Below, piece by piece: positions 1 through 64,000 of a DNA stretch of 64,000 bases. The stretch covers positions 1-64,000 of the forward strand of contig JAFGQN010000064.1 in the NCBI GenBank assembly GCA_016935665.1. The letters are read 5' to 3'. Positions within the stretch are counted from its first letter, which is position 1, and each line of letters opens with the position of its first letter. The position numbers were made by a program, and so were the translations under genes. The stretch comes from Deltaproteobacteria bacterium (GTDB lineage Bacteria > Myxococcota_A > Polyangia > JAAYKL01). Below the pieces are notes generated by a model that saw only the letters and a program-made list of their open reading frames with translations, ran no database searches and was not told where the DNA came from.

Positions 1-3
1 CAA

Positions 4-29
4 GGCGGCAGATAAACTACCGCCCTACA
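4..29. repeat. Copy of a dispersed palindromic repeat (GGCGG...CCGCC)
   Basis: A 26-base unit that matches the segment at 58188-58213 at 25 of 26 positions. The outer bases GGCGG and CCGCC can pair around a core containing AGATAAAC, the complement of GTTTATCT. It lies downstream of the hybrid kinase gene, which is read leftward. No open frame is supported in bases 1-125; the window probably cuts an intergenic repeat cluster here. It could be a REP-like element or a terminator hairpin. Confidence 0.55.
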
Positions 30-125
30 ATATTTTTCTAAAAATCTAGTATCTTGCGATAACCCTGATTCTGCAATCACCCTGCACTGTAACCCATCTG
101 TGCCTTCAGCATACTCTGCCATCGG

Positions 126-2030
126 TTAATACAGTGAAATCATATCGGAAATCAGGGCGTTCAACAGTTGGATGTCCAGTGGTTTTTCGAGGACGGGCGC
201 GTTGCTTTCATGCAGGAAGCGGGAAATCTCAACGTTTGAAGCGCCACCTGTCATAAATATTATGCGCTGCGCCAGTGGGGAGGACATGCGTTTGAGTGTT
301 TCCGCCAGTTCCAGTCCGGACATGCCCGGCATGAATACATCGAGCAGGAGAATATCAATATTCTGATTGGCACGCATGATTTCCAGGGCTTCCTCTGCGG
401 TTCCTGCGGCGAGAATATCGTGTTCCTTTTCGAGAATTCGTCTCGTTGAACGAATGATTGCCGGTTCATCGTCCACGATAAGGATGGTGCCCCGTCTTTC
501 CGGTTTCGGGACGGGCCTCCCTGGCGCGAGCGTCGTTTTGTTCGGCAACTGCTTGGCGATGGGCAACGATAGGGTTAAAGAGAGATTTTCTTCTTTAACT
601 TCATATATCAGTCCTGCACCGGCACGGTTGACCAAACGGGCGAGTACGCCGTCCTTTTCGAGCTGGCTCAGTAGAACGGTGGGAACATTAAATGGTCCGG
701 CGGAAACAGCTATGGTTAAATCCACTTTTCGCTTTTGAGGTGAAAGTGTGATGCCCACCAGCAATACACGTCCGGAGGCAAGGGCGGATTCCACCAGCTC
801 CACAAAAATGAGAAACAGGGAGCGAATCAGGTAATGGCTGCGGCATTTCACCAGCAGCAGCTGCTCATTGACGGGACTGACGTTCACGTTGATGCCACGT
901 TTGGCGTAAAAGCGAACCGCTGCCACCACCATGTCAATGATGCGCAACAGATCCACGGCCTCGGTTTCCCGGGTTTCCTCCGGAGCGAAGGAACGCAATG
1001 CGTCGGTGAGATCGCGAATCACTTCCACCGCCCGGATGGAATCCTTGATAATCAATTCCTTGTCCGCGGGATGGGTGAAATGTCCCATATTGGCCGAAAT
1101 CTGTTCCGTATTGTTACGTAATACGGTGACGGCGTTGTTTATTTCGTGGGCCAACCCTGCCGAAAGCCGACCCAGCGCAATGGTGGCTTCCACATCCGCC
1201 GCACGACTTTGTGAATCTTCAGTGGATTCATCGGCTACCGAAAGCGAACGAACCCCCAGTCCTATGATTTCTCCCAAAAGGCCAAGGCTCTGCAATTCTC
1301 TGGGCGCCATCACTGAATGTCCCTGCACGTACAGAATCAAAATCCCTTCAGGTGTGTGAGACGCCATAAGCGGGATCAGAATCAGTGAATAGTTGGATTG
1401 GGTGCCATCCTGGAGCACATCTTTTACGATAACGTCTCCCCTGGCTAATCGGCCGATAACCGAAGAACGAAAGACGCCTTTTAAAAATTCTTTGTCGAAA
1501 GTGCCCGTCGTTGCCGCCACTGGCCAATCGGAAACGGCGCCTCCCCACTCGATGGCAGCGGAGCAGATGGCATTGGTGATTTCCGAAATGACAACCATCG
1601 TTTCCGACAGCAATTCTTTTTTGCTGGTGGCCTTGCGGCAAACGGCGGCGATGCGTCTGGATACGGGGAGCAATCTGGCAGCATCGGCGATGGAAGCAAT
1701 GTTGGGGTACGCCAGCGGACTGCCGGTCAGGTCGGCGTGGATCTCAATGGTCAACATCCCATCGTCTTCGGCATTTATGCTTAAATGCACTGAACGCGCG
1801 ACATCGTCAATTCCCAGCAAAGTGGTTTTTACCATACTTCGGGTTTGTTCCCTGGCGCGAAATGCATCCAGTTCCGCGTCGAATCGTTCCTGATGCTGTG
1901 GCAGCAAATGTTCACGAAATGGCCGATCCATCAGTGCTTCCCGGGACAATCCGGTGATGGCACAGGCAACATCGGTTGCGGACAGGACGATACCGTCCAT
2001 ATTCATGGTGATATTCGGATTTTGTTGCAT
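126..2030 (-). CDS. Hybrid sensor histidine kinase (PAS-GAF-like-HisKA-degenerate HATPase-REC)
   Basis: A 634-aa soluble protein. Residues about 5-100 look like a PAS domain and about 120-260 like a GAF domain. A HisKA H-box (AGLAHEINN) places the phospho-accepting histidine at 295. Residues about 360-490 sit where the HATPase domain should be, but the N-box asparagines and the DxGxG box are not recognisable (FVELVESALAS stands at the N-box). A receiver domain fills 514-634 with acidic pair D520/D521, phospho-acceptor D564, T594 and K616. No transmembrane segment is visible, so the signal is probably cytoplasmic. The gene is divergent from the Memo-AMMECR1 gene. The start is ATG with only a weak purine-rich site upstream. 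The assignment as a hybrid kinase is firm; whether it autophosphorylates is doubtful. Confidence 0.88.
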   Translation of the reverse strand: MQQNPNITMNMDGIVLSATDVACAITGLSREALMDRPFREHLLPQHQERFDAELDAFRAREQTRSMVKTTLLGIDDVARSVHLSINAEDDGMLTIEIHADLTGSPLAYPNIASIADAARLLPVSRRIAAVCRKATSKKELLSETMVVISEITNAICSAAIEWGGAVSDWPVAATTGTFDKEFLKGVFRSSVIGRLARGDVIVKDVLQDGTQSNYSLILIPLMASHTPEGILILYVQGHSVMAPRELQSLGLLGEIIGLGVRSLSVADESTEDSQSRAADVEATIALGRLSAGLAHEINNAVTVLRNNTEQISANMGHFTHPADKELIIKDSIRAVEVIRDLTDALRSFAPEETRETEAVDLLRIIDMVVAAVRFYAKRGINVNVSPVNEQLLLVKCRSHYLIRSLFLIFVELVESALASGRVLLVGITLSPQKRKVDLTIAVSAGPFNVPTVLLSQLEKDGVLARLVNRAGAGLIYEVKEENLSLTLSLPIAKQLPNKTTLAPGRPVPKPERRGTILIVDDEPAIIRSTRRILEKEHDILAAGTAEEALEIMRANQNIDILLLDVFMPGMSGLELAETLKRMSSPLAQRIIFMTGGASNVEISRFLHESNAPVLEKPLDIQLLNALISDMISLY

Positions 2031-2137
2031 ACTCTTCTTCTTCTGGCAAAAATAGTTTGTCTATTTAGCATAGGGTTGTTGCGGGTACTATAGTACAAAC
2101 AATCTAAAAGATAAAAAAACAGCATCGGGAGCAAACT

Positions 2138-3766
2138 GTGACACAGTATTTTCAAAAGCTATTGATGTGTTTTGTACTGTTGATGCTTTGGGGCAGCATC
2201 GGTACCGGATGTTCATCGTGCGGTGGACGTAAGGCGTCCGGAGGGGAAAACACGACGGAACTCTCCAGTTTGGCGGCAAAAACGCCACAACAGGAACAAC
2301 AGATGAAGGAAATGGAACCCATGAAAAATATTTTTAAAGCACAGGTGGCGGGCCAGTTCTATTCCGGTAATCCTGCGGAGTTGAAACGGGAGATTACGGA
2401 TTATCTGGCCACAGCCAAAGCGGCAGGGGCGGGCAGCACGCTCGCCGAGCGGGATTTGGTTGGCGTTCTCTCCCCCCATGCCGGGTACGTGTATTCAGGA
2501 CCCGTGGCGGCGTATTCATTTTCTGCGGCGGCTGCCCATGCAAGCCAGTATTCCACTGTTGTGGTGATGGCGCTCAGCCACCGACGCGCATCGCGATCCA
2601 TTAGTATTCTGGATATGGATGGTTATGAAACCCCGCTGGGAACCCTTGCCATTGATCGGGATATTATCCAAAAGATGTTAAAGGACAAACCGGAGTTGTT
2701 TGCCCCGGATGTGGCGATGTTCGAGAATGAACATTCTTTGGAAGTACAGCTGCCATTCATTCAGGTGGCGGTGCCCAATGTTAAGATTGTGCCGATAGTT
2801 GTGGCCACGTATGATGAGGCACTGCTGCAGAAGGCCGGCGCATATCTGTTTGATGCGCTGGGCGCGTTCAGTGATGTTTTGTTTGTGATTTCGTCGGATT
2901 TGTCTCACTTCTTTCCGTATGACGAAGCCAAAGAGTACGATAACGCCAGCCTCTCGCTGCTGGAAAAATGGGATATTCCCGCATGGGTGGCCCATGCGTC
3001 CCAGACGCGCAAGGGAATGTGTGGTGTGAAACCCATGTTTACGTTTTCTCAAATGTTTGAGCAATTCGACTCAGATGTTCGGCAGGTTACGTTATTGAAG
3101 TATATGAATAGCGGGGATACCGCAGGTGATAAACGTCAGGTGGTGGGATATGGCGCATTGGCGTTCAGCATCCCAAAGGGATTGCGGTCGGACAGGCTGC
3201 CCCAAAAAGATTTTGGTCCGTATACTCCGGCGCTCCGGAAGGAATTGATGGCCATGGCCAAAGCGGCGGTGCGAGCAGCTGCCAAAGGGGACATCGCACC
3301 GTTGCCAGAGCCGCAATCGGAGGTGTTGAAGCAGAGCGGCGCGGCGTTTGTTACGCTGAAAAAAAATGGTCAGCTGCGCGGATGTATTGGGCATGTCATT
3401 GCCAGGCTGCCACTGTATCGCTGTATCGAAGATGTAGCGCGTGCCGCCGCCGTACGTGACACCCGGTTTACTCCGGTCACCGTTTCGGAGCTGGACGACC
3501 TGAGTTACGAAATTTCAATTCTTACCAAACCGGAACCCATTACACCCGAAGATGTGGTGGTGGGACGTGATGGTCTGATAATATCGCGGGGCATGTATTC
3601 CGGTTTGCTATTGCCGCAGGTTCCCATTGAATGGAACTGGGACAGGGACGAATTTCTGGCGCATACCTGTCGAAAAGCGGGACTTCCCATGGATTGCTGG
3701 AAAGACGACGCCACTCGAATTGAGGCGTTTCGCGCGATAGTATTTGGCGAAGCGGATCTTGATTAA
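2138..3766 (+). CDS. Memo-AMMECR1 fusion (AmmeMemoRadiSam proteins B and A), predicted lipoprotein
   Basis: A 542-aa protein. Residues 1-25 form a signal peptide with a possible lipobox ending GTGC at Cys25. Residues about 65-350 are a Memo-like domain with the expected metal-site residues: His of SPHAGY, His of LSHRR, His of DLSHFF and Cys of GMCGVKP. Residues about 370-535 are an AMMECR1 domain with LRGCIGH and the tail EWNWDRDEFL. Memo and AMMECR1 are known to occur together or fused, usually with a radical SAM partner, and their biochemical role is not settled. No partner is adjacent here. The start is GTG after CGGGAG. The export signal is the odd feature, because the family is normally regarded as cytoplasmic. 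It is transcribed alone, divergent from the hybrid kinase. Confidence 0.9.
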   Translation: MTQYFQKLLMCFVLLMLWGSIGTGCSSCGGRKASGGENTTELSSLAAKTPQQEQQMKEMEPMKNIFKAQVAGQFYSGNPAELKREITDYLATAKAAGAGSTLAERDLVGVLSPHAGYVYSGPVAAYSFSAAAAHASQYSTVVVMALSHRRASRSISILDMDGYETPLGTLAIDRDIIQKMLKDKPELFAPDVAMFENEHSLEVQLPFIQVAVPNVKIVPIVVATYDEALLQKAGAYLFDALGAFSDVLFVISSDLSHFFPYDEAKEYDNASLSLLEKWDIPAWVAHASQTRKGMCGVKPMFTFSQMFEQFDSDVRQVTLLKYMNSGDTAGDKRQVVGYGALAFSIPKGLRSDRLPQKDFGPYTPALRKELMAMAKAAVRAAAKGDIAPLPEPQSEVLKQSGAAFVTLKKNGQLRGCIGHVIARLPLYRCIEDVARAAAVRDTRFTPVTVSELDDLSYEISILTKPEPITPEDVVVGRDGLIISRGMYSGLLLPQVPIEWNWDRDEFLAHTCRKAGLPMDCWKDDATRIEAFRAIVFGEADLD

Positions 3767-4021
3767 CTGTCGACCATGCGTGCTGGATGGTGTTGTTATG
3801 GGTTTTTTTTTACCCCTTTTCTGCGTCAATATACAGATGGTAATGTAGTCAAATTCTTGACGTTTACCCATTGTGGCTGACATGGACAATACTGAATAAA
3901 AAACGGGACGCTCATAACATCACGTGAGCCGCAGTTATTGGTATGAACGTCCCCGGGACAAGAGACACCCTTGCTGCCGCCCATTTGGCTCCGGTTGTCA
4001 GTTGGTAATTGATTGCTCTAT

Positions 4022-5014
4022 CTATCCAACGTTGGAGAAACTGTCGGGGAGACCCCGTTTGATTTTTTCAACAAGGGTGGTGCGATTGAGACCGAGCAGC
4101 GTGGCTGCCTGATTCTTGTTGCCGTCGGTGTATTCCAGTGCAGCCTGGATGTAGTGAGCTTCAATATTGCGAAGCGTGTTTTGGAGATTCAATCCTTCGT
4201 CCGTCAACGGTCGAATGAAATCTATCATCGTTTCTGCATTGGCTTCATCAAAGAACGGCAAATCTTCTGCTGTGATTTCATTGCCAATTCCGATAAGCAC
4301 CGCGTGTTCCATGGCATTTTCCAATTCGCGAATATTGCCAGGCCAGTTGTGTGCCGTTACTCGTTTCAACGCGGAGTCGTTTAGCTGTATCACGGCTTTC
4401 TTATATCTTCTGGCCGCCTTTGCAATGAAATGATTACAGAGGTCTTTTATGTCGCCGGGACGTTCACGCAGTGCAGGCAGTTTGAGCTGTATAACGTTGA
4501 GACGGTAATACAAGTCCTGGCGGAAGCTTCCCTCGTGAGATGCCTGCAGCAGATTGGCGTTGGTGGCTGCGATAATTCGGACATCCACATGACGGACCTT
4601 TGATTCACCCACCGCAGAAAATTCTTTAAACTGCAGCACTCTCAGCAGTTTTCCCTGTAAATCCAGCGGCAATTCGCCGATCTCATCCAGGAAGATGGTA
4701 CCCCCATCCGCTATTTGGAAGCGACCTTCCCGATTCCGCATGGCACTGGTAAATGCGCCTTGAACATGCCCAAACAATTCACTTTCCAGCAAATCCCTTG
4801 ACAACGCAGCACAGTTCACTGCCACAAAGGGCATATCTTTCCGACTGCTATTCATATGTAGACCGCGTGCCAACAACTCTTTGCCTGTTCCGGTTTCGCC
4901 GGTTATCAGGACCGTACAATCAGTTGGGGCAACCTGCTGAGCCTTTTTGAGTATCGAAATCAGTGCTGGTGATTGGCCAATTATCTCTGTGCTGAAGTCG
5001 TTGTGCAATGTCAT
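4022..5014 (-). CDS. Sigma-54 interaction domain transcriptional activator without receiver
   Basis: A 330-aa AAA+ enhancer-binding protein that begins almost directly with the ATPase domain. Walker A is GETGTGKE at 39-46, Walker B is FLDEI at 108-112, and the sigma-54 contact loop is GAFTSA at 86-91 instead of GAFTGA. The sensor II region has NWPGNIREL. A Fis-type helix-turn-helix (AATLLGLNRTTL) ends the protein at about 300-325. With no receiver, GAF or PAS domain, its activity may be constitutive or controlled by a partner protein. The start is supported by a perfect AGGAGG six bases before ATG. It lies downstream of, and on the same strand as, the other activator at 5496-6869, but a 481-bp gap separates them. 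Confidence 0.9.
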   Translation of the reverse strand: MTLHNDFSTEIIGQSPALISILKKAQQVAPTDCTVLITGETGTGKELLARGLHMNSSRKDMPFVAVNCAALSRDLLESELFGHVQGAFTSAMRNREGRFQIADGGTIFLDEIGELPLDLQGKLLRVLQFKEFSAVGESKVRHVDVRIIAATNANLLQASHEGSFRQDLYYRLNVIQLKLPALRERPGDIKDLCNHFIAKAARRYKKAVIQLNDSALKRVTAHNWPGNIRELENAMEHAVLIGIGNEITAEDLPFFDEANAETMIDFIRPLTDEGLNLQNTLRNIEAHYIQAALEYTDGNKNQAATLLGLNRTTLVEKIKRGLPDSFSNVG

Positions 5015-5495
5015 AAATTATCCTCCTCAAATCAGCCTGGGTTGCACAGGCACCCTGAGAGCTATGCACGATTAATGCCGAAACTGCTCTTCTGTCATTT
5101 CTGTAAAATTGGTATCATGGTAAAATCGGAGGCGACAAAGATAGTTATTGCTGTAATTTGGGGCGTTTATGGAAAATAGAGATTTGTTGTGTTTGATTGA
5201 ATTTTTGTATTTCGGGGGTATTTTGTGCCTCAATCGGGCGAAAAATGTGTTGGACTTGCCCCTCACCTGGGTATGAGATAACCCATTTTGGTGTTTGTGT
5301 ATTCTTACAGTAATGTGATGCATTCGCACTCTGTGTACCACATGTGGGTGACTTTGACGCGTGAAACCCACGCATCAACTTTTGGCGGAATCCTCAAAGG
5401 CGTGAAACTGGCGACTGTTCAACTGTTCATCGCGTGCGATTGACGCTTAGGTGAATTTTGACTGCATGCTGTCGAAAGTGATTCGCCCTTGAAAA
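5015..5495. other. Intergenic gap between two activator genes
   Basis: A 481-bp stretch that is AT-rich near 5140-5240. I find no protein-like frame, RNA gene or clear sigma-54 (-24/-12) promoter on either strand. It presumably holds the promoter for the 330-aa activator, which is read leftward. Confidence 0.5.
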
Positions 5496-6869
5496 TCAGG
5501 CCATATCCAGCGATTTCATCTGGTGTGCAAGTGCGTGGCGGGTCAGCCCCAGAAGCCTGGCGGCCTCCTGTTTGGTCTGTCCGCGTCTTAACGCTTCCTC
5601 TATAAGCAGGCGGGATACATTTCTGGTAATCTCGTGGAGGGTTTCATTTTCGGGAAAGGGAATGTGAATCTGCCAACTGTCGTTGACTGTGTCCGCAAGC
5701 GGTAGGTCGGCGGCATTGATGATGGTTTCGTGTCCCAGCATCAGGGTCCGCTCCAAAACGTTGCGAAGTTCGCGGATGTTCCCGGGCCACTCATAATTCG
5801 CCAGTTTTTCCGCGGCCTGAGGGGTCAGTGACGGCGGCCGGGCCAGCCCCAGATCCGTTGTCAGCATGTCGAGAACTTCTTTGGACAGGGGGATGATGTC
5901 GCTTTTTCGTTCGCGCAAAGGTGGAATGTGAATGGGCAGAACATTTATACGATAATAAAGATCCTCCATAAATTCGCCCTGCATCACCAATTCGTGTAAA
6001 TCCGTTTTGCAGCTGATAAAAATGCGTGTGTCCAGGGGCACCAGCGCCTCACCGCCCAGCCGCAAAATGGATTTTCGTTCCAGAAAGTTCAGCAGTTTTG
6101 CCTGGAGCGGCATCTCCAGCTTCTCAGCTTCGTTAATAAGCAGGGTGCCACCATCGGCCAGCTCAAGCATTCCTTTTTTTCGCGTTTGCGTGTTGCCATA
6201 GACGCCCGGTTCATGGCCAAACAATTCCACTTCGGCTTTTTGCAGTTTGAGCGTCGCCATATTGATGGAGAAAAACGGCCCTTTCGCGCGTTCCGAATTG
6301 GCATGTATCCAGCGTCCCAGTCGTTCTTTTCCAGTGCCGTTTTCGCCAATCAGCAATACCGGGCCTTTTTGACTCGCAGCGCGTTGTGCCAGCGCTATAG
6401 ATTTTTTCATGGACGCGGTTTTTACTTTTGGAACCTCGGTCGGCTCTCCTGGCAGAGATGAGCCCTTGCTGGTGGAGCGAAGAAGCTGTATTTCCTCGCT
6501 CATTTTTCGTTTGTTCATGGCGTTGTCGACCGCCAGCAGGACTTCTTCGATTTCGCACGGTTTGGAAAGATAATCGATTGCGCCGCGCTGGGCGCTCAAA
6601 ACAGCACTCTTTATGGACGCATGGCCAGTGATCACTATGAACTGAGTATTGGGTTCATCCCGCTTCAGCTCCGCCACAAGATCTACACCATCGGCATCGG
6701 GAAGTTTTTTGTCCATCAGCACCACATCGGGGCAGAATTGTTTCATGATGATTCGAGCGTCAGCTGCATTGTGCGCAATACGCGTCTCATAGCCAAATTT
6801 GATGAGTAGCTTGTTCAGGAACTTTGCGTATTCCTGCTGATCATCGACTATTAGTACGGTCCCCTTCAA
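5496..6869 (-). CDS. NtrC-like response regulator with degenerate sigma-54 contact motifs
   Basis: A 457-aa protein laid out as receiver (1-120), AAA+ (about 150-375) and Fis-type HTH (about 425-455). The receiver has D9/D10, phospho-acceptor D53, T81 and K103. Walker A is GENGTGKE at 175-182. Where GAFTGA is expected the sequence reads PGVYGN (221-226), and Walker B is LLINEA (243-248), with Asn for the usual Asp. Loss of GAFTGA normally removes sigma-54 contact, so it may act on sigma-70 promoters or as a repressor or decoy, as known for some NtrC relatives. The start is TTG, eight bases after AGGAGA. It is divergent from cheA with 164 bp between them, so a link to chemosensory signalling is possible but unproven. 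Confidence 0.9.
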   Translation of the reverse strand: MKGTVLIVDDQQEYAKFLNKLLIKFGYETRIAHNAADARIIMKQFCPDVVLMDKKLPDADGVDLVAELKRDEPNTQFIVITGHASIKSAVLSAQRGAIDYLSKPCEIEEVLLAVDNAMNKRKMSEEIQLLRSTSKGSSLPGEPTEVPKVKTASMKKSIALAQRAASQKGPVLLIGENGTGKERLGRWIHANSERAKGPFFSINMATLKLQKAEVELFGHEPGVYGNTQTRKKGMLELADGGTLLINEAEKLEMPLQAKLLNFLERKSILRLGGEALVPLDTRIFISCKTDLHELVMQGEFMEDLYYRINVLPIHIPPLRERKSDIIPLSKEVLDMLTTDLGLARPPSLTPQAAEKLANYEWPGNIRELRNVLERTLMLGHETIINAADLPLADTVNDSWQIHIPFPENETLHEITRNVSRLLIEEALRRGQTKQEAARLLGLTRHALAHQMKSLDMA

Positions 6870-7033
6870 TTTGAAGTTCTCCTGTAAAAAACACAGTTAA
6901 ATCTATGATTTTATATCGTCGCTGTTCCAAAATAGTTAACGTAAAAAAGTATATCTATGCCTTAACTTTTCTGTGTGAATGCCGCTGTAGACACTAACTG
7001 TATCAGAAACAATGACAGGGAAGTGAATGAAAC

Positions 7034-9739
7034 ATGAGCACTGAAGATTTATTAGGTATTGTGGAGCAGCTCGCAGCGGTCACCATGATGGTCGATGAAA
7101 ACGATGCAGATTCCATCCGGAGCATCGCGAAGATACTCGACAATGTGGAAGCGCTGTTTAATTCCGATACTACTGATACCGTTCGCAAAGCGTTGAAACG
7201 TTGTAAAACGGCCTGTGGCAAGTTACAGGATGGAGCATTGAAAGATACGCAGCGCGAAATTCATCGCCTGACAGACGCCGTCAGCAATCTTCAAAAAACG
7301 CTTTTGGCATCTACCAGGGCATCCGGCAAAACAGTGACGCAAAACGACGATATTCAATTCGCACTGAACGACTGGGTGGATGAATCCCTGTTCAGGGAAT
7401 TTCTTGCCAATCAAAAGCATGTCATCGAGGAAATCGAAGGATGTATCCTCGGTATTGAGAGTGGCAAGACCGATTTGATGGCCAGTTTGAAGCGCACGAT
7501 ACACACAATGAAAGGGGAGGCTGGCGTATTGGGTCTCACGGATTTGGAGAGAATCTGTCACGGCCTGGAGGATTACATTGACGACGAACCCGAAATCAGT
7601 TCGCACATCGAAGAATTGCTGTTTGTGAAGGACTGGATTTCAAAGGCGGTGGAGCAGTATTCTCAGATGCTGCTTCCGGAACCTGGCGCAGACAGTGTGC
7701 TGGAGCGGCTTGCCACTGCCCTCAAGGGCGGTGTCGCTGACGAAATTAAAATATCCGACCAGATCGAAGATGTGGAAAAAGGACATTTGGATACAACGCC
7801 ATCCGGAAGCGTCGGCGCTGGAACGGAGGGTGTTCGGAGTAATCGGGTTGAACTTTCGCGTGATGCGGAGACGCTGGAACTGCTCATGGAATTTGTTCAG
7901 GAAACCGAAGACGGTATTTCCAGAGCCGATGACATTCTGATTAACGTTGAGTCCGAAGGGGCTCCGGATGAATCTGTGAACGGTTTGTTTCGAATCTTTC
8001 ATACGATAAAGGGGGTCGCTGGCTTTCTCGAACTGGATGACATCATGAAGCTGGCGCACTCCACGGAGAACATGCTCAATAAGGTTCGAAGCGGAGAGCG
8101 TTTTCTGGAGGGGGCAATCCTTGATTTAGTGTTCGATTCGACAGCAATAATGCGGGAACTGGTCAAGGATATTCGCGCGTGCATGGAATCGGGTGACTCT
8201 CTGATAATACCTTTGGAACACGGCATTTTGCTTGGAAAAATAGACAAGGTGCTTGCCGGTATCCCGATTCCCGAAGAAGTACTTCCCGAAGCGAGTATGG
8301 ATGACAAACTGGGTCAGATTTTAACAAGGCCGCCATTGTCCATTGCACCTCAAGAGATATATAAAGCGCTGGAACACCAGAAAGAAACCGGGAAACCACT
8401 GGGGCAGGAACTCATTGAGGCACATGTGGCCACGCCCAAGCAGGTAAGCCAGGCGCTTCGAAGCCAACAGCGCGCGATACAGGGGGATGCTCACAAGATT
8501 CGGGAAACCGTGAAGGTGGATTTGGAGCGCGTGGATAATCTGGTGGAGATGATTGGTGAGCTGGTGATAGTGGAGTCTATGCTGGTTCATGCGCCGGAAA
8601 TATCTATTGTGAATGCGCCCAAAGTGAGAAATTATCTGGGGCAACTGGCTAAAATTACAAGAGATCTTCAGGATGTGGGGATGCGGATGCGAATGGTGCC
8701 AGTACGTGGTGTCTTTCAGAAAATGGCCCGAATGGTGCGCGACCTGTCCCGCAAGAGTTCTAAAAATATTCGTTTTGTGCAGACCGGCGAGGGAACTGAG
8801 ATTGACCGCAGCATGGTGGAACAGATTTCCGATCCGCTGGTGCACATGATTCGAAATTCAGTGGATCATGGGGTTGAAGAACCTGGGGTTCGCGCTGAAT
8901 CAGGCAAGGACGGCACCGGAACGATTCGACTATCCGCGTATCACGAAGGCGGCGCTCTGGTGATTGAGCTGTCGGACGATGGCAAGGGACTGGATAAGGA
9001 TGCCATCCTGGCCAAGGCCAAAAAAGTGGGCCTGTTGAAAGACGACAGTCATTTGAGTGACTCGGATATTTATAATCTGATATTCCAGCCTGGGTTTTCA
9101 ACGGCCAAAAAGGTGACGGATATCTCCGGACGAGGGGTGGGGATGGACGTGGTAAAAAAGAAGATTGACGCCCTGAGGGGACGCGTGACCATCCACAGTG
9201 AACCGGGGCAGGGGACTACCTTTAAAATGATCCTCCCTCTAACCCTTGCCATCATTGATGGGATGCTGGTGGCCTGTGGCAGAGAACAGTACATCATCCC
9301 CACGTTGTCCATCATTGAGTCCATACAAGTCACTCCGGAGATGTTTGTTACATTTGCCGGCTCCGATGAATTGATAAATGTGCGAGGCGAGATAATGCCA
9401 TTTCTCAGGCTTGCCAGATTGTTCGACATTGAGGGAAGTATTGACGATCCAACCCAGGGTATTGTGGTAGTTGTGGAAGGTGTCGGGCAACGCATTGGTA
9501 TTTTTGTGGATTCTGTTGTGACACAGCAGCAGGTGGTCATTAAGACGCTGGGCGACAATCTCCAAAACAGTAAATTTGTATCTGGCGCGGCAATTCTCTC
9601 CGATGGGCGCGTGGGGTTGATTGTAAATGTTGATCAAATCGGCGAGAGATACGATTCATACAAAAAACAGAGTGTGGCGGCCGGCATATCATCGGGTGAA
9701 GGTGAAATGGCAGCCGGCAACAGCGAATCCGCTCTTTAG
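7034..9739 (+). CDS. cheA: Chemotaxis-type histidine kinase CheA with two HPt domains
   Basis: A 901-aa kinase. The first 100 residues are helical without a clear phosphohistidine. HPt domains follow with His157 (RTIHTMKGEAG) and His323 (FHTIKGVAG). Residues about 420-480 resemble the degenerate repeats seen at the N-terminus of type II secretion ATPases (GKPLGQELIEA). The dimerisation helices start near 495, and the HATPase carries HMIRNSVDHG, DDGKGLD and GRGVGMDVV. A CheW-like coupling domain occupies about 740-880. CheA autophosphorylates on ATP and passes phosphate to CheY and CheB. No separate cheW or receptor gene is near, so partners must be encoded elsewhere. Two HPt histidines could feed different receivers. 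It heads the che cluster and its stop overlaps that of the convergent cheY. Confidence 0.95.
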   Translation: MSTEDLLGIVEQLAAVTMMVDENDADSIRSIAKILDNVEALFNSDTTDTVRKALKRCKTACGKLQDGALKDTQREIHRLTDAVSNLQKTLLASTRASGKTVTQNDDIQFALNDWVDESLFREFLANQKHVIEEIEGCILGIESGKTDLMASLKRTIHTMKGEAGVLGLTDLERICHGLEDYIDDEPEISSHIEELLFVKDWISKAVEQYSQMLLPEPGADSVLERLATALKGGVADEIKISDQIEDVEKGHLDTTPSGSVGAGTEGVRSNRVELSRDAETLELLMEFVQETEDGISRADDILINVESEGAPDESVNGLFRIFHTIKGVAGFLELDDIMKLAHSTENMLNKVRSGERFLEGAILDLVFDSTAIMRELVKDIRACMESGDSLIIPLEHGILLGKIDKVLAGIPIPEEVLPEASMDDKLGQILTRPPLSIAPQEIYKALEHQKETGKPLGQELIEAHVATPKQVSQALRSQQRAIQGDAHKIRETVKVDLERVDNLVEMIGELVIVESMLVHAPEISIVNAPKVRNYLGQLAKITRDLQDVGMRMRMVPVRGVFQKMARMVRDLSRKSSKNIRFVQTGEGTEIDRSMVEQISDPLVHMIRNSVDHGVEEPGVRAESGKDGTGTIRLSAYHEGGALVIELSDDGKGLDKDAILAKAKKVGLLKDDSHLSDSDIYNLIFQPGFSTAKKVTDISGRGVGMDVVKKKIDALRGRVTIHSEPGQGTTFKMILPLTLAIIDGMLVACGREQYIIPTLSIIESIQVTPEMFVTFAGSDELINVRGEIMPFLRLARLFDIEGSIDDPTQGIVVVVEGVGQRIGIFVDSVVTQQQVVIKTLGDNLQNSKFVSGAAILSDGRVGLIVNVDQIGERYDSYKKQSVAAGISSGEGEMAAGNSESAL

Positions 9740-10137
9740 TTTTCAGGCCCGGGTTGGATATCGTCTGGATTGTCCAGCAGGATTCTGAGGTAGTGTTCGA
9801 GGTCCTGTGTGTTGATGGGCTTGGGCATCACATATTCAATTCCCTCCTCCATCAGCTTGGCGGTGGCTTTGACTCCCAGATAGGCGGACTGGACAATGAT
9901 GGGAATGTTTTTGTAGCGTGAATCCTCATTGATTTTGCGGATCAACTGGTATCCATCCATTTCAGGCATCATCAAGTCGGTGACAATCACTTTAATGTCA
10001 TCTGGATTTTCTTCCAGAAATTCAAACGCAGTCTTTCCGTTTCCCGCTTTTATTGGAACATGTCCAAGCTTCTTAATTGTTTCAGAAATAAGGAGTCTCG
10101 ACACGACATCATCTTCTGCAACCAATACTAAAGACAT
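9736..10137 (-). CDS. Single-domain response regulator (CheY-like)
   Basis: A 133-aa stand-alone receiver with acidic pair D9/D10, phospho-acceptor D54 (VTDLMMPEMDG), S84 in the switch position and K106 (MPKPI). It is read against the flow of the chemosensory genes: its last four bases overlap the end of cheA, and its start faces cheR. It is likely a phosphate acceptor of the adjacent CheA. The target is unknown, since no output domain or flagellar gene is present. Confidence 0.92.
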   Translation of the reverse strand: MSLVLVAEDDVVSRLLISETIKKLGHVPIKAGNGKTAFEFLEENPDDIKVIVTDLMMPEMDGYQLIRKINEDSRYKNIPIIVQSAYLGVKATAKLMEEGIEYVMPKPINTQDLEHYLRILLDNPDDIQPGPEN

Positions 10138-10295
10138 TCACTTTCCCCCTTCAGTTTTCCAGGTGGTTATAAAATTTAATCGGCCTGACGCGTTAAAAAT
10201 AAATATTGGAAATAAAAAATCCATTTTGGCTATGGCCTTAATAAAACGTCGCGATATGACGTTATTGAAAATGAAAACCTTACGGAATTCGAGCA

Positions 10296-11114
10296 ATGAA
10301 CAAAAGCATATTCAACCGATTTCGTGATATCGCATACGAAAAAGCGGGAATCAGCCTCAGCGAGCAAAAAAAAGAGCTGGTGAGTGCCAGAGTTGCCAAA
10401 CGCCAACGCGCGTTGAATATTGCCGATGTTTCAGATTACTTAAATTATCTTGAGTCCGCAAATAACAATGATGAAATCGTACACTTTCTGGATGCGATAT
10501 CCACCAATTTCACACATTTTATGAGAGAAAAGAGTCACTTTGATCTGCTGCAGGATGAGTTGCAGCTGTGGCGGGCAAGGGGACATGACAGGTTGCGAAT
10601 CTGGTGTGCGGCTTCATCGAGCGGAGAAGAGCCATACAGTCTGGCCATTACTGTACTCGACTCGTTTGGCGGTGTGCTTCCGAACGCACGGATTCTGGCG
10701 ACGGATATAAACACAACTGTATTGGCGCAGGCATCCCTGGGGGAATACAACGGCAAGTCTCTCGAAGCGCTAACCCGTGCGCAGCGTGCGAACTATTTTG
10801 AACGGCTGACCGAGCGCAGAAAATCAGCGGAGGATAGCCGGTATCGTGTCAAAAAAAATGTGCGGGAATTGCTCGTGTTTAAACGGTTGAATCTTGCTAA
10901 GATACCCTATCCCATGAACGGGCCTCTGGATTTTGTGTTTTGCAGAAACGTCATGATTTACTTTGATCGAGTTGTTCGCCAGCGTCTGATAACCGAAGTG
11001 GAACGGTTGCTGATTCCCGGGGGATTGCTGATGATTGGCCATTCAGAGACATTGGCCGGGTTGACCACCGGATTGAAAGCGCTCAAACCGTCGGTCTATA
11101 AAAAGATGGCATAA
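10296..11114 (+). CDS. cheR: Chemotaxis protein methyltransferase CheR
   Basis: A 272-aa SAM-dependent glutamate methyltransferase for chemoreceptors. The N-terminal helical domain (about 1-75) is followed by the Rossmann domain with the SAM-binding stretch WCAASSSGEEPYS and the family motifs ATDINT and FCRNVMIYFD. It ends with GGLLMIGHSETL. No VxxWxxF-type receptor-binding or TPR tail is attached. It starts the rightward run cheR-cheD-HDOD-cheY-cheX-cheB. Confidence 0.95.
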   Translation: MNKSIFNRFRDIAYEKAGISLSEQKKELVSARVAKRQRALNIADVSDYLNYLESANNNDEIVHFLDAISTNFTHFMREKSHFDLLQDELQLWRARGHDRLRIWCAASSSGEEPYSLAITVLDSFGGVLPNARILATDINTTVLAQASLGEYNGKSLEALTRAQRANYFERLTERRKSAEDSRYRVKKNVRELLVFKRLNLAKIPYPMNGPLDFVFCRNVMIYFDRVVRQRLITEVERLLIPGGLLMIGHSETLAGLTTGLKALKPSVYKKMA

Positions 11115-11152
11115 TTACGACTATGGAGTTGTAGCTGCATTTAGAGGGGGCA

Positions 11153-11635
11153 ATGGAAAAGCTAATAACGGTTGATATAGCGGACATTAAGGTGTCGTCA
11201 GACAGAGACAGCACTATTGTGACATACGCTCTGGGATCATGCATCGCCGTTATTGTTTATGACCCGATGCAACGCTGTGGTGGAATGATTCATTATATGT
11301 TGCCTCTATCCACAAAATCCCCCGAAAAGGCGGCTTGGAAGCCTGCAATGTTTGCAGACTCCGGTATACCGATACTGTTTGAAAAAATGTATGCCCAGGG
11401 ATGCAAAAAGGAAAACATTATCGTCAAGGTGGCCGGGGGCGGACAACTGTATGACGATAAGGGAACATTCAATATTGGGAAACGCAATTACACTGTTATG
11501 CGCAAGATGTTTTGGAAGAATAATATAATTATCGCTGCGGAGGATGTTGGAGGGGCCAAATCGAGAACAGCAAAATTGCGCATTGCGGATGGCAGAGTAA
11601 CCATCAAAGTTAAAGGTGTTGAGGCTGAATTATGA
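11153..11635 (+). CDS. cheD: Chemoreceptor glutamine deamidase CheD
   Basis: A 160-aa protein with the CheD catalytic set: T24, C30 in ALGSC and H47 in GGMIHYMLP, with the spacing of the Thermotoga enzyme (T21/C27/H44). It deamidates glutamines of chemoreceptors and in some bacteria binds CheC-type phosphatases. GGGQLYDD and NIGKRN are further family motifs. A GAGGGGG site precedes the ATG. Its stop overlaps the HDOD start (ATGA), which suggests translational coupling. Confidence 0.93.
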   Translation: MEKLITVDIADIKVSSDRDSTIVTYALGSCIAVIVYDPMQRCGGMIHYMLPLSTKSPEKAAWKPAMFADSGIPILFEKMYAQGCKKENIIVKVAGGGQLYDDKGTFNIGKRNYTVMRKMFWKNNIIIAAEDVGGAKSRTAKLRIADGRVTIKVKGVEAEL

Positions 11636-12477
11636 TTACCCATGAACAAATACTGGGAAAAATTGACAACCTTCCAACGCTGCCAACCGCGGTGGCGCAA
11701 CTGTCCAGACTGATTGCATCGCCAACGTCGTCCGCAAAGGATTTCGAAACTGTGATACGGCCCGATCCGTCGTTGACGGCCAATTTGCTGCGTCTGGCCA
11801 ATTCTGCCTATTTCGGATTGCGACGGGAAGTCATATCGGTGAAACAGGCGATTACGCTGCTTGGTAGCAAACGGGTATTCGACATTGCCGCCAGTGCCGG
11901 TTTTTCCAAAATTATTCCGCCGCGTTTGCCCGGTTATGGCGTCCCTTCCGCGTCATTCTGGTTGCATAGTATTGCAGTGGCGGTTTTGGCGGAACGATTG
12001 GCAACAGAGCTTCACGTGAAGGCGCCGGGGTTGCTGTTCACCGCAGGACTGCTTCACGATCTTGGAAAACTGGCCATCGGTTCTTTCCTTGAAAACGAGG
12101 AAGCGTCGTTGCGTGACCGATTGGCAGAAGAGTCTGAAAGCTTTGTAAATCTTGAAAAAGAAATATTAGGTACAGATCATGGCGAAGTCGGCGAGGAGCT
12201 GGCAAAGCTGTGGGATTTGCCGGAGGCAGTCATCTGGACGGCCAAATGGCATCACAACCCCAACGACGCCGGCGACATCGATACAACACTTGTTGATCTT
12301 GTGCATATTGCGGATGCGATGGCACATATGTTTGGGTACGGTGCGGATTTGGGTGAACTGTCCAGAACGATTGATCCAAACGTGGCGCAGCGATTGAATT
12401 TCAATATACACAGTCTTGAAGCGGTAAGCAGCGAAACAGAAACTCAGATACGGGAAATGGGCGAAATGTTCAATTAA
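11632..12477 (+). CDS. HDOD domain protein in the chemosensory operon
   Basis: A 281-aa protein with an HDOD domain over about residues 10-210. The start NLPTLPTAVAQL, the run LLRLANSAYFG and the HD-like stretch LLHDLGKLAIG are typical. HDOD proteins are HD-related but usually lack full metal sites; here HD is kept in LHDLGK. They act as signalling outputs in c-di-GMP and chemosensory systems, with no proven enzymatic activity. The gene overlaps cheD by four bases and is followed at 19 bp by a cheY-like gene, so it is very likely co-expressed and may act downstream of the CheA pathway. Confidence 0.9.
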   Translation: MITHEQILGKIDNLPTLPTAVAQLSRLIASPTSSAKDFETVIRPDPSLTANLLRLANSAYFGLRREVISVKQAITLLGSKRVFDIAASAGFSKIIPPRLPGYGVPSASFWLHSIAVAVLAERLATELHVKAPGLLFTAGLLHDLGKLAIGSFLENEEASLRDRLAEESESFVNLEKEILGTDHGEVGEELAKLWDLPEAVIWTAKWHHNPNDAGDIDTTLVDLVHIADAMAHMFGYGADLGELSRTIDPNVAQRLNFNIHSLEAVSSETETQIREMGEMFN

Positions 12478-12496
12478 ACCCCTGGGGGATTTAATC

Positions 12497-12892
12497 ATGG
12501 CGTACAATTTTTTAGTCGTAGATGATTCACCAATTATTCGATCGGTTGTTTCCAAATGTCTGGCAATGTCTGGATTGGAAATTGGCAGTATCTTTGAAGC
12601 CGCAAATGGGCGAGTGGCCCTGGATATGCTTGACGATAACTGGATTGATGTTGTTTTTGCCGATTTAAATATGCCCGAAATGGATGGACGCGAAATGATT
12701 CAGGAAATGGCAGACAACAAAATGATCGACAACATACCGGTCGTTGTCATTTCGTCTGAACGCAATGAAGATGTGCTGAACTGGCTCAATTCTTTAGGGG
12801 TATCTGACTTTATCAGCAAGCCGTTCAAGCCTGAGAAAATGAAGAGCGTGGTGGATAAACTGCTTGGGAACGAGGAGATAAATCATGGGTAA
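12497..12892 (+). CDS. cheY: Single-domain response regulator (CheY-like)
   Basis: A 131-aa receiver with D9/D10, phospho-acceptor D56 (FADLNMPEMDG), an SS switch position (VVISSERN) and the lysine of SKPFKPE. It sits inside the rightward operon and overlaps the CheX-like gene by eight bases. CheY next to a CheX-type phosphatase suggests a phosphorylation and dephosphorylation pair. CTGGGGGA precedes the ATG. Confidence 0.93.
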   Translation: MAYNFLVVDDSPIIRSVVSKCLAMSGLEIGSIFEAANGRVALDMLDDNWIDVVFADLNMPEMDGREMIQEMADNKMIDNIPVVVISSERNEDVLNWLNSLGVSDFISKPFKPEKMKSVVDKLLGNEEINHG

Positions 12893-13340
12893 AATGCTGG
12901 ATTCGGATATTCTGTCGGCAAGCGTGTCACAGGTACTGGAAGATGCCGCGTTTATTTTCACAGAAGAAGCAACTGAAGATTTGCAATGGAAAGATGACAT
13001 CCTGAAGTCGACCATTCGGTACGAAGGTGAGGAATCGGGGACACTTTGTTTGGCCGTGAATACCTTGCTGGCGCAAAATGTGGCGGCGAACCTTCTGGGA
13101 ATCGAACAGGAGGATGAAGCAGCGAAATCCAAAGCGGAAGAAGCTGTTTCTGAAATTCTGAACATTGTTTGTGGTGTATTTCTGGAAAGTTGGCTTGGGA
13201 AGTCCAATCATTGCAGAATGGGAATTCCATCCATTTGTGCGGTGAGTGTCAATCAGGAGCAGGAGGCGTTTCGTTCGGCCCGTTGTAATGCGGTTTTAGA
13301 GGATGAAGAGGGGAACAGGATAGATGTTTTTGTCTCGTAG
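12885..13340 (+). CDS. CheX/CheC-family CheY-P phosphatase
   Basis: A 151-aa protein of the CheC/CheX/FliY fold. The catalytic ExxN motif is present once, as E90 and N93 in SEILNIVCG, which is the CheX-like arrangement. GTLCLAV and AANLLG match the family's beta and helix elements. The enzyme would remove phosphate from the neighbouring CheY. The start overlaps the preceding cheY by eight bases after an AGGAGAT site. It is diverged, so CheX rather than another CheC-like protein is a reasonable but not certain name. Confidence 0.8.
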   Translation: MGKMLDSDILSASVSQVLEDAAFIFTEEATEDLQWKDDILKSTIRYEGEESGTLCLAVNTLLAQNVAANLLGIEQEDEAAKSKAEEAVSEILNIVCGVFLESWLGKSNHCRMGIPSICAVSVNQEQEAFRSARCNAVLEDEEGNRIDVFVS

Positions 13341-13393
13341 AGGTTGAATACATCGCGTTTGGGCGGATAAGCCTCAATTTTTTAGGGGATGCA

Positions 13394-14476
13394 ATGATTC
13401 GAGTACTCATTGTGGATGATTCAGCGGTTGTAAGGAGCGTCTTCTCACAGGAATTGGCAAAAGACCCGGAGATACAAATTATCGGTACTGCCCCGAATCC
13501 TTATGTGGCGCGAGATATAATGGTTAAAGAACATCCCGATGTGATCACTCTGGATTTGGAAATGCCGCGAATGGATGGAGTGACATTTCTGCAAAAAATT
13601 ATGCATTTTCTGCCAACTCCGGTTATCGTTGTTTCGTCATTGACCAGCAAAGGTTCACAACTCGCCCTTGACGCATTGGCTTGTGGCGCAGTGGATGTGA
13701 TGTGCAAACCGGGCGCCGCGTACACAGTGGGCGATATGGCCACGGATTTGATTGACAAAATTAAAATGGTATCTCGAATTCCGGTACATAAAAAGGACTT
13801 ACCAAAACCAGGCAAAAGCGAAATCCATGTGGCCAAAGCGCTGTCGAAAACCACCAATCAAATTGTGGCCATTGGCTCATCCACGGGTGGCACGGTAGCG
13901 CTGGACCATCTGTTTCACACGTTTCCTGCCAATTTTCCCGGCGTCATCGTCACACAACACATGCCTCCTGGATTTACCAAATCGTTTGCGGAGCGGTTGG
14001 ACTCGTTTTCTGCCATGTCCGTAAAGGAAGCGGAGACAGGGGATTCTGTTGTTCCCGGTGTGGCGTTGATTGCCCCTGGCAGCAAACACCTGTTGCTTAG
14101 AAGGTCGGGTGCACGATACTATGTTGACGTAAAAGATGGTCCCCTGGTGAACCGACACAAGCCTTCAGTGGATGTGATGTTTCGCTCGGTCAGCAAAGCT
14201 GCAGGGAAAAACGCCATCGGTATCATCTTGACCGGTATGGGCGGTGATGGGGCCAAAGGCATGCTGGAGATGAAAAACGAAGGCGCCACCAATATCGCGC
14301 AGGATGAGTCCACCTGCGTCGTTTTTGGCATGCCCAAAGTTGCCATTGAAACCGGCGGCGTTGATCATATCCTGCCGCTCGATAAGATCACAAAAAAAGT
14401 GATCGCCATTCTTGAGCAACGTGACGGACCATCGATTGTCAGAACTTCCATGCCATCCCGTCCTGTCTCGGGATAA
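13394..14476 (+). CDS. cheB: Protein-glutamate methylesterase/deamidase CheB
   Basis: A 360-aa protein with a receiver (1-115, phospho-acceptor D54) and a C-terminal methylesterase domain (about 150-345). The catalytic triad is visible: S163 in GSSTGG, H189 in TQHMPPGF and D285 in GMGGDGAKG. It demethylates chemoreceptor glutamates in opposition to CheR. It is the last gene of the cluster and is separated from the CheX-like gene by 53 bp with an AGGGGA site before ATG. Confidence 0.96.
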   Translation: MIRVLIVDDSAVVRSVFSQELAKDPEIQIIGTAPNPYVARDIMVKEHPDVITLDLEMPRMDGVTFLQKIMHFLPTPVIVVSSLTSKGSQLALDALACGAVDVMCKPGAAYTVGDMATDLIDKIKMVSRIPVHKKDLPKPGKSEIHVAKALSKTTNQIVAIGSSTGGTVALDHLFHTFPANFPGVIVTQHMPPGFTKSFAERLDSFSAMSVKEAETGDSVVPGVALIAPGSKHLLLRRSGARYYVDVKDGPLVNRHKPSVDVMFRSVSKAAGKNAIGIILTGMGGDGAKGMLEMKNEGATNIAQDESTCVVFGMPKVAIETGGVDHILPLDKITKKVIAILEQRDGPSIVRTSMPSRPVSG

Positions 14477-15054
14477 CGTATCAAAACCGATGATTGAAAC
14501 CGGAATACATGTTCATGCGGCATGATGTAATCGCGAGATGAAATGAAGAGGTGACGTTTATGAGGAGAGATAGGAAGCTTTGTTATCCACTTTGTTTGAA
14601 GCCCGTATCGGGCGCAGGTGCCGCGCGACCCACGTTATGTTTCAATCTGTTGATATTGCAGCAATAAGCAGTCAAAAGTCACCGGTGACCCAATTTGGTT
14701 TCTCGATACCTGATGAAAGCAGCCCCTGGCTGGCAAATTGTTTATTTTAAGGGCCAATGGGCGGTTTTGCGTGGGATTCACGCGGGGTGCCGAGTGGGAT
14801 TCAATCACACAACTGCCCCAAACTGTGCCGTTTTTGGGACCCACCGGTGTCAAATGCCGCCTGTATCGGCGCCCTTTTTAAAATGGACCCTGTTGGTCAT
14901 GACTCACCCGAATGAATGGTGACCCGGATTTAACTGAACGTTAGTTGTAAAGATTAATAATTTCCACTGCTTAAGTTTGGCCGCTTCTTTGCAGTGGCGC
15001 GACTGGATCGATTTTTTACGCCTTTGGCGCCGCATGCGACGAAACGAGACCTGA
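14477..15054. other. Intergenic gap after the chemosensory cluster
   Basis: A 578-bp stretch. A 35-codon frame at 14560-14667 follows GAGGTGA but has no recognisable features. Between 14680 and 14930 there are repeated short strings (GTGGGATTCA at about 14770 and 14797; TGACCC-like words on both sides) that recall a decayed insertion-sequence end. I see no protein gene or RNA that I can support. The promoter of the giant protease gene is probably in the last 150 bases. Confidence 0.4.
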
Positions 15055-18000
15055 ATGAGCCACAACACAACGACAAAACGGAATTTGCCCAACCCCACCC
15101 ATTGGATACACGGACGCATCCTGCGATGGCTGTTTTGGAGCCTGCCGCTGGTATTGCTCATTGCGAGCTGTCAAAAAGCCGAGAAGGTGGCCTACAGCAA
15201 CGCCACTCTCACCACCAGCAGCGGGACGGAGTATTTTGCTCACGAGGTGATTATTCGCAAATCCGACGACGTAAGTGTGGCACAGCTGGAAGCGCAGCTG
15301 CAAAAATACGGGGCGGTGATTGTGGATAAGGATGCGCGCATGGCAAAGCAACTGGGGTATTTTCGCGTGCTGTTGCCCAAAGACACCACGTCGGATGTGC
15401 TCATTTCCCGGTTGACGCAGGATGGCGTGACGCAGGAAGCGGAACGCAATTACATGGTGAATGTGAACATGACGCCCAACGATTCGTTGTATGCGAGTCA
15501 ATGGAACATGCGCATCATCCAGGCGGACAAGGCGTGGAACATTACCACTGGCAGCGTGGATGTGGTGGTGGCGGTGACCGATTCGGGAATCGATTTCAAC
15601 CACGCAGATCTCAAGACTCAGATATGGCAAAACCCCAACGAAATTCCCGGCAATGGGGTGGACGATGACAATAACGGTTACGTGGATGACGTTCGCGGCT
15701 GGGACTTTCAAAACAAAGACAACAACCCCGCCGATGACGCCGGTCACGGCACGGCGGTGTCGGGTGTGATTGGCGCACTGGGCAACAACGGTAAAGGCGT
15801 GGCCGGCGTGGGCTGGGACTTTCGCATTATGCCCCTGAAGTTTATTGGACCATCGGGCAGCGGCAGTCTGTGGGATGCGGCGGAAGCCATTTTGTATGCG
15901 GCCGACAACGGGGTCAAAATCATTAACGCCAGCTGGGGATGCAGTGGGTGCTATTCCGACTATTTTGTGCAGGTGCTGGACAAAATGGAGAGCAAGGGCA
16001 GCGTTCTCGTTGCGGCGGCGGGCAATGACGGTAAAAATATCGACAAAAAGCCCCAGTACCCGGCAGCGTATGGGCATCGCAATATCATTTCTGTGGGGGC
16101 ATCCTGGAAAGAGGACACGCCATTTGAATACTCCAACTGGGGCAAAATAAATGTGGATGTGGTGGCGCCGGGACGTCAGATTCCCACCACCGCCAGGGGC
16201 GGCGGTTACGGCGAGCAAAGCGGCACATCTTTGGCAGCGCCGCATGTGGCGGGCATTATGGCGCTCTATTGGGGGATGAATCCCGATGCCTCGGCCGACA
16301 CGGTTAAACAGCGACTGATTGCCACGTGCGACCCGGTCAGTGAACTGAAATATAAATCCGCGTGCGAGGGGCGCGTCAATGCATACCGCATGTTGACAGA
16401 CGACGACGAACCCCCTGTGGCGCCGGAAAACCTGGTGGCCACCCCCGGTGAGCGCAACGATGCCATTCTTACGTGGGACCCGGTGGACGACGCGGGATTG
16501 GCCATGTACATCTGCAAATGGGGACTGGCGCCTGGCAAATATATCAATGAAGTGATTGTCCCCGGAGACCAGACCACCACTATTATTGAAAACCTGGAAG
16601 ATGGCGTGCCCTACTATTTTGCGTGTTATGCCGCCGACAAATCCGGAAACATTTCGCCGCCGTCCAATGAGGCCACTTTGTTGCCCAAGGACGACACCGT
16701 GCCCCCTCAGGTCATTGACTTGCAGGCCAAATCACTGCCCGGTCCACGGGTTTCGGGTCAGGTGCATTCGTCGAGCAGTGAGGCCTCCACTTTTTATCAG
16801 GCGGAAAACGCCTACGACGGCAGTCCGCTCACCGCATGGCTGGCCGCCCCGTCTCCTGATGGCACTGAACCCGAGTATCTGGAAATCGATTTTAACCTGC
16901 CCACCCAGGTGGAGCGGGTGGCGTTAACGCCGGTAGCTGCGTACCCGGAATTTTTCCCCTCTGATTTTGACATCGAGCTCTCCATGGATGGCTCCAGCTG
17001 GACCGTGGTGGGCGGGCTTCGAAATGTGGTGGTCAGCGATGCCGAGGAAAAAATTGAAGTGTTCTTCCCCACACAGATTGCGGCCCACCTGCGCCTGACC
17101 ATTCATCAGGGTTCCGCCTTTGATTCAGGGTTGGCATACACGGGCATCGGCGAGCTGGAAGCGTTTGAGCCGGCCGCCGCGCCCGATGTGATTGTGCTGT
17201 CGTTTACGGCGCCTGGGGATGATCCTGGGTTTGGCACCGCCCACAGTTACGACATTCGATACGCCACTTCCCCCATTACCGCGGCCACGTTTGGCGATGC
17301 CACGCCTTTGGTGGTGGACACCCCCGCCGCCTCGGGGATACGGGAAGAAATTCGGATTGATGGATTACAGCCGGAAACCACCTACTGGTTTGCCATGACC
17401 GCCCGCGATGAAGTGGGCAATGTGTCCACCATGTCCAATGTGGTAGTGGGCGCCACCGCCACCATTTTACCTGGAACCATCACGGATTTTGAAGTGGTAT
17501 ACCAAAACAATGGCAGCACGTACCTCACCTGGAACGCGCCCGGCAACGACGGCTATACCGGCCAGGCCACATCCTATGCGCTCAGGTGGTCGTCTTCGCC
17601 CATGGACGCGGCCTCATTCACCGATGCGCACCCGGTGAGCGGCATTACAGCCCCGTTGCCAGCGGGAAGCAACGAGATGTTTGACATTACATCGCTGCAG
17701 CACCCGGGACAGTTCTTGTATTTTGCCATCGCGGCCATCGACGAGAAGGGACATATGGGGGGCATCTCCAATGTGGTGAGTGTGAAGCCCGTGTATGACA
17801 TGTTCGATACGGAGGCCCCAGCCGCCATCACCAATCTCAATGCGTTTTATTCGCTGGCCCGTGGATTGCGTCATGGGGAAGTGATTGATTCTTCCAGCCA
17901 TTTGCAAACGGATTACCAGACGCAAAATCTTCTGGATGGCGATGTGCTGACCATGTGGATGACCGAAGAGCTGCCGCCCACGCTGCCGGAGTGGGTTACC

Positions 18001-21000
18001 GTGGATTTGGGTGAGGTGCAGAGCATCGACGCCTTCCGCATGCATCCCGCTGTATACGGCAATCTGGTCCCCAACTTTCCAAGGGACTTTGAAATACAGG
18101 TGAGCGCCGATAACGTTAACTGGCAAACGGTTGTGGCCACCACCGGCCAGGCCGCTCAAATGGGTCAGTGGCTTGAGTGGCATCTGCCCATCGTCTCTGC
18201 GCGGTATGTGAAGGTCCATATTACCCTGCGCGGTTTTGCGTCGTGCAATGCCCCCACCGAATGCAATCAGCCGTCCACCGTGGTCATTAGCGAGCTTGAA
18301 ATTCTGGGCCCCACCCAGGATTTGGATGTGGATTTGCAATGGATTGCCCCTGGAGACGACGGATGGGAGGGTACTGCCTATGCCTATGATTTGCGGCATT
18401 CCATCCAGCCCATCACCGCGGCCAATTTTAGCGCCGCCACTCAGATGTCCATCAAAGCGCCTCTAACCGCTGGGATGTTTGAAGTGCACACCGTACCGGA
18501 TTTGGACTTTGGTGAAGACCACTACTTTGCCATCAAAAGTCAGGACGCCGCCGGCAACTGGTCCAGCCTCTCCAACGTGGCCAAATTGACTGCAGCGGTG
18601 AATCCCCCGGCGCCGGTGACGGATTTGTCGGCCGTTAATGTGACCAAAGACGCTGTGGAACTGCGATGGACCGCCGTGGGGGACGATGGTCTCGTGGGCA
18701 CTGCGGACAGCTACGATATTCGCTACGCCAAATTGCCCATCAATATGGATAACTGGCATTTGGCCAATGTGCTCTTTGATGTGCCGTTGCCCAAAGGCGC
18801 CGGCAGTGCTGAATCGCTGGTGGTCAGCGGGCTTTCTGCCGCCAGTGACTATTTCTTTGTGTTGCGCGTCCTGGACGATGAAGGGGGCGTGTCACTGTTT
18901 TCAAACATGGTGCATTTTAAAACCCTCACCGATACCCCTCCGCTCACAGTGTCTGATTTGCAGGCCATACCTGTGGATGTGAACGACAGCGAGGCGCTGC
19001 CCTTGTCGGTAGCGGATGTGAGCAGCCAATACACCGATGCGGCGTCGGCGGATATGCTCATCGATGGCACGGGCACCGGCGCCTGGCTCACCGGACAAAA
19101 GAGCGAGATGACCCCTGAATATGTGGAACTCTCGCTGGAGAAACCCACACTGGTGGGCGACATTCGACTGCTTTTGGCAGAAGGATACGAAGACATGTTC
19201 CCAGTAGACTTTCAGGTTCAATTGAAACTGGGAGAGGGTCAATGGGAAACGGTGATTTCCGAAAACAGTTTCTTTGTGGACGATGACGCAGCAGGTGTGG
19301 AGGAATGGCGCATTGGTGGTGTTGAAGCGGACCGCATTCGCATTGACATCACGCGCACGGCGCCCTCCAGTTTTGGCTACTTTGCGGCCATCGGCGAAAT
19401 CGAAGTGTTCGAAGCGCAAAGCCGGTTCGATACCATTATGTTGTCGTGGACGTCGCCATCTGTGACCGATGGCAAAGAGCGCGCCACACGGTACGATATT
19501 CGTCATGGGGGAGATGTTATTGTGGGCGAAGACGCCTTTTTAAGCGCGACGCCGGTGGCGGATACCGTTTTACCGAGAGACGCCGGGATGCCCGAGTTCA
19601 TGGCGGTGAGCGGGTTGGCACAGGAAACCCGGTATTGCTTTGCCCTTTCAGCTGTGGACAGTGTGGGCAATCGCTCAGAGATTTCAAACTCTCCCTGCGC
19701 GTATACACCGGGGATTCCCCCTGCGCCGGTGGTGGATTTAAGGATTACCGACATACTGGCCCACAGCGCCACTCTCGAATGGACCGCGTCCGGCGCAGAC
19801 TGGCGAGACGGTGTGGCGGCGGCCTATGAGCTCAGAGTGTCCACCGCGCGCATCAATAAATCCAACTGGAACGATGCACTGGTGTTTACCGGGTTACCCG
19901 CACCTTCACCCGCGGGGGAGAGCGAAACATTTACGGTGACCGGACTGGCAGGGGATACCGAGTACTACTTTGCCATTGTGGCCATCGATGGGGCGGGCAG
20001 TCGCAGCGGCATTTCAAATAATGCCCGCGGGTTGACCGGGGATGACGTGGCACCGCTGGCCATCACAGACCTTGTGACAAATACAGACTTCGATAACTGG
20101 GGAACATTGCAGCTGAGCTGGACTGCCCCAGGGGACAGTGGTCCCGTTGGCAGCGCCGACAGGTACGATATTCGCGTGGCCAAAGCGCCCATTACCGAAG
20201 CCAATTTTGCAGACGCCACGCCCGCGACGCCCATTGGCCTTGTACCGCAGGCGGCCGGGGAAAAAGAGACGCTGTCGCTGGCCAATCTTTGGCCGGAACG
20301 GGAAATTTTTGTGGCCATCAAGGCTGCGGATGCCGAAGGCAACTGGTCGGCCATTTCCAATGTGCCCTCAGCGCGTACCCGTGATGAAAATCCCGGTCGC
20401 GCCACGGATTTGGAAGTGGTGGAATCCACGTCATACGAACTGGGCAACGCCATGGTTCTATTGCGCTGGACAGCCCCTGGAGACGATGACATGGTGGGGA
20501 TTGCCAATCGCTATGTGTTCCGTTACTCGTATCAGCCGCTGGATGAACTCAATTTTGAGAGTGGCATTGAGGCGTCGGTGGATATAACTCCTGCGCCAGG
20601 GACCACTGTGCAGATGACAACCGTCAATGGGTTGAACGAAGGTGTGAATTACTGCTTTGCCTTCCGTGCCATTGATGAACGGGACAATGTGGGCAAGGTG
20701 TCCAATTCGGCCTGTACCACCACTGCGGACGGTATCGCGCCCGCCAAAATATGGGATTTGAAAGCCACCACTGGCGCCAGTCGCGGGACGGTGGATTTAA
20801 CATGGACCCACCCAGGTGACGATGAGATGTTTGGCAAGGCCGGCAAGACCGATTTGCGCTGGTCATATGCCGAGATGACGCCGGAAACGTTTGGCAGCGC
20901 CACACCAGTAAACGCGCAACCCGGGACAGGACTGGGGGGCACAGCTGCTCATTTTACCGCCACCAAGCTGCCCGACGAAGTGTTGCTCCACTTTGCCATT

Positions 21001-23931
21001 CGCGCCGTGGACGATGCGGGTAACTGGTCGGAGATGTCCAATGACGCGTCGGCCAGAACGCCGGATGTGGCGCCGGCGAAAATCGATGACCTAAAGCAGA
21101 CGGCGGTGGGGCTCAACAGCATCACGCTGGGATGGACCGCCGTGGGCGACGATGAATACAAAGGCACCGCCACCGCCTACGAGTTGCGTTACAGCGAGAC
21201 GCCACTGTCGGCGATCAATTTCGATGAGGGGACGGCGTTTGCCATTAACGCGCCATTGCAAAGTGGCAGCAAGGAAAGCGCCACCATTACCGGTCTTGTG
21301 GAAAGCACCAACTACTACATTGGCATTCGCGTGGTGGACGACCGGGGCAACTGGTCGCCCATTACCTTCATTTACCCCGCCCACACTCAGGATACGATTC
21401 CGCCGGGAATGATTTCACCAGTGGATGTTCGTGCGGGATCGGGCGCGGGGTCACTTAGACTGGACTGGATTGCCACAGGAGACGACCTTGATGTGGGCAC
21501 CGCCACCCGCTATCTCATTCGTTATGCGTCCTCGTGTATCACGCCTGACACCTGGGCACAGGCCAGCGTGGTGCAAAACGAGAAAGAACCCAAACCATCC
21601 GGTTATGCCGAGCTGTTCCAGATTGACGGGCTCGCCGGAGAAAGAGAGTACTTTGTGGCCGTGCGCGCGGTGGATGAAGTGGGCAACGTGGGACCGGTGT
21701 CGCCGTGTGCCCAAGGAGAAACCGCAGCGGTTCCACCCAACGCCATTGATGATTTGAGAGGGCAGGCCACCCGGCCCCGTTCGGTGATTCTCAACTGGAC
21801 CGCGCCATTTGATGTGGGCGCGCTGGAGCGTGCGGTGTCATACGATATTCGTTACGCCACGTTCAAGCTGACCGAAGGCAACTTTTATGCGGCAGCGACG
21901 TTTGAAAATGACATTGTCCCAGGGAATGTTGGAAAGGCAGAGACGGCGACGGTCCCAAATCTGAAGGAATCCACGCTGTATTATTTTGCCATCAAGTCCA
22001 AAGATGATCGCGGTGCCGTAAGCGCCATTTCCAATGTGGTGGAGGTCACGACTCTTGACGAAACCCCACCGGCGGCGCCGCCAGCCATCACGGCCAATAC
22101 AACAGGGTCATTTACGGGCATGATGACAACTGTTACCGCATTTGCCTCGTCGCAACTGGTGGATATTCTGGGCGCAGATAATATCCTGGATGGGGACGCC
22201 AATACCATGTGGGTATCCGATGCCTCCAGTGTGCCTCGCAATGAATCCATTACGCTGGATTTGGGTGATCTGTACACGGTGGATCGCATTCGCCTGCTGC
22301 CCAGTGCCGAGTATATGCATCTGTTCCCCGAGAACTTTGCGATTTATGTGAGCGCCGATAACGAAAAATGGACGAAGGTGCTCACCCTGGAACAGTTCGA
22401 AGCCACCAGCGCCGATTGGATGACGTTTGGCTTTGATGCCACCTCGACTCAATATGTGCGCGTGATGTCCTATGACCCGGTAAAGAGTTACTTTGGTCTC
22501 TATTATTCGGTGATTTCCGGGATGGAAGTGTATGCATCCGCCCATTACAGCGGGTACACCACATTAACGTGGACCGCGCCCGGTGATGACATGATGGTGG
22601 GGACGTCCCAATTTTACCAGGTGTTTTACAGCGAGGCGGCGTTTGACAGCAACACGCTTGACAGCGCCACTGCCATCACCCTGAGTAAAAAACCGTTGTC
22701 GGCCCATTACACTGAAGCCGTGACCATTGCCGGTACCAAAGGGGAGACCCGGTATTACTGGGCGGTGCGCGCCGGGGATGAAGCGGGCAACATTGGTGAG
22801 ATTTCAGAGGTGGTCACCGCCATGAGTTCCGATGCCAAACCCGCCATAGTTAAAGACCTTAGGGCTTTGGCTGTGACAAAGAACAGCGTGGATTTGGCGT
22901 GGAGCGCATCGGGGGATGATGGTCGAACCGGGGTTGCGGCAGCGTCTGAAATGCGGTTTGCCCCCTGGCCGCTGACGGTGGAGAGTTTCCCGCTGGCCGA
23001 GCTGGTTGGTGGGATGCCCGCGCCGGCTGTGGCGGGAACATCACAGAGTGTGACTGTGAACGGCTTGAGTGATGATACGGTGTATTACTTTGCCATGGTT
23101 GTCACGGACGAAAAAGGCGCATCGTCGTATCTCTCCAACGTGGCCGTGGTACGCACGGAATCCGGTCCCGACAACAAGGCGCCCGCGGCCGTTACCGATT
23201 TGGATGCACGGGTGGTGAGCGCCAATGGATACGTGCTCGAAGGGGTGTCCGCCGTCAGCACCAGCGAACAGGCGCCGGCGTTTGTGGGCCTCAATGTGGC
23301 CGATGGCGATTTGAACACATCGTGGTCCACCACCGCAAAGGCCAATGCCGATGCCCAGTCTGTGACTGTTGATTTGGGAGCGGTGTATCCGCTCAGCGAA
23401 CTGCGTTTGTGGCCAGATATTGATTTGGCCCATCTGTTCCCGGTGGGCGTGGCAGTGCGGGTGAGTGTGGATGGGTTGACGTGGTCTACTGTGCTCGCAG
23501 AAAATGATGTGGTGCTCAATGCCGGCGACTCGTTGGAAGCCGTTTTCCCGGTCACTGCGGCGCGATTTGTTGAAGTGGTTGCCACGGAACTGGCCATGGA
23601 GAACAATGGCCTGTACTACGCTGTTGTGGCTGAAGTGGAAGTGGTTCACGCAGAGAGTGATCCCGGTACCGTGGTGGTGACGTGGACCGCATCCGGTGAC
23701 GATGGCGTTGACGGCATTGCCTCCTCATATGCCCTTCAATACAGCGCCTGCCCGTTTGACAGCGCCTCTGCACAACTGGCCACCACATATGCGCCCGGCG
23801 AATCCGGAGACCCCGAACTCGCGCGTATCACCGGCCTTTCTTCGGGCACGTACTGTGTTGCTGTCACCGTCATCGATGACGCCGGCAACCAAAGCCCCCT
23901 CTCCAACGTTGGCGAGATTACAATTCCGTAG
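15055..23931 (+). CDS. Giant subtilase lipoprotein with FN3 and discoidin-like modules
   Basis: A 2958-aa protein. The signal peptide ends in LLIASC (Cys39), a lipobox. Residues about 55-140 are a fervidolysin-like propeptide. The S8 peptidase domain covers about 150-430 with D176 (VTDSG), H231 (GHGTAVSG), N324 and S392 (GTSLAAPH). The rest is a chain of about 16 FN3-like modules, most with a W(T)xxGDD signature followed by a YDIRYA-like strand, and five discoidin/F5-8C-like modules near residues 555-700, 925-1080, 1300-1465, 2340-2490 and 2705-2860, each followed directly by an FN3. FN3 and discoidin modules usually bind polysaccharide or other surfaces, so a tethered protease acting on extracellular polymers or prey is plausible inference. 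It stands alone with large gaps on both sides. Confidence 0.93.
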   Translation: MSHNTTTKRNLPNPTHWIHGRILRWLFWSLPLVLLIASCQKAEKVAYSNATLTTSSGTEYFAHEVIIRKSDDVSVAQLEAQLQKYGAVIVDKDARMAKQLGYFRVLLPKDTTSDVLISRLTQDGVTQEAERNYMVNVNMTPNDSLYASQWNMRIIQADKAWNITTGSVDVVVAVTDSGIDFNHADLKTQIWQNPNEIPGNGVDDDNNGYVDDVRGWDFQNKDNNPADDAGHGTAVSGVIGALGNNGKGVAGVGWDFRIMPLKFIGPSGSGSLWDAAEAILYAADNGVKIINASWGCSGCYSDYFVQVLDKMESKGSVLVAAAGNDGKNIDKKPQYPAAYGHRNIISVGASWKEDTPFEYSNWGKINVDVVAPGRQIPTTARGGGYGEQSGTSLAAPHVAGIMALYWGMNPDASADTVKQRLIATCDPVSELKYKSACEGRVNAYRMLTDDDEPPVAPENLVATPGERNDAILTWDPVDDAGLAMYICKWGLAPGKYINEVIVPGDQTTTIIENLEDGVPYYFACYAADKSGNISPPSNEATLLPKDDTVPPQVIDLQAKSLPGPRVSGQVHSSSSEASTFYQAENAYDGSPLTAWLAAPSPDGTEPEYLEIDFNLPTQVERVALTPVAAYPEFFPSDFDIELSMDGSSWTVVGGLRNVVVSDAEEKIEVFFPTQIAAHLRLTIHQGSAFDSGLAYTGIGELEAFEPAAAPDVIVLSFTAPGDDPGFGTAHSYDIRYATSPITAATFGDATPLVVDTPAASGIREEIRIDGLQPETTYWFAMTARDEVGNVSTMSNVVVGATATILPGTITDFEVVYQNNGSTYLTWNAPGNDGYTGQATSYALRWSSSPMDAASFTDAHPVSGITAPLPAGSNEMFDITSLQHPGQFLYFAIAAIDEKGHMGGISNVVSVKPVYDMFDTEAPAAITNLNAFYSLARGLRHGEVIDSSSHLQTDYQTQNLLDGDVLTMWMTEELPPTLPEWVTVDLGEVQSIDAFRMHPAVYGNLVPNFPRDFEIQVSADNVNWQTVVATTGQAAQMGQWLEWHLPIVSARYVKVHITLRGFASCNAPTECNQPSTVVISELEILGPTQDLDVDLQWIAPGDDGWEGTAYAYDLRHSIQPITAANFSAATQMSIKAPLTAGMFEVHTVPDLDFGEDHYFAIKSQDAAGNWSSLSNVAKLTAAVNPPAPVTDLSAVNVTKDAVELRWTAVGDDGLVGTADSYDIRYAKLPINMDNWHLANVLFDVPLPKGAGSAESLVVSGLSAASDYFFVLRVLDDEGGVSLFSNMVHFKTLTDTPPLTVSDLQAIPVDVNDSEALPLSVADVSSQYTDAASADMLIDGTGTGAWLTGQKSEMTPEYVELSLEKPTLVGDIRLLLAEGYEDMFPVDFQVQLKLGEGQWETVISENSFFVDDDAAGVEEWRIGGVEADRIRIDITRTAPSSFGYFAAIGEIEVFEAQSRFDTIMLSWTSPSVTDGKERATRYDIRHGGDVIVGEDAFLSATPVADTVLPRDAGMPEFMAVSGLAQETRYCFALSAVDSVGNRSEISNSPCAYTPGIPPAPVVDLRITDILAHSATLEWTASGADWRDGVAAAYELRVSTARINKSNWNDALVFTGLPAPSPAGESETFTVTGLAGDTEYYFAIVAIDGAGSRSGISNNARGLTGDDVAPLAITDLVTNTDFDNWGTLQLSWTAPGDSGPVGSADRYDIRVAKAPITEANFADATPATPIGLVPQAAGEKETLSLANLWPEREIFVAIKAADAEGNWSAISNVPSARTRDENPGRATDLEVVESTSYELGNAMVLLRWTAPGDDDMVGIANRYVFRYSYQPLDELNFESGIEASVDITPAPGTTVQMTTVNGLNEGVNYCFAFRAIDERDNVGKVSNSACTTTADGIAPAKIWDLKATTGASRGTVDLTWTHPGDDEMFGKAGKTDLRWSYAEMTPETFGSATPVNAQPGTGLGGTAAHFTATKLPDEVLLHFAIRAVDDAGNWSEMSNDASARTPDVAPAKIDDLKQTAVGLNSITLGWTAVGDDEYKGTATAYELRYSETPLSAINFDEGTAFAINAPLQSGSKESATITGLVESTNYYIGIRVVDDRGNWSPITFIYPAHTQDTIPPGMISPVDVRAGSGAGSLRLDWIATGDDLDVGTATRYLIRYASSCITPDTWAQASVVQNEKEPKPSGYAELFQIDGLAGEREYFVAVRAVDEVGNVGPVSPCAQGETAAVPPNAIDDLRGQATRPRSVILNWTAPFDVGALERAVSYDIRYATFKLTEGNFYAAATFENDIVPGNVGKAETATVPNLKESTLYYFAIKSKDDRGAVSAISNVVEVTTLDETPPAAPPAITANTTGSFTGMMTTVTAFASSQLVDILGADNILDGDANTMWVSDASSVPRNESITLDLGDLYTVDRIRLLPSAEYMHLFPENFAIYVSADNEKWTKVLTLEQFEATSADWMTFGFDATSTQYVRVMSYDPVKSYFGLYYSVISGMEVYASAHYSGYTTLTWTAPGDDMMVGTSQFYQVFYSEAAFDSNTLDSATAITLSKKPLSAHYTEAVTIAGTKGETRYYWAVRAGDEAGNIGEISEVVTAMSSDAKPAIVKDLRALAVTKNSVDLAWSASGDDGRTGVAAASEMRFAPWPLTVESFPLAELVGGMPAPAVAGTSQSVTVNGLSDDTVYYFAMVVTDEKGASSYLSNVAVVRTESGPDNKAPAAVTDLDARVVSANGYVLEGVSAVSTSEQAPAFVGLNVADGDLNTSWSTTAKANADAQSVTVDLGAVYPLSELRLWPDIDLAHLFPVGVAVRVSVDGLTWSTVLAENDVVLNAGDSLEAVFPVTAARFVEVVATELAMENNGLYYAVVAEVEVVHAESDPGTVVVTWTASGDDGVDGIASSYALQYSACPFDSASAQLATTYAPGESGDPELARITGLSSGTYCVAVTVIDDAGNQSPLSNVGEITIP

Positions 23932-24296
23932 TTTTACGGGTGCAAATCTCAAACTGCCGGTGAATTTTTGACATAAAAAATGTGGTGCCTTCTGGTGTAA
24001 CGTGCGCTGGTGCGCCTGAGAGCGTGCAAATTCAGAGAGGTGAAAGTCCTCGCCAAACATCCGAGGGTGGAGCGCAGTGCGGTAGTTCCGCCCACGGGGA
24101 TCTGTGCGGGGGGGCAGCTCGAACCCATTTATGCTAAGCGCTGTTCCTGCCGCGACCGTTTTCTTTCAAAGTGTGACTTTATGACATCCCTTCGATGGGT
24201 AATGTTCTCTTCAATGTGTCCTGTTATGGCCTGGCATTTGCATATACCAGAATTGCACTGATGAACAGTGGGATATTTTTGCGGGAGAGGAATACT
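23932..24296. other. Intergenic gap holding a structured-RNA-like segment
   Basis: A 365-bp gap between the giant protease and the pseudo-receiver gene. Its main content is the GC-rich segment at about 24001-24117, listed separately. The rest contains no supported gene. A GGGAGAGG ribosome site at its end serves the next gene. Confidence 0.5.
24001..24117 (+). ncRNA. Possible 5' fragment of a group II intron (domain I)
   Basis: The segment starts with GTGCGC, like the GUGYG 5' ends of group II introns, and contains GAGAGGTGAAAGTCCTC, whose flanks pair and which resembles domain I of many bacterial group II introns. A second GC-rich hairpin (GCGGTAGTTCCGC) follows. No reverse transcriptase frame or domain V/VI follows, so if the identification is right this is a truncated relic. 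Another structured RNA is possible. The call rests on pattern memory only. Confidence 0.35.
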
Positions 24297-24707
24297 ATGA
24301 ATTATCTGGTTGCCCCGGAATCTGTTGCCGAACGGCAGGCAATTTTTCGACAGTTGGCAGAGGCGCTGGGACCAAATGATAGATTGGAGATGGTTTCTGA
24401 TTTTGTCGAATTTCACGCAAAAATCGCTCGATTTAGTAATCCTGAAATTATTGTCATGCTGGCTGTTGGTAAAAACGACATGGCAAATTTACCCTCTATT
24501 GGTGTGGTTATCCGCGATGCAGCGATTATCATTATGCTTTCCGAGTATGAACAGAATCTGGTGTCATCGGCGATTCGCCTAAGGCCGAAATTTATCGGCG
24601 TTATGGATGAGGATTTGGAAAAAATTGTACCTATAGTAAAGAAGATTGTTCAAACCCAAATCGCCCGTGAACAGAAATATTCCCATGATGGAAAGTTGAA
24701 ACAGTGA
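24297..24707 (+). CDS. Hypothetical pseudo-receiver-like protein
   Basis: A 136-aa protein. The start ATG follows GGGAGAGGAATACT; an upstream in-frame extension to 24195 has no comparable site. The predicted alternation of strands and helices (EIIVMLAVG, AIIIMLSEYE, PKFIGVMDED) recalls a CheY fold, but the phospho-acceptor Asp and the conserved Lys are absent. It may be a signalling pseudo-receiver. I do not recognise a named family, and the neighbours give no firm clue. Confidence 0.6.
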   Translation: MNYLVAPESVAERQAIFRQLAEALGPNDRLEMVSDFVEFHAKIARFSNPEIIVMLAVGKNDMANLPSIGVVIRDAAIIIMLSEYEQNLVSSAIRLRPKFIGVMDEDLEKIVPIVKKIVQTQIAREQKYSHDGKLKQ

Positions 24708-24855
24708 TTACAATTTCACATCGAAAAGCGCTGTTACAAACTGGAACCCATCCGCGCCGAGTTACACTGCGATTCCACGCGTTTTTTAAGGAGATCACCG
24801 CGGCCAGTGAAATCTGGCTTCCCATTTGCTTTTCTTTGGGAACCATGCTGTCAAC

Positions 24856-25053
24856 TCAATCCTGAGTTTCCAAAAGATATTCGCCACAGTCACAGCAATA
24901 CATGTTTTGATGTTTCCGCTTTTCCGCGTGATCATCCGCGCTGCACTCCTTTGAAGGGATTTGATGATTTAAAACTTCACCACACATCGCGCACATCCGA
25001 ATAGGTGAACTGGCCCGTCTGTGATTTAAATTTATACATCTGCGTGAGTTCAT
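24856..25053 (-). CDS. Small zinc-ribbon-like protein
   Basis: A 65-aa protein with two CxxC knuckles, CAMC and CCDC, separated by about 30 residues, plus an extra Cys-x4-His (CSADDH) between them. This pattern fits a zinc ribbon. The start is chosen by AGGAGAAATAAA immediately before ATG; the longer open frame upstream has no such site. It is read leftward after the small gene at 25218-25457 and may be in the same transcript. Function unknown. Confidence 0.6.
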   Translation of the reverse strand: MNSRRCINLNHRRASSPIRMCAMCGEVLNHQIPSKECSADDHAEKRKHQNMYCCDCGEYLLETQD

Positions 25054-25217
25054 TTTATTTCTCCTGTTGGTTGTCTCTCGGGAAGCGGACTTTCCGAATG
25101 ACCCTTCAAATGGGATCCTTTTAAGGAAAAGATACTGTTCCTTTGGCGATGTGCACGTTGGAAACCGGCATGTCTCATTTGGCAGGACCGGTGTCCTGTT
25201 CCGCAGGAATCGTTTTT

Positions 25218-25457
25218 TTACATCGAGGGAACAGATACCAATGAATCTGATTCCTTTTGGGATACCCATTGTATGCGTATCCATTGGCGCGTGGTTCTCA
25301 ACTGTCGGTTGATGCGGAGATTGAGCATGATGCCCTCGATCAGCTCCTCTCGATCATCGCCAGTTACCGTACCGATTGTATCAACAAGCTCGTACAGTGT
25401 TGTCTGTATCCATCGGCCGCGTCGATTATCTGGTGAATTTATTTCCAAATGTTCCAT
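25218..25457 (-). CDS. Small hypothetical protein
   Basis: A 79-aa protein. The N-terminal half has an acidic helix-rich stretch (TLYELVDTIGTVTGDDREEL), then a basic segment rich in Arg. Short proteins of this layout, with an SLYELV-like start, occur in deltaproteobacteria, but I cannot assign a function. The start is taken at the ATG after CAGGGAAAACAAC; an upstream ATG at 25496 lacks a clear site. It precedes the zinc-ribbon gene on the same strand. Confidence 0.5.
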   Translation of the reverse strand: MEHLEINSPDNRRGRWIQTTLYELVDTIGTVTGDDREELIEGIMLNLRINRQLRTTRQWIRIQWVSQKESDSLVSVPSM

Positions 25458-25806
25458 GTTGTTTTCCCTGTCGTTTTCGCTACTTACGTGTTGCATTGCG
25501 ATTTATCACCGGCCTGTAATTGACCAATAGTGGATTCCAACTTCGTATAGTTTGTAAGCATTGTTCATGCCAACGACACAACTTGATTTGACGTGGTCTT
25601 CGATCCGATACATCTCGCATCCATTAACGCAATTTATCCCGACGTGACTTACGAGTAGCAAAGTGGAATCCCCGCCGCGATTTCTGTGATCTCGGAATAC
25701 TTGCGTTGTCTCCCGCGTATCAGTCTGCAATTGTTGTTTGGCAATATTGGCCAGGTTCGAACAACTGATATTTGACCAGACGAAATAGCCGAGGAGGAAA
25801 TGTTCG
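25458..25806. other. Intergenic gap
   Basis: A 349-bp stretch between divergent genes. Frames on both strands are short and not protein-like. It must contain promoters for the leftward small genes and for the rightward SIMPL gene, whose AGGAGGAAATG site is at its right end. Nothing else is supported. Confidence 0.5.
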
Positions 25807-26517
25807 ATGAACAAAGAAATATTATCCGGTGTCTTTTTGGCAACGGGCATTGCGCTTGGTGGTTTTTTTATCAGTAAAACCATGTTTAACGCGAAAGTAG
25901 CGTTGAATACAGCTGAAGCCAAGGGGCTGGCGGAGCGCCGTGTCAAGGCGGATCGAGCCAATTGGGAGATTGGATTTGGGGTGTCCGGGAAAACGCGGGA
26001 GGAGGTGCCGCAGCTGTACCGGGAGGCGGAGGCGCAGCAGGCACGGATTGTGGCGTTGCTAAGAAAGAACGGCATTGGGGAAAGGGAAATGAAAACCGGG
26101 GTCATCGATTACCAGCATCAGGAGTATCGGGATGAAAATCAGAACCTGGTGGACGAAACCCATTCATTGACCGGGAGCATCAGTGTTGAGACAGATAAAG
26201 TGGCGCTGGTGGACAGCGTGCGCGGTAAAGTCAATAAACTGATAGCCGAAGGCATCAATATCCAAAACGGCCAACCGTCCTTCCACTTTACTCGACTCAA
26301 CGACATCAAACCGGAGATGCTTAAAGAAGCCACTAAAAATGCCCGTGTGGCGGCAAATGAATTTGCCGAGAACGCTGGCGTAAAGGTGGGTGGCATTAAC
26401 AGTGCGCGTCAGGGCAATTTTTATATCCGCGATGTGGGATCGGATTATGGGGATGTGGAGAAAATCGAAAAAGATGTTCGGGTTGTGACGACAATCACGT
26501 TTTATTTGACTGATTGA
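25807..26517 (+). CDS. SIMPL (DUF541) domain protein, membrane-anchored
   Basis: A 236-aa protein. Residues about 7-27 form one hydrophobic segment (signal anchor without a lipobox), followed by a SIMPL/DUF541 domain. It begins KGLAERRVKADRANWEIGF, and TGSISVETDKV and VRVVTTITFYL match the family. Some members (BP26-type) form periplasmic oligomeric channels; the biochemical role is unknown for most. Strong AGGAGG precedes the ATG. It appears monocistronic. Confidence 0.9.
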   Translation: MNKEILSGVFLATGIALGGFFISKTMFNAKVALNTAEAKGLAERRVKADRANWEIGFGVSGKTREEVPQLYREAEAQQARIVALLRKNGIGEREMKTGVIDYQHQEYRDENQNLVDETHSLTGSISVETDKVALVDSVRGKVNKLIAEGINIQNGQPSFHFTRLNDIKPEMLKEATKNARVAANEFAENAGVKVGGINSARQGNFYIRDVGSDYGDVEKIEKDVRVVTTITFYLTD

Positions 26518-26864
26518 AATTGGTAATCAACGTTTTGAAGGACTATTTATGGAACCCGCAGGTTTTCGCGAGTTCGTGGTCGTGTTTTTCAGATCTGTCT
26601 AAAATGTGACGTCCAGTGTATCCCAGTTCCTTTGTAATAAAATCGACATATTTTTTTGCCGCGGTTCGAAAAAAAGCTCGGTACCGTGCTCTAAACATCA
26701 GTCCAGTTTGCAGTCGATAGTATTTTGAACCCAACGGTTTATGTCTGGGAAACCGCGTGGCTTTGTCTGTGCGTGGTATTGATGCAGAACATTGCCTTTG
26801 GTATTCGTCAAAATGCGCATGGTCTGCGGCAGACTGAAAACATCTTAACAAAAGCGAGGGATTT
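26518..26864. other. Intergenic gap with a weak leftward frame
   Basis: A 347-bp gap. On the minus strand, 26543-26698 can encode 51 residues with natural-looking composition (for example FFRTAAKKYVDFITKELGY), but there is no ribosome site and no recognised family. It may be a decayed gene end. Nothing else is supported. AAAGCGAGG at the right end serves the next gene. Confidence 0.35.
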
Positions 26865-27470
26865 ATGAAAAAAACAGTGATGAGTTTGATTTGTTTCGTT
26901 CTGGCCGCGTTGGCCACTGCCTGTGATCCGGCGTTTTGGGACCTGCTGGATTCCGACATCATTCACGGGAAAGATTCCGACTCGGAGATCGTCGGGGATT
27001 GCGCCTATACCTGTAGTCCCCATTGTGCATCCATCGGTGGCACATCCGTGCCTGGCGAATGTCACGACGACAATTTGAAGTGCTGTGATTTACCTTCCTG
27101 GGACACCGTCATGGTGACGTGTGAGTACACCTGCAGTGAAGTCTGCATTACAGTGGGTGGGATGGTCATGGAAGGGGAGTGCGCAGGCGGTTTGAAATGC
27201 TGCGACCTGTCACCTGTGGATACCGAAGATGCACCGGTGGAAGATTGCGCCTATACGTGCAGTGAAAACTGCATATCAGTAGGCGGAGTGGTCATGCCTG
27301 GGGATTGTGGAGATGAGATTTTAAAGTGCTGTGATTTTTCCGGTGATGACACCGCAGAGGATGTATGTCAATATAACTGCCTGGATCACTGTCGTTCCAT
27401 TGGTGGCACCCCAATGCCAGGCACCTGCAGCCGGCAGCTCCGTTGCTGTGATATCTCACAAATTGAATAG
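26865..27470 (+). CDS. Lipoprotein with four tandem six-cysteine modules
   Basis: A 201-aa protein. The signal peptide ends ALATAC (lipobox, Cys20). Four repeats of about 40 residues follow, each with the same spacing C-x3-C-x3-C-x11-C-x5/6-CC and a shared core such as GGxxxxG before the fourth cysteine. Acidic linkers join the repeats. Six cysteines ending in a CC pair suggest three disulfides per module. The end of the pattern resembles defensins and other knotted mini-proteins, but the first spacings differ and I know no exact family. As an exported, anchored protein it should fold outside the cytoplasm. AGCGAGGGATTT precedes the ATG. It stands alone. Confidence 0.85.
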   Translation: MKKTVMSLICFVLAALATACDPAFWDLLDSDIIHGKDSDSEIVGDCAYTCSPHCASIGGTSVPGECHDDNLKCCDLPSWDTVMVTCEYTCSEVCITVGGMVMEGECAGGLKCCDLSPVDTEDAPVEDCAYTCSENCISVGGVVMPGDCGDEILKCCDFSGDDTAEDVCQYNCLDHCRSIGGTPMPGTCSRQLRCCDISQIE

Positions 27471-27530
27471 ATCACACCTCCCATTGATCGCAATTCAATC
27501 CCAGACAAACGGTCTACGTTTTTAATCGTT

Positions 27531-27827
27531 TTACCACAGTTTCTGAATATCGTCATACTGACGGCATATTTGCTGGATGCTGCTGACAATGGCGCGTTCG
27601 GTGTTGGTGAACTGGGAAAAGTGGCTTAGCTGGGAGAGTCGTTTGTAAATCTGGTTGAGTTCATCCACAATAAGCGGTGGAAGGATTTCTTCCTGCATTG
27701 ATTTGGCCCAATTTTCGATACGGTGGACCGGTTGTCCAGCACGTCTGTCGGCCAGGGATTCCGCCAGAGACTCGAGCAATGCAGCCACTTCGAGTTTATG
27801 TCGGTCCAATGGATTGACGTCGGTCAT
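27531..27827 (-). CDS. Hypothetical helical protein
   Basis: A 98-aa, mostly alpha-helical protein with no cysteine-rich, membrane or known catalytic motif. The start is the ATG after GGGGGGCGA; an upstream extension to 27914 has no site. It lies just downstream of the patatin-like remnant on the same strand, and may have been a partner in an operon that is now broken. No function can be given. Confidence 0.5.
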   Translation of the reverse strand: MTDVNPLDRHKLEVAALLESLAESLADRRAGQPVHRIENWAKSMQEEILPPLIVDELNQIYKRLSQLSHFSQFTNTERAIVSSIQQICRQYDDIQKLW

Positions 27828-27934
27828 TCGCCCCCCGGTTGCGTGGACATTTTGCCCATTGTAAGTATTGACTGATTTTACTCTCGGGTAAAGAGGGAGG
27901 CAAGCGAGCGACACGACCGTTGGAAGATATTCTC

Positions 27935-28876
27935 TCAGTATCCGTCTCCTTCGTTTTGCGGTTTGAATCCATTTTTGATGTCTTTTTCAATCGCCTCGCA
28001 GAATTTCTCCCCAATGCAGTATCCCAGTTCCCGGTAGTCCTCAAACTGTCGCTCATCGAAGAATTGATCCGCAGTGGATTGGTGCGGAAAGTCGGAATTG
28101 GCATTGAAGTAGCCGCGAATATCGGGTGGTAACCCGTCTATGATGGATGGTTTAATGTAATAAATAACGCCATTTCTCAGAATTTCCCGTTCATTTTCAG
28201 TACCCGGATTTTCAATATCTGGCAGGTATTCAATTTTGCCGCGAACAAACGCGGCATCCGCCTATTGCCGGCGGGATTGGCTGTCCAGTATCCCAGTCTC
28301 AGGTTGAGAACTGTCATGATGAAGCTCAGTGCCCGGTTGCGGGTCATGCAAGTGTTGACGTCCACCGCTGCCCCGGCGATGGCCATGGCGGTGGCGATGT
28401 TCATTTTCCTTTCTGTTCCGACGATTTTGCGGTGAGCAGTCCACCTGCGACGCCACCGCCGCCACCTGCGACAACGGATGTCATAATCCATTCGAGCCAC
28501 TCCTGGGTGTGGTTGGAAACAAATGCATAGGACACTGGAATGCTGCCGACAATAACGAGACCCTCCAAAGAAGAAATCCCACCAGAAAGAACACACCTGC
28601 AACGAGAAAGCTGTGAAGTAGGGGCACCCCGCCGATGCTTTGGTTCAGAAAATACATAATCGTGAAGATAATGGATGAGAGCACGACCAGCGAGAGGAGT
28701 GTACCTGTCAAAATCGCTGCGACGAGTGCCCAGACGTTGAGCGCATCTCCTGGGGTGAGATAGTTTCCATGGGCGCGCAACCAGGAAAGGACACCGCCAC
28801 CTTTGTGGGGCTCGCAGTGGACACGGCGGGTACCAAACGGAAACTCGGCGGAACATGCGGAACAATCTGGGTTCAT
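27935..28876 (-). pseudogene. Frameshifted remnant of a patatin-like/membrane protein gene
   Basis: Four pieces in different frames read leftward. From 28876 to about 28555 there is an N-terminal CxxC segment (CSAC), then NYLTPGDALNVWALVAA and several membrane helices. From about 28570 to 28401 a shifted frame continues with IVGSIPVSYAF. From about 28404 to 28260 another frame gives NIATAMAIAGAA and LNLRLGYW. From about 28262 to 27935 a fourth gives VIYYIKPS, FPHQSTADQFFDE and YRELGY before TGA. The last two pieces match, from memory, the C-terminal half of bacterial patatin-like phospholipase proteins (NIGTAMAISGAA, FPHQSTADQFFDEAQF). The segment with SDGGHFENLG and the GxSxG core are missing, so internal deletions accompany the frameshifts. 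Sequencing errors alone would not explain the missing parts. Confidence 0.6.
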
Positions 28877-28990
28877 ACGTTTGAGATGTAATATAGCACA
28901 ATATACGAATCATTCCGTTTTTAAACTTTCCGGAGATTGCGACGTCTTATATGCTTGCAGCGCTGACAATGTCGACGAAAGGGACACAGT

Positions 28991-29815
28991 GTGAATAAAA
29001 TTTCCAGGTTAATGACGTTGGGAACACTGGCTGCGTTCGCGCTGACATCGGTTGCGATGGTGCGGTTGCGCGCTGATTCGCCTGCAGTCTCAATTGTTCC
29101 CGCAGGGCTCGAATGCCTGGCAAAGGTCTATGGGGGCAGAACTGTTCCTGCGGCTCCAAAGGAACGCAGTGATTTGTCGCGCTTCTTGATTCTCTCCAAC
29201 GATACCCGGATTTTGTGGGATGATCACATTGATAAATCCTTTGACGAAAAGCTGGCGCGTCCGGATTTGGAGGATACGCTGAGCATCCCGTATCCATTAA
29301 CTGACAATTACCTTCCGCTATCCATTAATTTCGATCCGGGCCGGTTTCGCTCCATGGCGCTTTTAAAAGCAGTGTACGGGGACACTCAAAGCGATGTAAA
29401 AAAGAATCTGACCTCCATTACATGGGCGCCCTCTGGAAAGAAAATCCGATTCAATCGGCAACTGGGGGCTGCGGCTGCCCTGCAACAGGTCGGTAAACAG
29501 TTGGCCGGGATGAACGGCGTGACGCGTTATGTGAAAAATCTGGGCGGGACATTTAACTGGCGAGTTATTAAAGATACCAATCGTTTGAGTCCCCACAGTT
29601 TTGGCATCGCCGTGGATATTAACACGACGTTCAGCGACTACTGGAAATGGGCGGCGCCCGGATTGGATCCGCTGCCCTATCGCAATCGAATTCCCATGTC
29701 TGTGGTGCGGGCGTTTGAACGCAATGGATTTATCTGGGGCGGCAAGTGGTATCATTACGATACGATGCACTTCGAATACCGACCGGAGTTTTTTTGCACA
29801 TCTGATGAAAAATGA
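28991..29815 (+). CDS. M15-family D-Ala-D-Ala carboxypeptidase-like protein
   Basis: A 274-aa exported protein with an N-terminal hydrophobic signal segment (about 7-24). The M15 (VanY/DacB-like, LAS fold) zinc site is visible: SPHSFGIAVDIN gives His about 202 and Asp about 209, and MHFEYRPEF gives the second His about 260 with WGGKWYHYD just before. Such enzymes trim peptidoglycan stem peptides. The start is GTG after AAGGGACACAGT. It converges on the DUF4846 gene with 35 bp between them. Confidence 0.88.
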   Translation: MNKISRLMTLGTLAAFALTSVAMVRLRADSPAVSIVPAGLECLAKVYGGRTVPAAPKERSDLSRFLILSNDTRILWDDHIDKSFDEKLARPDLEDTLSIPYPLTDNYLPLSINFDPGRFRSMALLKAVYGDTQSDVKKNLTSITWAPSGKKIRFNRQLGAAAALQQVGKQLAGMNGVTRYVKNLGGTFNWRVIKDTNRLSPHSFGIAVDINTTFSDYWKWAAPGLDPLPYRNRIPMSVVRAFERNGFIWGGKWYHYDTMHFEYRPEFFCTSDEK

Positions 29816-29850
29816 AATCCTGTGAACCGATGTTGCATATATGCGCTGAT

Positions 29851-30648
29851 TTAATCGGTAAATTCGCGATGCGTATTTCCCGGAGCGAAGGACCATTCGG
29901 GGGTGACCAGCGTTTTGCCTTGAACATAGCGGTACCACGGACTCAGATTCGCATCGGATGGATTTTTGAGGATATGAATATCCTGTGCCGGCATATAACT
30001 TTGGGCCAAAAGAAAAAGTCTTTCCCCCGCGTCATTTGCAGCCACGTCCATCACCAGCACCGCATGTCCATAGGCGCCACCTGTGGCGGGTTCAATAAAC
30101 ACTTCTCCCGCAAATACTTTATCGGGCGTTGTCACGTTTCGCATCTGATTAAACAGTGACCGGGTGTTGGCAAACGCAAACACGTTGGACAGGTAGCGCC
30201 TGAAACCAATTTTTTGGGTGTCCCTTAGGCACATCTTCTTACCGGAAACCGCATTAAAACAAATGCTGTTGGCACGTCCGACACTGTACAGATATTCCGC
30301 CCGAAGTCGCATTACCGCGTCGGCGCACTGCTGGCGATCTTTTTTCCCCACGTCAATATCAATGACCGCGTGGTGCACATCCTGACGCCATTTTCGCTCA
30401 CCATTGTACAGCATCACTGGCGCGCCCTCGGGTTTGAGGGGGATGTGCCGAAGCCAATTGGCAAACGAATCGGGCTGGACATTAATTCGTGCGAATCCGT
30501 TGGGTACGGAAACCCGGTTGTGCAGGGTTTCTGCCGAATCCGAAGTATGGGCCCAGCGATACTTCAGCTTTGTGGCAACCGGGTCAACGGCTAAGGCAAT
30601 GGACGCTGTCATCAGCAATCCAACCGGTATTATACTTATTTTTATCAT
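29851..30648 (-). CDS. DUF4846 domain-containing exported protein
   Basis: A 265-aa protein with a signal peptide (MIKISIIPVGLLMTASIALA). The remainder matches DUF4846: GFARINVQPDSFANWLRHIP, PLKPEGAPVMLYNG, HAVIDIDVGKKD, QQCADAVMRLRAEYL and a C-terminal HAVLVMDVA. The family's function is unknown; members occur in Bacteroidetes and deltaproteobacteria. It faces the M15 peptidase, and both are exported. Confidence 0.9.
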   Translation of the reverse strand: MIKISIIPVGLLMTASIALAVDPVATKLKYRWAHTSDSAETLHNRVSVPNGFARINVQPDSFANWLRHIPLKPEGAPVMLYNGERKWRQDVHHAVIDIDVGKKDRQQCADAVMRLRAEYLYSVGRANSICFNAVSGKKMCLRDTQKIGFRRYLSNVFAFANTRSLFNQMRNVTTPDKVFAGEVFIEPATGGAYGHAVLVMDVAANDAGERLFLLAQSYMPAQDIHILKNPSDANLSPWYRYVQGKTLVTPEWSFAPGNTHREFTD

Positions 30649-30726
30649 TGGTGGTCAAAGCCTTCTGGAATGAAGAGTTGTCAAAAAATCCATATTACAT
30701 TACGAACTTTAACCCGTAAATATTTC

Positions 30727-31401
30727 ATGAGAAATGAGACGATGCAAAGGAACACTGAAAACATGAGTTCGTTATGTTTACTTGATAGAGCAATTGATGT
30801 TGCTTTTGGCGATGCAGATGCAGTGGGCATTCTGGTGCGCCATGCGGAGCGGGAACGAATACGTTGTGCCGATGATGCGGCGCGAGCGCCACTTACTGAA
30901 AATGGTCGCGAGGCGGCGAGGAATCTGGGTCGGTTACTTCGAAAATTCGAGATTCATGGCATATTCAGCAGCGTGATAGAACGATGTGTCGATACTGCAA
31001 ATTGTATTGTTGAAGGGCTCGAATGCGAGATTAAAATTCAACGCGATGAAATGTTGCTTCAGTCGTTTGTCGCCGATTGGGATGCCGCGAAAAAGCAAAT
31101 GTTCACAAACAATCCGGAGGAAATTATTTGGCAGTTTCTTGGCGGAAAACAGATACCCGGCTTTTTATCCATGGCGGCAGGCAGCGAACAACTGCTCAGG
31201 TTTGTATGTGAAAATGTGAAAAACGGCGGCGTGTCTCTTTTTGTGACCCATGACGCTCTTATAATGCCGTTTTTGCAGCACTATACGAACACTGTTTTTC
31301 GCAGAGGGAATGAGTTGCCATTTCTGGGGTCGGCAGTTGTGCGTCGTACTGCGGGAAAGCTGTTCGTGGATAATGTGCCGGTTCAACTGAACACCGACTA
31401 A
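30727..31401 (+). CDS. Histidine phosphatase (phosphoglycerate-mutase-like) family protein
   Basis: About 224 aa. The catalytic loop VRHAERE puts the phospho-accepting His at 39, followed by PLTENGREAARNLG and a second His in FVTHDALI. Substrates in this family are diverse, so none is assigned. The start is uncertain: ATGs at 30727, 30742 and 30763 are all possible, and the last is preceded by AAAGGAA at a rather long distance. It is divergent from the DUF4846 gene. Confidence 0.85.
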   Translation: MRNETMQRNTENMSSLCLLDRAIDVAFGDADAVGILVRHAERERIRCADDAARAPLTENGREAARNLGRLLRKFEIHGIFSSVIERCVDTANCIVEGLECEIKIQRDEMLLQSFVADWDAAKKQMFTNNPEEIIWQFLGGKQIPGFLSMAAGSEQLLRFVCENVKNGGVSLFVTHDALIMPFLQHYTNTVFRRGNELPFLGSAVVRRTAGKLFVDNVPVQLNTD

Positions 31402-32289
31402 TCGTATGAATCGATGAATGCGTCCCTGTGAAGAATGTGCTGCGGCGTGTCGATGTGCTGCGCACGCCTCTCGATATCCGCGAGATTGAACAAACGCTGT
31501 TTTAGCTTCTTTTAGTGAACGTCCCAGGCTTTGTCTCAAAAGGTTCGTTTTCTTCAGAATTGGGTCCCAACTGCACGAGTGTGTTTGGCGGCAGTTGTCG
31601 CGGTGGTTGTCGCGCCGCCTCCATTGTCTTGACCGACCAGCGGGAGCCATGACCATACCGTCTGCAGTCCGCCTGTGTGGAATTGCCCCGTCGCTTCGAC
31701 GATTCGTGTGGGTGGTTGATGGCGACATTCCCCCTGACCCATGTGGGCGTCGGTCTGGAAGGCGCCACTGCTGCCACACATGACTGTTTACGCGGAGGGA
31801 GTGATGCATGGCAGGCCGACATTGACGGGATACGCCGGTTGAAACACGCGGGAGTTGCGGTTACGGTGATGACAACGGTCAGCTCTAAAAATTTTAAGGT
31901 GGCGAGAATGTACCGGTGGCATCAGCACCATTGGGGTTCCAGGCGACGGGTCAGTGAACCCCTGTCTGTCCATGTGCGACGCTGCACCCTGATGTATCTT
32001 TTTATTTCTCTATAAGATGATTTGAGGCAGGTGTGTCAGTTTCCCTGCGCCATTGTAAAATTTTGCTGAGGGATGCTATTTACGGCGCAAAATGAGATTG
32101 CGTCAGCAAATATTTGCATTTTATGTCGTATTTCACTATTTCGTCACGCGTGGTTCGCGTTTTCGAATTTGGCACGTGTTTTTTGTCTTGTTTTAACCGT
32201 CTGTATTTACTGCTTTGCGTGCGAGCGATTCCACTGTAAACTGCACCTTCGAGTAATCAATAGCAGTGTGTTGAACGGAGAAAAACTGT
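31402..32289. other. Low-coding region with a gene remnant
   Basis: An 888-bp stretch. Its middle (about 31690-31992) holds the radical SAM remnant listed separately. The first 280 bases contain a possible further piece of it (LGPNCTSVFGGSC, then SIVLTDQREP), too weak to claim. The last 290 bases are AT-rich without a protein-like frame and lead into the next gene; TTGGCACG at 32169 resembles a sigma-54 -24 box but has no good -12 partner. Confidence 0.45.
31692..31992 (+). pseudogene. Remnant of a radical SAM/SPASM protein gene
   Basis: In one frame the stretch FPLTHVGVGLEGATAATHD, then GIRRLKHAGVAVTVMTTV, matches the central barrel part of radical SAM/SPASM enzymes (DGATxxxHD, the GIRxLxxAGV helix and a TTV strand). 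At about 31906 the reading must shift by one base to continue as ECTGGISTIGVPGDGSV and PCLSM, which matches a SPASM-type cysteine region, and then a TGA. The N-terminal CxxxCxxC cluster and about 100 residues between the two pieces are missing. Such enzymes often mature peptides; no precursor peptide gene is recognisable nearby. Identification is from motif memory. Confidence 0.5.
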
Positions 32290-33057
32290 TTGATAGAACA
32301 AGACAGACAGACCGCTCAGAACGACAGTGAGCAACTGGGGCTGGAAAATGAATTCGGTGAATCGGTGAATCTGGTGAAAACCGGGTTAAGGGAATTGAAC
32401 AGGGAAGGCGCGGAGTACGACTATTTTCATCTTCCCATTCTTCTGATGTCAACTGGCGTGGAGCGGTTTCTAAAGGCGTTTATTCGGCTGCATGTTAAAA
32501 AGGTGTCTGGCGCGTTTCCCGATGAGAACGCATTGCGTTCCAAAGCGGGACGCACCACGGCCAATGACGTGCGTTGGTTCGTGTCCCAGCTCACGCAGAG
32601 ATATTTTTCGGCGGACTATCTTCGGCAGTATCCCGCAGTGGATGCTGAACTTCGAACATTGAGAAACGATGAACGAATCTCCAGATTAATCGACACGTTC
32701 GCGGACTTTTCGATGGGGACCAGATATTATAATATGAATATCGTTTCCGGTATCGAACCACCTGGTGCATGCCAGATGGATGAACTGGAGAAATTACGAG
32801 AAGATATTCTTGAGGACGATGCACTTGTTCTGAATGGTGCGCCCAATCTGAATGAGACTACGACTGTGGACAAAGAGATTGTTTTAAGACTTACCAAATC
32901 ATGTGAGCTGCTTATGCGTGCCGTCAGTCGGCTCATCGAACTCGAAGCACCGGCACAGTCTGCTCTGAATATCGCTGAGCATACGGGGCATTTTCTCCAT
33001 TTGACGGATGATCAGTTGGGACAGACAGATTACAGCCTTCTCTTAATTCCGGATTGA
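32290..33057 (+). CDS. Hypothetical protein, possibly HEPN-like
   Basis: A 255-aa, mostly helical, acidic, soluble protein with no signal peptide. The segment PILLMSTGVERFLKAFIRLH recalls HEPN-type or AbiV-like helical domains that begin with a long hydrophobic helix ending in Lys. No catalytic Rx4-6H motif is clear, so I do not assign RNase activity. The start is TTG after GGAGAAAAACTG. It stands alone between decayed DNA and a lipoprotein gene. Function unknown. Confidence 0.75.
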   Translation: MIEQDRQTAQNDSEQLGLENEFGESVNLVKTGLRELNREGAEYDYFHLPILLMSTGVERFLKAFIRLHVKKVSGAFPDENALRSKAGRTTANDVRWFVSQLTQRYFSADYLRQYPAVDAELRTLRNDERISRLIDTFADFSMGTRYYNMNIVSGIEPPGACQMDELEKLREDILEDDALVLNGAPNLNETTTVDKEIVLRLTKSCELLMRAVSRLIELEAPAQSALNIAEHTGHFLHLTDDQLGQTDYSLLLIPD

Positions 33058-33150
33058 TTTTTTCACTCCGACTGTTCTATAACTTTTCATCCCAGTCGTA
33101 CGTTGCAGTATTGTACGGTAAAATGTTGCGGGGGAAAAAGGAGATCTGTC

Positions 33151-34551
33151 ATGAAATTTCCAGTTGCAGTGGGTTGTCTGTTGTCTTTTTTTACAGTGGT
33201 GTCATGTACGTCAGCCGGGAAAGACAATGCATTGGAGACGGGGTCTGACAATGATATTGATTCGGCTTCCACCGACAGCGTTGGATTTGAAACGGACACG
33301 GGGGCGACGACTGGACAGTTTACTTTTGTGGCAGTCACCAGTAACGCTATTCCAACGGTGGGGGTTGTTCGATGGATTCTAAACGGCGTGACGCCGGATT
33401 CTGCGAAAATTGAGTTTGGAGCTACTCCGGCATACGGTATGGAAGTGGCTGTGGATATGAATGAGCCCGATTACCGGACGCTGCTGCTGGGATTGAAAAA
33501 GGAATCAGCGTACCACTTCCGCGTTGTTGCTCAGTCGGCGGGGGAAACCTTTGTGAGCGACGATCAGGTATTGACCACAGGACCAACCTTAAGTGTCGCG
33601 AGACCGATTATCGAGGTGGTGCAGCCCTCCAAAGTGGAAAATGGCTTTATAGTGCTGGCGTCCTACATGGGCGGAGCGGGTATCCTGCAGACGCCTCAGG
33701 CCTTGATTTACGATGATGATGGCGATCTCGTCTGGTTTCACAAAAGCACACTGACCGACAGTAGTCGCGCACGGATGAGTTACGATGGAAAATGGATGGC
33801 CCTTATTCCTGTAAACAACACCGGAGATAAGGGACGTATCGAATTGGTATCCATGGATGGGACAAAGGAGAAGAAATTCGAGATTTCCCAGGCCGCGCAC
33901 GATCTGACACCCACCGACGACAATACGTTCGCTTTTCTGGCGTATGAACCAGATAGCCTGATTGGCAGTATGATGACCAGTACATGCGCCAAAGCAGTAG
34001 AAGTGGATCTCGATGGAAATACCCGATTAATTTTCGATTCCGCCACCCTCTGGGGCAGTGATTGCCATGGCAACGCCCTGCGCTATTCTGCGGACGATGG
34101 TTTGTTTACACTTTCCGAATACAATAAGAATGCAATTGTGGCGTTCGATAAACAGGGCAATGTGAAGTGGGTGACCCGGAATAATGGGGATTGGACGACA
34201 CAGCATGGACATCAGCTTTTGGCCGGTAATCGATTGCTGTTGTTTAATAACGGTGGGCATTTCTCAATGTCAAATCTGACCAGCAGCGCCCTTGAATTCA
34301 ATGTGGACGGCGATGGAAATGTGACGCCTGTATGGTCCTATTCCGTGGAGGGTTTGGGAACGCCTACGCTGGGGGATGTTCAGCGATTGCCAAACGGCAA
34401 CACATTGATTTCATACAGTAATTCCGCGGTTATCCACGAGGTGGATGCCGATGGAGGACTCGTGCGCAGCTGGGATTTTGGCCAGACTGCATTTGGTTAT
34501 GTGGTGTGGCGTCCCACACTGTATGGCCCGCCCATCGACCTCCTGTTGTAG
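33151..34551 (+). CDS. Aryl-sulfotransferase-like lipoprotein
   Basis: A 466-aa protein. The signal peptide ends in TVVSC (lipobox). An acidic Ser/Thr/Asp-rich linker follows, then an FN3-like domain (about 50-150), then a propeller domain with the marks of arylsulfotransferase (ASST) family proteins: QAAHDLTPTDDNTFAF, DCHGNALRYS, TQHGHQLL, RLPNGNTLISY. ASST enzymes transfer sulfate between phenols through a His; several His (HD, HGN, HGH) are present, but the active one cannot be proved. The start is the ATG after AAGGAGATCTGTC; an upstream ATG at 33103 lacks a site. Confidence 0.82.
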   Translation: MKFPVAVGCLLSFFTVVSCTSAGKDNALETGSDNDIDSASTDSVGFETDTGATTGQFTFVAVTSNAIPTVGVVRWILNGVTPDSAKIEFGATPAYGMEVAVDMNEPDYRTLLLGLKKESAYHFRVVAQSAGETFVSDDQVLTTGPTLSVARPIIEVVQPSKVENGFIVLASYMGGAGILQTPQALIYDDDGDLVWFHKSTLTDSSRARMSYDGKWMALIPVNNTGDKGRIELVSMDGTKEKKFEISQAAHDLTPTDDNTFAFLAYEPDSLIGSMMTSTCAKAVEVDLDGNTRLIFDSATLWGSDCHGNALRYSADDGLFTLSEYNKNAIVAFDKQGNVKWVTRNNGDWTTQHGHQLLAGNRLLLFNNGGHFSMSNLTSSALEFNVDGDGNVTPVWSYSVEGLGTPTLGDVQRLPNGNTLISYSNSAVIHEVDADGGLVRSWDFGQTAFGYVVWRPTLYGPPIDLLL

Positions 34552-34748
34552 AAAAAAAGGTTCCGGAATAATTCTGCGTCCATTGCGGCATTTTTGTTTC
34601 TACGATGCAATTACCTGCTGAGTGCGATGATATCGCCCGATATTCCGCCGGTAATTTGCCAGCAGCCTGTGGAATACTTATAAGTTTTTCGGAATAGTCA
34701 ATTCAGTGTAACCGTAGAGGGGGACAGTTGAATCGTATGGAGGAAAAA

Positions 34749-36071
34749 ATGAAACTTAAATTGAAACTAATGAGCGTATGTGTTGCGTTGGCATTGTTTG
34801 GTACTGGCTGTGGTGGCGAATCACCCTCGAAGAAACCGGAAGAAGCGTCAACTCAAAAAGAGGCGGCAACCACTCAGACCAGTGCTGAAAATACGTCTGC
34901 AAAACCCGATGTGCCGAGTTCGGCATTGATATCGGAATTCGTGGGAAAACCCGGAAGAACGTTGCTGGTTACCCAATCCAACTTTGCACAGAATGATGAG
35001 GGAAAATTTGTCGTTCCAGACTCTGGCGAGCTGATTATGCTGCAACCTGCGGCTGGCGATTGGAAGGCGGAACATATCAGGGACACGGAATCCAATGTGT
35101 TTCACAAAGCGTTGCAATACGGTGGTGAAGGTATTTTTACAATTGGCGCCAATGAGGCGATGCTGAAGCAGTGGCAAAAAAAAGATGGAAAGTGGGGTGC
35201 GGACACGAAATGGCATCCGACGTTTGGTGGAAAGCATAATCGATTGAGAGATTTCGAAATGGCCGATTTCGATAAGGACGGCAAAAACGATTTTGCCATT
35301 GCCACCCACGATCAGGGGGTTGTTGCTGTGGCGTTCAACCGCGGCGAAAAATGGGACGTGCAGGAACTGGATCGCAAAGCCAATACCTTTGTTCACGAAA
35401 TTGAGATTGGCGATTTGGACAAAGATGGCAATCTGGAAGTATATGCCACGCCATCCATGCCCAATACCGCTTCTGGTGTAGATCAGGGCGGTGGTGTGGT
35501 TCGATACGAGTGGAATGGAAAAAGCTTTGATAAATCCGAAGTGGTTCACTATCAGACGCGCCATATCAAAGAAGTGCTGGTGGCCGACGTGGATGGGGAT
35601 GGTACACAGGAGCTGTACGCAGCATTGGAAGCGGAGATGGGCGAAAACTATTCCATCAGGACTCCTGTTGAAATTATGAGGTACGATATGAAGGATGGAA
35701 AATTCGTATCGAAAAAAGTGATTTCCATTAATGATCGATTTTGTCGGTTTCTCACTGCCGGCGATGTGGACGGCGACGGTAAAAATGAGCTGATTGCCGC
35801 AGCTTTCGCCGCCGGGGTCTGGGTGATGGAATACAGCGGGGGAGAATATAAAGGTGAGTGCATCGATAAAGCGTCGGGTGGTTTCGAGCATGCGGCCTAT
35901 CTGGCGGATATGAACGGCGATAATAAACTCGAGCTCTATGTGGCGGACGACAATGGTGGAGTGCTGAGGCAGTACATCTACAAAGACGGAAAGTATGATT
36001 CGCGCGTTATCTTTAAACGTCCCAATCCCAAATCCGCCATGGTATGGAATATCACAGTGGCTGATCTGTAA
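34749..36071 (+). CDS. FG-GAP/VCBS-repeat lipoprotein
   Basis: A 440-aa protein. The signal peptide ends in ALFGTGC (lipobox), followed by a Glu/Lys/Thr-rich linker. At least five propeller blades carry calcium-binding loops: DFDKDGKNDFA, DLDKDGNLEVYA, DVDGDGTQELYA, DVDGDGKNELIA and DMNGDNKLELYV. Such repeats form beta-propellers for binding on the cell surface. GGAGGAAAAA precedes this ATG; an in-frame TTG at 34728 after GAGGGGGACAG is an alternative start. It stands alone. Confidence 0.88.
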   Translation: MKLKLKLMSVCVALALFGTGCGGESPSKKPEEASTQKEAATTQTSAENTSAKPDVPSSALISEFVGKPGRTLLVTQSNFAQNDEGKFVVPDSGELIMLQPAAGDWKAEHIRDTESNVFHKALQYGGEGIFTIGANEAMLKQWQKKDGKWGADTKWHPTFGGKHNRLRDFEMADFDKDGKNDFAIATHDQGVVAVAFNRGEKWDVQELDRKANTFVHEIEIGDLDKDGNLEVYATPSMPNTASGVDQGGGVVRYEWNGKSFDKSEVVHYQTRHIKEVLVADVDGDGTQELYAALEAEMGENYSIRTPVEIMRYDMKDGKFVSKKVISINDRFCRFLTAGDVDGDGKNELIAAAFAAGVWVMEYSGGEYKGECIDKASGGFEHAAYLADMNGDNKLELYVADDNGGVLRQYIYKDGKYDSRVIFKRPNPKSAMVWNITVADL

Positions 36072-36614
36072 CCGCTTACTGGCATCCTTTCGGTCTTTCC
36101 ATTTTCTTCGACATTTTATTTACCTATCTGGGTTTTGGCGTTTTTATGGGAATTGTATTTCCATATTTTGCTGATTTTTTTGTAACGCGAAAACCCGGAA
36201 TGCATGGCGCGTTTATGGTTGCCTGCCTTTTGGCCGGACTGCGGATGGGGGCGCCACATTTCAGATGATGCGTGTGATGCTGAAAAAAAATTCATGCGTC
36301 TAAATGCTGCTGTTTTGGCTGGCAGGGCTGGCGAACATGGAAAGGTTTTCTTTGTGGTCGCATGAGAAGTGAGGCAGTTGGCATCACAAACCAAAGCCGC
36401 CACCGTTCTGGTTCAACTAAACCGGTTTGGGTACGTCTGCGAAATGAATCTTCGCAGATGACTGGGTGACATGCCTGCGGATTGATAGTATCTTTTAAGT
36501 CGTTGTTGTTTCTGCTGAATTTTTTGAAAGACGTTATTTGTGTCGGCTTGTGTTAAGAAAAAGCCACGAGAATCGTTATTGTGGAGGATGAAACAGCTTG
36601 CTGGAGTGTAAATA
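36072..36614. other. Low-coding gap with a membrane-protein remnant
   Basis: A 543-bp stretch. Bases about 36074-36265 hold the remnant listed separately. Bases 36270-36614 contain no protein-like frame and no clear ribosome site for the following TTG-started gene. Confidence 0.4.
36074..36265 (+). pseudogene. Possible remnant of the N-terminus of a membrane sensor
   Basis: The plus-strand frame reads a hydrophobic segment (FTYLGFGVFMGIVFPYFADF), then FFVTRKPGM and a second hydrophobic stretch MVACLLAG, before a TGA at 36263. The pattern GxxMGxxFPxxAxFFVxxKPGM occurs at the N-terminus of some bacterial HAMP-containing sensors and diguanylate cyclases, from memory. No start codon or ribosome site is evident and nothing follows in frame, so it looks like a truncated relic. 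Weak evidence. Confidence 0.3.
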
Positions 36615-37271
36615 TTGAAATTTGCAATTGTAAATGGTCGAAAAACCGAAGCCGCCAGTGGGGAACAGGGGACCTGCCTTCATTGCTCATCCCGGATGGT
36701 TGCGCGCCCGGGTCAGGGGGGGATCTGGCAGTGGGTCCACGTAGAAGGTTCTCCCTGCGATCCCTGGCTGGAGGCGGAGACCCGATGGCATCGGCAATGG
36801 AAATCGCGATTTCCCGCGGATTGGCAGGAAGTCCCCCACGCCGATCCCGCCTCTGGGGAATGTCATATTGCAGACGTGAAAACCGGGTCCGGACTCATCC
36901 TCCGGTTTCAGCATTCGCTGCTTCAGCCAACCGACTGCAACTGCAGAGAAGATTTTTATGGACGAATGGTCTGGGTGGTCAACGGGCGGCGCTCAGAGGT
37001 GGACGCGAGTTGTTTCAATCTGGGACTAAAGGGGCTGATTGGCACTGAGCCGATTGCCTACCGCCTGCATTGGCACGGACGCGGTCAGCTGTTGCGCAAC
37101 TGGAGCGACGCCAGTGCGGCAGTATACCTTGATTTTGGAGCCGATATCCTCTGGCAACTGGTGCAGTATGACTCCCCGCGCAAAATGGGCGTCGTGGGGC
37201 CGGTTCCCAGACAAATGTTTGTCGATGATTGTATAAACGGGGCGGATATTCGAACTGTTATCGCGAGATAA
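36615..37271 (+). CDS. CoiA-like (competence protein) family protein
   Basis: A 218-aa protein. N-terminal CLHCSSRM is a zinc-finger-like CxxC, then ETRWHRQWKSRFP, HIADVK, FQHSLL and REDFYGRMVWVVNG follow in the order seen in CoiA family proteins. CoiA relatives have a PD-(D/E)xK nuclease-like core, typically ADVxT...GxxIEFQHS. D87 and Q99 are kept, but position 97 is Arg where the usual Glu stands. The protein may be catalytically inactive or use a different residue. The start is TTG with no strong ribosome site. No competence gene is near. Confidence 0.75.
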   Translation: MKFAIVNGRKTEAASGEQGTCLHCSSRMVARPGQGGIWQWVHVEGSPCDPWLEAETRWHRQWKSRFPADWQEVPHADPASGECHIADVKTGSGLILRFQHSLLQPTDCNCREDFYGRMVWVVNGRRSEVDASCFNLGLKGLIGTEPIAYRLHWHGRGQLLRNWSDASAAVYLDFGADILWQLVQYDSPRKMGVVGPVPRQMFVDDCINGADIRTVIAR

Positions 37272-37483
37272 AGGTCGAGCCGATTACGCGAGTACGCCGC
37301 ATTTTCACGCTATCTCATCAACATCTCTTTGCCCAATCCTGATTTTCACCGGGCCGTTGCGCTGATTTACCGATGGCCATGCAGCGATGGCCGATGGGGC
37401 AGTGCCTCCGGAAGACATACGGATTAAGTTTGCTGTGTTGGCGGAGAATCGCCTCCTGTCTTTTTACCTGGAAGGAGAAAATC

Positions 37484-38254
37484 ATGCATCAATATACATA
37501 TACATACGCTGAGTGTGGGTCCCACCGCAAACACGGTCAAGGACGGTCGAAACGGTGTGACGAAAAGAGGGGAGGGTTCTGTTTCTCCTTCCTGCTTATT
37601 GGAACCGGTGTTTTATTTCTGTTAAGTCATCTCGATATGCTGGGTGGATATACGGTGTCTCAATTCTGGCCACTGCTGCTGGTGCTGCCTGCCATTTCCG
37701 GTCTGATTCGTTCCTGCAGCCGGTCCGGACGCATTTTTTCGGCGCTGGTATTTGTGTTCGCCAGTATGGCTCTTGTAAATAGTCTGCGGTTAATGGTGGT
37801 GCCGTGGGATGTGATTTGGCCTGTGACCGTGGTCGTGCTGGGGGCGTCCACGCTGGCATGGGTGGCGTTGTCGCCGCGTAAAAAGACGCGATTCGCCATT
37901 CCCGACGCCGTGGCTTCGGATTCGGAATTGCTGCAGACTCGAATCGTATGCGGCGGAAATGAGGAAGATTTTGGCAGTGCCGAATTTAAAGGCGGCGTCG
38001 TGGACATCTTTATGGGGGGCTACGAATTGGACCTTCGCGCCGCGCAGATGGCGTCCGCGTCGGCGGAATTGTTTGTAAAGATAAAGCTGGGAGGCGTTAA
38101 GCTCCGAGTGCCTCAAAACTGGAAAGTGACCATCGATGGGGAGACGTTTATGGGGCAAATAGGTGATGATACGTCCAATCGCGACGTGGAAATAACAAAC
38201 GAGCTTAAGATTACGGCTCTGGTTCGCCAGGGTGCGCTGGAGATAGAGAATTGA
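37484..38254 (+). CDS. LiaF-like membrane protein (first copy)
   Basis: A 256-aa protein. After a Cys/His/basic N-terminus come four hydrophobic segments (about 30-130: FLLIGTGVLFLL, FWPLLLVLPAIS, ALVFVFASMAL, VIWPVTVVVLG), then a cytoplasmic beta-rich domain (about 150-256) with GGVVDIFMGGYELDLRAA and LGGVKLRVPQNW, as in LiaF C-terminal domains. LiaF restrains envelope-stress two-component systems in Firmicutes. AAGGAGAAAATC precedes the ATG, which is chosen over the upstream in-frame start. It leads an apparent operon with a second LiaF-like gene and a LytS/LytTR pair. Confidence 0.85.
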   Translation: MHQYTYTYAECGSHRKHGQGRSKRCDEKRGGFCFSFLLIGTGVLFLLSHLDMLGGYTVSQFWPLLLVLPAISGLIRSCSRSGRIFSALVFVFASMALVNSLRLMVVPWDVIWPVTVVVLGASTLAWVALSPRKKTRFAIPDAVASDSELLQTRIVCGGNEEDFGSAEFKGGVVDIFMGGYELDLRAAQMASASAELFVKIKLGGVKLRVPQNWKVTIDGETFMGQIGDDTSNRDVEITNELKITALVRQGALEIEN

Positions 38255-38342
38255 GTTGTTCGCCGAGAGAAATCGTCGATTCACCGAAACTGGACGGGGT
38301 GGGGGGATTTTTATATAAGACTATGATCTGATGGAGTGTGAA

Positions 38343-39089
38343 ATGACAAACGAAGAAAAATCATACAAGCGAAACAGCTGTGGTTCCAAAAAGGGCGGCG
38401 GATTGTTTATGGGTGGGGCGATGATGCTGTTTGGCACGGCCTTTCTGCTGGAACACACCGGGTATCTGGGTGATATTTCGGCGTGGCAATTGTGGCCGGG
38501 AATTCTGATTTGGGGCGGCTTTTTGAAAATGGTGGGAAAGACCCGCTGTGGTGGCAGTATCGTGGGAGGACTTGTGCTTTTATCGCTGGGCGGCGCGCTG
38601 CTGGCCAACAATTTTGGTATCATCGACCTGCGTTGGTCGGTGATTTGGCCGGCATTACTGATACTGTTTGGCGTTCTGATTTTTATTGCGACCATTCGAA
38701 CCCCTGGCCGCCGCAAAAACCGAGAGAGCGCCGAACCCACACATCTTGAAAATACCTTTGACACCAATCTTGTGATGGGAGGCAGAGAGGACGAAATTCA
38801 TTCGAAGGAATTTGAGAGTGGCAATATCTCTGTCATTATGGGCGGGCTGGAACTGGATATGCGCAATGCCGAGATTAAGGGCGAGGAAGCGGTTTTATCC
38901 ATGCGCCTCATCATGGGGGGAGTGGAATTGTGGGTCCCTGAGCATTGGGAAATCATTTCCAGAGTTTCTCCGATTATGGGCGGGGTCGAGAACAAGACGC
39001 GCCGCAGGGTGGTCTCGGATGACATGCCGGTCAAACGCCTCATCATCGATGGCAATATTGTTATGGGTGGGATAGAACTTCAGAATTGA
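38343..39089 (+). CDS. LiaF-like membrane protein (second copy)
   Basis: A 248-aa protein with four hydrophobic segments (about 15-120; LWPGILIWGGF and VIWPALLILFGVL are family-like) and a C-terminal LiaF-type domain with repeated MGG turns (VIMGGLELDMRNA, LIMGGVELWVP, PIMGGVENKT, NIVMGGIELQN). It resembles the preceding gene in layout, consistent with duplication. The start is the second ATG, six bases after TGGAG. It ends at the start of the sensor kinase gene, so translation may be coupled. Confidence 0.88.
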   Translation: MTNEEKSYKRNSCGSKKGGGLFMGGAMMLFGTAFLLEHTGYLGDISAWQLWPGILIWGGFLKMVGKTRCGGSIVGGLVLLSLGGALLANNFGIIDLRWSVIWPALLILFGVLIFIATIRTPGRRKNRESAEPTHLENTFDTNLVMGGREDEIHSKEFESGNISVIMGGLELDMRNAEIKGEEAVLSMRLIMGGVELWVPEHWEIISRVSPIMGGVENKTRRRVVSDDMPVKRLIIDGNIVMGGIELQN

Positions 39090-39106
39090 TTTCTGGAAAG
39101 CCTGGA

Positions 39107-40156
39107 ATGGAAGCGTTATTTAAAGACAAGTCTACGCTGGGATTTTTTATTGCCTGGATTCCCCTGACCGCACTGGTGGGTGTGCTGCTTCATGTGAAGG
39201 AGTTGTCGTGGATGCAATCGACCATTCTGGCCATCTGTTTCGGCGTTCCAATGGCCATCGCGTCGGCCAGTTCTCAATATATGTGCCGTGTGTTGCCCCT
39301 GCGCCGTTCCCGATTGACACAGGTCATTCCAGCGCTGGTTGGCGCATGCATCGTGGTTTCGGGGGGATGGACTGCTGCTTTTTACAGCGTATGCCGCACC
39401 GCACAATGCATTCCGGCACACAAGCTGGACGATGTCACATTGCTGTTGTTTATGATGGGAGACGCCTATTTTGCTTTTTCGCTGGTGTTGCATTATCTGC
39501 TGATAGCCGTGGCACAAACACGCGATGCGGAAAAACGGGCACATGAGGCCAGAGTGCTTGGACGGGAAGCGGAGCTGAGGGCGCTACGGGCTCAGGTGAA
39601 TCCTCACTTCCTGTTCAACAGTCTGAATTCCGTTGCGGCGCTGGTGTCCATCAGTTCCGAACGCGCCAGAGAAATGGTGCTTCTTTTAAGTGATTTTTTT
39701 CGCAGTACGCTGGCATTTGGGAAGCAGGAAACCGTCACATTGGGCGAAGAGCTGATGCTTGTTGACAAGTATCTGCAGATTGAAGCCGTGCGTTTTGGAG
39801 ATCGCATGGAAATAGACAGCGAAGTGGATGTGCGCTGCAATACGCTTGAATTGCCGCCCCTCCTGCTGCAGCCATTGTTCGAGAACGCTGTGAAACACGG
39901 CGTGTCCAGCAGCGTGGATACGGTGACCATCCGGACCCGCGTCAAGCGTGTTGACAATACGGTTCAAATTGTGATTTCCAATGAATACGATGAGGATGCG
40001 GCGCCTCGGCGCGGAACGCATACGGGGCTTTCCACCACAAGAGAGCGCGTGAAGCGATTTTTTGGTGAGAGCGCAAAGATTACGGCAACTCGGCAAAGCG
40101 GTGTTTTTAAGGTAGATCTGGCGCTGCCGGCAAAAGACGAGGAGAAACAGAAATGA
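39107..40156 (+). CDS. LytS/YehU-type sensor histidine kinase
   Basis: A 349-aa kinase with four hydrophobic segments (about 10-140) that would form the sensor part. The His_kinase domain motif NPHFLFNSLNS has its phospho-acceptor His near 166, and the ATPase has LLQPLFENAVKHG and the GLSTTRERVKRFFG tail; the usual DxGxG box is replaced by SNEYDEDA-like sequence, as is common in this family. No dedicated ligand domain is present, so sensing may be within the membrane or through the LiaF-like partners. GGAAAG lies six bases before the ATG; an in-frame TTG at 39086 would overlap the previous stop. Its end overlaps the regulator gene (ATGA). Confidence 0.93.
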   Translation: MEALFKDKSTLGFFIAWIPLTALVGVLLHVKELSWMQSTILAICFGVPMAIASASSQYMCRVLPLRRSRLTQVIPALVGACIVVSGGWTAAFYSVCRTAQCIPAHKLDDVTLLLFMMGDAYFAFSLVLHYLLIAVAQTRDAEKRAHEARVLGREAELRALRAQVNPHFLFNSLNSVAALVSISSERAREMVLLLSDFFRSTLAFGKQETVTLGEELMLVDKYLQIEAVRFGDRMEIDSEVDVRCNTLELPPLLLQPLFENAVKHGVSSSVDTVTIRTRVKRVDNTVQIVISNEYDEDAAPRRGTHTGLSTTRERVKRFFGESAKITATRQSGVFKVDLALPAKDEEKQK

Positions 40157-40902
40157 ATCAGTCAGTGATTAATGCCGTTGTAGTGGACGATGAACACCTG
40201 GCGAGGGAGTACTTGAAGGAAATGCTGAAGGAGCATCCTCAGGTGAATGTGGTGGCAGAGTGTAAAAACGGTTTCGAAGCGGTTAAGGCGGTGGCAGAAC
40301 ACAACCCGGATTTGATTTTTCTCGATATACAGATGCCAAAGCTGGATGGGTTCGAAGTGCTGGAACTGATTGACCGGAATGATATTGCCGTGGTGTTCGC
40401 CACTGCGTATGATCAGTATGCATTGAAAGCATTTGACTCTCATGCGGTGGATTACCTCCTGAAACCGTATTCCAAAGAGCGACTGGCCAGCGCTATTGAA
40501 AAAGTGTCCAGGAACATTGGGACGCCGTTGCCGGAGATGGGGCAATTGCGTGCCACCGATGAGGCAGGACCAGAAATCCTCAGTCGAATCGTGGTAAAAG
40601 ATGGCAGCAAAATTGAAGTGATACCGGTGAATGATGTGGATTACATTCTGGCCGAAGATGATTACGTCAACATTCACTATGGCAAACAGAGCATTTTGAA
40701 GCACCAGACCCTTTCCAGCCTTGAACAGAGTCTGGATAGCGACCGGTTTATTCGCCTCCATCGCTCATCTATCGTTAACATCGACCGGGTGGAGCGGATT
40801 GAACTGCTGGCAAAGGATAAATATATTGCGATTCTTAAAGATCGCACCGAACTGCGCATTTCTCGCAGCGGCCATCGCCGTCTGAAGGAAGTCATTTCCT
40901 GA
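40153..40902 (+). CDS. LytTR-family response regulator
   Basis: A 249-aa regulator: receiver (1-120; D12/D13, D58, T84, K104) and LytTR DNA-binding domain (about 145-247; DYILAEDDYVNIHY, RLHRSSIVNI). LytTR proteins bind DNA through a beta-fold, not an HTH. It overlaps its kinase by four bases and completes the LiaF-LiaF-kinase-regulator set. Likely targets include its own operon; no binding repeats are confidently visible. Confidence 0.95.
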   Translation: MNQSVINAVVVDDEHLAREYLKEMLKEHPQVNVVAECKNGFEAVKAVAEHNPDLIFLDIQMPKLDGFEVLELIDRNDIAVVFATAYDQYALKAFDSHAVDYLLKPYSKERLASAIEKVSRNIGTPLPEMGQLRATDEAGPEILSRIVVKDGSKIEVIPVNDVDYILAEDDYVNIHYGKQSILKHQTLSSLEQSLDSDRFIRLHRSSIVNIDRVERIELLAKDKYIAILKDRTELRISRSGHRRLKEVIS

Positions 40903-41046
40903 ATAATTACAAATCGTTATCTGGTTATGTCGGGGGGTGACGCCATAAAGTTCACCATTCTTTGTGATTATTCCGTCCTGTCCTGAGAAAATCGATTCAT
41001 ATTAAGTAATTCCGGGAGGAATCACCTGGACGATTAGGAGGACACC

Positions 41047-42447
41047 ATGAAACGGAGTTTTGTAGTTATCTCATTCTTACTGCTGTTTGTTTTGACAGGC
41101 TGCAAGGACGATGAGAAGAAAAAAGAAAACGTGTGCGTTAAACAGGGGGATTCCTGTGAGGATGGCAAAATCTGCGAAATGTACGAAAACGGCCAGCTTC
41201 AATGTGCAGCCCCGGTTTGGATTAAGGGCACGGTGACCAGCAGTATGGACGGCGCCGCGATTGCGGGGGCACACGTCCAGGCACGGGATGCCAACGGGGC
41301 CGCCACCGGCACATCGGCTGTGACCGCTCAGGACGGCAGTTATTCGGTTCAGGTTTCTGCGGTGCGCGCCAGCGATGGCAGTCCGGTGCAGACCGAGATT
41401 ACATTGGCCGCTCAGGCGCAGGGATATGATTTGTTTCCCACCGCCGTCAGACCGGCATTGCCGGTTGATTTATCCACATCGCAGCCGGACGCGGAAGCCA
41501 ATGGCAATGTGGTGATCAATGCCATCACTGCGATTGTGTTGATGCCGCTGCCCGGAGATGTTTCCCAAAACGGATTAATATCCGGTGATTTTGGAGGCGA
41601 TGATTGCGCAGGCGTACTGGTGGTGGCAGAGAGCGACAGTGCGGGGTATGTGGGATATTCAAACGCCGATTGCGAGTATACCATTTTTAACGTTCCGGCT
41701 GGAACATACACTGTATCGGGATACGCGGCCGGCGTTCAGGGAACATCCACTGTTCAAACGGTCGCTGCGGGAGCGGAAACCACTGGCGCTGACCTTGTGG
41801 TTTCAACTGCACCACTCAGCACAATCACGGGCATGGTGAGTATTGTCAATGCGCCGGGAGACGCGATCACCTCGGTGATTCTGGTGGTGGAGAGTACTTT
41901 TATTGAGGGTGCTGCTCAGGTCCAGGTCCCTCGCGGGTTGAGAGCGGACAATGTCACCGGCGCGTTTTCATTTGAGAATGTACCGGACGGGAAATACGTC
42001 GTGCTGGCAGCGTATGAAAATGACAATCTGGTCAGAGATCCCGACGTGGGCATTGGCGGGACGTCCATTGTTCACATTGAGGTGCCCAATCCGACTACCG
42101 GCAATACGATAGCCCTGTCGGAGGGGTTCAAAGTCACCGAGGCGCTGAATGTGGTATCCCCGGGAGCCGAAGTGCCCGAGCAGGTGACCGCCGACAATCT
42201 GACATTCGTATGGATGGATGATTCTTCTGAGAAGAGTTACGACATCAAGGTCATTGATGCGTTGGGAAATCAGATTTGGGAAACAACGATAGACGGTGTC
42301 TCCGGTGGAGATGGGACTGCTTCAGTCCCATACGGCGGACCCGCATTGACACCGGGAATGTATTATCAGTTTAAAGTGATCTCCATTAATAACTCCGGCA
42401 ATCCCATTAGCACCACCGAAGACCTCAAAGGCGTATTTTATCTGTAG
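41047..42447 (+). CDS. Lipoprotein with carboxypeptidase-regulatory-like repeats
   Basis: A 466-aa protein. The signal peptide ends VLTGC (lipobox). A short cysteine pair motif (VCVKQGDSCEDGKICE) follows. Then come carboxypeptidase-regulatory-like/Ig-like beta modules: IKGTVTSSMDGAAIAGAHV, a module with NVPAGTYTVSGYA, ITGMVSI...NVPDGKYVVLAAY, and a C-terminal FN3-like module (FVWMDDSSEKSYDIKV). These are structural, surface-exposed domains; no catalytic residue is evident. AGGAGGACACC precedes the ATG. It stands alone. Confidence 0.85.
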   Translation: MKRSFVVISFLLLFVLTGCKDDEKKKENVCVKQGDSCEDGKICEMYENGQLQCAAPVWIKGTVTSSMDGAAIAGAHVQARDANGAATGTSAVTAQDGSYSVQVSAVRASDGSPVQTEITLAAQAQGYDLFPTAVRPALPVDLSTSQPDAEANGNVVINAITAIVLMPLPGDVSQNGLISGDFGGDDCAGVLVVAESDSAGYVGYSNADCEYTIFNVPAGTYTVSGYAAGVQGTSTVQTVAAGAETTGADLVVSTAPLSTITGMVSIVNAPGDAITSVILVVESTFIEGAAQVQVPRGLRADNVTGAFSFENVPDGKYVVLAAYENDNLVRDPDVGIGGTSIVHIEVPNPTTGNTIALSEGFKVTEALNVVSPGAEVPEQVTADNLTFVWMDDSSEKSYDIKVIDALGNQIWETTIDGVSGGDGTASVPYGGPALTPGMYYQFKVISINNSGNPISTTEDLKGVFYL

Positions 42448-42888
42448 CCCTCGCCGTTCATTTGTTTAAACGGTCTGATTGGACACATTTCGCAATTTTA
42501 TTCTGGTTGCGAATCATTGTTGTACCCAATTAACGTTGATGTTACTTAAGGTGCAGGAACGCTAAACGTGATTTTACGGTTCGCAACTTCGGTGGCCCTC
42601 AGGGGATATGTGGAGAATGAAGGCTTCTTTTTTTGCATTCGCCAGAGCGGAGAGTTGTCTTTGGGAACCGCTGGAATTGCCGAAAATAGTGTTACTTTCG
42701 TTCAAATTCTTATATATAAAGGGATCATTGCGCGCAAGCGTTTAGAAAAAAGATGAGCGAAAGGTATCAAATAGTTGATACGCGCTGAGTGGGGGAGATT
42801 CGGTAAATGCGGTAGCGCATTGGCCACAGGATTTCTTAAAGGAGAATTCCTGCTCGTTGTTTGAACACCGTCGGAGAAAGGATTTCTG
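42448..42888. other. Intergenic gap
   Basis: A 441-bp stretch without a supported gene. A 62-codon frame at 42568-42756 has no family or ribosome site. It is AT-rich at 42690-42770 and probably carries the promoter of the cysteine-rich lipoprotein, whose GAGAAAGGATTTCTG site is at its end. Confidence 0.5.
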
Positions 42889-45800
42889 ATGAAAATAAGT
42901 GTATTGGTGCTGATTCTTATGGTTTTTGCTGTGGGGTGTAACAGGGGTGGAGTGAAAGCGAAGGTTGACGGGGACGACCCTCTCCTGTCCACATCGTCTG
43001 AAACGGGTAGTGGTAAAGATACCAGCAGTGCATCGGATGCTATCCCCACCGATTCCGGGACCGGTATAATCAATGGCAGTGACAGCGTTGTTGCTGTTTG
43101 CGGCAATGGGGTGCTCGAGAAAGGCGAACTTTGTGATGACCTCAACGTTGCCGATAGTGATGGGTGCTCTGCAGACTGTACGGTGTGGGATGAGGACTAC
43201 GATTGTTCCAGGCCGGGGGAGCAGTGCGTTCGGGTGTCCTTTTGCGGCAATGGGATTCTGGAGGGGTCCGAATTGTGCGACGAAGGGGAAGGCAATAAGA
43301 CCGCCGGCTGTTCCGCCGCATGCGACGCCGTGACAACGGGCTGGGTGTGCCCCCGGCCAAATCGGTCATGTGTGCCGCTTCCCGTTTGCGGGGACAGCAT
43401 TCGCGGAACCGGCGAACAGTGCGATGACGGAAACAAAGTTGACAACGATGGCTGCTCGTCTACCTGTGCCCAATCCGAAGGTTTTTTCTGTGTGCCAGGC
43501 AAGGACTGTGTCGCGATTGTCTGCGGCGACGGAAATCGGACACCTAACGAAGGCTGCGATGATCACAATGTTAATAACAACGATGGGTGCAACAGCGCCT
43601 GTCAGGTGGAAAGCGGTTATCGCTGTTCCGTATCCGGGTGCAGTGGGATATGTGGCGACGGTATTGTGGTGAGCGGTGAGCAGTGCGACGATCGAAACCG
43701 CGTCAGCGGTGATGGCTGCAACGGCCTGTGTCAGGTGGAGCCGTATTATACGTGTGATTCGTCCGATCCGTCGAAACCCAGCAAATGCACATCCACCATT
43801 GTTTGTGGTGACGGCGAGGTGCAACCCGGCGAAATCTGCGACCCGGGGATTCATGCCAGCTGTTACGACACGGGCACGGAAGCCTGTAAAAAATTCCACA
43901 ATGACCTCGTTGTGGATCCCGTGTGTGGCAACGGGGTGATAGAAGATCCGGAAGAATGTGATGGCGATAATGGCAGTGGCGGATGCAGTGATTTGTGCGC
44001 GGTGGAGACCGGGTACGCGTGTCCCAAAGCCAACTACTGCTATCTTATTCCCGTGTGCGGCGATGGTATTGTTCAGCCCGGGGAGAAATGTGATGCCGGT
44101 GCCACCACCACGGCAGGGTGTGTCAACTGCGAAGTGGCCGATGATTGGTATTGCTCCGGGTCTCCATCCAACTGTGTTCCATCCGTGTGTGGTGATGGCA
44201 ACAAAGCGCCGGATGAGCAGTGTGATGATGGCGATACGGATAATGGCGACGGTTGTTCATCCGCATGTGTGGTGGATGCCGGCTATGTTTGTCCTCCCGG
44301 ACTGGGGCGCTGCATCACGGATTGCGGTAACGGACGACTGGATGGAAACGAGGATTGCGATGATGGCGACACGGACGATAACGATGGATGTACCCAGTGT
44401 CGCGAGGATGTGGGATTTGATTGCGGTGACGATGGCGATAATTGCGTCCCTGTCGAATGTGGAGACGGCGATGTGGAAAATGGCGAAGGTTGCGATGACG
44501 GCAATGAAATCGCCGGTGACGGATGTGGCGCCACCTGCCAATTGGAACCGTCAATTGAGGTGGGACCCGAACCGATGGTGGACGTGCTTTGCGGCGATGG
44601 CCTGAAGACCATCGGTGAAGCCTGTGACGACGGCAACCTGGATGACGGTGACGGTTGCTCATCGGTCTGTAAGATAGAGGATGGCTGGTATTGTGACGAT
44701 GAAGTGGAATTTCCAGAATCAATACAAATGAAGATCACCTATCGGGATTTCATGCAGCGAAGTCGGGATGGGGGCCATCCCCACATGAAGAGCACGTGGG
44801 AGAGTATTCCGTATTATGTGACTGGCGAAGCGGACAGAGACATTGTCGGTGAAGTGTGTACTCTTGATAATGCGGCCACTTGTGCGCGATTGGATGATGA
44901 AGGCAAACCGGCGCTGAATACGACTTTTACACCTGCAACCGGCTATCCCGTTGGGATATACGGGCAGGGTGCATCTCCAGACACCGATTCAGTGACATAT
45001 AATGCAAATGCGTTTAAACTCTGGTATCGGAATTCCAACGACGACAATTTGTACGACATCAACAATTCTCAACCTATTAAGGTAGATGTTGACCCTGAAC
45101 CCTTCAATTCCGGCGATGTGATCGGTCCCGATACGTTGACACTCCAGCGTCAGGGCGCCACGGAAAATGATTACGTGTATGTTTTTGAAAGCGACGGGAA
45201 TCTCTTTTATCCCCTTGGCACAACCCGGGCAGCTGATCCGCCGAACGACATTTATCCCGTGCCCATGCGCGGTTTCGGGTGCACCACGACTCAGAGTGGG
45301 GGATGTGGACTATGGGGAACCAACAACAATGAGCAGCGGAATTTCCACTTTACCAGTGAACTGCGGTATTTCTTCCAGTATCAGGGTGGGGAAACTCTGA
45401 CGTTCTTTGGCGACGACGACGTATGGGTGTTCGTTAACGGTCGGCTGGCGGTGGATATTGGCGGCATTCACAGCACGCTATACGGACGTGTGGTGCTGGG
45501 AGACGACGGGGCAAACGGCGCTGCTGTTGATGATAATTGTTCTGTACACGGGGAAGCAAATACACCGGCGATATGTGAACTGGATGGTCCAGAGAAATTG
45601 GATAACGACGACGCACGCTTTAATTTGGTGGTAGGTGGCGTGTACGAAATCGTGGTGTTTCAGGCAGAACGGAATCCCACTGATTCCAATTACAAGCTCA
45701 CTCTGGATGGTTTTATTGCGCCCAGATCGAATTGTTACACGGATTGCGGAGACGGAAAAATTGCTGGAACCGAGTTGTGTGACGAAGGGGATGGCGTTAA

Positions 45801-47058
45801 TGTGGACGGACAGTATGGCAAATGCAATACCGAATGTAAATTTGAGTATTGTGGAGACGGTTTGGAACAGTCCGCTTATGAAGCCTGTGATTTGGGTGCG
45901 CTGAATGTGGCGGACCCGTGGTACCCCACCAACCAGACAACGAACTGCACTTCCGCATGTGAACGTCCCGCGTACTGTGGCGATAATATTTTGCAGTCGG
46001 CGTATGAAGTGTGTGATGATGGCACCAATAACAACAGCTACGACGGGTGTGCACCGGGATGTCAGGCGCTGGGGCCGTATTGCGGCGATGGTGTTAAAAA
46101 TGGTCCTGAGGCATGTGATCCCGCCGATGGCGTCTTTGTCACGTACAAAGCAGATGGCACCGGATGTGGCGCCGATTGTCAGCAGGCGCCCTATTGTGGC
46201 GATTTGATTCGCAATGGAGACGAGGAGTGTGACGGAGATGCATCCACCCATTGTGATGAAAATTGTCGGTTTATGGCCTATTGCGGAGACGGATTGAAAG
46301 CGGCCAGCGAAGCATGTGATTACGGTGAATTCAACTATGATCCCGACGGGGAACCGGTGTATGGGGGGTGTACATTGACATGCGAGCTGGGACCCCGTTG
46401 CGGTGACGGGGTGAAACAGGAAGCCCAGGGAGAAGAATGCGATAACGGTGCTGCGAACAACGACACCCTTTACGGTGGGTGCACCACATCCTGTACTCTA
46501 GGACCACGCTGTGGAGACGGCATCGCAGATGCAGGTGAAGATTGCGATAATGGGTATAACGAAGATACATACAAATATGTGCCGGATGCCTGTGGCAAAG
46601 GGTGTAAAAATGTGCCGGTATGCGGCGATGGCGTGGTGCAGAGCGATTTTGAATGGTGTGATAACGGTGCATTGAATCAGGATGGATTGTACAACGGCTG
46701 CACGACCACCTGTGAGTGGGGCCCCTACTGTGGCGATGGCACTACTGACGCGGGTGCCGGTGAGGCGTGTGATGACGGCGCTGACAATACAGCGTATGCC
46801 ACAGCGAAAAACGCCTGCGGATATGACTGTCAGCCGGCGCCCTACTGCGGAGACGGCGTTCGCAACGGCACGGAACAGTGTGACAACGGCACCACTGGCA
46901 ATGTGGGCGGATATAACGGATGCACGGCCGATTGCAAACGCGGTCCGTATTGTGGGGACAACATTCGAGATGCGGCAGCTGGTGAGGAATGTGATGATGG
47001 GCCTGTTGGCAGCGGATCCTGTTCTGTGGATTGCAAGATTCGCACCTGGGTTGAGTAA
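42889..47058 (+). CDS. Lipoprotein with 24 DUF4215 cysteine-rich repeats around a fibro-slime domain
   Basis: A 1389-aa protein. The signal peptide ends VFAVGC (lipobox), then an acidic Ser/Thr linker. I count 12 Myxococcus-type cysteine-rich modules (CGDG/CGNG...ECDDGN...DGCSxxC) at about 65-600. A fibro-slime domain (PA14-like) fills about 610-945 with TFFGDDDVWVFVNG and the following GGIH. Then come 12 further modules to the C-terminus. DUF4215 modules are disulfide-rich and bind calcium or act as rigid spacers; fibro-slime domains are found in bacterial surface and predation-related proteins. Cell-surface adhesion is a reasonable inference. It stands alone and is followed by a terminator-like hairpin. 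Confidence 0.92.
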   Translation: MKISVLVLILMVFAVGCNRGGVKAKVDGDDPLLSTSSETGSGKDTSSASDAIPTDSGTGIINGSDSVVAVCGNGVLEKGELCDDLNVADSDGCSADCTVWDEDYDCSRPGEQCVRVSFCGNGILEGSELCDEGEGNKTAGCSAACDAVTTGWVCPRPNRSCVPLPVCGDSIRGTGEQCDDGNKVDNDGCSSTCAQSEGFFCVPGKDCVAIVCGDGNRTPNEGCDDHNVNNNDGCNSACQVESGYRCSVSGCSGICGDGIVVSGEQCDDRNRVSGDGCNGLCQVEPYYTCDSSDPSKPSKCTSTIVCGDGEVQPGEICDPGIHASCYDTGTEACKKFHNDLVVDPVCGNGVIEDPEECDGDNGSGGCSDLCAVETGYACPKANYCYLIPVCGDGIVQPGEKCDAGATTTAGCVNCEVADDWYCSGSPSNCVPSVCGDGNKAPDEQCDDGDTDNGDGCSSACVVDAGYVCPPGLGRCITDCGNGRLDGNEDCDDGDTDDNDGCTQCREDVGFDCGDDGDNCVPVECGDGDVENGEGCDDGNEIAGDGCGATCQLEPSIEVGPEPMVDVLCGDGLKTIGEACDDGNLDDGDGCSSVCKIEDGWYCDDEVEFPESIQMKITYRDFMQRSRDGGHPHMKSTWESIPYYVTGEADRDIVGEVCTLDNAATCARLDDEGKPALNTTFTPATGYPVGIYGQGASPDTDSVTYNANAFKLWYRNSNDDNLYDINNSQPIKVDVDPEPFNSGDVIGPDTLTLQRQGATENDYVYVFESDGNLFYPLGTTRAADPPNDIYPVPMRGFGCTTTQSGGCGLWGTNNNEQRNFHFTSELRYFFQYQGGETLTFFGDDDVWVFVNGRLAVDIGGIHSTLYGRVVLGDDGANGAAVDDNCSVHGEANTPAICELDGPEKLDNDDARFNLVVGGVYEIVVFQAERNPTDSNYKLTLDGFIAPRSNCYTDCGDGKIAGTELCDEGDGVNVDGQYGKCNTECKFEYCGDGLEQSAYEACDLGALNVADPWYPTNQTTNCTSACERPAYCGDNILQSAYEVCDDGTNNNSYDGCAPGCQALGPYCGDGVKNGPEACDPADGVFVTYKADGTGCGADCQQAPYCGDLIRNGDEECDGDASTHCDENCRFMAYCGDGLKAASEACDYGEFNYDPDGEPVYGGCTLTCELGPRCGDGVKQEAQGEECDNGAANNDTLYGGCTTSCTLGPRCGDGIADAGEDCDNGYNEDTYKYVPDACGKGCKNVPVCGDGVVQSDFEWCDNGALNQDGLYNGCTTTCEWGPYCGDGTTDAGAGEACDDGADNTAYATAKNACGYDCQPAPYCGDGVRNGTEQCDNGTTGNVGGYNGCTADCKRGPYCGDNIRDAAAGEECDDGPVGSGSCSVDCKIRTWVE

Positions 47059-47072
47059 ACAATCCATTTTAT

Positions 47073-47112
47073 GGGGACGTTTTGCCGGCGTCCCCTCCTT
47101 TACACTTTTTTA
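47073..47112 (+). terminator. Probable rho-independent terminator
   Basis: GGGGACG at 47073-47079 pairs with CGTCCCC at 47089-47095 across a nine-base loop and is followed by a T-rich run ending in TTTTTT. It lies between two convergent genes, 15 bases after the cysteine-rich lipoprotein stop. Confidence 0.55.
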
Positions 47113-47144
47113 GTTCTCAATAACATCAGTCCAAATCGAGAGTG

Positions 47145-48017
47145 TTACAATCCGCGCAAAAACTCGGGGCGAAGCGGTCTGAGGCTCTGGAGGGCAGCAT
47201 CAATCTGGGCCAGCATCCGCGGTTTTCCTTTTTGGAATGTGCCCTCAATGGGCAAATAATTGGACGCATGGTTGGATCGGAAAATGATTTTATCGCTCTC
47301 GATGGCATTTACCAGATGGCGCAGTTCCATAAGGGTTTCTCTGGGTTTCAGCATACGCCAGTCGGGGGGCCAGTTTCGCCGATATGCGTCTTCCCCCAGC
47401 GGTAGCATTAACGTCAGCGCAGATGCGAAACGCGGCTGGACGGAGTCGATAAGTCTGGCGGTGTTTTTTGCAACCCGTTCCATATGATCCGGGCCAGCCA
47501 GACCGAGGATAACAGTAACAGAAAGCTTTATGCCCGCTTCGACTGGCACTTTCATTAACTCCGCCATTTCGGCAGCGGTAAATCCCTTTCGGATTCGATG
47601 CAGGGTGTCGTCATCTCCGGACTCCAAACCCACATACGCGAGCGTCAGCCCGGCTTTTTTTAACCGAATTAAATCCGTTGCGGTTTTGACGGCAAAATTC
47701 CCCGGGGATGCATAGACCGCGATTTTTCTGACGGTCGGCAACGTGTTGCGAATATAGTCAAGAATTCGCAAAAGGTCATCCGTGGGGATAGCGAGTGCGT
47801 CGCCATCACCCAGAAACACTTTGCGAAGGCCCGGGATTCGGGATGCGGCCCAGTCTATTTCCCGCTTTAACAATTCGAAGCTGCGCACTCTGAATTGTTT
47901 TTGTTTGTAAGTGATACAAAAGGTGCATTTATTGTGTGTGCAGCCAATTGTGGCCTGTAAAATCAGCGCATCGGCTTCCGCCGGGGGGCGTATAACCGGT
48001 TCTTCGTATTCAAACAC
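47145..48017 (-). CDS. Radical SAM protein with C-x4-C-x2-C cluster motif
   Basis: A 290-aa protein. GCTHNKCTFC gives iron-sulfur ligands at about C26, C31 and C34 with x4-x2 spacing instead of the common x3-x2. Such GCxHNKCxFC proteins form a known radical SAM subgroup related to HemN/Elp3-like proteins. Later motifs include FLGDGDALAIP, YASPGNF and YVGLESGDDDTL, as in that subgroup. Substrate unknown. The start GTG at 48017 follows AAGGAT at nine bases; the longer open frame to 48134 would overlap the divergent GH3 gene start. It converges on the cysteine-rich lipoprotein. Confidence 0.88.
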   Translation of the reverse strand: MFEYEEPVIRPPAEADALILQATIGCTHNKCTFCITYKQKQFRVRSFELLKREIDWAASRIPGLRKVFLGDGDALAIPTDDLLRILDYIRNTLPTVRKIAVYASPGNFAVKTATDLIRLKKAGLTLAYVGLESGDDDTLHRIRKGFTAAEMAELMKVPVEAGIKLSVTVILGLAGPDHMERVAKNTARLIDSVQPRFASALTLMLPLGEDAYRRNWPPDWRMLKPRETLMELRHLVNAIESDKIIFRSNHASNYLPIEGTFQKGKPRMLAQIDAALQSLRPLRPEFLRGL

Positions 48018-48136
48018 TAGTGTCACATCCTTGGAAAAAAAATGAATTTCGAGTAACGTTGAATTATCTCCGTATGTTAATGTTTTTAAAAATACACTGG
48101 AACAACGTCCAGTAGAAGCCTGTTTTGGAGGCAACT

Positions 48137-49888
48137 TTGAAAAGTGGAATTATTCAGTCCCGACGATCGCGCGGAGATATGAAGCGGATGGTCAGCAAAG
48201 TTCTGGCAAAAAATATTGAACCGCTTCTGGCGGTCGCCGGTAAAAGACTTGAAAAAAAATATATCGCTGCCGCACAGAATGCGGAACAGGCCCAGTTGAA
48301 TGTTTTAAATGAGATTATCGGCGTCGCCAAAGATACAGAAATAGGCCGGCGGTTTCACTTTGAGACGGTGAATACCCATGCGGACTACATGAGACAGGTG
48401 CCGGTGATGGACTACGAAGATTTGCGGCCGTATGTGGACCGTCATGTGGCCGGTGAACAGGATGTCCTGTTTCCGGGTAAACCGTTGATTTATACGCGAA
48501 CCAGTGGCACCACTGCCAAACCCAAACTCATCCCCATCAGCGAATACAATTTCGAAAAAACCATAAAAAATCGAGGTAAGTTGTGGTTGTACGGCATTGC
48601 CAAACAGTTCCCCGGTGTGTTTGAAGGAAAAGATTTTTCCCTGGTTTCCCCCGCCGAAGACGGGTATACGGCAGACGGAATTCCCTTTGGCGCTCTGTCC
48701 GGGTTCATTTACAAAAATATTCCCGAATTCATCCAACGGGTGCACTCCATTCCCTACGAAGTTATTTGCATCAAAGACTTTCACGCGCGGGCATATACGT
48801 TGCTTCGGTTTGGTGTCCCCCAGAATGTGACGGGCGTTTTTACGGGCAATCCAAGTACTCTTGTGAATCTGGCGACCAAAGCCGACGAGTGGAAAGAAGA
48901 TTTGATTCGGGACATTGCGGACGGGACACTGCGAGCGAATCTGGATATTGAACCGGAAATCCGCAAAAGTATCACACCATTATTTGAACCGGCCCAAAAA
49001 CGCGCGATGCAGCTCGAAAAAATTGCCGGCGCCTCGGAACGTTTTTTGCCAAAGGCGTATTGGCCCAAACTGAAAGTGGTGCATACCTGGACCAACGGCA
49101 ACTGTCGTTTGGTTATCCCGGAATTGAAACAGTGGTTTGAGGATATTCCAATACTGGATTTTGGCTATATCGCTTCGGAAATTACAGCCACCGATTTGGT
49201 GGATGCGAAAAACAACGGATCGAGACTGGCACTACTGAGTGCATTTTACGAGTTTTCTCCCGAAGAGGAGGGGGATTCACCGCGCACGTTCCTGATGGCC
49301 CATCAATTGGAGCAAGGCAGGAAATATTATATTTACGTCACCACCTACTCGGGATTGTATCGGTATAACATGAACGATGTGATTGAAGTTGTGGATATGT
49401 TCCATCAGGCGCCTGTATTTCATTTTCTTTATAAGGGGCATGGCGTGACGAGCATTCAGGGTGAAAAACTGTCTGAATCGCAGCTTATTGAGGCAATGCA
49501 GCGAACCGGCAAACACACTGGGGTAGACTACGGTTTTTTCGTCGCCTTTGCAAATGCGGCCCGTTCAACCTACGAAGTTTATGTGGAGTTGAAAAATACC
49601 GATTCAATTTCTGACCAGCGGCGTTTCAACGCAATTTTAGAAAAAATGTTGTGCGATGTAAATATTGAGTATGAAGCGAAACGGAAGACAGAGCGGCTTC
49701 GACCGGTGTGTATTATTCCCCTCGTTGAGGACGCTTTTGTCAAGTATCGCGCGATGCGCCTTGCGGAAGGGGCATTTGAAGGGCAATTGAAATGGCTTCA
49801 TTTGTCTGCGGACCCCACTGTGTACGACCGAATGCAAAAGTTGGTTGCAGACCCCGATATTTCGGAATGCAGACAAAAAGGCGCTTGA
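48137..49888 (+). CDS. GH3-family acyl-adenylate/amide synthetase
   Basis: A 583-aa protein of the GH3 (auxin-responsive promoter) family. The ATP-binding loop YTRTSGTTAKPKLIP is clear, then TWTNGNC, LDFGYIASE and the GH3-like YRYNMNDVIEV. Members adenylate a carboxylic acid and join it to an amine or thiol; bacterial substrates are mostly unknown. The start TTG follows GGAGGCAACT, a strong site; the TTG at 48125 is inside that site. It is divergent from the radical SAM gene. Functional coupling of the two is possible but unproven. Confidence 0.9.
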   Translation: MKSGIIQSRRSRGDMKRMVSKVLAKNIEPLLAVAGKRLEKKYIAAAQNAEQAQLNVLNEIIGVAKDTEIGRRFHFETVNTHADYMRQVPVMDYEDLRPYVDRHVAGEQDVLFPGKPLIYTRTSGTTAKPKLIPISEYNFEKTIKNRGKLWLYGIAKQFPGVFEGKDFSLVSPAEDGYTADGIPFGALSGFIYKNIPEFIQRVHSIPYEVICIKDFHARAYTLLRFGVPQNVTGVFTGNPSTLVNLATKADEWKEDLIRDIADGTLRANLDIEPEIRKSITPLFEPAQKRAMQLEKIAGASERFLPKAYWPKLKVVHTWTNGNCRLVIPELKQWFEDIPILDFGYIASEITATDLVDAKNNGSRLALLSAFYEFSPEEEGDSPRTFLMAHQLEQGRKYYIYVTTYSGLYRYNMNDVIEVVDMFHQAPVFHFLYKGHGVTSIQGEKLSESQLIEAMQRTGKHTGVDYGFFVAFANAARSTYEVYVELKNTDSISDQRRFNAILEKMLCDVNIEYEAKRKTERLRPVCIIPLVEDAFVKYRAMRLAEGAFEGQLKWLHLSADPTVYDRMQKLVADPDISECRQKGA

Positions 49889-50071
49889 TGAGTGCTTCCC
49901 CTGGCATCAACGGGCATATCTGTGTTCGGGTTTTTTATTCGGATACTGTTTTAATTCGTTGTTTTTTTGGGTTCGTGTTTTGGTTTAAATGCGATTCGAA
50001 ACCGTCTGGCCAGTTGCAGATGGAATCTTTCTAATATTGACACATATGGCCTACAACGTTAATTAACGCCC

Positions 50072-50344
50072 ATGAATGTTAACGAATTAAAAACAACCGC
50101 ACAATTGGCAATGTTGGACATTCCTGATCCCGAAAAGTTGGCCCAGGCGTTTACGGAAATGCTCGAAAATTTCTCCAAAATGATGGAAGTCGATGTGGAC
50201 GGTCTGGAACCTACCACCCATGCGCTGGCGCAGGGGAATCGCTTGAGGGCAGATGTTCAGCGAGGTACTGATGAATCCGAAACGGCACTGGAACGCGCTC
50301 CTGAGCGCCAGAACCGATTTTTCAAGATTCCCAATGTGTTATAG
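50072..50344 (+). CDS. gatC: Asp/Glu-tRNA amidotransferase subunit C
   Basis: A 90-aa subunit matching GatC: LAMLDIPDPEKLAQAFTEML near the start, then MMEVDVDGLEPTTHAL and NRLRADV. It acts as a chaperone and linker between GatA and GatB. There is no strong ribosome site before the ATG. It opens the gatC-gatA-gatB-aspS-secA block, all read rightward with short gaps. Confidence 0.93.
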   Translation: MNVNELKTTAQLAMLDIPDPEKLAQAFTEMLENFSKMMEVDVDGLEPTTHALAQGNRLRADVQRGTDESETALERAPERQNRFFKIPNVL

Positions 50345-50377
50345 GATTTCCGGCAGCTGAATTATAAAGGCCCCAAA

Positions 50378-51766
50378 ATGACTCTTTTACAAAGCTGGGA
50401 TGGCGTATTAAAAGACGACCAGTCCAAAGAAAACTACAAAAAGTACGTGAGCGCATGGGAGAAGAAAATCGCTTCCATGCTTGAATTTGATTTGGAAAGG
50501 GACACCGCAGTACTGGGGGACGGCCTGTTGCGCGGGGTGCCTTTTGCGGTCAAGGACAATATTGCGGTATGCAATTTTAAATTGACCTGCGGTTCCAGAA
50601 TTTTGGAGAATCTGATTTCTCCGTACAATGCAACAGCTATTGAACGACTTCATGCCGCTGGTGCAAAAGTGGTGGGTAAAACCAATCTCGATGAGTTTGG
50701 GATGGGGTCTTCCACTGATAATTCTGCATTGGCGAAAACCAACAATCCATGGCATCCCAACGCCGTTTCCGGGGGCTCCAGCGGTGGTTCCGCCGCGGCA
50801 GTGGCGGCGGGGCTGGTTCCGTTTGCGTTGGGGTCGGATACCGGCGGTTCTGTGCGACAACCCGCATCGTTCTGTGGCTGTCTGGGTCTGAAACCCACGT
50901 ATGGCACCGTATCCCGCTTTGGTCTGGTGGCGTATGCGTCCTCGCTTGAAGTGATCGGCGTGCTGAGTCGGGATGTGGATACAGTGGAAATCGTGTACGA
51001 CACTATCGCTGCACTGGACGAAAAAGATCAGTCGTCGGTGGCCAGACCGCATGCGGCGCCTCCTCGTGATACAGCGAAAGTGGGTGTGCTCAAGCACATA
51101 GCAGAGCTGTCACCGGCGATTGAAAAAGCGTACCTGGACACTATTGAAAAGATAAAACAGATGGGCGTGGAGATAGTTGAAATCGATATTCCCGCACTTG
51201 AGTATGTGGTGCCTGCGTACTATACCATCGCCACCGCAGAAGCCAGTGCCAACCTGGCGCGCTATACGGGAATTCGCTATGGACATCGCTCAGCGGACGA
51301 CAGCAGCATGGAACAGATGGTGGCTGCCACCCGCAACGAAGGGTTCGGCGATGAGGTGAAACTGCGCATTCTGCTGGGAACGTATGTGTTGCGCTCCGGG
51401 TTTCAGGATCAGTATTACATTCGCGCGCAAAAGATTCGAACAGCTATTCGCAACGGTTTCGAAAGCGCTTTTGGTCAGGTGGACCTGATGTTGACGCCGG
51501 TATTTCCCACACAGGCGTTTTTACGGGGCGAGGGTGAATTGACGCCGTTTCAGCAGAAACTGGCGGACAAGTTTACGGCGGCAGCGAACCTTGCGGGCAT
51601 CCCGGCCATGACAGTGCCGGTGGGCGTTGCTGATGGCCTGCCCACTGCCATGCAATTGCTGGCGCCCGATTTTGCGGAGCATCGCATGTTTGATTTTGCG
51701 CGTCGCATGAATATCGATATGTCTGGCATTGCGCCTGCAGGTTTCGATGAGGGGTGGAGGAAATAG
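50378..51766 (+). CDS. gatA: Asp/Glu-tRNA amidotransferase subunit A
   Basis: A 462-aa amidase-signature enzyme. The Lys-cisSer-Ser triad is visible: K59 (FAVKDN), S134 (GGSSGGS) and S158 (SDTGGSVRQP). It hydrolyses glutamine and channels ammonia to GatB, where Asp-tRNA(Asn) or Glu-tRNA(Gln) is amidated. Length and order match the family. It is followed by gatB after a two-base gap. Confidence 0.96.
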   Translation: MTLLQSWDGVLKDDQSKENYKKYVSAWEKKIASMLEFDLERDTAVLGDGLLRGVPFAVKDNIAVCNFKLTCGSRILENLISPYNATAIERLHAAGAKVVGKTNLDEFGMGSSTDNSALAKTNNPWHPNAVSGGSSGGSAAAVAAGLVPFALGSDTGGSVRQPASFCGCLGLKPTYGTVSRFGLVAYASSLEVIGVLSRDVDTVEIVYDTIAALDEKDQSSVARPHAAPPRDTAKVGVLKHIAELSPAIEKAYLDTIEKIKQMGVEIVEIDIPALEYVVPAYYTIATAEASANLARYTGIRYGHRSADDSSMEQMVAATRNEGFGDEVKLRILLGTYVLRSGFQDQYYIRAQKIRTAIRNGFESAFGQVDLMLTPVFPTQAFLRGEGELTPFQQKLADKFTAAANLAGIPAMTVPVGVADGLPTAMQLLAPDFAEHRMFDFARRMNIDMSGIAPAGFDEGWRK

Positions 51767-51768
51767 AT

Positions 51769-53187
51769 ATGTACCAGTCGTTCATTGGGCTCGAAATTCA
51801 CATACATCTGCTCACAAAAACCAAGGTGTTTTGTGGTTGCACAGCAGAGTTTGGCGCACCACCCAACACGCATGTCTGTCCGGTGTGTCTTGGATACCCT
51901 GGTGTATTGCCGGCTGCCAACGCAGAAGCGATGAAAATGGCATACATAGTGGCCAAAGCACTCAACTGCGATTTGTCATCCAAATGTTATTTTGATCGCA
52001 AGCATTATTATTATCCCGATATGACCAAGAACTATCAAATCAGTCAGTTTCACGATCCGGTGGGGCGCAACGGCTATTTTGATATTGACGTGGATGGTGA
52101 CATTAAGCGCATCCGCATCCATGATGTGCATCTGGAGGAAGATGCCGGCAAAATGATTCACAGTGGTCGCACTTCGCTGCTCGACTACAATCGCGCGGGG
52201 ACATCGCTTTTGGAAATCGTAACCGAACCGGATTTGGTTACCGGAAAAGACGCCGAAGCGTTCATTCGCGAATTCCGGCGCATGGTGCGTCATCTGGGGG
52301 TGTGCGATGGCAACATGGAGGAGGGGTCGCTTCGATGCGACGCCAATGTGTCCATTAATTTGAAAGGGCAGGGGCTGGGCACCAAGACTGAGGTGAAAAA
52401 CGTAAACTCTGCACGCTTTGTGCGTAAAGCATTGGAGTTTGAAATCAAGCGTCAGGGACGGGTACTTGGTAAAGGCGACAAAGTGCTTCAGGAGACGCGT
52501 CTCTGGGATAGCGACAACAATGTGACCGCCAGTATGCGTACCAAGGAAAAAGCCCATGACTATCGGTATTTCCCGGAGCCGGATATGCCACCATTTTGCC
52601 CCGACGAGTTCTTTATGGCGGAGGTTGAAAGCAGAATGCGAGAGCTGCCATTGGCCAAAAAACAACGCTACCTCAATGAGTTGCAGTTGAGCGTCGATGC
52701 CGCTGAATTTCTGGTGGAGGACAGGCTGTTTTGCGATTTGTTTGAAGAAACCTGTGCACTTGGGGGAGATCCCAAACAGGTGTCCAACTGGTTGTGCGGC
52801 GATGTGCAGGGACAGTTGAAGCGCGCCGAAGTTGAGCTGGCTCAAAGTCATATAACAGCGGCACGGCTTAATGAACTCGTTCAACTGGTGGACAGTGGCG
52901 TACTGCAACGGGGTAAAGCCAAAGAAGTGCTGGAACTGGTTATCAGCGACGATAAAGATCCGGCTGTGATAGTAAAGGAAAAGGGCTTTGAGCAGGTACA
53001 GGATGACTCTCAGCTGGATGGTTGGGTGACACAGGCCATCGATAATAATCCACAGGCCGTGGAACAGATACAGGGTGGCAATCGAAAAACATTGAGCTTT
53101 TTAGTGGGGCAGGTGATGCGGTTCAGCAAAGGCAAGGCCGATCCCAAAAAAGTGACCGAAAAATTGGAGCAGGCGCTTGGCCTGTAA
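51769..53187 (+). CDS. gatB: Asp/Glu-tRNA amidotransferase subunit B
   Basis: A 472-aa GatB. The conserved GLEIHIHLLTKTKVFC, CPVCLGYPG and HLEEDAGKM are present, with the C-terminal YqeY-like tail (NNPQAVEQIQGGNRKTLSFL, QVMRFSKG). It binds tRNA and activates the misacylated aminoacyl group with ATP. The start ATG follows GGAGGAAATAGAT; an in-frame GTG at 51754 is within gatA. aspS follows 13 bases later. Confidence 0.96.
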   Translation: MYQSFIGLEIHIHLLTKTKVFCGCTAEFGAPPNTHVCPVCLGYPGVLPAANAEAMKMAYIVAKALNCDLSSKCYFDRKHYYYPDMTKNYQISQFHDPVGRNGYFDIDVDGDIKRIRIHDVHLEEDAGKMIHSGRTSLLDYNRAGTSLLEIVTEPDLVTGKDAEAFIREFRRMVRHLGVCDGNMEEGSLRCDANVSINLKGQGLGTKTEVKNVNSARFVRKALEFEIKRQGRVLGKGDKVLQETRLWDSDNNVTASMRTKEKAHDYRYFPEPDMPPFCPDEFFMAEVESRMRELPLAKKQRYLNELQLSVDAAEFLVEDRLFCDLFEETCALGGDPKQVSNWLCGDVQGQLKRAEVELAQSHITAARLNELVQLVDSGVLQRGKAKEVLELVISDDKDPAVIVKEKGFEQVQDDSQLDGWVTQAIDNNPQAVEQIQGGNRKTLSFLVGQVMRFSKGKADPKKVTEKLEQALGL

Positions 53188-53200
53188 ACGTGGAGCGAAG

Positions 53201-54982
53201 ATGAACAGTTACAGAACACATACATGCGGCGCATTGCGGAAAACAGATATTGGTAAAGAGGTTGTCCTTTCGGGCTGGCTTCACAATCGACGGGATCACG
53301 GTGGAGTCTTTTTTATTGATTTGAGAGATCATTATGGCATCACACAACTGGTGGTGCAGCCCGATGCCTCGTTCTTTGAAGAAATTACGCACCTGCAAAA
53401 GGAAAACGTCATTCGGATAACCGGGCTTGTGGAAGAGCGCGACGCGGATACGATCAACGACAAAATTGATACCGGTGATGTGGAAGTGCTGGTGAAAACA
53501 TACGATGTCCTGGGGCCGGCCGAACCGCTTCCCTTTGCCGTGTTCCCCGAAGACGAAGTGGCTGAAGAACTGCGGTTAAAATACCGATTCCTGGATTTGC
53601 GACGCAGCGAACTGCACAACTCCATTAAACTGCGTGCGGATATCATTGCCCGCATTCGACAGAAAATGGGTGAAATGGGATTTACTGAGTATCAAACCCC
53701 CATTTTGACATCGTCCAGTCCGGAAGGCGCCCGTGACTTTCTGGTGCCCTCCAGATTGCACCCCGGATCTTTTTACGCATTGCCCCAGGCGCCACAGCAG
53801 TTCAAACAGTTACTGATGGTAGCCGGTTTTGATCGCTATTTTCAGATAGCCCCCTGTTTCAGAGACGAGGACGCACGTGCCAATCGGTCACCCGGTGAAT
53901 TTTACCAGGTGGACGTGGAGATGTCCTTTGTGGAACAGGATGAAATTTTTAAAGTCATCGAGGATTTGTTTGTGGACGTGTTTTCCACATTCTCGGATAA
54001 AAAAATGGACAGTGCGCCATTTATACGCATTCCCTACGAAGAAGCCATGCTCAAGTATGGCAACGACAAGCCCGACCTGCGCAATCCCATTGTGATTCGC
54101 GAAATGACGGATTTGTTTGACGGCTCCGGATTTTCGATTTTTGCCAACCAAATTAAAAAAGGCGCCATCGTGCGGGCTCTGCCGGTAAAAGGCGTGGCGG
54201 ATAATCCGAAAAAGTTTTTTAACGGAATGATTGACTGGGCCATGAGTGATGAAGTGGGCGCTGGCGGCCTGGCTTATCTCATCTGGAAAGATGGGGAAAT
54301 TCGCGGTCCCATTGCCAAGGTACTTTGTGCAGAGGAGCTGAACCAGATTGGCGAGCGCTGTGACGTGGGCGAAGGCGATGTGGTGTTCTTTGTGTGCGAT
54401 CAGAAGAAAAAGGCCGTGAGTATTGCCTCGAAGGTGCGCAACAAACTCGGTGACGAATTGAACCTGATGAGTGCGGACGAGTTTAAATTCTGCTGGATTG
54501 TGGACTATCCCATGTATGAGGAAAACGAAGATACGGGCAACGTGGAGTTCTCGCACAACCCATTCAGTATGCCACAGGGGGGAATGGAGGCACTGGAAAC
54601 CAGAGATCCGCTCTCCATTTTGGCATATCAGTACGACATTGTTTGCAATGGTGAGGAGCTGTCCAGTGGCGCCATCCGAAATCATCGGGCGGATATTATG
54701 TATAAGGCGTTTGAAATTGGAGGGTACACCAAATCAGAAGTCGACGAGAAATTTGGTGGCATGATTAACGCGCTCAAATTGGGCGCCCCGCCTCACGGTG
54801 GAATTGCCCCCGGTTTGGACAGAATGGTGATGCTTATCGCCGGCAAAGAGAATCTGCGCGAGGTGGTGGCATTCCCAATGAATCAGAGGGCTCAGGATTT
54901 GATGATGGGCGCACCCAGACCCGTTTCAGAGAGGCAGCTGTTGGAATTGTCCATTCGTCACGAGTTGCCGGACGAAGACTAA
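53201..54982 (+). CDS. aspS: Aspartyl-tRNA synthetase, probably non-discriminating
   Basis: A 593-aa class IIb synthetase with OB-fold anticodon domain (about 1-110), catalytic domain and the bacterial GAD insertion. Class II motifs are visible: FRDEDARANR (motif 2), GLDRMVM (motif 3). In the anticodon domain the stretch RRDHGGV has His33, the residue type linked with non-discriminating bacterial AspRS (Pseudomonas His31), where discriminating enzymes have Leu. Its place directly after gatB supports making Asp-tRNA(Asn) for the amidotransferase. The start ATG follows TGGAGCGAAG. Confidence 0.95.
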   Translation: MNSYRTHTCGALRKTDIGKEVVLSGWLHNRRDHGGVFFIDLRDHYGITQLVVQPDASFFEEITHLQKENVIRITGLVEERDADTINDKIDTGDVEVLVKTYDVLGPAEPLPFAVFPEDEVAEELRLKYRFLDLRRSELHNSIKLRADIIARIRQKMGEMGFTEYQTPILTSSSPEGARDFLVPSRLHPGSFYALPQAPQQFKQLLMVAGFDRYFQIAPCFRDEDARANRSPGEFYQVDVEMSFVEQDEIFKVIEDLFVDVFSTFSDKKMDSAPFIRIPYEEAMLKYGNDKPDLRNPIVIREMTDLFDGSGFSIFANQIKKGAIVRALPVKGVADNPKKFFNGMIDWAMSDEVGAGGLAYLIWKDGEIRGPIAKVLCAEELNQIGERCDVGEGDVVFFVCDQKKKAVSIASKVRNKLGDELNLMSADEFKFCWIVDYPMYEENEDTGNVEFSHNPFSMPQGGMEALETRDPLSILAYQYDIVCNGEELSSGAIRNHRADIMYKAFEIGGYTKSEVDEKFGGMINALKLGAPPHGGIAPGLDRMVMLIAGKENLREVVAFPMNQRAQDLMMGAPRPVSERQLLELSIRHELPDED

Positions 54983-55040
54983 TCTGCGCGTGCGATTTGT
55001 GCTTTCTTTTTGAAAGCCGTTTTGGGGAGAAAAAAATCTT

Positions 55041-58037
55041 ATGATGAAGATTGTAAAAAAGATATTCGGTACTGGACACTCGCGAAAGATGAAAAAAATT
55101 CGTCCGCAGATTGAAGCCATTGGCGCTTTCGAAGGACAAATGAAATCTTTAACGGATGTGCAGCTGAAGGGGCAGACTGCCAAATTCAAGCAGATGCTGG
55201 ACAATGGCGCGACTCTGGATGATATTTTGCCAGAAGCATTTGCAACAGTCCGGGAAGCCTCCATTCGCGTCCTGGGCATTCGGCCGTTTGACGTACAGTT
55301 CATTGGGGGTGTCACTCTTCATAACGGCGAAATTGCCGAGATGAAGACCGGTGAAGGCAAGACGCTGGTGGCGGTGTCTCCTGCATACCTCAATGCCCTC
55401 GAAGGCAAGGGCGTTCACGTGGTTACCGTGAACGACTATCTGGCCAAACGCGATGCCGAATGGATGGGGCAAATTTATAACTTCCTCGATATATCGGTGG
55501 GCAGCACCCTGCATGGCCAGGGCCGCCGGGAGAAACAGGCGGCGTACCGCGCAGATATTACCTATGGCCAGAACAACGAATTTGGGTTTGACTATCTGCG
55601 CGACAACATGAAGTTCAGCATTTACGATTATGTGCAGCGGCCTCTCAATTTTGCCATCATTGACGAGGTGGACTCCATTCTGATTGACGAGGCGCGAACA
55701 CCGCTGATTATTTCGGGTGAACCGGAAAAATCCAGTGATTTGTATGTTCAGGTCAATTCGGTGATTCCCAGATTGCGCAAGGAAACCGACTTTATTGTAG
55801 ATGAGAAGGGACACTCCGTTACATTAACCGAAGAAGGTGTGGACAGGGTGGAGAGCGCGCTGCAGATCGGCAACCTCTTCGATCCGGAAAACATTGATTT
55901 TCTGCACCATGTGAATCAGGCGCTCAAGGCACACAACCTTTACAAACGCGAAGTGAACTACATGGTGACTGAAGATGAAAAGATTGTCATCATCGACGAA
56001 TTCACCGGGCGAACCATGCCGGGCCGTCGCTGGTCCGACGGATTGCATCAGGCCGTGGAAGCCAAGGAAAATGTGCCGATTCTGGAAGAAAACCGGACAA
56101 TGGCCACTATCTCGTTCCAGAATCTGTTCCGTTTGTACGGCAAACTCGCGGGCATGACCGGTACGGCTGAAACCGAATCCGAAGAATTCATGAAAACCTA
56201 CAAGTTGGACGTGACGGTGATTCCCACCAACTGGCCGTGCGTGCGTGACGATTTGCAGGATGTGATATACAAGACAGAGCGGGAAAAGTTTACGGCCATT
56301 GTTGGGGAGATTCTCGACTGCCAGGAAAAGGGGCAGCCGGCACTGGTGGGTACGGCCAGCGTGGAAAAATCCGAGGCGATTCATCGCATACTCGAGCGCA
56401 AGGGCATTAAACATCACGTGCTCAATGCCAAGCAACACGAGAGTGAGGCCTACGTGGTAGCCCAGGCGGGACGTAAAGGGGCGGTCACAGTGGCCACCAA
56501 CATGGCGGGACGTGGAACGGATATTATTCTTGGGGGCAATGCCGAGATGATGGCCAAAGGGCGCATCGATCCGGATGAAGACCCTGCGGCCTATGGCAAA
56601 CTGGTGGCGGAATACAAACGTCAGTGCGAGCTGGAACGGGCTGAAGTTCTCTCTGCGGGGGGAATGCACATTATCGGCACTGAGCGCCACGAGGCCCGGC
56701 GTATTGATAATCAGTTGCGCGGCCGTGCGGGGCGACAGGGCGATCCGGGGTCTTCGCGGTTTTTCCTGTCCCTTGAAGACGATTTGCTGCGCATTTTTGG
56801 CGCCGAACGTTTGGCCAATGTGATGACGCGTCTGGGAATGGAAGACGGGGTGCCCATTGAGCATAAGATGGTGACCCGATCCATTGAGAATGCTCAAAAA
56901 AAGGTGGAAAACAGCAACTTCAACACACGTAAACACTTGCTGGAATACGACGATGTGATGAACCAGCAGCGAAAAACCATTTATGCGCTGCGAAAACAGG
57001 TTCTCGAAGGCAAGTACATGACTGAAGTGGGGCTGGCGGAGGTGAAGAATGCGGGTGAGGATCAGGTGCGCGAGATGGTCCCGGTGGAAACCCCTGAAGA
57101 ACAGGTGAACGAATTTCGGGAATTGCTTAAAAAAACGCTGGAGAGGATTATCATTGTCCACAGTCAGCTGACCGAACCGCCCCCTCCCGGGCCGGACGGC
57201 GAACTGCCGGAGCCTACATTTGAGCATATTGTGAAACCGTATCCCGAGCGCATTGAGCATCAGGTATATGCGTTTTATGGTTACAAACCGAACCTTAAAG
57301 GGATGACTTCGCCAAAGGAAATTCTGGAGCTGCTGGTGAAGGAAGTGCCCGAAAGTCAGGCCGCGCAGCGAGAACGATTGCTCGATGACTGCGATGAGGC
57401 CGTGGGCAATCTGGTGGATACCCATTGCGCCGGCAAAGGGGAAGACAGCTGGGCGCTGGATGAGTTGGGGAATGCGGTCAAGGGCGTGTTTGGCTTTGAG
57501 CCGGATGCGGAGCAGTTGAAAGCCGCGCAGAATTCCGAAGACATGGTGAAGAAGTTATACGATCAGGTGGAGGAGGTCATTGCAAGGCGTGAAGAAGAGA
57601 TGGGCAAGGATGTTCTGGTAACCGCATTTCGCCATTTCTATCTTAGACAAATCGACAAGCAGTGGATTGATCATCTGGCCGCCATGGAGCATTTGCGTTC
57701 CGGCATTGGTCTGCGCGGATATGGAAACCGGGATCCCAAGCAGGAGTATAAGCGGGAAGGGTACGACATGTTCACCGAAATGATGGCGAACATAAAGTCG
57801 AATGTTTTGGAAAACACCTTCCATGTAGCCATTGAAAACAAGGAAGACGCGCAACGCATCAGTATGCCCCGTCAGAACAGGCGCACGGTGGAAGGGCGTG
57901 GCGGTGAAGGTGGCGCCCCAGGGGAAAAACCGCAAAAGCCTCAGACCGTTAAACGGGAACAACCCAAAGTGGGCCGCAACGATCCCTGTCCCTGCGGCTC
58001 CGGCAAGAAGTACAAGAAGTGTTGCGGGAAGGACTGA
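55041..58037 (+). CDS. secA: Preprotein translocase ATPase SecA
   Basis: A 998-aa SecA. Walker A is [11 protein letters not shown], the DEAD-like box reads [15 protein letters not shown], and domain II has [14 protein letters not shown]. The helical wing and scaffold carry an extension (about 700-850, with proline-rich [14 protein letters not shown]), making it longer than the 901-aa E. coli protein. The C-terminal zinc motif [13 protein letters not shown] binds SecB or ribosomes. It drives export of the many signal-peptide proteins here. GGGGAGAAAAAAATC precedes ATGATG; either ATG could be used. Confidence 0.97.
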
Positions 58038-58110
58038 GTTGTCCTCCTGTTCAGGTGGATGTTGTTGGAGTCGTATCGAAATTCCCCAAAGCACATACCC
58101 AATGTGAGTT

Positions 58111-58130
58111 CCGAGGTTTATGCCCGGCCG
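58111..58130. repeat. Palindromic repeat with GTTTAT core (copy 1)
   Basis: A 20-base unit beginning CCGAGG and ending CCCGGCCG. It matches the unit at 58156-58175 at 18 of 20 positions. Confidence 0.5.
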
Positions 58131-58155
58131 AAACACGCTTTGTGCAAAGCAGGGT

Positions 58156-58175
58156 CCGGGGTTTATCCCCGGCCG
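58156..58175. repeat. Palindromic repeat with GTTTATC core (copy 2)
   Basis: A perfect hairpin: CCGGGG, core TTTAT, CCCCGG, then CCG. Together with copy 1 and the GGCGG unit at 58188 it forms a small repeat cluster between secA and the CAP lipoprotein. Confidence 0.5.
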
Positions 58176-58187
58176 ACAACCAGGCTC

Positions 58188-58213
58188 GGCGGCAGATAAA
58201 CTATCGCCCTACA
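58188..58213. repeat. GGCGG...CGCC palindromic repeat, second copy
   Basis: Matches bases 4-29 of the window at 25 of 26 positions (one C/T change). It contains GATAAAC, the complement of the GTTTATC core in the neighbouring hairpins. It lies just before the CAP lipoprotein start. Confidence 0.6.
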
Positions 58214-58222
58214 TGCAATGGG

Positions 58223-59458
58223 TTGCCAAAAATTGGAGTCGTCGTGTGTATGGCGTTTCTCCTTGCATCCATTCTTTTAACAGCCTGTGCCACCACATCC
58301 ACCGGTTCCTCCCGCCTGGATTCTCATGGCACGCAAACCGATGACCATTCTTCGGCTATATCCCAATACACGCTCCCACCGCCCGCTCGAACATACGGCA
58401 CACAGGAACCCGCACAACTGAGCGATGCCGAAGCAGCCGTCTGGCAGATGGCGACACATATTCTTTCCGGCGGCTGTACCCTGGATGGCGCACTGGTGCG
58501 GGCCGCGCGGAAACACGCACAGGATGTCACGGACAATCCGCTGGCCATGGAGGAAAACGGGATTGACTATCTGCGGTTTGCCCTGCGCTATTTTGGCAGT
58601 CCCGACTATCTTATCTCCACGGCAGTGTTCGAGCTGGACGATAACAACAGTTCTTTGATGCAGGTATTGGGGAGTGCCCACGACGACTGGACGCACTGTG
58701 GCATTGGCGTCATTGAGGCAGTCGGAAAACGACAGGCGGTCTTCATGGCGGCCACGCGAGTGATGTCTCTAAATGCCATTCCGGTGCAACCTCGGCCTGG
58801 CAAACAGATTGATATTCGCGGAAAACTGATCACGGAAGGCGCCACCCGTGTAGATGCTTTTTTGGAACATCCCGATGGAAGTGTTCAGCAGCTGAAGAGT
58901 TTTGCGGTTGGGCTGACGCAATTTCAAATATCGGTGCCCATAAAAGCGGTCGGCCGATACAAACTGGAACTGCAGGTGACCCGACGAAGTGGACCGGAGA
59001 CCGTGTTGCTGGTCCCCCTGTTTGCCGGAGTGGATGTGGAGTCGCGACCGTCTGTTTTTCCAGGGGGACACACGGCTGTGAAAAACCCGGAGGCGCTGAT
59101 GACACAACTCATCAATCGAATTCGCCGGCACCTGGGGCTGGCCGTTTTAAAAAGAGATAAACGGCTCGACAACGTGGCCCAGCGACACTGTGAAGAAATG
59201 GTGTTGTCGTCCACCTTCGGGCACTTCTCCAGACTCACCGGCGCGCTGGACAACCGCCTGCGGGCCAACGGCGTGTACCCACGTCTTTTCGCCGAAAACA
59301 TCGCACAGAGCAACAGCATGATGCGCGTGCACCACAACCTTATGCAAAGCCCCTCCCACAAAATCAAACTGCTGCACCCCGAATATACACATCTGGGACT
59401 GGGCATTGTCACCCGCAATGGAATGACCACAGTCACCCAAATATTTGCCGCCTGGTAG
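58223..59458 (+). CDS. CAP (SCP/PR-1) domain lipoprotein
   Basis: About 411 aa. The hydrophobic start ending ILLTAC is a lipobox. The middle (about 60-280) is not recognised. The last 120 residues are a CAP domain: LINRIRRHLGL, AQRHCEEMV, FGHFSRL, LFAENIAQS, SPSHKIKLLHPEYTHLGLGI and the closing TQIFAAW. CAP proteins bind lipids or ligands, and in bacteria function varies. The start is uncertain: TTG at 58223 gives a basic residue before the hydrophobic core, while ATG at 58250 gives a shorter signal. The frame is open back into secA, but that part runs through the palindromic repeats and is unlikely to be translated. Confidence 0.82.
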   Translation: MPKIGVVVCMAFLLASILLTACATTSTGSSRLDSHGTQTDDHSSAISQYTLPPPARTYGTQEPAQLSDAEAAVWQMATHILSGGCTLDGALVRAARKHAQDVTDNPLAMEENGIDYLRFALRYFGSPDYLISTAVFELDDNNSSLMQVLGSAHDDWTHCGIGVIEAVGKRQAVFMAATRVMSLNAIPVQPRPGKQIDIRGKLITEGATRVDAFLEHPDGSVQQLKSFAVGLTQFQISVPIKAVGRYKLELQVTRRSGPETVLLVPLFAGVDVESRPSVFPGGHTAVKNPEALMTQLINRIRRHLGLAVLKRDKRLDNVAQRHCEEMVLSSTFGHFSRLTGALDNRLRANGVYPRLFAENIAQSNSMMRVHHNLMQSPSHKIKLLHPEYTHLGLGIVTRNGMTTVTQIFAAW

Positions 59459-59819
59459 GCGTTGAATAGCCCCCACTGTTTTTTTCCGTTAGAAGATATG
59501 TCACTGTCAGCGTTATTGGGGGGAAGTCTTCAAAGAGCAATCGCAGGCGGCGCAGGGAATCTGTTTCCGTGAGGTGGTGTCGTCGATAATGGGGACGTGC
59601 ATTTTGCCGCTGTTGTTGATGCCGTGCGCTTCTTCAATGAGTCGCTTTTCGCAGAAGTGACATTTGCCGTCGGTTTTCAGAAAATGACCCAATGCCGGTT
59701 TACAGGCTGCATGTTTCCCGTCTTTTTAAGAAAAGTAAATCCATCAGCCTGATGATGCAAAGGTCTTCTCGATTTGCCCAATGAGCAAGTCGGAACAAAA
59801 AACCGTAAAAGAGGTTATC
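59459..59819. other. Gap with a small leftward ORF
   Basis: A 361-bp gap between the CAP lipoprotein and the RHS gene. The minus strand carries the small zinc-ribbon-like ORF at 59513-59692, listed separately. The rest shows no supported gene. AAAGAGGTTATC at the right end serves the RHS gene. Confidence 0.45.
59513..59692 (-). CDS. Small zinc-ribbon-like ORF
   Basis: A 59-aa frame, too short for routine calling. It reads GKCHFCEKRLIEEAHG, then IPCAACDCSLKTS at the end: two CxxC knuckles about 35 residues apart, with one extra Cys. The start is uncertain (TTG at 59692, or an unseen start upstream: the frame stays open to about 59728 as DGKHAACKPALGHF, itself similar to the DGKCHFC part). No ribosome site is clear. 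It could be a truncated larger gene. Confidence 0.4.
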   Translation of the reverse strand: MGHFLKTDGKCHFCEKRLIEEAHGINNSGKMHVPIIDDTTSRKQIPCAACDCSLKTSPQ

Positions 59820-62800
59820 ATGAAAAAATCAATTTTCTTTATTTTGTTTCTTTTCACGTTTTTTTTACACATTGCGTGTCAAGACACTCTCAATGACGAA
59901 CCCCGAAAGTCTCAGACGGATAATAATTCCATCGAAGAGAAACAGCTGATTTCCATGGAAGATAAAAGACTCCTGGACGATTCCATTCAGTTTGAATCGA
60001 CATCTGAAGAGTCATCATCCGTTTCTGAACAAGCGGATGAACACAATGTCATTGCCGAAAATATTCCAGGGAGGGTTTCACAGAATTGGGCAACACAGTT
60101 TGAACTGGTCGGCGCCGCCTGTTCCGCCGAACTTGAGGCACAGACAGTAGCTCATATCACCATATTGGATGATTTTAACAGATTGGTTCAGGAAAGGAAA
60201 CTTGAGGCGGTAGCAGCTTTCGAATCTGCCATGACTTGGAATCAAACCAATCCGGATAAACAGGACCAGCCGAAGTCGCTTCCGGTGGGAAATCTGGTGA
60301 GCGAAAACAGTGATTTTGCTTTTTCATATTTCAACAACCTGATTGCAATCAATCGACGTTACGATAGTTTTAACAATTCGTCCCACTCCTTTGGTAAAGG
60401 CTGGAGCTTCGGCTACGACACCAGAGTCATTATGGGGGGGGCGCCCGGGTTGAACAAAGTACTTGACGCACTGCGGGCATTATCACTCGACGTCGATGAA
60501 AATTACACGGTTATCCAGTCAGGCAACGCTGAACTTATTGAACATGTTCGAACCTGCAACACTATGGCTCAATCCCTCTATGAACTGGCCGTTGAAGCTG
60601 TTGAAGAGGCAACTGCGAACCTGAAAAAGGCTGAGGCCGCAAGGGATGATGCACGTATCGAATCCGCCGCCTCATTACTATCCGAGTCCAATGACAAACT
60701 GGTGCTTGCCACTGAGAACAGTGCAAGGTGGGAATCGTCTTCGAACGAACTGGCCTACAGCCAGCTGGAATGCGACCTGGCGGTAACCGCTCTGAAAACA
60801 CAGCTATCTGATTTGTCTACAGTACTGCAGCAGCAGGCCGCTTTGACAAAAAGCAATCTGGCAAAGAACATTTATACCATTAATAGCAGCGATCCGGATT
60901 CTTTGCAGTATACCGGTGATGGCACAATTACCTTGATTGATACCGCAGGCAGGTCGCATCTTTACAACATTGATGTTGATCCGGATTTTACTTCGAACCA
61001 AACGTATGCCAATGGAGAGGTCAACTATTATCCCGAAGGCGCCACCACCACTCCCCAAAGACCATCCAATACCTTCCTGCATCTGATGCCCGACGGTGGA
61101 TATGTGTTCACCAGTGAAAACAGGTCCATGTATATCTACGATTTTTTTGGCCAGCTTCAGGAAATACGTGACAGAAACGGCAATGCCATCGAGTTTTCCT
61201 ACATGGATCACGAGCTCGTTGGCATTAGCGATGGATTTGGTCGCACAATCACCATCAAACGCGTCGACGGACGCATCACGGCCATTACAGATCCGCAGCA
61301 ACGGATGTTTACATATGACTATGATGAAAATGGCTTGCTCACCTCGCACACTGATGCCATGCAACGAACCACTGCCTATCTGTATGAAGAGGGGCGATTG
61401 ACCGATATTATCAGCACCGAATCGGCGCATAACCACTGGACGTATGAGGAGCTGGACGGCACATTTGTCATCTCCAGCAAAACCGATTCGGGGGGCAACA
61501 TGACGCACTTTCGATATTTTCCCAAAGAGCGACGCTATGAGTATGAAAATGCCGAAGGTATCATTCGCAGAACGTATTACAACGATAGAAATCTGACCGA
61601 GAAAATAGAAACTGGCGATGGCAGCAGTGTACGCTTAACTTATGACGATCAGGATTTTTTGCAGAGTGTCACAGATCCCATGGGAAATACCGATATGTAT
61701 GAGTACGATGCCAATGGCAATCTGCTCAGCCATATCAATGCGCTGCTGCAAGAGGAAAGATGGACTTACGATGAGTGGGGGCAACCGCTTTCCCATACGG
61801 ATTTAGCCGGGTTCACCACCCAATATCACTATGATGCCAATGGCAATCATACGGCTACACGCTTTTCAGACAACACTCAGGTGGCGTATCAATATGACGA
61901 CCATGGCCTGCTGATTGGGATAATTGATCAAATGGGAAATCCTGTCGTTTATGAGTATGATTCATTCGGATACATTTCCAAAGCAGTCAATCAGGACTCC
62001 CTTGAGGCACAGTATGAAAATGATATTTTTGGCAACAAACTGACGTATATCGATTCGTGGGGGTCTGTGTATCAGTATACCTACAATATTGATGGTACTA
62101 TAAAAGAAATTTTAAACCAGGATAATCAGCGAGTGGCGTATACCTATACGCCCGCAGGACAACTCGACACCTTCACAGATGGTCGTGGCAACGTCACTGA
62201 CTATGACTACGACGCCAATGGACGTGTCAGCAAAGAGATTGGTCCCACCGGCATCCAAACGGAATATGTATATCGGAGAGATGGTCTGCTCGTGGAAAAA
62301 GTGGTTGATGATCAGCACACCAGATATAACTATAACGAACGGGGATTCCTAACTGAAATCGAAGAGTCTGAAACTGGGAGAGTGACCCAATACACCTACT
62401 TTCCATCCGGTGCCCAGGAGACAGTTACCGATGCCGGGGGCAGTGTGTACCGGTACGAATACACTCCGGTCGGGCAAATTAAAAATACCTGGTGTAATGA
62501 CGAAATTTCATCTTCATACAGCTACAATTCAAAGGGACAGATTGAACGGATAAGCTCCGGAAACAACGGTTCGATCAGCTTTCAGTACGATAGTCAGAAT
62601 CGAATCACAAAGGTTGTTGATGCACTTGGTTATGCAGAAGAATATGAATATGGCGCCACCGGGGAAAAAACGGGATATATTGACAAAAACGGAAATCACT
62701 GGCGATACACCTATACGAAAACAGGAAAACTGGACAGCACCATTGATCCGGAAGGGAATGTCACCTGGAATATTTACAATGAAAAAGGTCTCCTCGAGAG

Positions 62801-64000
62801 TGTGATAGATGCCGACGATAGAGCAACCCGATTTGAGTATGATACTCGTGGGCGCATCGCTAAAGAGATTTTTCCCAACGGTGCATTTGTCACATATGCC
62901 TACGACAACGTCGCCAATACAATGACAGTAACCGATGAACGCAATTTCTCAACGGAATATCACTATGATTCCTTTGACCGGCTGATTGAAAAGGTCGACC
63001 CCTATCAGTATCGGACGCGTTACGCATACGACAGGCATCATCAGCTCGTCGGCATTGAAAATCCAAATGGCGACAGCTACGACTATGGGTATGATGATCA
63101 GCAACGGCTGATAATGAAGATTGATGAAGACGGTGTCAGGCGGGAGTATCGTTACGATGCAAACGGAAACAAAGTTTATGCCGGTGATAACACGGGGAAA
63201 GGCATTACGTACACGTACGATCACAAAAACCGACTCCTTTCCCAAATCAATGAAATGAATGAAGTGGTTGCATATAAATATAATGATGCAGAAAATACAA
63301 AGACTGAAACCATCGCTGATGGCAAAGATTACCTGTACCAGTACGACAAAATGGGCAGAATTGTGCGGGAAGTGAACCGTGGAGGAGATGAACAGCGTTT
63401 TGAATATGACGGTAATGGAAATCAAATTTACAAACGTGCATTTGATGGCCAGGAATTCTTTTATACCTACGATTATCGCAACAAACTAACCGAAGCAGTG
63501 TATCCGGATGGAACCAGTGCAACCTATGCCTACGATAAACATGGCAATCTTACTGCTGCAACTAATTCAGACAGTTCGTTGCAGTTTGAATACGATGAAA
63601 TGAATCGGCCTGTCCTGACTCGGGATTTGGCGAAGCAAAACGAAATCGCTTTTGAGTATGACTGGGCCGGAAACAGAAATTTTGTTTCCTGGAATAACGG
63701 GGAGCGCACCCAGCGGTTTGAATACGGAAAAGTCAATGAACTCATTCAGGCCACGGATTACGAAGGGAACAGCGTACAGATGGTCTATGATGCGCTGGGG
63801 AGGGAAATTCAACGAATACATTCGGGAGGCAGTACCACCGACAAAGGCTATACTCCCGCAGGCCGACTGCAATATGTAAGAAACAGCAGCGAGCAGTCCG
63901 GGCGGCTCCTGCCCTCCAGAGCATATGTATATGACTCAGCGGGAAACATTGATTATCAGATAAACGACGAAGGTCGGATACAAAAGTACGAATACGACGC
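59820..64000 (+). CDS. RHS-repeat lipoprotein, 3' end outside the window
   Basis: An open frame of at least 1393 codons that runs off the window. The signal peptide ends FLHIAC (lipobox). An acidic linker follows, then a DUF6531/RHS N-terminal part (NNLIAINRRYDSF, FGKGWSFGYD), interrupted at about 247-348 by an Ala/Glu/Lys-rich coiled coil. The domain resumes (GTITLIDTAGRSHLYN) and then about 40 YD repeats (YxYDxxGxL-type) run to the edge. RHS proteins form hollow shells holding C-terminal toxins or serve as wall-associated proteins; the C-terminus is unseen, so the toxin question is open. GAGGTTATC precedes the ATG. Confidence 0.9.
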   Translation, partial: MKKSIFFILFLFTFFLHIACQDTLNDEPRKSQTDNNSIEEKQLISMEDKRLLDDSIQFESTSEESSSVSEQADEHNVIAENIPGRVSQNWATQFELVGAACSAELEAQTVAHITILDDFNRLVQERKLEAVAAFESAMTWNQTNPDKQDQPKSLPVGNLVSENSDFAFSYFNNLIAINRRYDSFNNSSHSFGKGWSFGYDTRVIMGGAPGLNKVLDALRALSLDVDENYTVIQSGNAELIEHVRTCNTMAQSLYELAVEAVEEATANLKKAEAARDDARIESAASLLSESNDKLVLATENSARWESSSNELAYSQLECDLAVTALKTQLSDLSTVLQQQAALTKSNLAKNIYTINSSDPDSLQYTGDGTITLIDTAGRSHLYNIDVDPDFTSNQTYANGEVNYYPEGATTTPQRPSNTFLHLMPDGGYVFTSENRSMYIYDFFGQLQEIRDRNGNAIEFSYMDHELVGISDGFGRTITIKRVDGRITAITDPQQRMFTYDYDENGLLTSHTDAMQRTTAYLYEEGRLTDIISTESAHNHWTYEELDGTFVISSKTDSGGNMTHFRYFPKERRYEYENAEGIIRRTYYNDRNLTEKIETGDGSSVRLTYDDQDFLQSVTDPMGNTDMYEYDANGNLLSHINALLQEERWTYDEWGQPLSHTDLAGFTTQYHYDANGNHTATRFSDNTQVAYQYDDHGLLIGIIDQMGNPVVYEYDSFGYISKAVNQDSLEAQYENDIFGNKLTYIDSWGSVYQYTYNIDGTIKEILNQDNQRVAYTYTPAGQLDTFTDGRGNVTDYDYDANGRVSKEIGPTGIQTEYVYRRDGLLVEKVVDDQHTRYNYNERGFLTEIEESETGRVTQYTYFPSGAQETVTDAGGSVYRYEYTPVGQIKNTWCNDEISSSYSYNSKGQIERISSGNNGSISFQYDSQNRITKVVDALGYAEEYEYGATGEKTGYIDKNGNHWRYTYTKTGKLDSTIDPEGNVTWNIYNEKGLLESVIDADDRATRFEYDTRGRIAKEIFPNGAFVTYAYDNVANTMTVTDERNFSTEYHYDSFDRLIEKVDPYQYRTRYAYDRHHQLVGIENPNGDSYDYGYDDQQRLIMKIDEDGVRREYRYDANGNKVYAGDNTGKGITYTYDHKNRLLSQINEMNEVVAYKYNDAENTKTETIADGKDYLYQYDKMGRIVREVNRGGDEQRFEYDGNGNQIYKRAFDGQEFFYTYDYRNKLTEAVYPDGTSATYAYDKHGNLTAATNSDSSLQFEYDEMNRPVLTRDLAKQNEIAFEYDWAGNRNFVSWNNGERTQRFEYGKVNELIQATDYEGNSVQMVYDALGREIQRIHSGGSTTDKGYTPAGRLQYVRNSSEQSGRLLPSRAYVYDSAGNIDYQINDEGRIQKYEYD

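What the first reader, a model, noticed from the sequence alone, without database searches (positions are those of the whole stretch)
26865..27470. Four tandem six-cysteine modules with spacing C-x3-C-x3-C-x11-C-x5/6-CC
The repeats are regular, in a lipoprotein, with the terminal C-x-CC pattern of defensin-like knots but shorter first spacings. I know no named family with this exact spacing. It could be a binding, protective or toxin-like domain displayed on the surface.
Basis: partly seen in the sequence, partly recalled or inferred. Interest (0 to 1): 0.65.

Follow-up and report, generated by a model that had tools for sequence, protein, structure and literature searches.

The report
Swappable six-cysteine tags on surface enzymes
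The four repeats are copies of a small, unnamed, disulfide-type module that this bacterium also carries on the stalks of about thirty surface proteins, many of them plant-fibre enzymes, and because a sister species carries a different version of the module on the same enzymes, it looks like a species-specific attachment tag rather than a toxin.

Summary
In detail: window 26865-27470 encodes a lipoprotein with four exact C-x3-C-x3-C-x11-C-x5/6-CC modules. No Pfam, NCBIfam or PDB family contains them significantly. They are not a one-off. The genome holds about 33 such modules on some 30 proteins, usually one copy between a lipid anchor and a secreted domain (GH10, GH11, GH30, CE15, esterases and others), inside Asp/Ser-rich stalks. 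Related six-cysteine modules occur in 10 of 14 genomes of the same bacterial family and sporadically elsewhere in the class. A sister species carries about 26 copies of a different version (C-x3-C-x5-C-x12-C-x6-CC). These are 78% identical in protein although their synonymous sites are nearly saturated. They sit on orthologues of the same enzymes: catalytic domains 62-87% identical, modules only 25-38%. Module type therefore follows the species, not the enzyme. The best explanation is a species-specific attachment module that binds one shared surface partner; the window protein would be a multivalent stand-alone form. The partner is unknown and cohesins are absent. AlphaFold and Foldseek weakly suggest a beta-defensin-like fold, but the modules are acidic, which argues against an antimicrobial or toxin role.

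The parts
26854..26859 (+). purine-rich GCGAGG, probable ribosome-binding site
   Evidence: sequence read directly
26865..27470 (+). stand-alone tandem-module lipoprotein, 201 aa
   Evidence: ORF; full-length match only at this place in its genome
26865..26921 (+). signal peptide with lipobox LATA, up to the residue before the lipid-bearing Cys
   Evidence: sequence pattern; not tested experimentally
26922..26924 (+). predicted lipid-modified Cys20
   Evidence: lipobox pattern
27000..27086 (+). module 1, CAYTCSPHCASIGGTSVPGECHDDNLKCC (3,3,11,6)
   Evidence: profile match E 2.9e-17; AlphaFold2 pLDDT 89
27120..27203 (+). module 2, CEYTCSEVCITVGGMVMEGECAGGLKCC (3,3,11,5)
27246..27332 (+). module 3, CAYTCSENCISVGGVVMPGDCGDEILKCC (3,3,11,6)
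27366..27449 (+). module 4, CQYNCLDHCRSIGGTPMPGTCSRQLRCC (3,3,11,5)

Best explanation
The repeat is a roughly 30-residue, six-cysteine surface attachment module, probably held by three disulfides. One copy sits on the stalk between the membrane anchor and the working domain of dozens of surface proteins, and each copy binds the same species-specific partner on the cell surface (a protein, or a glycan of the cell's own envelope). This gathers or holds the enzymes, in the way dockerins do in cellulosomes but with an unrelated module. The window protein has four copies and no other domain, so it would be a multivalent linker or occupier of that partner. Shown here: the modules, their hosts, their position, the shared selective constraint, and the species-wise replacement on orthologous enzymes. 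Inferred: a single partner, and what binding achieves. Not shown: the partner, any binding, the disulfides.
For:: about 33 modules on some 30 lipoproteins, including GH10 x2, GH11, GH30 x2, CE15 x2, SASA, GDSL x2, ASST, VWA, CAP and His-phosphatase; 26 modules of sister genome G001 are 78% identical in protein; their fourfold sites differ in 64% of comparisons against 70% expected at random, so the similarity is held by selection and not by recent copying; six orthologous enzymes with 62-87% identical catalytic domains have modules only 25-38% identical and of another cysteine frame; true orthologue pairing gives no higher module identity than mismatched pairing (0.32 vs 0.33), while identity within G001 is 0.79 and within G000 0.53. 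G000 has 5 copies of the G001 type; G001 has 3 of the G000 type; the module lies between anchor and working domain; in two G001 M6 metalloproteases without a lipobox it moves to the C-terminal side, before a CGC-plus-hydrophobic tail; tandem stand-alone forms recur in other genomes of the family.
Against: No partner was found, and cohesin (PF00963) is absent from G000, G001 and G002. G000 modules are less uniform (about 50% identical) than a single strict partner would predict; they fall into SIGG and SWGG subtypes. Only some GH10 genes carry a module, and close orthologues of module-bearing G001 enzymes lack it in G000, so any benefit is optional. Orthology was judged only among fetched loci, and both genomes are draft assemblies.
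Confidence: 0.5

Rival explanations
1. A new small carbohydrate-binding module that targets the enzymes to plant fibre, comparable in role to fungal CBM1.
For: Many hosts act on xylan. In more distant genomes with a different, Gly/Ser-rich linker the module is still fused to CE15 (G578, G581) and a GH88-type enzyme (G398). A tryptophan at position 12 is commoner on xylan-type enzymes (7/8 vs 7/21, Fisher p=0.014, post hoc, not corrected for relatedness).
Against: Orthologous enzymes, presumably with the same substrate, carry unrelated module versions in the two species. Hosts also include metalloproteases, arylsulfotransferase, VWA, phosphatase and CAP proteins. A GH43 with its own CBM6 carries it as well in G001. 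Few aromatics outside the W subtype.
Confidence: 0.22
2. A recognition tag for outer-membrane transport or surface sorting (for example by a type II secretion system), co-evolving with that species' machinery.
For: All hosts are predicted surface proteins, by lipobox or by a C-terminal tail resembling MYXO-CTERM; species-wise replacement fits a machinery partner. PMC11980579 describes MYXO-CTERM clients carried by the T2SS.
Against: Many stalked lipoprotein enzymes of the same genome have no module (24 found in a 0.91 Mb sample), including 73-84% identical orthologues of module-bearing enzymes. Four tandem copies on one protein would be redundant.
Confidence: 0.13
3. A passive rigid knot in a flexible stalk: spacer or protection against proteolysis.
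For: Sits within long D/S/T/G stalks (mean 94% and 85% D,S,T,G,E,A in the flanking 25 residues).
Against: Non-cysteine positions are strongly conserved between copies despite nearly saturated synonymous sites; a passive knot would need only the cysteines and glycines.
Confidence: 0.1
4. A displayed antimicrobial or toxin of defensin type.
For: Weak fold and sequence resemblance to defensins.
Against: Modules are acidic (mean -3.2), remain attached to enzymes, and show no sign of a processing site; neighbouring genes give no hint of immunity.
Confidence: 0.04

Closest known systems
Beta-defensins / trans-defensins (PF00711)
   Same: Six cysteines ending in CC; C2-x3-C3 and C4-x5/6-CC occur in both; AlphaFold models place short strands at the second Cys, before C4 and at CC; Foldseek's best hits are mBD-7 (TM 0.51) and human beta-defensin 1 (TM 0.44).
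   Different: First spacing is 3 not 6; acidic; part of multidomain bacterial proteins; Foldseek E of 4 or more and Pfam E 0.02-0.08, below cut-off. PMC7203481 states trans-defensins arose only in animals.
Cis-defensins (CS-alpha-beta), including bacterial ones
   Same: YxCxxHCxxxGGxxxGxC aligns with eurocin over 21 residues (E 2.5e-4); bacterial cis-defensins are known, including in Myxococcus (PMC11561630).
   Different: The defining C5-x-C6 is CC here, C1-C2 is far shorter, and no helix is predicted at C2-x3-C3.
Dockerins of bacterial cellulosomes
   Same: One small module per enzyme on many unrelated enzymes, with species-specific versions.
   Different: No Ca-binding dockerin repeats seen; no cohesin in three genomes; hosts are individually membrane-anchored.
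Fungal dockerins (CBM10-like)
   Same: Short disulfide-bearing modules, single or tandem, on plant-wall enzymes; cohesin partner long unknown (PMC10485095).
   Different: Eukaryotic; sequence relation not tested beyond the lack of any Pfam hit.
Insect clip domains (PF18322, PF18398)
   Same: Six cysteines ending in CC, located beside a secreted enzyme; one divergent module gives E 0.013.
   Different: Sub-threshold, longer loops, animal proteins.

Membership tests
Beta-defensin (trans-defensin) | significant match to PF00711 | tested here: not met
   best E 0.023, window module 0.084, 13.3 bits against cut-off 21
Beta-defensin (trans-defensin) | three-stranded fold with adjacent CC in last strand | tested here: inconclusive
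   two AlphaFold2 models, pLDDT 89 and 85.5, same strand layout; Foldseek top hits beta-defensins but E 4 or more
Beta-defensin (trans-defensin) | disulfides 1-5, 2-4, 3-6 | not testable with these tools
   no coordinates released, no experiment
Beta-defensin (trans-defensin) | cationic, released peptide | tested here: not met
   mean charge -3.2, embedded in multidomain proteins
Cis-defensin (CS-alpha-beta) | C2-x3-C3 with C5-x-C6 | tested here: not met
   C2-x3-C3 present in the window modules, but the ending is CC in every module
Bacterial cellulosome dockerin/cohesin | cohesin in the genome | tested here: not met
   0 of 3 genomes
Carbohydrate-binding module | binds carbohydrate | not testable with these tools
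   needs purified module
Any Pfam/NCBIfam family | match above curated cut-off over the modules | tested here: not met

The most novel reading that the evidence does not exclude
A previously unknown, non-cohesin docking system of Gram-negative bacteria: beta-defensin-like modules act as interchangeable, species-specific plugs that assemble dozens of membrane-anchored enzymes into a surface complex. Sister species have swapped the whole plug set on orthologous enzymes.
Probability: 0.3. Interest if true: 0.9.

Novelty: new variant of a known kind. Interest (0 to 1): 0.7.

Why it matters
It defines an unnamed domain family whose evolution points to a shared, co-evolving partner: one module type per species on dozens of unrelated enzymes. 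If the partner is a scaffold, this is a surface enzyme complex outside the clostridial and anaerobic-fungal kinds, with ready-made orthogonal module pairs useful for building enzyme assemblies. If the fold is confirmed, a beta-defensin-like framework exists in bacteria as a non-antimicrobial recognition module, which bears on whether the trans-defensin scaffold is an animal invention or an easily reached design.

Tried and rejected
Gene conversion or recent duplication as the reason for module uniformity in G001: rejected, fourfold sites 0.642 different against 0.704 expected. CS-alpha-beta defensin membership from the eurocin hit: rejected on CC instead of CxC and on the predicted strand at C2. 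Wide spread in bacteria by exact DNA pattern: the 10 hits in 84,980 species were chance, all without CC; the pattern is strict, so this only bounds close relatives, and the tool hides the window's own genome. Viral contigs (0 hits) and plasmids (0 hits): nothing. 16S rRNA for naming the organism: none in the assembly. NCBIfam did not score the C-terminal tails as MYXO-CTERM, so the phylum stays inferred. CAZyme enrichment of module-bearing against module-free stalk lipoproteins: not supported, since module-free ones are also largely CAZymes. That sample was drawn mostly from contigs without modules, so it gives no frequency.

Full report
OBSERVATION. The ORF at 26865-27470 (+) encodes 201 aa: a signal peptide with lipobox (LATA-C20), a short acidic linker, and four modules at 27000-27086, 27120-27203, 27246-27332 and 27366-27449, with spacings 3,3,11,6/5 and a final CC. 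Shuffled sequence gives a single match in 12 of 200,000 trials and never two. Pfam, NCBIfam and PDB searches with the whole protein gave nothing significant.

THE MODULE IS A DOMAIN FAMILY. A profile of the first copies finds 33 matches at E<=1.3e-4 in the window's own 8.16 Mb draft genome (G000). Apart from the window protein (four copies), a 171-aa protein with two (L050) and a protein with three, two of them divergent (L062), the rule is one copy per protein, in the order signal peptide and lipobox, (DSDGDSD)n stalk, module, second stalk, working domain. Pfam names the working domains as GH10 (2), GH11, GH30 (2), CE15 glucuronoyl esterase (2), SASA acetylesterase, GDSL (2), prolyl-oligopeptidase-like or carboxylesterase-like hydrolase, BNR_4, arylsulfotransferase, VWA, CAP, histidine phosphatase and beta-helix (2). 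A GH6 cellulase carries two divergent modules. Stalked lipoproteins without the module are also common and also rich in CAZymes (GH5, 9, 16, 18, 31, 43, 45, 54, 62), and only about 3 of 13 GH10 genes were seen with a module. The stalk and lipid display are therefore general, and the module is an optional addition.

SPREAD. Closely similar modules are rare outside the genome: same genus G001 (3), and single copies in G005, G006, G512, G398, G578 and G581; the G512 match (L109) did not read as a complete module in an open frame. G398 (GH88-type hydrolase) and G578/G581 (CE15) are of another family (f11). They have a Gly/Ser-rich stalk but the same order of lipobox, stalk, module, CAZyme. With divergent copies included (C-x3-C-x3..6-C-x9..13-C-x4..6-CC), the domain is found in 10 of 14 genomes of the family, with 47 matches in G000, 41 in G001, 18 in G002 and 13 in G006. 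Stand-alone tandem lipoproteins like the window protein recur. Phage records were not searched; viral contigs and plasmids gave none.

THE SISTER SPECIES. G001 carries about 26 copies of one different version, consensus CPGTCVAQGECRNLNGTYLPDYTCPAETPICC (3,5,12,6), on the same kinds of proteins: GH10, GH11, GH30/59-like, GH43, CE15, GDSL, SASA, alpha-galactosidase, arylsulfotransferase, M6 metalloprotease. Three results matter. First, these copies are 78% identical as protein, while at residues that are identical the fourfold third positions differ in 64% of comparisons, close to the 70% expected for unrelated codons. The copies are old and the protein sequence is held by selection. Second, for six orthologous enzymes with catalytic identities of 87, 80, 79, 73, 68 and 62%, module identity is only 25-38%. 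Orthologous pairing gives no more module similarity than random pairing (0.32 vs 0.33; permutation P 0.93), while within-species identity for the same six is 0.79 (G001) and 0.53 (G000). Module type follows species. Third, each species also keeps a few copies of the other's type (5 type-B in G000; 3 type-A in G001). Some G001 enzymes with modules have 73-84% identical G000 orthologues without any.

POSITION. In 54 distinct module proteins examined the module is flanked by 94% and 85% D/S/T/G/E/A residues and normally precedes the working domain. In two G001 M6 metalloproteases without a lipobox (one frame incomplete at its start) the module is instead C-terminal, just before a tail SCGC-hydrophobic. 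In both orders it lies between presumed anchor and enzyme.

FOLD. AlphaFold2 on window module 1 (34 sequences) gave pLDDT 89, pTM 0.57; on a GH10 module (24 sequences) pLDDT 85.5. Both have strands at the second Cys, at residues 19-20 and over the CC, and no helix. Sequence profiles gave eurocin, a cis-defensin, E 2.5e-4 over 21 residues for the window type, and peptide P9R (from my own knowledge a beta-defensin derivative) at 0.025 and human beta-defensin 1 at 0.29 for the divergent type. Single modules touch PF00711 at E 0.02-0.08 and a clip model at 0.013. The ending CC, in place of CxC, fits the trans type as described in PMC7203481. Homology to animal defensins is not claimed; convergence is the simpler view.

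MECHANISM. A module that is uniform across unrelated enzymes within a species, under selection, replaced as a set between sister species, optional, and always on the anchor side of the stalk, is best explained by binding one shared species-specific partner at the cell surface. That is the logic of dockerins, whose pairing with cohesins is generally considered species-specific (PMC12484212), but no cohesin exists in G000, G001 or G002. The four-copy window protein would be a multivalent stand-alone binder. Carbohydrate binding to plant substrate is the main rival; its best support is the CAZyme linkage across linkers and families and the Trp-12 correlation (p=0.014, post hoc), and its main difficulty is the replacement on orthologous enzymes and the non-carbohydrate hosts. 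Sorting signal, passive knot and antimicrobial are less likely for the reasons given under rivals.

LIMITS. Both key genomes are drafts; orthologues were sought only among fetched loci; lipoboxes were judged by pattern; genome searches score a limited number of first-look candidates, so counts are lower bounds; no binding, disulfide or localisation data exist.

Noticed in passing
window 15055-23931 +: 2958-aa lipoprotein with an N-terminal subtilisin-like protease (best PDB match deseasin MCP-01, E 2e-63) followed by a very long tail with fibronectin-like and discoidin-like stretches by eye.
   Followed up: partly
window 25807-26517 +: SIMPL/DUF541 family protein directly upstream of the module gene (PF04402, E 4.6e-20).
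   Followed up: no
window 28991-29815 +: M15_4 D-Ala-D-Ala carboxypeptidase-like protein downstream (PF13539, E 6e-22).
   Followed up: no
L044 (G000 contig 104, 73.5-84.5 kb): Xylan cluster of stalked lipoproteins: CE15, GH10, GH10, a GH43-like and GH11; three of the five carry the module.
   Followed up: partly
L153:8400-8700 (G000 contig 48): Decayed module remnant (GTLHEDQICTGEIRCCENA) in a broken frame, suggesting modules are also lost.
   Followed up: partly
L224, L226 (G001): Secreted M6 metalloproteases with SD-repeat stalks and an SCGC plus hydrophobic C-terminus, a possible sorting tail that NCBIfam does not score.
   Followed up: partly
L113:11763-12866 - versus L070:2740-4149 +: Homologous DUF1554-like stalked lipoproteins in one genome, one with and one without the module: a natural presence/absence pair.
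   Followed up: no
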